Shown in pieces: positions 1 through 20,527 of a stretch of DNA of 20,527 nt. A program made the translations under genes and the position numbers. The notes beneath the pieces are model-generated. The model had not been told where the DNA came from. It saw only the letters and a list, made by a program, of their open reading frames with translations, and searched no databases. This stretch comes from a virus. How positions within the stretch are numbered: the stretch's first letter is position 1; each line of letters begins with the position of its first letter. The stretch lies in IMG/VR virus record IMGVR_UViG_3300032770_000102, positions 1-20,527 of that record; one strand, written 5' to 3'.

Positions 1-273
1 AAAGAGCAGCAACGGGTCGTGGCTCTGGCGCTTAATCCGCACAAGAGCAAGATAAAAATGCCGTGCAGGGTCATGCTGACGAGATTTGCGCCTCATGAGC
101 TGGATCGTTTTGATAATTTGCCCATGAGCTTCAAGTACATAGTCGACGCAATATGCGCTATCATCACTGGAAACTACCGAGCAGGGCATGCGGATAGCGA
201 TGAGCGTATCTCCATCGCCTGTGATCAAATTGTGAGCAAAGCCTATGGCATTCGCATTGAAATAAATTTTTAG
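1..273 (+). CDS. RusA-like Holliday junction resolvase (5' end missing)
   Basis: The frame is open from the window edge, so the GTG at 19 is probably internal and the gene starts upstream. The visible part matches the C-terminal half of small phage RusA-like endonuclease domains: LTRFAPHELDRFDNLPMSFK, then VDAI, then an acidic AGHADSDERI stretch and a final YGIRIEI strand. In this family, Asp residues of the DNL motif and of the later acidic stretch help bind the catalytic metal. The role would be cutting branched DNA (Holliday or replication forks) before packaging. Its place at the edge of the packaging region fits a replication/recombination module ending here. The assignment rests on motif memory, not a search. 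Confidence is moderate because half the protein is absent. Confidence 0.6.
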   Translation, partial: KEQQRVVALALNPHKSKIKMPCRVMLTRFAPHELDRFDNLPMSFKYIVDAICAIITGNYRAGHADSDERISIACDQIVSKAYGIRIEINF

Positions 274-383
274 CCGTGGAAGGAATCGAACCTCCTACTT
301 TCACCCGAAACCTAGAAATAACTATAGGCGATGGGACTTGAACCCACAGTGTTAAGTCTTAATTTCCCCTATGGAACACGGCC
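271..383 (-). ncRNA. Nested tRNA-like element (two T-arms, two acceptor stems)
   Basis: Read on the minus strand, two T-arms are present: GGAGG-TTCGATT-CCTTC followed by CACGGCT, and GTGGG-TTCAAGT-CCCAT followed by CGCCTAT. Each is followed by the 3' strand of an acceptor stem. The outer one pairs with GGCCGTG at 383-377 (7 bp with one G.U). The inner one pairs with ATAGGGG at 372-366 (6 of 7 bp). The inner unit is only about 50 nt, has no D-arm and has a poor anticodon arm. The outer unit is 113 nt. No CCA is encoded. It could be a relic of two fused tRNA genes, a long class II tRNA in which the inner hairpin serves as an anticodon arm (the loop TTCAAGT would read CAA, Leu), or a non-decoding tRNA mimic. 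Confidence 0.45.
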
Positions 384-391
384 TTATATTT

Positions 392-586
392 TCATGTCCG
401 GCATATATTGCGCTCTATGATTTGCATGCGCTCATCGAGCTCGGTATATCTTCGCAAAAGATCATTATGCCTCGCGAATATAGATTTACGCACTTTGTCC
501 GTGCTTTCTTTAATCACTTGCAAGTCGCTTTTTAAAAATTGTACATCAACTTTTTCAGTATCAAAAAATTCCAGCTGATTCACCAT
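392..586 (-). CDS. Small coiled-coil phage protein, unknown function
   Basis: This is a 64-residue protein starting MVNQLEFFDTEK. The frame is open further upstream to an ATG at 652, but that ATG has no ribosome site, whereas the ATG at 586 follows GAGAGAG with about 8 nt spacing, so the shorter start is preferred. The body is helical and highly charged (KESTDKVRKSIFARHNDLL, then RRYTELDERMQIIERNI), with heptad-like spacing of hydrophobic residues, so a short coiled coil is likely. Small proteins of this kind accompany many phage packaging modules without a known role. It is transcribed away from the GroES-like gene, so the 587-697 gap probably holds divergent promoters, though I see no clear -35/-10 pair there. 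Function is unknown. Confidence 0.6.
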   Translation of the reverse strand: MVNQLEFFDTEKVDVQFLKSDLQVIKESTDKVRKSIFARHNDLLRRYTELDERMQIIERNICRT

Positions 587-697
587 AATGATAACTCTCT
601 CTCTATTGGCGAACGAGTATAATTTATTCTTGATTAAATTTGCAAGACTCATGTAAATATTCAGAAAAGCGAGTCAATCGCAGGAGACTAGAATATC

Positions 698-940
698 ATG
701 CTGACGCCAATAGCAAAAAGAATTCTAATTAAACCCGTGGAACAAAAACACGGCGTTCTCATTCTTGCACATCAAAAGCCAACGCAATTTACCGTGATCG
801 CAGTAGGTGATGAAGTTACCAAGGTAGCTCCTGGTAATGTCATATACCTCGAAAAGCATTATGGCGTCGAAATTGAATATCAGGATGATAAATATCTTGT
901 TATCGATGAAGCAAGTATCCTAGCTAAGATAGTTGACTAA
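698..940 (+). CDS. GroES-like co-chaperonin (Cpn10)
   Basis: The 80-residue product aligns by eye along the whole GroES fold. It opens with PIAKRILIKPVEQ (GroES RPLHDRVIVKR). HGVLIL follows in place of the mobile-loop GGIVL tripeptide that docks on GroEL, then TVIAVGDEV (GEVLAVG), APGNVIYLEKHYGVE (VGDIVIFNDGYGVK), and finally YLVIDEASILAKI (VLIMSESDILAIV). Bacterial GroES is about 95 residues. The missing residues fall at the roof hairpin between the AVG strand and the VGD turn, as in phage T4 gp31. By analogy it would replace host GroES on the host GroEL ring to fold the phage capsid protein. No GroEL gene is visible. The AGGAG ahead of the ATG has a rather long spacing of 11 nt. Confidence 0.85.
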   Translation: MLTPIAKRILIKPVEQKHGVLILAHQKPTQFTVIAVGDEVTKVAPGNVIYLEKHYGVEIEYQDDKYLVIDEASILAKIVD

Positions 941-968
941 ATAGTTTTTTATTCATCACGTTGAGATT

Positions 969-1154
969 ATGAATGAACTCACCGTGATACTAAAAGACGA
1001 AGCGCGCACTTATAGGCAGAAGTTTCTGATCTATGAGGAATATGTTGTGTCTTGTGATTGTGCCTTGATACGTGATTGTATTGAGGCGGCAAAGAAGAAC
1101 TTTGAAGGCGAGCCGGATAGTATTCAGGTGAAGATACACTTGGAGATACAATAA
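969..1154 (+). CDS. Hypothetical small protein
   Basis: This is a 61-residue acidic protein of unknown function. It begins MNELTVILKDEARTYRQKF and ends IQVKIHLEIQ. A central CDCALIRDCIEAAKKNF segment looks like an amphipathic helix with three Cys residues. GTTGAGATT precedes the ATG, a modest ribosome site. Its stop codon TAA at 1152-1154 shares its last base with the ATG of the next gene, so the two are probably translationally coupled. The pattern of predicted strand, helix and strand suggests a small alpha/beta fold, but I do not recognise a family. Overlapping minus-strand frames in this stretch have no ribosome sites and read as shadows. Confidence 0.6.
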   Translation: MNELTVILKDEARTYRQKFLIYEEYVVSCDCALIRDCIEAAKKNFEGEPDSIQVKIHLEIQ

Positions 1155-1588
1155 TGCCCGCAGGAAGACCAAGAACTTCTGTGCCTGAGAAAGAGGAGCT
1201 TATTAAACTGGGTGAAGATCTATTGGAATGGGCTTCTACTAAGGCGAAAGGCGAATTACGCTGTCGGTGGTGTGAATGGTATGCAAAGAAGCATTTCTTC
1301 ATCCGAAAGCAGTGGAAACGCATGCTTGATACTGAGGAATTTCGACCGTATTATGAGGCGGCGCAGGTATATTTAGGTGAAAAATGGATAGATGGAACGA
1401 TACACCAGTCAATAGCACAAAGGTACTTGAGGATCTATGACCCAGAACTCACAGAACAAGAAGATAAAGACAAAGACGCAGATGAGCTTCGGAAAGCTTC
1501 CAGCCTTAAAGGGGAAGCGAGAGCCATTGAGCAAGAAAGGCAAAAAGTCTTAGAAGAAGTGCAAAGGAATAAGAGGAAGCTGAAATGA
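1154..1588 (+). CDS. Terminase small subunit-like DNA-packaging protein
   Basis: The 144-residue protein starts MPAGRPRTS, the basic N-terminus common in phage small terminase proteins. It continues with ELIKLGEDLLEWA, a Trp-rich CRWCEWYAKKHFF segment, and EKWIDGTIHQSIAQRYLRIY, which resembles the core helices of small-terminase-like proteins before a charged coiled C-terminus (KDADELRKASSLKGEARAIE). Small terminases recognise the viral DNA and regulate the large subunit. The large terminase gene lies 0.7 kb downstream in the same operon-like run, which supports the role. The start overlaps the previous stop by one base, and the stop overlaps the next start (ATGA at 1585-1588). The assignment combines family resemblance and context and was not searched. 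Confidence 0.6.
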   Translation: MPAGRPRTSVPEKEELIKLGEDLLEWASTKAKGELRCRWCEWYAKKHFFIRKQWKRMLDTEEFRPYYEAAQVYLGEKWIDGTIHQSIAQRYLRIYDPELTEQEDKDKDADELRKASSLKGEARAIEQERQKVLEEVQRNKRKLK

Positions 1589-1983
1589 GATTCGATGGTC
1601 CTGTTTACGAGCATGAGAATGACTCAGAACGTTTAGGAAAGCAACACTTGCGCATCATGAATATCATGAAGGATAGTATGTGGAGAAGTCTTCCTGAAAT
1701 ATCTGAGCTTACCGGTGATCCTCCAGCATCTATCTCTGCTCAGCTGCGTCATCTTAGAAAAGAAAGATTCGGTCTTCATACTGTAAACAAACGCCATAGG
1801 ACTCAAGGCTTATGGGAATATCAACTTATTTTAAACGAGGCCCTATATGGCAAAAGAGAAATGGATTCAGAAGGCAATAAAGAAGCCTGGAGCCCTTCAC
1901 AAGGAAATGGGAGTTCCGAAAGGAAAGAAGATTCCTGCGAAGAAACTAGCTGCTGCTGCGAAGAAGGGTGGCAAACTGGGTAA
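1585..1983 (+). CDS. Winged helix-turn-helix DNA-binding protein
   Basis: Residues from about 22 to 85 form a winged-helix pattern: LRIMNIMKDSMWRSLPEISE, then LTGDPPASISAQLRHLRKER as recognition helix, then a wing ending QGLWEYQL. The SISAQLRHLRKERFG element is shared by a widespread group of small phage proteins that usually stop just after the LWEYQL strand. Here the frame runs on about 45 residues, and most of that tail (EREM-like, then a Cys-rich CEETSCCCEEG) is encoded in the same DNA as the next gene in another frame. The tail is therefore probably a by-product of the overlap. A role in transcription control or DNA packaging is possible. The ATGA start overlaps the stop of the preceding gene. 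Confidence 0.75.
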   Translation: MRFDGPVYEHENDSERLGKQHLRIMNIMKDSMWRSLPEISELTGDPPASISAQLRHLRKERFGLHTVNKRHRTQGLWEYQLILNEALYGKREMDSEGNKEAWSPSQGNGSSERKEDSCEETSCCCEEGWQTG

Positions 1984-2026
1984 GCGTGCTCGCTTGGCTG
2001 AAACTTTGGGAAAGTTACACAAATGA
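1847..2026 (+). CDS. Small Lys/Ala-rich basic phage protein
   Basis: This is a 59-residue gene in a different frame inside the end of the winged-helix gene. The product starts MAKEKWIQKAIKKPGALHKE, continues VPKGKKIPAKKLAAAAKKGG and ends LGKRARLAETLGKLHK. This KKPGALHK...IPAKKLAKAAKKGG pattern recurs in many tailed phages as a small basic protein of unknown function. The high Lys content suggests nucleic-acid binding or association with packaged DNA, but that is inference. It overlaps the winged-helix frame by 137 bases, and its TGA stop overlaps the ATG of the next gene (ATGA at 2023-2026). The good match to a recurring family argues that this, not the overlapping tail, is the conserved reading frame here. 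Confidence 0.8.
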   Translation: MAKEKWIQKAIKKPGALHKEMGVPKGKKIPAKKLAAAAKKGGKLGKRARLAETLGKLHK

Positions 2027-2226
2027 TAAATATAATTAAACCTGCGCATGAAGAATTTGATTTTTTAAGAGATCGGCTTGAAAAAATTGCTTCTCTTCTA
2101 ATCAAAGGTGAACCTCAAGATATAAAACAAGCATCATTTATGGTAGGTTGCCTTCATAACGTTTGTTGTATGAATGCTATGATTTATAAAACAGAAGAAA
2201 AGATGGATTTAAACTTTCGGCCTTAG
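2023..2226 (+). CDS. Hypothetical small helical protein
   Basis: This 67-residue protein begins MINIIKPAHEEFDFLRDRLE, continues with a hydrophobic helix and a CLHNVCCMNAMIY segment with three Cys, and ends MDLNFRP. It appears all-helical. The start is set by the ATGA overlap with the preceding basic-protein gene, which implies translational coupling in the packaging operon. No family is recognised. It sits directly upstream of the structured leader of terL. Base composition and codon use look like its neighbours. Confidence 0.55.
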   Translation: MINIIKPAHEEFDFLRDRLEKIASLLIKGEPQDIKQASFMVGCLHNVCCMNAMIYKTEEKMDLNFRP

Positions 2227-2299
2227 GGTCGCTAAGCGACTGCATGTAATCCACATGCACCGATGGTACCAGTTTTGTCAATTTAAATCCAAGGGGAAA
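2221..2299 (+). promoter_or_regulatory. Structured leader ahead of terL
   Basis: Two perfect hairpins lie back to back: GTCGC-TAA-GCGAC (2228-2240) and TGCATG-TAATCCA-CATGCA (2241-2259). GGTACC and an AT-rich run follow, up to the ribosome site AAGGGG before the ATG at 2300. The ends CCTTAGG (2221-2227) and TCCAAGG (2288-2294) can pair at 6 of 7 positions, so the whole can be drawn as a poor cloverleaf, but the T-arm is weak. It could be a decayed tRNA or an mRNA leader controlling terL translation. Confidence 0.35.
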
Positions 2300-3817
2300 A
2301 TGCAGTCGTTCAGTGAATATATCCCGACACAAGAAGAGCTTAATAATAAGCTTTGGCGGCTTACCAATCTTTACTACATTACGAACAAGGCTGGTGAGGA
2401 GATCCTCTTCAATCTTAACTGGGCTCAAAAAGAGTTATATGAGAAAGAGTGGCATCAAATGCTGGTTCTTAAAGCAAGACAGCTTGGTGTTACTACCTAT
2501 TTTTCTATTAATTTCCTGGATGACTGCTTTTGGAATAGCAATACTCATGCGGGTATTATAGCCCATAGGAAAGAGGATGCTGAACAGATCTTTAAACAAA
2601 AGGTAAAGTATGCCTATGACAGAATGCCACAATGGACGAGAACCTTTAACAGCGCAACAAATGATAGAAGTGGGGAGCTTGCTTTTGAAAATGGTTCTAG
2701 CTATAGAGTTTCTACAGGATTTCGATCAGGAACTTACCAAAGACTGCTTGTCTCCGAATTTGGAAAGATTTGCTCTAAGTCACCTGATGTCGCTAAAGAA
2801 ATCGTTACAGGAAGTCTTAATACTGTTTCTTCAGACCAGGTCATTGCTATCGAATCAACTGCGGAAGGAAGAGAAGGATACTTCTACGAATTCAGCAAAC
2901 AAGCTGAATCATTGTCATTGTCCAACGTTAACTTGTCCCCTATGCAACAAAGGTTCTTTTTTTTCCCATGGTACGACGAACCCGGGTATAGAGAATCCAG
3001 TGAGAATATCACAGTGAGCAAAGAAACACAAGAATATCTCGACAAGATCGAGCTAGAAAGACAACGCAAGATTGACGAAGAGCAACGTCGCTGGTATGAG
3101 ATGAAGCAGCGGATGCTCGGCGATGCGATGAAGCAAGAGTATCCGTCGACCCCAAAGGAGGCGTTTGAAAGTGCTAACGAAGGTCTTTACTATGGCATGC
3201 AACTTGCTAAGCTTCGTGCTTCTGGTGCTGTTACTCGGGTTCCTTATGATGATTCAATTTCTGTTCACACTGCCTGGGATATTGGTCTTGATGATTTTAC
3301 TAGCATATTTTGTTTTCAAGTAGGCCGCGGTGGCCAAGTATCAATTATAAACTATTACGAATCTTGGGATGAAGGAGCAGCGCATTATTGTGATTGGCTT
3401 AACAAACAGAAGTACCGTTTTGGAAGACATATATTCCCTCATGATGCAAGAAAGAGGGACATGGGAGCTAAGACACAATATCTTGACCATGTTACGCCAC
3501 TCTTGGAGGGAAAGTTCGTGGTATTGGAACTCAAAGAATGTGATAAGCTTGAAGGCATACAAACAGTCCGGTCTATGTTGGCTAGATGCGTTTTCGATGA
3601 AGAGCGGACAAATAAAGCGCTCAAGCACCTTGAGGCTTATAAGAAGGTGTGGGACGATAGACTTGGGTGCTATAAAAACACACCTCTTCATGACGAGCAC
3701 TCGCACGCAGCGGATGCATTTAGGTATCTTGCAGTTGGCCTCAAAGCCATTGAAAGGAAGGACAACACTAGTGTAGATAATGACTTAAAAGCTGTCAGTA
3801 GGTATTACGGAATATGA
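2300..3817 (+). CDS. terL: Terminase large subunit (packaging ATPase/nuclease)
   Basis: The 505-residue protein has the two domains of a packaging motor. The ATPase part carries LKARQLGVTT (residues 57-66, deviant Walker A) and LLVSEFGKI (about 149-157, Walker B region). AIESTAEG (about 183-190) lies in the position of the coupling motif. The RNase H-like nuclease part has HTAWDIGLDD (about 323-332, first metal-binding Asp), IFPHDARKRD (about 378-387) and DEHSHAADAFRYL (about 465-477, last metal site). It would pump DNA into proheads through the portal and cut concatemers. The frame opens earlier at an ATG at 2255, but the ATG at 2300 follows AAGGGG and avoids the hairpin region, so it is preferred. 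The stop overlaps the next start (ATGA). Confidence 0.93.
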   Translation: MQSFSEYIPTQEELNNKLWRLTNLYYITNKAGEEILFNLNWAQKELYEKEWHQMLVLKARQLGVTTYFSINFLDDCFWNSNTHAGIIAHRKEDAEQIFKQKVKYAYDRMPQWTRTFNSATNDRSGELAFENGSSYRVSTGFRSGTYQRLLVSEFGKICSKSPDVAKEIVTGSLNTVSSDQVIAIESTAEGREGYFYEFSKQAESLSLSNVNLSPMQQRFFFFPWYDEPGYRESSENITVSKETQEYLDKIELERQRKIDEEQRRWYEMKQRMLGDAMKQEYPSTPKEAFESANEGLYYGMQLAKLRASGAVTRVPYDDSISVHTAWDIGLDDFTSIFCFQVGRGGQVSIINYYESWDEGAAHYCDWLNKQKYRFGRHIFPHDARKRDMGAKTQYLDHVTPLLEGKFVVLELKECDKLEGIQTVRSMLARCVFDEERTNKALKHLEAYKKVWDDRLGCYKNTPLHDEHSHAADAFRYLAVGLKAIERKDNTSVDNDLKAVSRYYGI

Positions 3818-3972
3818 TTGAAAGATTCAGCGCCTGTTTAGCGCTCATTTGTCTAAAGTGCGCCAAGTTTTTTCGAGCTTTAGGAATTCCTGGATGGCGA
3901 CTTTTTCTTTCGATTGGTGATTGGTTATATTACTGTTATCACGATAGGCCAGATAAAAATAAGGACATGTAG
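3814..3972 (+). CDS. Small hydrophobic protein overlapping terL stop and a tRNA
   Basis: This 52-codon frame starts at the ATG of the ATGA that ends terL. It encodes MIERFSACLALICLKCAKFF, then RALGIPGWRLFLSIGDWLYY and a charged tail CYHDRPDKNKDM. The sequence has two hydrophobic stretches (about residues 6-19 and 28-42) broken by RALGIPGWR, so a membrane-associated small protein is possible. Its TAG stop lies inside the first ten bases of the tRNA gene that follows. Support is the coupling geometry, the full-length open frame filling an otherwise empty gap, and the plausible composition. No family is recognised, and there is no independent ribosome site. Confidence 0.45.
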   Translation: MIERFSACLALICLKCAKFFRALGIPGWRLFLSIGDWLYYCYHDRPDKNKDM

Positions 3973-4035
3973 CTCAGTTGGTAGAGAGGAGATTTCATCA
4001 TTCTCAGGTCGGTGGTTCGAGTCCATCCATGTCCT
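3963..4035 (+). tRNA. tRNA with CAU anticodon (Met or Ile2)
   Basis: A full 73-nt cloverleaf can be folded: acceptor GGACATG/CATGTCC (7 of 7), D-stem GCTC/GAGA with one G.A mismatch, D-loop AGTTGGTA with the GG pair, and anticodon arm GAGAT-TTCATCA-TTCTC (CAT after T33, one T.T mismatch at the loop end). The variable loop is AGGTC and the T-arm is GGTGG-TTCGAGT-CCATC. The G1-C72 pair argues against an initiator tRNA. The discriminator is T, unusual for Met or Ile2, and CCA is not encoded. Whether the CAU is read as Met or, after lysidine modification, as Ile cannot be told from sequence. Confidence 0.9.
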
Positions 4036-4064
4036 GTATAAGTAAATTAATTTAAGCAGGTATT

Positions 4065-4205
4065 ATGGCATACGATTTCCCAAAATGCATACACAAAAAC
4101 AATTCAGACGAAATAAACGAACAAATGCAGCAACTTATTGCTGATCAAAAACGTCTTGAAAGCATTATGACTTTAATTTTAAAGGCACTAGAGAGGTCAA
4201 ATTAA
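4065..4205 (+). CDS. Small coiled-coil protein
   Basis: This is a 46-residue frame beginning MAYDFPKCIHKNNSDEINEQ and continuing MQQLIADQKRLESIMTLILK before ALERSN and TAA. The second half is a clear amphipathic helix with leucine/isoleucine heptads, suggesting a short dimeric coiled coil. AGCAGG stands about 6 nt ahead of the ATG. It lies between the tRNA and the next gene, whose ATG follows after 2 nt, so it reads as the first gene of a small-protein operon. Function is unknown. Confidence 0.6.
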   Translation: MAYDFPKCIHKNNSDEINEQMQQLIADQKRLESIMTLILKALERSN

Positions 4206-4207
4206 CC

Positions 4208-4420
4208 ATGGACATGTGGAATTGGTTACATGATTGTTACAAAGAAGGCTCTCTTTCAATAGAAGATTTAGAAAGGGTTTTATTCGATGATGCTGCCGCT
4301 AAAATCTTCTGGGAAGAATGGAGTATTGATTCAAGAGACTTCATCGAATATGTAAGAAATGAGGTATATCCTTTCTTGCAATATGTGAAAAAAAGAGAGG
4401 CCAAAGCATGCAAGGCGTAG
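4208..4420 (+). CDS. Hypothetical acidic protein
   Basis: The 70-residue product starts MDMWNWLHDCYKEGSLSIED and ends YPFLQYVKKREAKACKA. It is rich in Trp and acidic residues (LERVLFDDAAAKIFWEEW) and looks helical. A second ATG two codons in is an equally possible start. GAGAGG stands about 10 nt upstream. Its 3' end overlaps the next gene by 13 bases in another frame, so the two are probably coupled. I do not recognise a family. In context it is one of about six small genes filling the interval between the tRNA and the portal region. Confidence 0.6.
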   Translation: MDMWNWLHDCYKEGSLSIEDLERVLFDDAAAKIFWEEWSIDSRDFIEYVRNEVYPFLQYVKKREAKACKA

Positions 4421-4749
4421 TTCTTTGTGAAGAATGTATAGCCTCAATTAATAATATACAAGCAGATCAAGAAAAATGCCTTTATATTTGCGCAAACTGC
4501 TCCATTCTAGCAGCTACTGAATACATTAACCAAAACAAAAGAAGGAAGCCTATGGAATTAGTTAAGAGCAAAAGAGTTTTATATGGATTGATTAAAGATA
4601 TGTTGGATAGTGACATGCAAATGGAATTCCCTAAGGAAATAGAATTCTGTGAGAGCATAGGAGGACCAACATTTAAATTCACTATCGATAAGAAGGTACA
4701 AGACCATTTTATTGATGAGCGCGGTCAAAAATGGGTAAAAGCTGATTAG
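4408..4749 (+). CDS. Zinc-site protein with possible internal start
   Basis: The 113-residue protein has an N-terminal four-Cys site, CEEC (residues 7-10) and CANC (28-31), typical of a small zinc ribbon. After an NKRRKP linker comes an unrelated domain, MELVKSKRVLYGLIKDMLDS to the C-terminus VQDHFIDERGQKWVKAD. The ATG at 4552 that opens the second domain is directly preceded by AAGGAAG, so a separate 65-residue protein could be made from an internal start. The full-length start at 4408 has GAGAGG about 7 nt upstream. The second part resembles small phage proteins of unknown role. No function is assigned. Confidence 0.6.
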   Translation: MQGVVLCEECIASINNIQADQEKCLYICANCSILAATEYINQNKRRKPMELVKSKRVLYGLIKDMLDSDMQMEFPKEIEFCESIGGPTFKFTIDKKVQDHFIDERGQKWVKAD

Positions 4750-5148
4750 ATGAACAAATGGGATACTCTAAAGCAACTTTGTCCCAAGCTATATCGACAC
4801 GGCATTTACTTTGAGTGCGCTCTAGGCTGGTATGACATTCTTCAAGACTTGTCACTTAAAATAGAGCGCCTCATCGAGAAACATGAGGAAAAGTATCGCA
4901 CATTAGAGGGTGAAGAAAACGAATATTTTGAAATGTTTGCTGTACAAGTAAAAGAAAAATATGGCACATTGCGATTTTATATGTCCTGCGAAACTGAAGA
5001 AATATCTAAGTTAATTGCAGATGCTGAAAGACTCTCTTACAAGACTTGCGAAAGCTGTGGTGCGTCCGGGACTATACGAGATAATGGATGGGTAACAGTA
5101 AGGTGCGATAGTTGTTATTCAAAGGAAGTATGCGAGACGAGTACGTGA
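4750..5148 (+). CDS. Conserved phage protein with C-terminal zinc finger
   Basis: The 132-residue protein starts MNKWDTLKQLCPKLY immediately after the preceding stop. It contains FECALGWYDILQDLSLKIERL (about 22-42), VQVKEKYGTLRFYM (about 66-79) and a zinc site CESCGASG (about 99) with CDSC (about 119). This order of FEC.DGWYDI, VKEK.GTLRFY and CE.CG...CD.C recurs in many phage hypothetical proteins, so it is a real family, but no role is established that I know of. The zinc site suggests a nucleic-acid or protein contact. The gene ends inside the start of the next one (18-base overlap). Confidence 0.7.
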   Translation: MNKWDTLKQLCPKLYRHGIYFECALGWYDILQDLSLKIERLIEKHEEKYRTLEGEENEYFEMFAVQVKEKYGTLRFYMSCETEEISKLIADAERLSYKTCESCGASGTIRDNGWVTVRCDSCYSKEVCETST

Positions 5149-5309
5149 TTACGTTCTACTTTACCTCGGGACAAAAGCTGCTCGTCTCCTACACCAAAAA
5201 AGAGATGAAAGATTTTTGTGATAAGCTTTCTAAACAATGGTATATACAACCAAATTTCGGAATCAATTTTTCGCATGTAACCCATTATAAAGTCAATGAT
5301 GAAGACTAA
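5130..5309 (+). CDS. Hypothetical small protein
   Basis: The 59-residue product begins MRDEYVITFYFTSGQKLLVS. The frame opens earlier (5112), but the ATG at 5130 is placed right behind AAGGAAG and is the better start. The pattern VITFYFTSGQKLLVSYTKKE, a charged helix MKDFCDKLSKQWY and a final HVTHYKV strand suggest a compact alpha/beta fold. It overlaps the upstream zinc-finger gene by 19 bases. Ten bases after the stop the next gene starts behind its own AAGGAG. Unknown function. Confidence 0.6.
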   Translation: MRDEYVITFYFTSGQKLLVSYTKKEMKDFCDKLSKQWYIQPNFGINFSHVTHYKVNDED

Positions 5310-5318
5310 GGAGACAAA

Positions 5319-5594
5319 ATGAGTGAAGAAAATATCGTGGACAATAAGCCTACTGAAGAGGCAGTTAAACCACAGCCAAGTTGTCGAAGAAAAAGAGACA
5401 TCTTCCGGTTTAATGGACAAGAAGATATGTCAATTAATCTTGAGCACGTCCATAAGATGTCTAGGAAAGAGAAGCGAATTACTTTTCAATTCCCTGCTAC
5501 CGCTGATTTCGTCGACTTTGAAGACGAAGAAGCAGCAAAAAAGGCTTATGATCAAATAATCAACGTATGGGCAAGTTATGTTTTGGCGGAATAA
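5319..5594 (+). CDS. Hypothetical acidic protein
   Basis: This is a 91-residue protein behind a strong ribosome site (AAGGAG, 6 nt spacing). The first 20 residues are disordered-looking (MSEENIVDNKPTEEAVKPQP). A basic CRRKRD segment is followed by what appears to be a small beta/alpha fold: MSINLEHVHKMSRKEKRITF, then QFPATADFVDFEDEEAAKKA and YDQIINVWASYV. The last part reads like a short strand-helix element of single-stranded nucleic-acid or dimerisation domains, but I cannot name a family. It overlaps the following frame by 17 bases. Confidence 0.6.
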   Translation: MSEENIVDNKPTEEAVKPQPSCRRKRDIFRFNGQEDMSINLEHVHKMSRKEKRITFQFPATADFVDFEDEEAAKKAYDQIINVWASYVLAE

Positions 5595-5772
5595 AACTAA
5601 GAAGTTTGACATGGAGTGCCGCATAAATCGAATGGAGGTTATGATAGAAGACATTCTCTGTTATATACAAGACCTTTCATTTGCTAAAGCGACATCCTTG
5701 AAGGAGAGAAAATCTCGAAAGGTGTTCAAAAAACCCAAGAAAGGATCTATTTCTTCTCGGGTTGCGAAGTGA
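5578..5772 (+). CDS. Small basic protein
   Basis: This 64-residue frame overlaps the previous gene by 17 bases. The product starts MFWRNKTKKFDMECRINRME, has a short helical stretch VMIEDILCYIQDLSFAK, and a very basic tail rich in Lys, Arg and Ser (residues about 42-64). No clear ribosome site precedes the ATG at 5578; internal ATGs are possible starts. It is the last plus-strand gene before a long inverted repeat and a convergent minus-strand gene. Function unknown, and the gene itself is only moderately supported. Confidence 0.45.
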   Translation: MFWRNKTKKFDMECRINRMEVMIEDILCYIQDLSFAKATSLKERKSRKVFKKPKKGSISSRVAK

Positions 5773-5800
5773 TAATCGGTTTTAACTCGATACTCGTGCT

Positions 5801-5869
5801 GTGATTTTCTTTATCCTTTTGGATAGTTAGGGAGCACCCCGATAATGGACACAGGATAAGGAAAATCAC
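5801..5869. repeat. Long inverted repeat between convergent genes
   Basis: GTGATTTTCTTTATCC (5801-5816) pairs with GGATAAGGAAAATCAC (5854-5869), 16 positions with one wobble. Flanking CTCGTG (5793-5798) and CACGAG (5867-5872) offer an alternative extension. Inside the loop are two competing small hairpins, TATCC-TTTT-GGATA and GGG-AGCA-CCC. It sits in the 100-base gap between the plus-strand gene ending at 5772 and the minus-strand gene ending at 5877, where a shared terminator would be expected, yet neither side has a good T-run. It may instead be a processed or structured RNA. Confidence 0.65.
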
Positions 5870-5876
5870 GAGGATT

Positions 5877-6134
5877 TTAATTCTTTCCAGTCCCATAAAT
5901 CCTTATGGTCCTAATAGAACTGTCTAACAGTTGCACAAAAAGATTTCTGTAAAACATTATCTCTTCAAGTGTTTCACATTGTCCGAACATACAATTTATT
6001 GAAGCACTCATAAGAGCGCTCATAGCAAGGTTTAATTCGTTCTCGCTTAAAACATGGCCAATATAGGATTCAATTTTCTTTGTCATTTCCACAACATCAA
6101 TAAAATCATCTTGTGGGATGTGTGGTTTTTCCAT
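5877..6134 (-). CDS. Hypothetical small helical protein (minus strand)
   Basis: This is an 85-residue protein read against the surrounding genes. It begins MEKPHIPQDDFIDVVEMTKK, then IESYIGHVLSENELNLAMSA and a final LFVQLLDSSIRTIRIYGTG. It seems all-helical. AAGGG lies about 8 nt ahead of the start, and TTATTATA further upstream could be a -10, though the -35 is unclear. It is followed on the same strand by the inverted repeat and preceded by the HNH endonuclease gene. No family is recognised. It could be a lysogeny or moron-type gene because of its opposite orientation, but that is inference only. Confidence 0.6.
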   Translation of the reverse strand: MEKPHIPQDDFIDVVEMTKKIESYIGHVLSENELNLAMSALMSASINCMFGQCETLEEIMFYRNLFVQLLDSSIRTIRIYGTGKN

Positions 6135-6190
6135 GATTTAGACCCTTGCCTATAATAAATTTTATCGTACAGCATAAAGTTAATAAATAT

Positions 6191-6694
6191 CTACGGAGTA
6201 TCACGTGCTTTTCGCAACGCATCCAAAGCTTCTTCCCTTGTTTCAAATTCTCCGACAAGAATGTTTGTATAGTCTCTCATATATCGGACGCGCCATTTAC
6301 CACTTTCTTTGCGGAAGGAAATTCCTTTGTTTTTTCCTCGTGATCGGTTTAGTCGTCCTTTTTCCATCATGTCATGGGTATTCTCTTTTGGAGATCCCAG
6401 AAATAAATGATTCGGATTTACACACGATGGATTATCGCATTTATGACAAACCACCTTATCTTCCGGAACACTCTCATATACAATTTCATAAGCTACTCGA
6501 TGAGCACGATAGTCCTTTCTTTTTAAAATATAATGACCGTATCCGTTTTGGAAAAAACATCCTTGCCAAATCCAACACGCGCCAATGTAAGTTTGTTTAT
6601 ATCTTTGCTCCTTTGTTAATGAACAAATACGAACTTTCATCCAAAACTTGGCAATATCAGTTTTTGTCATCGATTTCATGTGTTTATTGTACAT
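6191..6694 (-). CDS. HNH homing endonuclease with AP2-like DNA-binding domain
   Basis: The 167-residue protein has the order of free-standing phage HNH enzymes. CWIWQG (about 40-45) and GYGHYILKRKDYRAHRVAYE (about 51-70, first His) are followed by CHKCDNPSCVNPNHLFLGSP (about 83-102, zinc/metal-binding Cys and final His) and then NTHDMMEKGR. After a basic linker comes GISFRKESGKWRVRYMR and GEFETREEALDALRKAR (about 124-163), an AP2-like DNA-binding unit. Such enzymes cut a specific site in phage genomes lacking the gene and spread by recombination. It is antiparallel to its neighbours and lies only 43 bases before the portal start. ATGs at 6679 and 6670 are alternative starts; no ribosome site is clear. 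Confidence 0.88.
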   Translation of the reverse strand: MYNKHMKSMTKTDIAKFWMKVRICSLTKEQRYKQTYIGACWIWQGCFFQNGYGHYILKRKDYRAHRVAYEIVYESVPEDKVVCHKCDNPSCVNPNHLFLGSPKENTHDMMEKGRLNRSRGKNKGISFRKESGKWRVRYMRDYTNILVGEFETREEALDALRKARDTP

Positions 6695-6737
6695 CTAAAC
6701 GAAATTTTGTCCTAGAAATAAGAGGAGAAACAGGATT

Positions 6738-8753
6738 TTGAGAAACAATTCACCGATTTTTTGGCCCGAAGATAGCTTAAACCTCTCCTTGCGCCAAGGC
6801 ATGGAAAAGAACTACTCAGACAGCATCAATATCTTACAAACACAGTGGTACCAGGCAGACTTGAATCAGCGCTTTACGATGAATGACCAAGAAGTCTGGG
6901 GCCTTATTTTTCCTGGCGTAGCGACTTATCGAAGGAAAATATGGAATTTCAATATCATGAACCCGATAAGTGAAGCTATAAGCGGTCAGCAAAGGCAGAC
7001 AAGAAAAAGTTCAGCTGTCATCCCTATCCACAATGGAATGCAAAAGACGGCAGATCAGCTTACTAAATGCCTCTATCATAACCATAAGCAAGGATTCCAT
7101 CAAACATTTAGCGATTGCTTTCAGCAGGGAGCCGTTATTCAGGGCCTAGGCTTCATGTACATGTATGCCGATAGCACCAAAGACCCTGTGAGCCCGGACC
7201 CTCGCTGGCGTTATGTAGATATGAAGGCTACGCTATATGATCCCTATTGGCGTAAGGCTGATATGAGCGATTGCCGCTTCTGGTGGCTAAAAACATTCTT
7301 TGATCAGCAAGAAGCCGCTCTTATGTATCCTCAGTTCGGTGATGAAATTCTCTCTCTTCCAAAGGGTACTTATAGGGATGATAAATTTTATTATATGCCC
7401 GAGGTTTATCAAATCCAATTCCCCAATCTCATTGCATTTGATGAATACTGGTATCTCACAAGCAGAGAAGCTAAATTCCTTGTGGATAAGAAAACAGAAG
7501 AGTGCCAAGAGTTTCAAGGTACTGATGAACAACTAAAAGAAATAATGCAAGCCTTCAAGGGAAAGCTTGCTGTCATGAAGAAGCAAATCCCAACGGTAAG
7601 AAGAAGTATTATCCTAAATGACAGAGTAATAGTCGATGAACCTAACCCTTATGGCATGGATCGCTACCCTGTAGTCCCCATGATGAGTCTATGCAACATG
7701 GATTCTCCGTACTATGCCTACAAATTCAACAGTCCCATGACTATGCTTCGGGACTGCCAGTATCTTTTGAACCGCCTCAAGGTATCCAATTTGGAAATCC
7801 TTGATGCTCAGCAGCAGGGGCTTAAAATCAAAAAGGGCGCTCTCGTTACACCTACAGATGCATTAAACTCTGGTCATGGTAGAGTTCTCTCTATCGATCC
7901 GGAATTTGAGATGTCAGACGTTGAAGCTATGCCTATTGTTCCTCCGTCTCCGGTTATGCTGCAAATGGAAGATATGCTCAAGGGCATATTTTTCAATATC
8001 GCTGGTATCGATCCAAATGCCATGGGCATGGATATCGACGATAAAGCTGGCATCATAACCATGATGCGGCAGGCGGCAACCGCTAGGAATCTACAGAGAC
8101 TCTTTGACCAAGCTGATGCAGCTCAGGTTCTTTGTTCTGATATTGAAATAGAGTATATTCAAAAGAATTGGACCTACGGTAAAGTAAGGCAAGTCATTGG
8201 TGAAGAGCCCACAGCTGAATTTGACAGCAAAATTTTCTTTAAATATGGTTGCAAAGTGGTTCAAGCCGCTCTTACAGAAACACAACAACAATTGGAATTA
8301 GCCCAAATTCTGCACTTCCAGCAACTTTATCCTGATTTAATACCTCCAGATGAAGTCTTGGAGCGTATGACAATCCAGAACAAAGACAGTCTCATTGAAA
8401 AGATTATGTCTAAGCAAAAAGCTGCCTCTGAACAACAACAGAAAGTAGAACAATTACAAATGCAGCAAATGCAAATCGATAATATGACGAAAGTTGCTTA
8501 CGCTCATAGCCAAGAAGGTCTGGCACAAGAACGCGTCGCTAAAATCCAGACGGATACAGCTGTGGCTCAAGATAAACTGCGCCGAGCTCATCAAGAAGAT
8601 ACCGCTAGTTTGCTCAATATCGTTAAAGCGCTCAAGGAATTAAAGGGCATGGATCTTGATCATTTGATGCAGCAAGTCCAAATCCTTAATGAATTAAGTC
8701 CTGCTGCAAATCCTGAAAAGGAAGTTGTTGCCAATAACCAAAATGTTGCATGA
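6738..8753 (+). CDS. P22-type portal protein
   Basis: This 671-residue protein has the length and segment order of P22-like portals: WPEDSLNLSLRQGMEKNYSD at the start, then RRKIWNFNIMNPISEAISGQ, the GAVIQGLGFMYMYAD strand, PRWRYVDMKATLYDPYWRKA and NPYGMDRYPVVPMMSLCNMD. The clip/stem helices around the LLNRLKVSNLEILDAQQQGL and MLKGIFFNIAGIDPNAMGMD regions follow, and the C-terminus is Gln-rich and coiled (EQQQKVEQLQMQQMQ). It would form the dodecameric ring through which DNA enters and leaves the head. The start is a TTG at 6738 behind AGAGGAG (about 10 nt); the next in-frame ATG is 21 codons later and has a worse site. Confidence 0.9.
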   Translation: MRNNSPIFWPEDSLNLSLRQGMEKNYSDSINILQTQWYQADLNQRFTMNDQEVWGLIFPGVATYRRKIWNFNIMNPISEAISGQQRQTRKSSAVIPIHNGMQKTADQLTKCLYHNHKQGFHQTFSDCFQQGAVIQGLGFMYMYADSTKDPVSPDPRWRYVDMKATLYDPYWRKADMSDCRFWWLKTFFDQQEAALMYPQFGDEILSLPKGTYRDDKFYYMPEVYQIQFPNLIAFDEYWYLTSREAKFLVDKKTEECQEFQGTDEQLKEIMQAFKGKLAVMKKQIPTVRRSIILNDRVIVDEPNPYGMDRYPVVPMMSLCNMDSPYYAYKFNSPMTMLRDCQYLLNRLKVSNLEILDAQQQGLKIKKGALVTPTDALNSGHGRVLSIDPEFEMSDVEAMPIVPPSPVMLQMEDMLKGIFFNIAGIDPNAMGMDIDDKAGIITMMRQAATARNLQRLFDQADAAQVLCSDIEIEYIQKNWTYGKVRQVIGEEPTAEFDSKIFFKYGCKVVQAALTETQQQLELAQILHFQQLYPDLIPPDEVLERMTIQNKDSLIEKIMSKQKAASEQQQKVEQLQMQQMQIDNMTKVAYAHSQEGLAQERVAKIQTDTAVAQDKLRRAHQEDTASLLNIVKALKELKGMDLDHLMQQVQILNELSPAANPEKEVVANNQNVA

Positions 8754-8795
8754 GAATAAAGATTGTAAACAAACCCGTTTAAACAAGGTGTTTTT

Positions 8796-8993
8796 ATGAA
8801 AGAAAAGATGTCAAAAAGGGGCTATGAACAAGGCGATATGAAGCCTACTGTTGAAAGCTACCAAAAGCCTGAGAAAGATTTTGCTGAAAGAGGTTTTAGC
8901 AAAACTGATGAATACATCGAAAGACAAGATATGCGTCAGTCAGCTATGTCTAAAGACCTCAATAAGCAGGCTTATAAAGGCCGTTATTCCTAA
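8796..8993 (+). CDS. Small charged protein downstream of portal
   Basis: This is a 65-residue, highly charged and probably disordered protein beginning MKEKMSKRGYEQGDMKPTVE and continuing PEKDFAERGFSKTDEYIERQ to a short basic tail. AAGGTG stands about 5 nt ahead of the ATG. The spacing from the portal stop (42 bases, AT-rich with only a weak 5-bp hairpin) suggests co-transcription with the portal. No family is recognised. It could be a minor virion component, but nothing in the sequence shows that. Confidence 0.6.
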   Translation: MKEKMSKRGYEQGDMKPTVESYQKPEKDFAERGFSKTDEYIERQDMRQSAMSKDLNKQAYKGRYS

Positions 8994-9004
8994 TAGGAGG
9001 CCCC

Positions 9005-9187
9005 ATGGCTAAAAAAGAAAGTCATTCTAAGCCCTATTCAATAGAGGTGCAGAAGGGTCCTGTGCGTATGGATGAGCAATACTCAAACAATTTTCGCAGA
9101 GAGCCTGAATATACTATGCGCGATATAGAAGATAATAGGATGCGTCACGATAAAATGACGCTTACCTTGCATACTCCTAAGCAATAG
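9005..9187 (+). CDS. Small charged protein
   Basis: The 60-residue product starts MAKKESHSKPYSIEVQKGPV behind a very strong TAGGAGG site and continues RMDEQYSNNFRREPEYTMRD, then IEDNRMRHDKMTLTLHTPKQ. It is rich in Arg, Asp and Met and has no obvious fold. It is only 11 bases after the previous small gene, which has a similar charged composition, so the two may act together. Role unknown. Confidence 0.6.
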   Translation: MAKKESHSKPYSIEVQKGPVRMDEQYSNNFRREPEYTMRDIEDNRMRHDKMTLTLHTPKQ

Positions 9188-9196
9188 TCCACTTGA

Positions 9197-9276
9197 GGCA
9201 TGTTAGCTCAGAATAGCAGAGCGCATTTAGAGTAAAATCCTAAATGAGGTCGTAAGCGCAAATCTTACACGTGCCT
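9197..9276 (+). ncRNA. tRNA-like element with enlarged anticodon arm
   Basis: An 80-nt cloverleaf can be drawn: acceptor GGCATGT/ACGTGCC (7 bp, one wobble), TA, D-stem GCTC/GAGC, a 7-bp anticodon stem CATTTAG/CTAAATG with a 9-nt loop AGTAAAATC, variable loop AGGTC, and T-stem GTAAG/CTTAC. All stems are intact. Three features are not tRNA-like: the anticodon arm is 23 nt instead of 17, the D-loop AGAATAGCA lacks the GG pair, and the T-loop is CGCAAAT instead of TTC-type. No CCA. It may be a diverged tRNA or a tRNA mimic. Confidence 0.6.
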
Positions 9277-9360
9277 TTCTTTTCTTCAAAATATATTTGA
9301 TCTATATGCCGCATCTATATATGTTATATATTTGACATATGCAAAACATATAGGAGATGT
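9277..9360 (+). promoter_or_regulatory. AT-rich control region of the parA/RHH pair
   Basis: This short gap is nearly all A/T and holds the direct repeat ATATATTTGA at 9291-9300 and 9326-9335, the palindrome CATATG, and ATATAT-GTT-ATATAT. A TTGACA at 9332-9337 and a TTGATC at 9297-9302 are possible -35 boxes; the latter has TATGTT 17 bases later. The last part, from ACATAT to GGAGAT before the ATG, recurs almost exactly before the RHH gene (9996-10024). This fits an autoregulated operator and possibly a centromere-like site, by analogy with ParA/RHH systems. Confidence 0.4.
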
Positions 9361-9996
9361 ATGATCATAGTGGTAGGTGGCATTAAAGGGGGCAGTGGGA
9401 AAACGACGATTGCCACTAATCTCGCTGTTTTAAGGTCAATGAGTAAGAAAGTACTACTAGTTGATGCCGATGAACAAAAGAGTGCATGGGATTGGTCTCA
9501 GCAACGTGATGGTCTCGTGGGTGACAGTTTGAAGAGTTCATTCGCAACCGTCTGCATGTCGGGCAAATCTATCTATTCTAATTTGCAAAGATTAAAAGAA
9601 GACTACAATGACATTATCGTAGACACGGGCGGCAGAGATACTACCTCTCAGCGCTCTGCTTTATGCGTTGCCGATAAGCTTATCCTTCCTTTTAAACCAA
9701 GCTCTATAGATATCTGGACTCTCGTTCCAATCAAAGGCATTCTTTCTGAATGCGTTAATCCTAATTTGAAAGTCTATGCTGTGATAAGCCAAGCTGATTC
9801 TACGGGCAATGACAATAAAGAAGCCATGCAGATTCTTAAAGAATTCACTGAGATTCACACGTTCGAGGGAATTATCGGCAATAGAAAAGCGTTTAGAAAT
9901 GCTGCTGCTGAAGGCATGGGTGTATGTGAAATGGGAGCCATTGATAAGAAGGCATGTCAAGAGATGCAAGCGCTTTACGACTTTATATATAGATAA
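9361..9996 (+). CDS. parA: ParA-family partition ATPase
   Basis: This 211-residue protein starts directly with the deviant Walker A strand, MIIVVGGIKGGSGKTTIATN (KGGxGKTT, residues 9-16), which is typical of short type Ib ParA proteins without an N-terminal helix-turn-helix domain. The A' motif VLLVDADEQKSAWDW and Walker B motif DIIVDTGGRD follow. IGNRKAFRNAAAEGMGV near the end matches the conserved C-terminal region. Such ATPases bind DNA non-specifically and move plasmid or phage DNA through a partner centromere-binding protein. The partner here is probably the RHH gene 25 bases downstream. The start is supported by AGGAG and by homology from residue 1. A host-chromosome function cannot be excluded, but context is phage. 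Confidence 0.9.
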   Translation: MIIVVGGIKGGSGKTTIATNLAVLRSMSKKVLLVDADEQKSAWDWSQQRDGLVGDSLKSSFATVCMSGKSIYSNLQRLKEDYNDIIVDTGGRDTTSQRSALCVADKLILPFKPSSIDIWTLVPIKGILSECVNPNLKVYAVISQADSTGNDNKEAMQILKEFTEIHTFEGIIGNRKAFRNAAAEGMGVCEMGAIDKKACQEMQALYDFIYR

Positions 9997-10021
9997 CATA
10001 TCAAAAAAATATAGGAGATAT

Positions 10022-10240
10022 ATGGCGGTAAAGAAAAAAATAGACAATACTATTAAAAGTTTTATTGACAATGGTGCTGATGTTAAGGCAAGCAAAGATA
10101 AGGACTTTAAGAATGTCCTTATTAGGATTCCAACTAATGTTTTGAATCGACTCGATGAACGCATCGAGAAGAAGCCTTGGATGAATCGTACTCAATTTAT
10201 TGTGGAAGCCATAGATGATAAGTTGGAGAGTAATTATTAA
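10022..10240 (+). CDS. Ribbon-helix-helix DNA-binding protein (ParB-like partner)
   Basis: This 72-residue protein starts MAVKKKIDNTIKSFIDNGAD behind AGGAGAT. A longer overlapping frame exists upstream but lies within parA and has no start signal. The C-terminal half FKNVLIRIPTNVLNRLDERI followed by RTQFIVEAIDDKLES has the ribbon-helix-helix pattern: a strand with alternating residues, a first helix, a turn and a second helix. In type Ib partition systems the small RHH protein binds repeats upstream of parA and acts as both repressor and centromere-binding adaptor. Its basic N-terminal tail fits such a partner. The shared leader ahead of both genes supports joint control. The assignment is by pattern and context. 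Confidence 0.75.
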   Translation: MAVKKKIDNTIKSFIDNGADVKASKDKDFKNVLIRIPTNVLNRLDERIEKKPWMNRTQFIVEAIDDKLESNY

Positions 10241-10252
10241 TGAAGGAAAGCC

Positions 10253-10582
10253 ATGAGTGGCGAGTGTGATGATTGCGGCGAACATACTTTAGAGTGCTCT
10301 TGTGAATCGCGAGGTAATTATACCCTTGCTCATGTTTGTGGATCTGGTTGTCCGTGCTGTCAAAATGGTCACAACAATCATTTGAATCTTGTAAGGAATT
10401 TCATGAAAGAAGAACCAATTACTGCTGATCAATTACCAGAAGTAAAATGGGTTAATGTCAGGGGTAGGGTTGAGCATGAAGCAATCATACGAGATGCCGA
10501 GTGGTGCAAAGATTTGGGGTTAGATCAGGCATACGAGATCATGATATACCTAAAGCGATGGGGTTCGTGGTTAGAACGTTAA
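10253..10582 (+). CDS. Cys-rich protein with possible internal start
   Basis: The 109-residue protein has eight Cys in its first 36 residues (CDDC, CSC, VCGSGCPCC), followed by NGHNNH, enough for one or two zinc sites. After residue 50 the sequence changes to a globular MKEEPITADQLPEVKWVNVR, then EHEAIIRDAEWCKDLGL and a final YLKRWGSWLER. The ATG at 10403 that opens this second part follows AAGGA at good spacing, so a separate 59-residue protein may also be made. The main start at 10253 has AAGGAAAG just upstream. The end overlaps the convergent minus-strand gene by 12 bases. No family is recognised. Confidence 0.6.
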   Translation: MSGECDDCGEHTLECSCESRGNYTLAHVCGSGCPCCQNGHNNHLNLVRNFMKEEPITADQLPEVKWVNVRGRVEHEAIIRDAEWCKDLGLDQAYEIMIYLKRWGSWLER

Positions 10583-11122
10583 AATACTTGGTATCTTTTC
10601 TACTTGTGGCGACCCCAATAAATGATCTCCGCTGTAAAGCTCGTTTTCGACCCAATTGCCTTCGGCATCCTTCTTAAAGCCGAAATACTCTAGCTGAATA
10701 TTTTCCCAGCGTTTAATCATCTGTACGTATTCAGGATCGTAAAGACCTGGATTCATGAGTACGTTCATCATCTGCGTTCTATGAGGCAATTCCCAGCAGA
10801 AATAGACCGTTCCGCCTGGATAGACGTGAAAGACCATGCTGTCTTGTTCAGGATAGGGGCGATATTTAGTGATCTTTCTGATCCTCACGAGCCCTTTCTT
10901 AAGCATAAGATCATACTTTTCATATATGGCTAAATAGAACGGCTTTCCATTCATCTCTTTTTCGCCCTGTTCTATGGCTTCATTTATGTCTTGGACGAGG
11001 TCTTTCTTGATTTCATAGTTAACGTCTCCAATGACAACTCCCCGTTCTCCCGTAAGTTGAGCGTCTCTGTAGATAGATCCAACAGTTTGTCTTGTAGGAT
11101 CGATTTTTGACTGGTGTTCCAT
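10571..11122 (-). CDS. Conserved phage protein, unknown function (minus strand)
   Basis: This 183-residue protein starts MEHQSKIDPTRQTVGSIYRD behind AAGGAAG (6 nt). It contains DAQLTGERGVVIGDVNYEIK, NGKPFYLAIYEKYDLMLKKG, ITKYRPYPEQDSMVFHVYPG and the region VYFCWELPHRTQMMNVLMNP. The combination of a GERG...GD...E.KK start, a PFY..I.EK.D..LK segment, a RPYPE.D..VF strand and a FCW.LPH.. turn recurs in other podophage proteins, so this is a real family of probably morphogenesis or DNA-associated function that I cannot name. It is read opposite to the surrounding virion genes and ends tail to tail with the Cys-rich gene. Confidence 0.7.
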   Translation of the reverse strand: MEHQSKIDPTRQTVGSIYRDAQLTGERGVVIGDVNYEIKKDLVQDINEAIEQGEKEMNGKPFYLAIYEKYDLMLKKGLVRIRKITKYRPYPEQDSMVFHVYPGGTVYFCWELPHRTQMMNVLMNPGLYDPEYVQMIKRWENIQLEYFGFKKDAEGNWVENELYSGDHLLGSPQVEKIPSILTF

Positions 11123-11433
11123 TTGTGTCTTCCTTTTGATGTTGTGGAATCTTCACGACGAATCTTCCTAGTCCAATGGTTATTTAATTGTTTTTTGTGG
11201 CCTTGTTTTGCACATATTGGTGAGCAAAACACTGATCTTTGGCGTTTTTTTGTATTTTCTTGAGGCAATATCACGTTGCTACAGTGACGACATCGAGTTG
11301 TCTTCTTTGACTTCCTATTCCGCATGTTTTCAACTTTAATTCGATACATGCACTTGTAACAAATATTTTTGCTATTTATAAAATCACTAATAATTCTCTC
11401 AATTTTGCAATTAACACAAATCATAATGCTCAC
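10984..11433 (-). CDS. Zinc-site protein, partly overlapping the next gene
   Basis: Read from a GTG at 11433 (or ATG at 11424), the first about 75 residues contain CVNC, CYKC, CRHC and FCSPIC Cys pairs, enough for two zinc sites, followed by a basic segment (HWTRKIRRED). The part after about residue 104 is encoded in the same DNA as the start of the downstream minus-strand gene, in another frame, and looks like a by-product (Ser/Thr/Leu-rich). Similar Cys-pair arrangements occur in the N-terminal parts of phage HNH/zinc-finger endonucleases, so it could be a truncated homing gene. Function is not assigned; gene end uncertain. Confidence 0.45.
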   Translation of the reverse strand: MSIMICVNCKIERIISDFINSKNICYKCMYRIKVENMRNRKSKKTTRCRHCSNVILPQENTKKRQRSVFCSPICAKQGHKKQLNNHWTRKIRREDSTTSKGRHKWNTSQKSILQDKLLDLSTETLNLRENGELSLETLTMKSRKTSSKT

Positions 11434-11470
11434 TTTTTATTAGACATATAATATTTTTATTACACAAAGT

Positions 11471-11522
11471 CAATTACAAGGCGTCCAAAAAGATGGAGTA
11501 GCCTTCCATCGCGGCGTAATTG
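11471..11522 (+). promoter_or_regulatory. Structured leader ahead of the scaffold gene
   Basis: CAATTAC (11471-11477) pairs with GTAATTG (11516-11522). It encloses GATGGA-GTAGCCT-TCCATC (11492-11510), a 6-bp hairpin, and an alternative AAGGC/GCCTT pairing competes with the inner stem. It lies in the intergenic gap that must also hold a plus-strand promoter, since both upstream genes are read the other way. A TATAAT at 11447-11452 is a possible -10, but no good -35 is visible at 17 bases. Could be a translation-control element. Confidence 0.35.
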
Positions 11523-11557
11523 TGGGCCTAGCCGACCACCAAACAGAGAGGAAATTC

Positions 11558-12322
11558 ATGACTGAGAATGAAAACCAAAACAGCGAAACACAAGAGGTAG
11601 CACCTCAGGTAGAAAATCAAGTCCATGAAGTGAAAGAGACGAATCAAAGTCAAGAGCCTGTCACAAACAGTCACTTGAAGGCGATGCGTCTTAAAAATGC
11701 CGAACTCGAAAGAGAACTGAAGCAATTACGAGAAGCTCAGATGCAAATGATGCAAGCTCAGCTTGCTAATGCGCAACCTGTGCGTCAAGAGGTTGATGAG
11801 TTTGAAAAGATCGGTGATGAAGAGTTCATTCCTTTAGGTAAGGTGAAGAAGCTAGCTGAGAAATCTTCTCAGAAGGTGCTTAAAAACACCGAAGAACTCG
11901 TTCGTCAGGAAGTTGCGAAAGCACTTCAAAAACGAGATCAAGATCAATTTCTAGACCGCTTGAATCGTCAATACGCGGATTTCTCCGAGGTCGTTAATCC
12001 TGAAACTTTATCAATTTTGGAAGAAAAGGAACCTGAATTGGCGGCGACGATTGCGGACTTAAAAGACCCGTATAAAATCGGCGTCCAGAGCTACAAGTAC
12101 ATCAAAGCTATGGGACTTTCCAAAGCGGCGACAGAAAGTAGGAGGGAGAAGGAAGTGGATAAAGCTATCGCGAAGCAGGAAAAGGCGGTTCAGTCGCCTA
12201 TGGCTTTTGATAAGCGTCCTATTGCCCAAGCTTTCAAACTAACTGATGCCATGAAGAAAGACTTGTATCGTGAAATGCATGGATATGCAGCTCTCGCCAG
12301 TTCGGTTCCCGAAATGAGCTAA
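11558..12322 (+). CDS. Scaffolding protein candidate
   Basis: This 254-residue protein starts MTENENQNSETQEVAPQVEN (the frame opens earlier, but this ATG follows GAGAGG). A Glu/Gln-rich disordered N-terminus leads into the heptad-rich LKAMRLKNAELERELKQLRE (about 40-59), then an acidic linker and EFIPLGKVKKLAEKSSQKVL. Helical LVRQEVAKALQKRDQDQFLD and LSKAATESRREKEVDKAIAK regions follow, and a short basic end. A long, helical, Gln/Glu/Lys-rich protein without hydrophobic core, directly between portal-side genes and the capsid gene, is the usual position and style of a head scaffolding protein, which guides capsid assembly and is then removed. Inferred from context and composition. Confidence 0.75.
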   Translation: MTENENQNSETQEVAPQVENQVHEVKETNQSQEPVTNSHLKAMRLKNAELERELKQLREAQMQMMQAQLANAQPVRQEVDEFEKIGDEEFIPLGKVKKLAEKSSQKVLKNTEELVRQEVAKALQKRDQDQFLDRLNRQYADFSEVVNPETLSILEEKEPELAATIADLKDPYKIGVQSYKYIKAMGLSKAATESRREKEVDKAIAKQEKAVQSPMAFDKRPIAQAFKLTDAMKKDLYREMHGYAALASSVPEMS

Positions 12323-12342
12323 TGCTCAAGGGAACATAAACT

Positions 12343-12651
12343 ATGTCAGTATCAATTGCTTCGTTGCCTCCGCAAATACAACAGCGGTACAACGCAAAAT
12401 TGCTATCGACTCCAGAGCACAACTTGATTCACCAGTTATTTGCCACTCCGGTGGAACTCCCTGATAATCAAGGATTTATAGATAGACAGTCTCGTTATGA
12501 CAGACTTGATCTATTTGAAGTACCTCTAGACGATGGCCAGAATAACCCGCCACCACAACAACTTAACCGAGTTGATGTGGACTGTCGTGTAAGGGTCTAC
12601 GCCACTTACATCGTGCTTACCAGGCAGGTCACAATTACTAACGAAGACCCT
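12343..12651 (+). CDS. Major capsid protein, exon 1 (N4 gp56-like)
   Basis: This exon encodes the first 103 residues of the capsid protein: MSVSIASLPPQIQQRYNAKL, LIHQLFATPVELPDNQGFID, SRYDRLDLFEVPLDDGQNNP and RVRVYATYIVLTRQVTITNE. The segment PPPQQLNRVDVDCRVRVYAT is the family's Q-L-...VTA strand before a hydrophobic turn. After GAC CCT (12646-12651) the frame runs into intron sequence (KMYGVYKPEIIDLELLAA and a TAA at 12706-12708), so the unspliced product would be a truncated 121-residue protein. Splicing joins the codon CCT to GTA at 13381, giving NEDP-VLNSAAARLGQ, a continuous family sequence. AAGGGAAC lies just ahead of the ATG. Confidence 0.88.
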
Positions 12652-13380
12652 AAAATGTATGGGGTCTATAAACCAGAGATAATCGACTTGGAACTCCTCG
12701 CCGCTTAAGCGGACGGAAGACAAGGCGCAAGTGAGTATAAGGATTTAACGGGATGATTACGAAATCGGGAATTAATAGATCGAAGTTCAAGATAGCACTG
12801 ATAGCGAATGTCATGTGTTTCTTGAGAGATTTCTTTCTTTTGAAGCCTACGATGAGGAACGAAGGTGCTTCTCATTCTCATCATGATTTCGCATTGTCTT
12901 CGCTTAATCACCAAGTAAGGAAGAATTTTGGGAAGAAGAGCATCCAAAGTAGTTCCAGTAATCTGAGAACTATAACAACTGCGATTTACAAGAGATTTTC
13001 GTGTAGGTCGTTCTTGTTGAATATTGGTCGCTCCAGCTTTTTCACGAATCCAGTCTATGAGGGATTTCTCGTTATTAGAAATCTTGATATAGGTGTGATA
13101 GTTGAGAAGATTTTTGGTAGCTTTGGTTCTAAAGAGACCAATGAAAAAACAGCCTTCTCCATCAATAATTCCTGCAAGGTAAGCGAGTTCTGTATCAGTC
13201 ATAACACCTCATTGTTAATGACTAAACAGTATGCAATAAATCCGAATATTTGTACAGCGTGAACGACTAAATTCACTGGCCCCGAAAGGGGATGCGATAG
13301 TCTGAACTCTATGGAGACATAGAGAGGTCGATCCGAAGAGGTTGGCCCGCCTAGAAATAGGTCATGAAAGTAACAGAAAG
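12652..13380 (+). ncRNA. Group I intron in the capsid gene
   Basis: P1: exon GACCCT (12646-12651) pairs with GGGGTC (12661-12666), with the U.G pair at the splice site. P10: exon 2 GTAC pairs with intron GTAT (12657-12660). P7: GACTA (13265-13269, in CGACTAAAT) pairs with TAGTC (13298-13302). P8: CCCC-GAAA-GGGG (13280-13291). P9: CTCTATG-GAGA-CATAGAG (13307-13324). Another hairpin CCTA-GAAA-TAGG (13350-13361) precedes the 3' end, which is a G at 13380. A CCGC-TTAA-GCGG hairpin (12701-12712) is a P5/P6-region candidate; P3/P4 were not resolved by hand. The 729 nt are self-splicing in design; activity is not shown. Confidence 0.92.
12705..13202 (-). CDS. LAGLIDADG homing endonuclease, antisense within the intron
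   Basis: This 165-residue protein starts MTDTELAYLAGIIDGEGCFF (LAGIIDGEG at residues 9-17, the catalytic LAGLIDADG helix). Hydrophobic and charged segments such as NYHTYIKISNNEKSLIDWIR and LPKILPYLVIKRRQCEIMMR are typical of single-motif enzymes that act as homodimers. It is read opposite to the host gene and intron. A GAGGTG site stands just ahead of the ATG. Because expression cannot come from the capsid transcript, it needs its own minus-strand promoter, which I cannot identify. The TAA stop lies in the TTAA loop of the intron hairpin at 12701-12712. It would cut intronless alleles at the insertion site. Confidence 0.9.
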   Translation of the reverse strand: MTDTELAYLAGIIDGEGCFFIGLFRTKATKNLLNYHTYIKISNNEKSLIDWIREKAGATNIQQERPTRKSLVNRSCYSSQITGTTLDALLPKILPYLVIKRRQCEIMMRMRSTFVPHRRLQKKEISQETHDIRYQCYLELRSINSRFRNHPVKSLYSLAPCLPSA

Positions 13381-14019
13381 GTACTTAACTCTGCTGCGGC
13401 TCGTCTTGGTCAATCACTCCGTGAAACCCAAGATGCCCTACAGAGAGATAACTTGGAAAGCTCTGCTTCCATTATCAACTGCGTAGGCGGAAGTAACGGC
13501 GACATCCCAACAGAGATGACAATTTCTGACGTGGATGACGTTTTCACAGTTCTTCAAAACAATAGCGGTGAGTACATCACCAACATTGTTGAAGCCGAGC
13601 TACGCTTCGGTACATCACCAATCGGCGATGCCTACGGTTGCATGCTCACAACTCGAATGATTCCAGTTCTTTATAACATGACTGGTTTTATCAAGAAGTT
13701 CCAGTATCCGAACATATCTCAAACACTCAGCGTTGAGATTGGCGGAGCTAACAACGTACGTTTCTTTGCTTCTGAGCAAGGTTCTGTCACACCGAATGCT
13801 TCTATGCTCGGTAATGATATTGCCAACTGCTTCGTTAGCGCGAAAGAAGGTTACAAAGTCGTTTGGCAAGCTGGCGGAAAGGCAAGATTTATCTACCTTC
13901 CTCCTGGATATAACAACGACCCATGCATGCTCCGGCATACAGCAGGCTGTTCCTTCTATCAAGGGCAATGTATCACTAACGATTTGTGGGTGCAAAACCT
14001 ACGATCAAGCGGAATTTAG
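13381..14019 (+). CDS. Major capsid protein, exon 2 (N4 gp56-like)
   Basis: This exon supplies residues 104-315 of the spliced capsid protein, starting VLNSAAARLGQSLRETQDAL. That is the helix that follows the EDP motif in N4 gp56-like major capsid proteins. It continues with the E-loop-like QRDNLESSASIINCVGGSNG, then MTISDVDDVFTVLQNNSGEY, FRFG-like and MIPVLYNMTGFIKKFQYPN, and ends with a Gly-rich IYLPPGYNNDPC region. The frame before 13381 (a TTG at 13342) reads through the intron tail and is not real protein. The spliced total of 315 residues is normal for the family. It forms the HK97-fold capsid shell assembled on the scaffold. Confidence 0.88.
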   Translation, partial: VLNSAAARLGQSLRETQDALQRDNLESSASIINCVGGSNGDIPTEMTISDVDDVFTVLQNNSGEYITNIVEAELRFGTSPIGDAYGCMLTTRMIPVLYNMTGFIKKFQYPNISQTLSVEIGGANNVRFFASEQGSVTPNASMLGNDIANCFVSAKEGYKVVWQAGGKARFIYLPPGYNNDPCMLRHTAGCSFYQGQCITNDLWVQNLRSSGI

Positions 14020-14031
14020 GGAGGGCGCAAT

Positions 14032-15123
14032 ATGAGTTTACCATATTCATTTATTGGTCAATGGACTTATACAAATCCAGCGACCATTGTGTCTCAGCAA
14101 ATTCCTATGACTGCAAAACCTGACTGGGTTTTCGTCAAGGATTTGACTAACTGGGGTGCACAAAGTACTGCTGCCAATCCGATCTATTCCGAATGGTTTA
14201 GTTCTATGGCTGCGGGTTCGTATTTAGCACTTGGACAACCAAGTTCTACTACTACTGGTGTCACTACTTATGCCTCTCAAGGCACAAGCGGTGGTTTCAC
14301 TTTCATCGATCAAACTAATCCCCCAACTTTTTCAAAAGTTGCAATTACTGCGATCAATGGAACGACTTTCGTTGTTTCTACAGGAACAACCACTGGCATT
14401 AACGTAGGCGACTGGGTTCGTCTCATTAATGTCACTGGCGCTCTAGAAATCAGCGGCCCGAATCTTTATCAAGTTACAGCGGTATCAGCTAGTACAAGCA
14501 TTACGCTTGGCTATGGTGCATCTGCGGCTTCTGCTGGTCTCGTGGTAGCCAACGGAACTACTGGATACTACCAGAAAGTATATCCAGGTCTGTTCTTACC
14601 GAACACATTGCCAGTTGCTTACATCACACAGGCAACACAGGCAGTTGTGTACTTCTTCAGACAGAACCCATATGTCGCTGGACAACTAGTAGATTTCCAA
14701 ATCCCATCTGCTTACGGAATGACTCAATTGAGCAATCTAACAGGCAAATCGGGATCTGGACCTTTCTCTAGTAACCCAGCTGGAGCAGCAAGGGTCTTGA
14801 GTGTAACGAATTCCGCAACTGTCTCTTCGATCACCATCGATGTAGACACAACCGGATTTACTGCATTCCAGTATCCAACATCAGCAGCATTTGCTAGTGG
14901 TAGCTCTCCTGCGGTATGTATGCCTGCTGGCTCAGGTGTTGTGCCTCTTAGCGGAAGCGCAACTATTCCTGCATCGCCTCCAGGAACTGTTCTTTCTGAT
15001 GCATTCGATAACAGATCGCAATACATCATGAACATTGGTACGTCTGCTGTTGGTGTCGCAAGCGCCAACATGGTCGTAATGGCGTTCAAAGCTGATTTCG
15101 TCAATGGAATCACTAACGCATAA
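14032..15123 (+). CDS. Virion protein with two FCCH-like repeats
   Basis: This is a 363-residue Ser/Thr/Gly-rich protein behind GGGAGG. After MSLPYSFIGQWTYTNPATIV and a DWVFVKDLTNWG segment, residues about 100-180 form one beta-rich unit (VAITAINGTTFVVSTGTTTG, INVGDWVRLINVTGALEISG), like the FCCH domain found in phage structural proteins. Residues about 196-330 form a second unit (GQLVDFQIPSAYGMTQLSNL, SITIDVDTTGFTAFQYP, TVLSDAFDN), which is shared with the gene at 15531. It is the first gene after the capsid protein and ends just before a strong terminator. A decoration, spike or head-completion role is likely; which one cannot be decided. Confidence 0.7.
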   Translation: MSLPYSFIGQWTYTNPATIVSQQIPMTAKPDWVFVKDLTNWGAQSTAANPIYSEWFSSMAAGSYLALGQPSSTTTGVTTYASQGTSGGFTFIDQTNPPTFSKVAITAINGTTFVVSTGTTTGINVGDWVRLINVTGALEISGPNLYQVTAVSASTSITLGYGASAASAGLVVANGTTGYYQKVYPGLFLPNTLPVAYITQATQAVVYFFRQNPYVAGQLVDFQIPSAYGMTQLSNLTGKSGSGPFSSNPAGAARVLSVTNSATVSSITIDVDTTGFTAFQYPTSAAFASGSSPAVCMPAGSGVVPLSGSATIPASPPGTVLSDAFDNRSQYIMNIGTSAVGVASANMVVMAFKADFVNGITNA

Positions 15124-15130
15124 CTAAATT

Positions 15131-15154
15131 GAGGGGGCAACCCCCTCTTTTTTT
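15131..15154 (+). terminator. Rho-independent terminator after the capsid operon
   Basis: A perfect 7-bp GC-rich hairpin, GAGGGGG-CAA-CCCCCTC, is followed by seven T residues. It lies 8 bases after the stop at 15123 and ends transcription of the scaffold/capsid unit. A leading AAA side is absent, so it looks one-directional. Confidence 0.9.
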
Positions 15155-15171
15155 AAACAAAGGATTTAATC

Positions 15172-15534
15172 ATGGAAGTCAGAGAGTTAAATAAAAAGGC
15201 ACCTAAGACGATGCCTGCTCAAGAAAGAGATGAGCTCGTCAAAAAGATGAGAAAAGAAGACGACAAAATGGTCACAGGAATGTTTGAATTCCTCGATGCT
15301 CAAGGTGGATGGCTAGATTTTACTTATAGAAAGTATCCAGGTGAGCCTATTCAAATGATCAAGATTGTTCATGGCGAGATTTGTGATTTGCCCATGGGCA
15401 TCGTCAAGCATTTGAACAATACCAAGAAAAAAGTAAGGAAATATTCCATGGAATTACAAGAAGGCGGCAAAAGACCTCTTCGTAGTTATGAAGTGATTTC
15501 AAGAACAAGATTTACACCGACGAACGTTCTATGA
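15172..15534 (+). CDS. Conserved phage head/neck-region protein
   Basis: This 120-residue protein follows the terminator, with AAGGATT ahead of the ATG. A charged helical start (MEVRELNKKAPKTMPAQERD) leads to MVTGMFEFLDAQGGWLDFTY, RKYPGEPIQMIKIVHGEICD, LPMGIVKHLNNTKKKVRKY and a final strand SYEVISRTRFTP. This order (F..L..PGG.L.F.YRKY.GEPI, then LP.GVVKHLN...) recurs among podophages next to the N4 gp56-like capsid gene, so it is a conserved structural-module protein, though its role is unknown to me. It overlaps the next gene by 4 bases (ATGA). Confidence 0.65.
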   Translation: MEVRELNKKAPKTMPAQERDELVKKMRKEDDKMVTGMFEFLDAQGGWLDFTYRKYPGEPIQMIKIVHGEICDLPMGIVKHLNNTKKKVRKYSMELQEGGKRPLRSYEVISRTRFTPTNVL

Positions 15535-15938
15535 TGTCGAATTCGAGTCCTCATGTTGTTCCTGGAGGACCAAGTAACTATGGTCCTCCTTATGGAGCTA
15601 ACTTCATTCCGAATTTGCAGTACATAATGAATATCACTAATGCGTTTCCTGCTGTTGTTACATTTGCTGATGATACGAATTTTACCGTGGCGGAGTGGAT
15701 CAGTTTCAGAATACCTCCGCCTAACGGTATGATTCAGCTCAATAATCAAAAAGCGCAGATACTTTCTCTTACTGCAAATACTGTAACGATAGATATAGAC
15801 ACGACGAATTTTTATCCGTTTATATATGTACAAGATCCGCAGATTCCCTGTGTGGCCGTATCTGCTGGTTCTGGAATTATTCAGGGCACAACGACGGTTA
15901 CACTAGAAGATGCATTTGATAACGAGCCGATAGCATGA
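15531..15938 (+). CDS. Virion protein, FCCH-like fragment related to the 14032 gene
   Basis: This 135-residue protein starts MMSNSSPHVVPGGPSNYGPP and contains ITNAFPAVVTFADDTNFTVA, EWISFRIPPPNGMIQLNNQK, AQILSLTANTVTIDIDTTNF and the end TVTLEDAFDNEPIA. Each of these has a counterpart in the second repeat of the gene at 14032 (GQLVDFQIPSAYGMTQLSNL, ITIDVDTTGF, TVLSDAFDN), so the two are paralogous. It lacks the first half of that protein. Its role is probably virion surface or tail attachment. Start overlaps the previous stop, and its stop overlaps the methylase start (ATGA at 15935). Confidence 0.7.
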   Translation: MMSNSSPHVVPGGPSNYGPPYGANFIPNLQYIMNITNAFPAVVTFADDTNFTVAEWISFRIPPPNGMIQLNNQKAQILSLTANTVTIDIDTTNFYPFIYVQDPQIPCVAVSAGSGIIQGTTTVTLEDAFDNEPIA

Positions 15939-17020
15939 ATGAAATAATACATGATGATTGCCTAGAGGTCATGGCCAAGATGGAAACGAATTCTATTTCT
16001 TGCATCGTGACAGATCCTCCTTATGGACTTAAGTTCATGGGAAAAGATTGGGATCATGGCATACCTGGAATTGCATTTTGGAAAGAAGCATTACGCATTT
16101 GCAAGCCAGGAGCTCACTTATTGGCATTCGGAGGAACAAGAACTTATCATAGATTGACTTGCGCTATAGAAGATGCAGGCTGGGAGATTAGGGATTGTCT
16201 TCAATGGATTTATGGTTCAGGATTTCCTAAAAGCCACAATCATTTCGGGATCGAGGGTTATGGTACTGCTTTAAAGCCAGCCTACGAACCAATCATCATG
16301 GCCATGAAACCTTGTGATGGCACATTTAAGCAAAATGCTGAGAAATGGGAACAAGCGGGGATTAATATTGATGGATGTAGGATTGAAAGCAATGAATCGT
16401 GGAAGCGTGATTGCACAGGTCAAAATATGGTTGTTAATGCATTATGTGAAAGGAAGGGCATTGAAAAGCAATCAAATCAATTAGGCCGCTGGCCCGCAAA
16501 CGTCCTCTTCGATGAAGAAGCGGCGAAAATGCTGGATGAGCAGAGTGGTGAACTAAAAACTGGCGAACTTAAACCATATAAACGGTCAACTAATAATCAA
16601 TATTCTGGATCATTCCCTGATAACATAATTTCATTCCCATCCTCAAAGGGCGGCGCATCCCGTTTCTTCTATTGCGCCAAGGCTTCGCCGAGTGAAAGAA
16701 ATGAGGGGCTAAACGGAATGCCAGAAAAAGAAAATCCTTATACTCCAATGGGTATCAATGATGATGAAGGAATAATCGCCAGAGGTAGAAATCCAGAAAA
16801 GCAAAATAGAAAACAGAAAAATTTCCATCCCACTGTCAAGCCTCTCAAGCTCATGGAATATCTCATCAAACTCGTCATGCCTCCAAAAGACGGCATCTTG
16901 CTCGATCCTTTTGCAGGCTCAGGAACTACAATTTTAGCAGCAAAGCGCCTTGGATTTAATGCAATCGGGATTGAGAAATGTGAAGAATATTGCGAGATTG
17001 CAAAAGCGAGGATTGCATGA
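15935..17020 (+). CDS. Beta-class DNA methyltransferase (N6A/N4C)
   Basis: The 361-residue enzyme has motif IV first, TDPPYGL (DPPY at 27-30), and the S-adenosylmethionine motif last, DPFAGSGTTILAA (324 onward), which is the beta-class order of N6-adenine or N4-cytosine methyltransferases. Between them lie FWKEALRICKPGAHLLAFGG (about 48-67), KPAYEPIIMAMKP (about 115-127), HPTVKPLKLMEYLIKLVMPP (about 300-319, motif X region) and GRWPANVLFDEEAAK. No restriction gene is adjacent, so it is an orphan enzyme, perhaps guarding phage DNA against host restriction. It is inserted among virion genes with ATGA overlaps at both ends. Target sequence cannot be inferred. Confidence 0.9.
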   Translation: MNEIIHDDCLEVMAKMETNSISCIVTDPPYGLKFMGKDWDHGIPGIAFWKEALRICKPGAHLLAFGGTRTYHRLTCAIEDAGWEIRDCLQWIYGSGFPKSHNHFGIEGYGTALKPAYEPIIMAMKPCDGTFKQNAEKWEQAGINIDGCRIESNESWKRDCTGQNMVVNALCERKGIEKQSNQLGRWPANVLFDEEAAKMLDEQSGELKTGELKPYKRSTNNQYSGSFPDNIISFPSSKGGASRFFYCAKASPSERNEGLNGMPEKENPYTPMGINDDEGIIARGRNPEKQNRKQKNFHPTVKPLKLMEYLIKLVMPPKDGILLDPFAGSGTTILAAKRLGFNAIGIEKCEEYCEIAKARIA

Positions 17021-18384
17021 GCACTTTTGTACCAACATATCCCTTGTATCCTACACTAGCAAACGCAATAACCAAAACGCGTAAACTGACGGGGTCAAGC
17101 AATGCTTTTCAGGTGACGGATTCTTATATCGTTCAGCAGATGCATAGCTTCTATGCTTATGATTTGCCAGCCAAGTTTCGTTCTCTAAAGCTTCAAGATG
17201 TCTATACCTTCACAACGAACGTAGGACAAGAAGTCTATCCTTTCAATAGCGAGCTCTATACGACTGTCGGACAACCTGCATCATGTGCAAAGAGAGAATT
17301 GCGCTGGTTCGATAGTCCTTGGTCTTTCTATGCCAATAATTATAATTGGCAGACTTTTACCAATTTTGCAACAGGTGATGGCACAACAGGTGCTCAAACA
17401 GCAGCCATATCCAATATCACCAATGCGACAAATGCTGTAGTTACCTCGGCTAATCATGGTCTCGTTTCAGGCATTACGGTCATAATCAATAACGTCGGTG
17501 GCATGACTGAAGTCAATGGAAATTCCTACATCATAACGGTCATAGATGCCAATTCGTTCTATTTAAACGTAGATTCGTCTACATTCAGTTCATATACCTC
17601 AGGAGGGTCTTGGTATTCCTCTCCTTATAATGGCTTCACTACGGCCTTCCCATTCGTTCCGTCTATAAATAATGATCCAGGAAGTCAGACAAATCGTAAT
17701 CTTTACTTTCCCCAAGGTCGAGTTCAAAATATTCTTATTACTGCGAACGTCATAGGTGCCAATGGAGTAGGTGAAACGCAAAACGTGACCGATGATGGCC
17801 AAGGGAATCTAATTCAAATATTCCAGACGAGCAATAGTACCAATCAAGAGTATGGTTGGACTTATTACCGTCAGTATGCCTCAGCTACTCCTGACACTCC
17901 AGGAAATGCAACAATCAACTATGAGACGGGGGAAATAGTAGGACTTACCTTTGCTGAGCCTATTCCTGATGGAACAGCAATTCAAATACAATACAATCCC
18001 AAGCAGCTTTCTATTCCTCTTGCAATACTCTTTTATCAGAATCAATTTACTTTGGCTCCTGTGCCCGATGCTGGTTATACCATTGAAATGACCTGTTACC
18101 GACAACCTATTCAAGCTCTCATTGCTGCTGACATGACAGGAAATCCTGAACTCTCCGAATGGTGGGAAATTCTTGCAGTAGGCGCAGCTAAGAAGATATT
18201 CGAGGAAAGACTGGATAGCGATGGCGTCATGTTCATAGATAAGATGCTTAGAGAGCGCTATGACATCATTGAGACAAGAACATATGCCCAGATAGGTCAG
18301 GAAAGCATTCAAACCATTTATAGCGACCAGTTGAAGTATAACTATGGACTCGGTGGCATAAGCTCAACATTTGGATCATTATGA
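17017..18384 (+). CDS. Head-tail adaptor/structural protein with FCCH-like insert
   Basis: This 455-residue protein starts at the ATGA overlapping the methylase stop (ATG 17017). An earlier frame start at 16990 would add 9 residues within the methylase gene and is rejected. The N-terminus MSTFVPTYPLYPTLANAITK with ITKTRKLTGSSNAFQVTDSY, and the C-terminal NPELSEWWEILAVGAAKKIF, EERLDSDGVMFIDKMLRERY and DIIETRTYAQIGQ, resemble parts of P22 gp4-like head-tail adaptors. A beta-rich insert at about 130-200 contains VVTSANHGLVSGITVIINNV and MTEVNGNSYIITVIDANSFY, an FCCH-like domain. It would bridge the portal and the tail hub. Role by analogy and position. Confidence 0.65.
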   Translation: MSTFVPTYPLYPTLANAITKTRKLTGSSNAFQVTDSYIVQQMHSFYAYDLPAKFRSLKLQDVYTFTTNVGQEVYPFNSELYTTVGQPASCAKRELRWFDSPWSFYANNYNWQTFTNFATGDGTTGAQTAAISNITNATNAVVTSANHGLVSGITVIINNVGGMTEVNGNSYIITVIDANSFYLNVDSSTFSSYTSGGSWYSSPYNGFTTAFPFVPSINNDPGSQTNRNLYFPQGRVQNILITANVIGANGVGETQNVTDDGQGNLIQIFQTSNSTNQEYGWTYYRQYASATPDTPGNATINYETGEIVGLTFAEPIPDGTAIQIQYNPKQLSIPLAILFYQNQFTLAPVPDAGYTIEMTCYRQPIQALIAADMTGNPELSEWWEILAVGAAKKIFEERLDSDGVMFIDKMLRERYDIIETRTYAQIGQESIQTIYSDQLKYNYGLGGISSTFGSL

Positions 18385-18521
18385 AGAAGGATGAGAAAGT
18401 GAAAAGAAACCGAGCAGCCGAGCTTTTAAAAAAGGATAACAAAAAGAAACTTAAATCATTGCCTAACAAGCCTGTTCCTCTAGGAGGAGGGCCTTTTGTT
18501 GGCAGACATACGACAGGATAG
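18381..18521 (+). CDS. Small basic protein (coupled)
   Basis: A 46-residue frame starts at the ATGA that ends the adaptor gene. It encodes MKKDEKVKRNRAAELLKKDN, a Lys-rich region, then SLPNKPVPLGGGPFVGRHTT and G before TAG. The C-terminal LGGGPFVGR is a compact Gly/Pro motif. Small basic proteins coupled to virion genes occur in related phages without known role. The next small gene starts two bases later. Support is the coupling, the composition and the lack of other coding frame in 18385-18670. Confidence 0.6.
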   Translation: MKKDEKVKRNRAAELLKKDNKKKLKSLPNKPVPLGGGPFVGRHTTG

Positions 18522-18523
18522 CC

Positions 18524-18661
18524 ATGGCAGTCATTAAGGGAAAAGAAAAGATGTTAAAAAAGCCTCTCTCTCCAGCAAAAGCAAAGTTGAGTGAAAAGGC
18601 AAAGAAGAAATTACGTGACCCGAGGAGTGTACAACCAATTCCAACGGTCTGTGTTAGTTAA
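18524..18661 (+). CDS. Small basic protein
   Basis: This 45-residue frame encodes MAVIKGKEKMLKKPLSPAKA followed by a Lys-rich helix LSEKAKKKLRD and a tail PRSVQPIPTVCVS. It starts two bases after the previous stop (AGGATAGCCATG) and ends 9 bases before the fibre-like gene, whose AGGAG site overlaps its stop region. It resembles the preceding small protein in charge but not in sequence. Unknown function. Confidence 0.55.
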   Translation: MAVIKGKEKMLKKPLSPAKAKLSEKAKKKLRDPRSVQPIPTVCVS

Positions 18662-18670
18662 GGAGAAAAT

Positions 18671-19297
18671 ATGCCCATACCAACTTATACCCCAGGATAT
18701 CCACCCGATGGCTCATCACTAGGTCAAACGAAGTCTACTATTCGCAATAATCTCGACGGAACATTTCAAACTTTAGCTATCGATCATATCGATAACAATG
18801 GTAGTCCGGGAGCTAAACCAGCGGGATATCACAAAATAATTCATGAAGTTACTCAAACAAGTGTTTCTACTGTCAGCGGATACAATCAAATCTTTTCTGG
18901 TGTACCTGGTACTCTGGTTGTAAATAGTGTCACAACACCAGCCATTCCCAATAATGGCGATACGCAACTTTATTCTTTAAGCTCTTCTGGCGTATTGTCT
19001 CAACTGACAGGCAAAAGCGCTTCTTCTAATGGCTATGTATGGGTAGGAGGCATTCTTCTTCAATGGGGATCAGCAACTTTTTCTGGAACGAATACAACCG
19101 TGGCAGTTTCATTTCCTGTTACTTTTCCAAATGCTGTGGCAAGTGTACAGTTGACGAGATTAGGTGGAAATACGAGTTCAAATCCGGAAGATATTTTTAT
19201 AGCAAGTGGACCTAGCACTTCTTCATTTACTGCAAGGCGTATGTCAGCTTCTCCCAGTAGTGGACTCAATTTTTATTGGATGGCTGTAGGTTATTAA
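18671..19297 (+). CDS. Tail fibre-like protein with gp53-like C-terminal domain
   Basis: The 208-residue protein starts MPIPTYTPGYPPDGSSLGQT behind AAGGAG. The N-terminal third contains TIRNNLDGTFQTLAIDHIDN and AGYHKIIHEVTQTSVST, a pattern shared by phage tail/virion proteins. The C-terminal part, from NGYVWVGGILLQWGSATFSG through VAVSFPVTFPNAVASVQLTR to FTARRMSASPSSGLNFYWMA, matches the gp53-like fibre tip domain, a beta structure that forms trimeric receptor-binding tips. It may be a small fibre or a tip protein attached to a larger one outside the window. Stop and next start are adjacent (TAA then ATG). Confidence 0.8.
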   Translation: MPIPTYTPGYPPDGSSLGQTKSTIRNNLDGTFQTLAIDHIDNNGSPGAKPAGYHKIIHEVTQTSVSTVSGYNQIFSGVPGTLVVNSVTTPAIPNNGDTQLYSLSSSGVLSQLTGKSASSNGYVWVGGILLQWGSATFSGTNTTVAVSFPVTFPNAVASVQLTRLGGNTSSNPEDIFIASGPSTSSFTARRMSASPSSGLNFYWMAVGY

Positions 19298-20527
19298 ATG
19301 AGTGGGTTTCATCAAGTATTGATCGGTGGTTATCCTAGTGGCGGTCTTACTCAAGACAGGAAGCCAGCCCTTCTTGCTAATGAAGCATATTCCGATTTAG
19401 AAAATGCATATGTCTGGCGTGAAAGAACTAAGAAAAGAGATGGTGAAGTTCCCATGGGTCGTCTTTCTCGCGTTTTTACTACTGTTGCAATAGGGAATAG
19501 TTCTGCTTCTCCATGGACTTTCAATCTTTATACAAAACTTTCTATTACGCCTGAAGCTAATGCGGAAATCAAAGCTGGAAGTGTTACTATAACGATTGCC
19601 ACTTTAGGAACTTCTTTCATAGATCAAGGCAATGGAACACTATCAAATGCGACCGCCGGCAACTCAGGAACAATTAACTATACGACAGGGTCCGTAACGC
19701 TCATAACAACAGTTGGAGCAACACACGCCACGACTGTTTCCATGACTTATTATCCCGCACTTCCTGTCATGGGGATTCTTAAAAGAGATGTGGCGACTTT
19801 TGGTATAGATGCGACAGTCTTTTTCGATACAAAGTATGCCTATCAGTATGTCAATGGATTTGAGGAATTAGTTACAGGTACAACATGGACAGGTACAAAT
19901 ACTGACTTTTTTTGGGGTGCAAACTATCAAGGTGCTACTTCAGATTTAAGATATTTCTTCGTGACAAATAATAATATCGATACTGTTGGTCTTACATATG
20001 ATCCTATTCGGTATTACAATAACTCAGTATGGACTAATCTTCAACCCCTTGTGACTGCTACAACAACTCTTTGGCAGGCCCTCATTTTAATCCCTTACTA
20101 TGGGCGATTACTCGCTTTAAACACATGGGAAGGATTGACAGCTTCTACGTATACCGGAGCTACAAACTTTTTCGCTAGATGTCGTTTTAGTCAAATTGGT
20201 GATCCTACTTCGGCTACTGCGTGGCGTTCTGACACATTTGGATTAGGTGGCTTTCTAGATGCTCCTACAAATGAAGCTATAGTGAGCGCAGCTTTCTTTA
20301 GAAACACGCTCCTAGTCTTTTTTGAATATTCTACATGGCAATTAAGATATATAGGTGAATATGGTTTACCGTTTATTTGGGAAAGGGTTTCTTCTGATTT
20401 TGGTGCTGTTTGTTCTTACAGTCCTATTGTTTTTGATCAAGGGGTCATGGCAGTCAGTGATAGAGGGATTATCCAAGCTGCCGCCAATGGAGTTACTCGA
20501 TTAGATGAACAAATTCCAGAACAGGCT
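19298..20527 (+). CDS. gp10-like DNA-stabilisation/tail hub protein (3' end missing)
   Basis: An open frame of 410 codons starts immediately after the previous stop and runs off the window. The product begins MSGFHQVLIGGYPSGGLTQD and LANEAYSDLENAYVWRERTK, the typical opening of P22 gp10-like proteins (a list of virion junction loci with NAYV.R). Beta-propeller-like repeats follow, such as PVMGILKRDVATFG, AYQYVNGFEELV and FFRNTLLVFFEYSTWQLRYI, then GLPFIWERVSSDFGAVCSYS and VFDQGVMAVSDRGI. The last part, with FW..V..D.G..S..S, is characteristic of these propeller proteins. It would close the portal-adaptor channel and retain DNA. About 60 residues or more are missing at the C-terminus. Confidence 0.8.
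   Translation, partial: MSGFHQVLIGGYPSGGLTQDRKPALLANEAYSDLENAYVWRERTKKRDGEVPMGRLSRVFTTVAIGNSSASPWTFNLYTKLSITPEANAEIKAGSVTITIATLGTSFIDQGNGTLSNATAGNSGTINYTTGSVTLITTVGATHATTVSMTYYPALPVMGILKRDVATFGIDATVFFDTKYAYQYVNGFEELVTGTTWTGTNTDFFWGANYQGATSDLRYFFVTNNNIDTVGLTYDPIRYYNNSVWTNLQPLVTATTTLWQALILIPYYGRLLALNTWEGLTASTYTGATNFFARCRFSQIGDPTSATAWRSDTFGLGGFLDAPTNEAIVSAAFFRNTLLVFFEYSTWQLRYIGEYGLPFIWERVSSDFGAVCSYSPIVFDQGVMAVSDRGIIQAAANGVTRLDEQIPEQA

Follow-up and report, generated by a model that had tools for sequence, protein, structure and literature searches.

Our analysis supports an authentic group I intron in the major capsid gene of the window (the whole 20,527-nt stretch of viral DNA analysed here), with its junction at 12651/13381. 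The locus is very probably explained as a whole by a self-splicing capsid intron, an endonuclease gene on the opposite strand and a degron-like tail on the unspliced product. Relatives extend this reading. It is likely that capsid introns of the family carry in-frame ssrA-like degrons, and that some have shrunk to 28-48-nt 'satellites', each reduced to a P1/P10 guide, a terminal G and, in many cases, a degron, which are spliced by the core of a downstream intron, so that one ribozyme would serve two introns.

Table 1. Positions of the capsid exons, intron elements and other features of the window, and related loci with short inserts
Feature	Positions	Strand	Basis
GroES-like co-chaperonin (Cpn10), phage-encoded	698-937	+	E 1.7e-10
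tRNA-Met (CAT) gene	3962-4036	+	
HNH/AP2-type endonuclease ORF, amid plus-strand phage genes	6191-6694	-	
ORF with zinc-finger-like cysteines, amid plus-strand phage genes	10984-11433	-	
Capsid exon 1, 103 codons	12343-12651	+	Joined ORF; amino acid identity up to 99-100% with uninterrupted relatives
P1 hairpin AGACCCU/GGGGUCU, U.G at 5' splice site	12645-12651/12661-12667	+	Same geometry in relatives
Group I intron, 729 nt, last base omega-G 13380	12652-13380	+	Zero-gap empty sites, core covariation, covariance model
In-frame exon 1 extension KMYGVYKPEIIDLELLAA and stop; ssrA-like C-terminus, Ala-Ala-stop codons in P5 loop	12652-12708	+	Translation, family comparison
P10	12657-12660 (in P1 loop)/13381-13384	+	Pairing with 3' exon
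P3 5' strand CCAGAGA, partner 13272-13279	12673-12679	+	P3 covariation, 81 introns
P4 CUUG 12687-12690/CAAG 12721-12724, around P5 12690-12720	12687-12724	+	Both-sided P4 changes in relatives
Putative LAGLIDADG homing endonuclease ORF, 165 aa, antisense to capsid gene	12705-13202	-	PF00961, phrog_5046 and I-MsoI matches
P6 5' strand GCGC, partner 13257-13260; endonuclease gene inside P6	12725-12728	+	Single-sequence reading
P7 GACUA 13265-13269/UAGUC 13298-13302; P3 3' strand 13272-13279; P8 13280-13291	13265-13302	+	Covariation, covariance model
P9 13307-13324, P9.1 13326-13347, P9.2 13350-13361	13307-13361	+	Structure reading, covariance model
Capsid exon 2	13381-14019	+	Joined ORF, PHROGs match
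Mini-insert loci (capsid genes of relatives): L011, L031, L033, L062, L124, L140, L161, L203-L209, L085, L086, L092, L094, L103, L107, L127, L138, L142, L151, L165, L168, L176, L193, L234, L239, L243, L292			

The split capsid gene and its group I intron

The uninterrupted frame of the capsid ORF runs from 12343 past 12651 to a TAA stop at 12706-12708. Removing 12652-13380 and joining 12651 to 13381 gives a single 315-aa protein (...TNEDP/VLNSAAARLGQ...), of which residues 8-310 match the phrog_1357 'major head protein' (E 8e-18). The preliminary description had placed the end of the frame at 12708 and its resumption at 13381, had predicted the fusion NEDP-VLNSAAARLGQ and had called the gene the major capsid gene. 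The joined ORF and its PHROGs match bear out each of these points. AlphaFold confidence for 22 intronless capsid proteins was too low to use (mean pLDDT 31), so capsid identity rests on PHROGs.

Comparison with intronless relatives had been proposed as a check on the junction. In most of the 80 IMG/VR loci that encode close exon 2 relatives, the two exon sequences meet precisely at 12651/13381 with no intervening nucleotide, and about 60 related phage capsid genes are intact exactly at this position. These empty alleles confirm that the junction can be read to the base. A minority of the 80 loci have an insertion at or near the window junction. Interrupted loci use at least five insertion sites within the capsid gene: CAGGTT/ACA, GAGGAT/CCN, GACCCT/GTN, CAGTCGCT/TAGAGAA and GCAACGT/, the last of these in L205 and L207. 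Separately, the podovirus P22-type coat gene of L212 (MW202674.1), which is annotated as two CDS, is split by a window-family intron, and its exon 1 CDS ends in DAYFLLAA-stop.

The window is a metagenomic contig, and the interruption could be an assembly artefact or mark a dead gene. We regard the chance of this as negligible: related introns, with both flanking exons intact, recur at this site and at nearby ones in independent contigs, and the intron core covaries.

The elements that had been listed for the intron, namely P1 with U.G, P10, P7, P8 with a GAAA loop, P9 with a GAGA loop and a terminal G at 13380, are all present. A normal P2 has no room, as P3 stands directly after P1, and P4 encloses P5. 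By eye, P4 is changed on both strands in relatives (GGUG/CACU in L062, L102 and L189; CAUG/CAUG in L093). Across 81 family introns, P3 pairing is 85.6%, compared with 57.5% after shuffling (maximum 63.2%), and P7 pairing is 99.8%, compared with 91.3%. We abandoned a first P3 candidate, AGTGAGT around 12730 paired to ATTCACT around 13271, when the family alignment placed P3 right after P1 and the tag in P5.

The preliminary description had named a covariance-model search as a check and had held that failure to find a group I core would speak against the intron. The outcome was mixed. Rfam scans of the window and of the local region showed no group I match even at a threshold of E = 10, which formally counts against the intron, whereas a family model built from 20 relatives, with the window left out, matches the window at 13262-13375 (E = 3.2e-27). 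Rfam likewise found no group I match in five relatives, including two whose introns are compact. The family model also matches Rfam-recognised Staphylococcus and Aeromonas phage introns (E 0.002-0.009) in overlapping places, and BLAST with the window core reaches phage introns of this Rfam-recognised kind in their P7-P9 region, including one that carries the annotation Intron_gpI. Because the relatives are missed too, because the family model and BLAST form a bridge to Rfam-positive introns, and because P3 and P7 covary, we treat the Rfam result as a false negative. On these comparisons, the non-detection is probably explained by divergence of the window intron family. Searching plasmids for the intron yielded no useful result.

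We compared the window intron with known phage introns. Staphylococcus phage 110 and the terminase gene of Aeromonas phage 2L372D have introns whose P7-P9 region is detected, in overlapping places, by RF00028 and by the family model alike. Unlike these introns, the window intron scores below RF00028 detection, and unlike the window they have no Ala-Ala-stop tail. The mycobacteriophages LittleE (major capsid gene) and BAKA (minor tail gene) have group I-like introns whose splicing was shown by RT-PCR in infected cells; in both, the exon ends in U and the intron in G, and LittleE has a LAGLIDADG ORF on the bottom strand (PMC3706429). These introns resemble the window intron in their capsid or tail gene host, their U/G ends, their in-frame tail (...AAA-stop) and the antisense LAGLIDADG ORF of LittleE. 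They differ from the window intron in that the window-family covariance model does not match them. A capsid gene had been described as a demanding site for an intron. This is less unusual than implied, given the proven capsid intron of LittleE (PMC3706429) and the presence of up to four introns in one capsid gene of the phages studied here. In L102, L186, L088 and L100, a single capsid gene is interrupted at three or four separate sites by group I introns.

An antisense LAGLIDADG gene

The group I reading of the preliminary description was well founded but incomplete, as it had omitted both the antisense endonuclease gene and the degron-like tail. The antisense ORF matches PF00961 at 25.1 bits (curated cut-off 23.1; E 3.4e-5) and phrog_5046 (E 2.6e-22), and its closest solved protein is I-MsoI (E 2.3e-11). 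The C-terminal coding part of the ORF overlaps P5 and P6 on the opposite strand. LAGLIDADG endonucleases of the I-MsoI/I-CvuI type are, like the window ORF, proteins of about 165 aa. The window ORF differs from this comparison in lying antisense to its intron, and it is a putative endonuclease identified by sequence match.

Among family introns with large enough inserts, 43/45 detected LAGLIDADG ORFs are antisense. A search for a conserved promoter of the antisense gene yielded only a weak -10-like excess (10/33, with 3.9 expected and a shuffle maximum also of 10). Endonuclease genes in antisense orientation have been described in nuclear rDNA introns (PMC3679873) and in the LittleE capsid intron (PMC3706429). 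The combination of a group I intron in a capsid gene with an antisense LAGLIDADG gene thus has a precedent.

At the sequence level, we consider the intron, its splice junction, its core and the antisense gene established. In the mechanism that we propose, guanosine would attack after U12651 in P1, and exon 1 would then attack after G13380. The joined mRNA would encode the full capsid protein. The LAGLIDADG endonuclease expressed from the other strand would probably spread the intron into empty alleles. Within this mechanism, splicing in vivo and homing are inferences.

An ssrA-like tail on the unspliced reading frame

When exon 1 is read into the window intron, the product is ...NEDP/KMYGVYKPEIIDLELLAA-stop, with DLELLAA as its final residues. 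The exon frame stays open for 18 more codons; it crosses P1 and P3 and reaches the P5 loop, which contains the end of the tail. The tail has a C-terminal Leu-Ala-Ala in common with the tmRNA (ssrA) tag. Unlike that tag, which is added by tmRNA, tails of this kind are encoded in cis within an intron or insert; the window tail is a putative degron.

In the first set of interrupted relatives, nearly all have Ala-Ala-stop at the first stop. We then counted such tails in 55 introns, a set dominated by a scan with a pattern near the 3' end. This count is the fairer statistic, since the pattern of the second scan includes bases of the P5 start. Ala-Ala-stop tails occur in the exon frame of 27/55 introns and in the other two frames of 0/55 and 1/55. 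As many of these introns are related, the 55 are not independent events; in an enlarged, clustered set the tail is present in 43/104 clusters, against 0 and 1 in the other frames. The background is low, with 3.8% of ORFs of at least 150 codons in the same loci ending in Ala-Ala. Across the family, these comparisons establish a frame-specific excess of Ala-Ala-stop.

Tails of relatives have YALAA, FALAA or VLAA ends. About half of the family tails lack the Ala-Ala end; many of these end in AYGIS-stop, VVAFS-stop or similar, and some introns have an immediate stop. This second class of tails (AYGIS, AYGVS, VVAFS, EVAIS or similar, before the stop) is found in L105, L146, L149, L178, L084, L176, L190, L317 and others. 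The Ala-Ala-stop tail is absent from three other phage introns that we checked. The LittleE and BAKA introns are read through in frame to ...VATAAA-stop and ...LAAAAA-stop, respectively. A term search of the paper describing them (PMC3706429) did not find discussion of the read-through tail.

If the intron were an ordinary mobile group I intron, the tail could be incidental, a mere stop before the core set by the RNA structure of P5. The window stop codon does lie within a palindromic P5a helix, CCGCUUAAGCGG, and the many relatives with other tails or immediate stops fit this explanation. However, the excess is specific to the exon frame. The two Ala codons cover all four synonyms and the stop occurs in all three forms, indicating that amino acids rather than RNA letters are conserved. 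The tag also stands in unrelated structural positions. Some tags lie in the P1 loop (L045, L148, L261) and others in the P5 loop or past P5; in L212 the tag occupies an additional segment ahead of P3, and elsewhere it is read from the next exon in a shifted frame. Tag-bearing introns occur in phases 0, 1 and 2. Finally, the tag is lost where an upstream insert already supplies one, as at the GAGGAT/CC site, where ALAA-stop is kept in 4/4 introns without an upstream mini-insert and in 0/11 with one. We consider an incidental tail unlikely.

In our preferred reading, the tail acts as a degron. Translation of phage RNA begins before its synthesis is complete, so some ribosomes would enter the intron ahead of splicing. 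Their unspliced reading would end at ...DLELLAA-stop in the P5 loop. Because its C-terminus resembles the ssrA tag recognised by ClpXP, the resulting 103-residue capsid stub should be destroyed by host proteases such as ClpXP, instead of poisoning assembly. Our search of open-access literature did not find a description of such an intron-encoded tag, and degradation of the stub through its ssrA-like tail is therefore proposed by analogy.

Short inserts without a catalytic core in related capsid genes

Capsid genes of relatives, though not that of the window, have second insertions of 28-48 nt (mini-inserts) with a P1/P10 guide and a terminal G. They have no catalytic core of their own, and their length leaves no space for P3-P7. 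Since they lack the core and would work only like a substrate half, we do not file them as group I introns.

Tblastn gap analysis detected a mini-insert in 17 loci, 16 of which also have an intron-size insert. In the seventeenth, presumably L206, the mini-insert is followed by a group I intron of which only the 5' half lies before the end of the locus. Loci without an intron-size insert comprise 160 without a mini-insert and 1 with one (Fisher p = 4.5e-5, indicative since the loci are related). An exon-anchored search brought the collection to 27 unique mini-inserts at four sites in three capsid families, the one in L205 coming from a separate site analysis. Each of the 27 follows a U, forms a P1 of 6 bp or more with U.G at the site, and has G as its last base. 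Because U.G and the terminal G were required criteria of this search, independent support comes from the gap analysis and from P10 covariation. P10 is paired at 119/135 positions, compared with a maximum of 116 in 20,000 within-site permutations. At two sites, the wobble base of a Thr codon is Watson-Crick paired with the guide in 16/16 cases, with all four combinations in use.

Every mini-insert examined lies directly 5' of a full group I intron or of its 5' half, and removing both insert and intron gives a gap-free capsid protein in the six loci tested. In L205 and L207, the exon between the mini-insert and the full intron is only about 25 nt long. Most mini-insert tails end in Ala-Ala-stop; the shortest inserts, at FYG/T, do not. 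In L062, L107, L138, L140, L168 and L203, CAA-stop or RLAA-stop is read in the shifted frame of the next exon. An apparent mini-insert in L028/L029 proved to be a chance reverse-strand match and was left out.

The mini-inserts might instead be skipped by translational bypassing, as in T4 gene 60, where ribosomes pass a short gap with a take-off hairpin and an early stop codon. Their length of 28-48 nt, hairpin and early stop codon resemble this case. However, the pre-landing codon (e.g. ATG or TTG) differs from the take-off codon (GAT), and bypassing was rejected for want of a matching landing codon. The inserts moreover bear features of group I introns: U.G marks the 5' site, G is the last base, and P10 covaries across all four wobble bases. 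A group I intron lies directly 3' of every one. We judge bypassing very improbable. The simplest reading of the sequences is that the mini-inserts are probably spliced by the core of the downstream group I intron.

Euglena group III introns are short, lack a catalytic core, derive from group II introns and are thought to be spliced with outside help. They are the nearest conceptual parallel to the mini-inserts, which are likewise short, coreless and apparently helped from elsewhere. In contrast to the group II-derived Euglena introns, the mini-inserts are group I-like and much shorter.

Within the open-access literature that we searched, the in-frame degron and the coreless introns appear to be new. 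If our reading is true, a self-splicing intron reduces the harm it causes in a strongly expressed gene by labelling the faulty product for degradation. This would be a quality-control role for an intron, one undescribed in the open-access papers searched. The spliceosome has been proposed to have arisen by way of degenerate introns that rely on a core located elsewhere, and to our knowledge none of group I type has been seen so far. The coreless inserts, if they are spliced as we propose, would be the group I counterpart of such degenerate introns, dependent on a core elsewhere.
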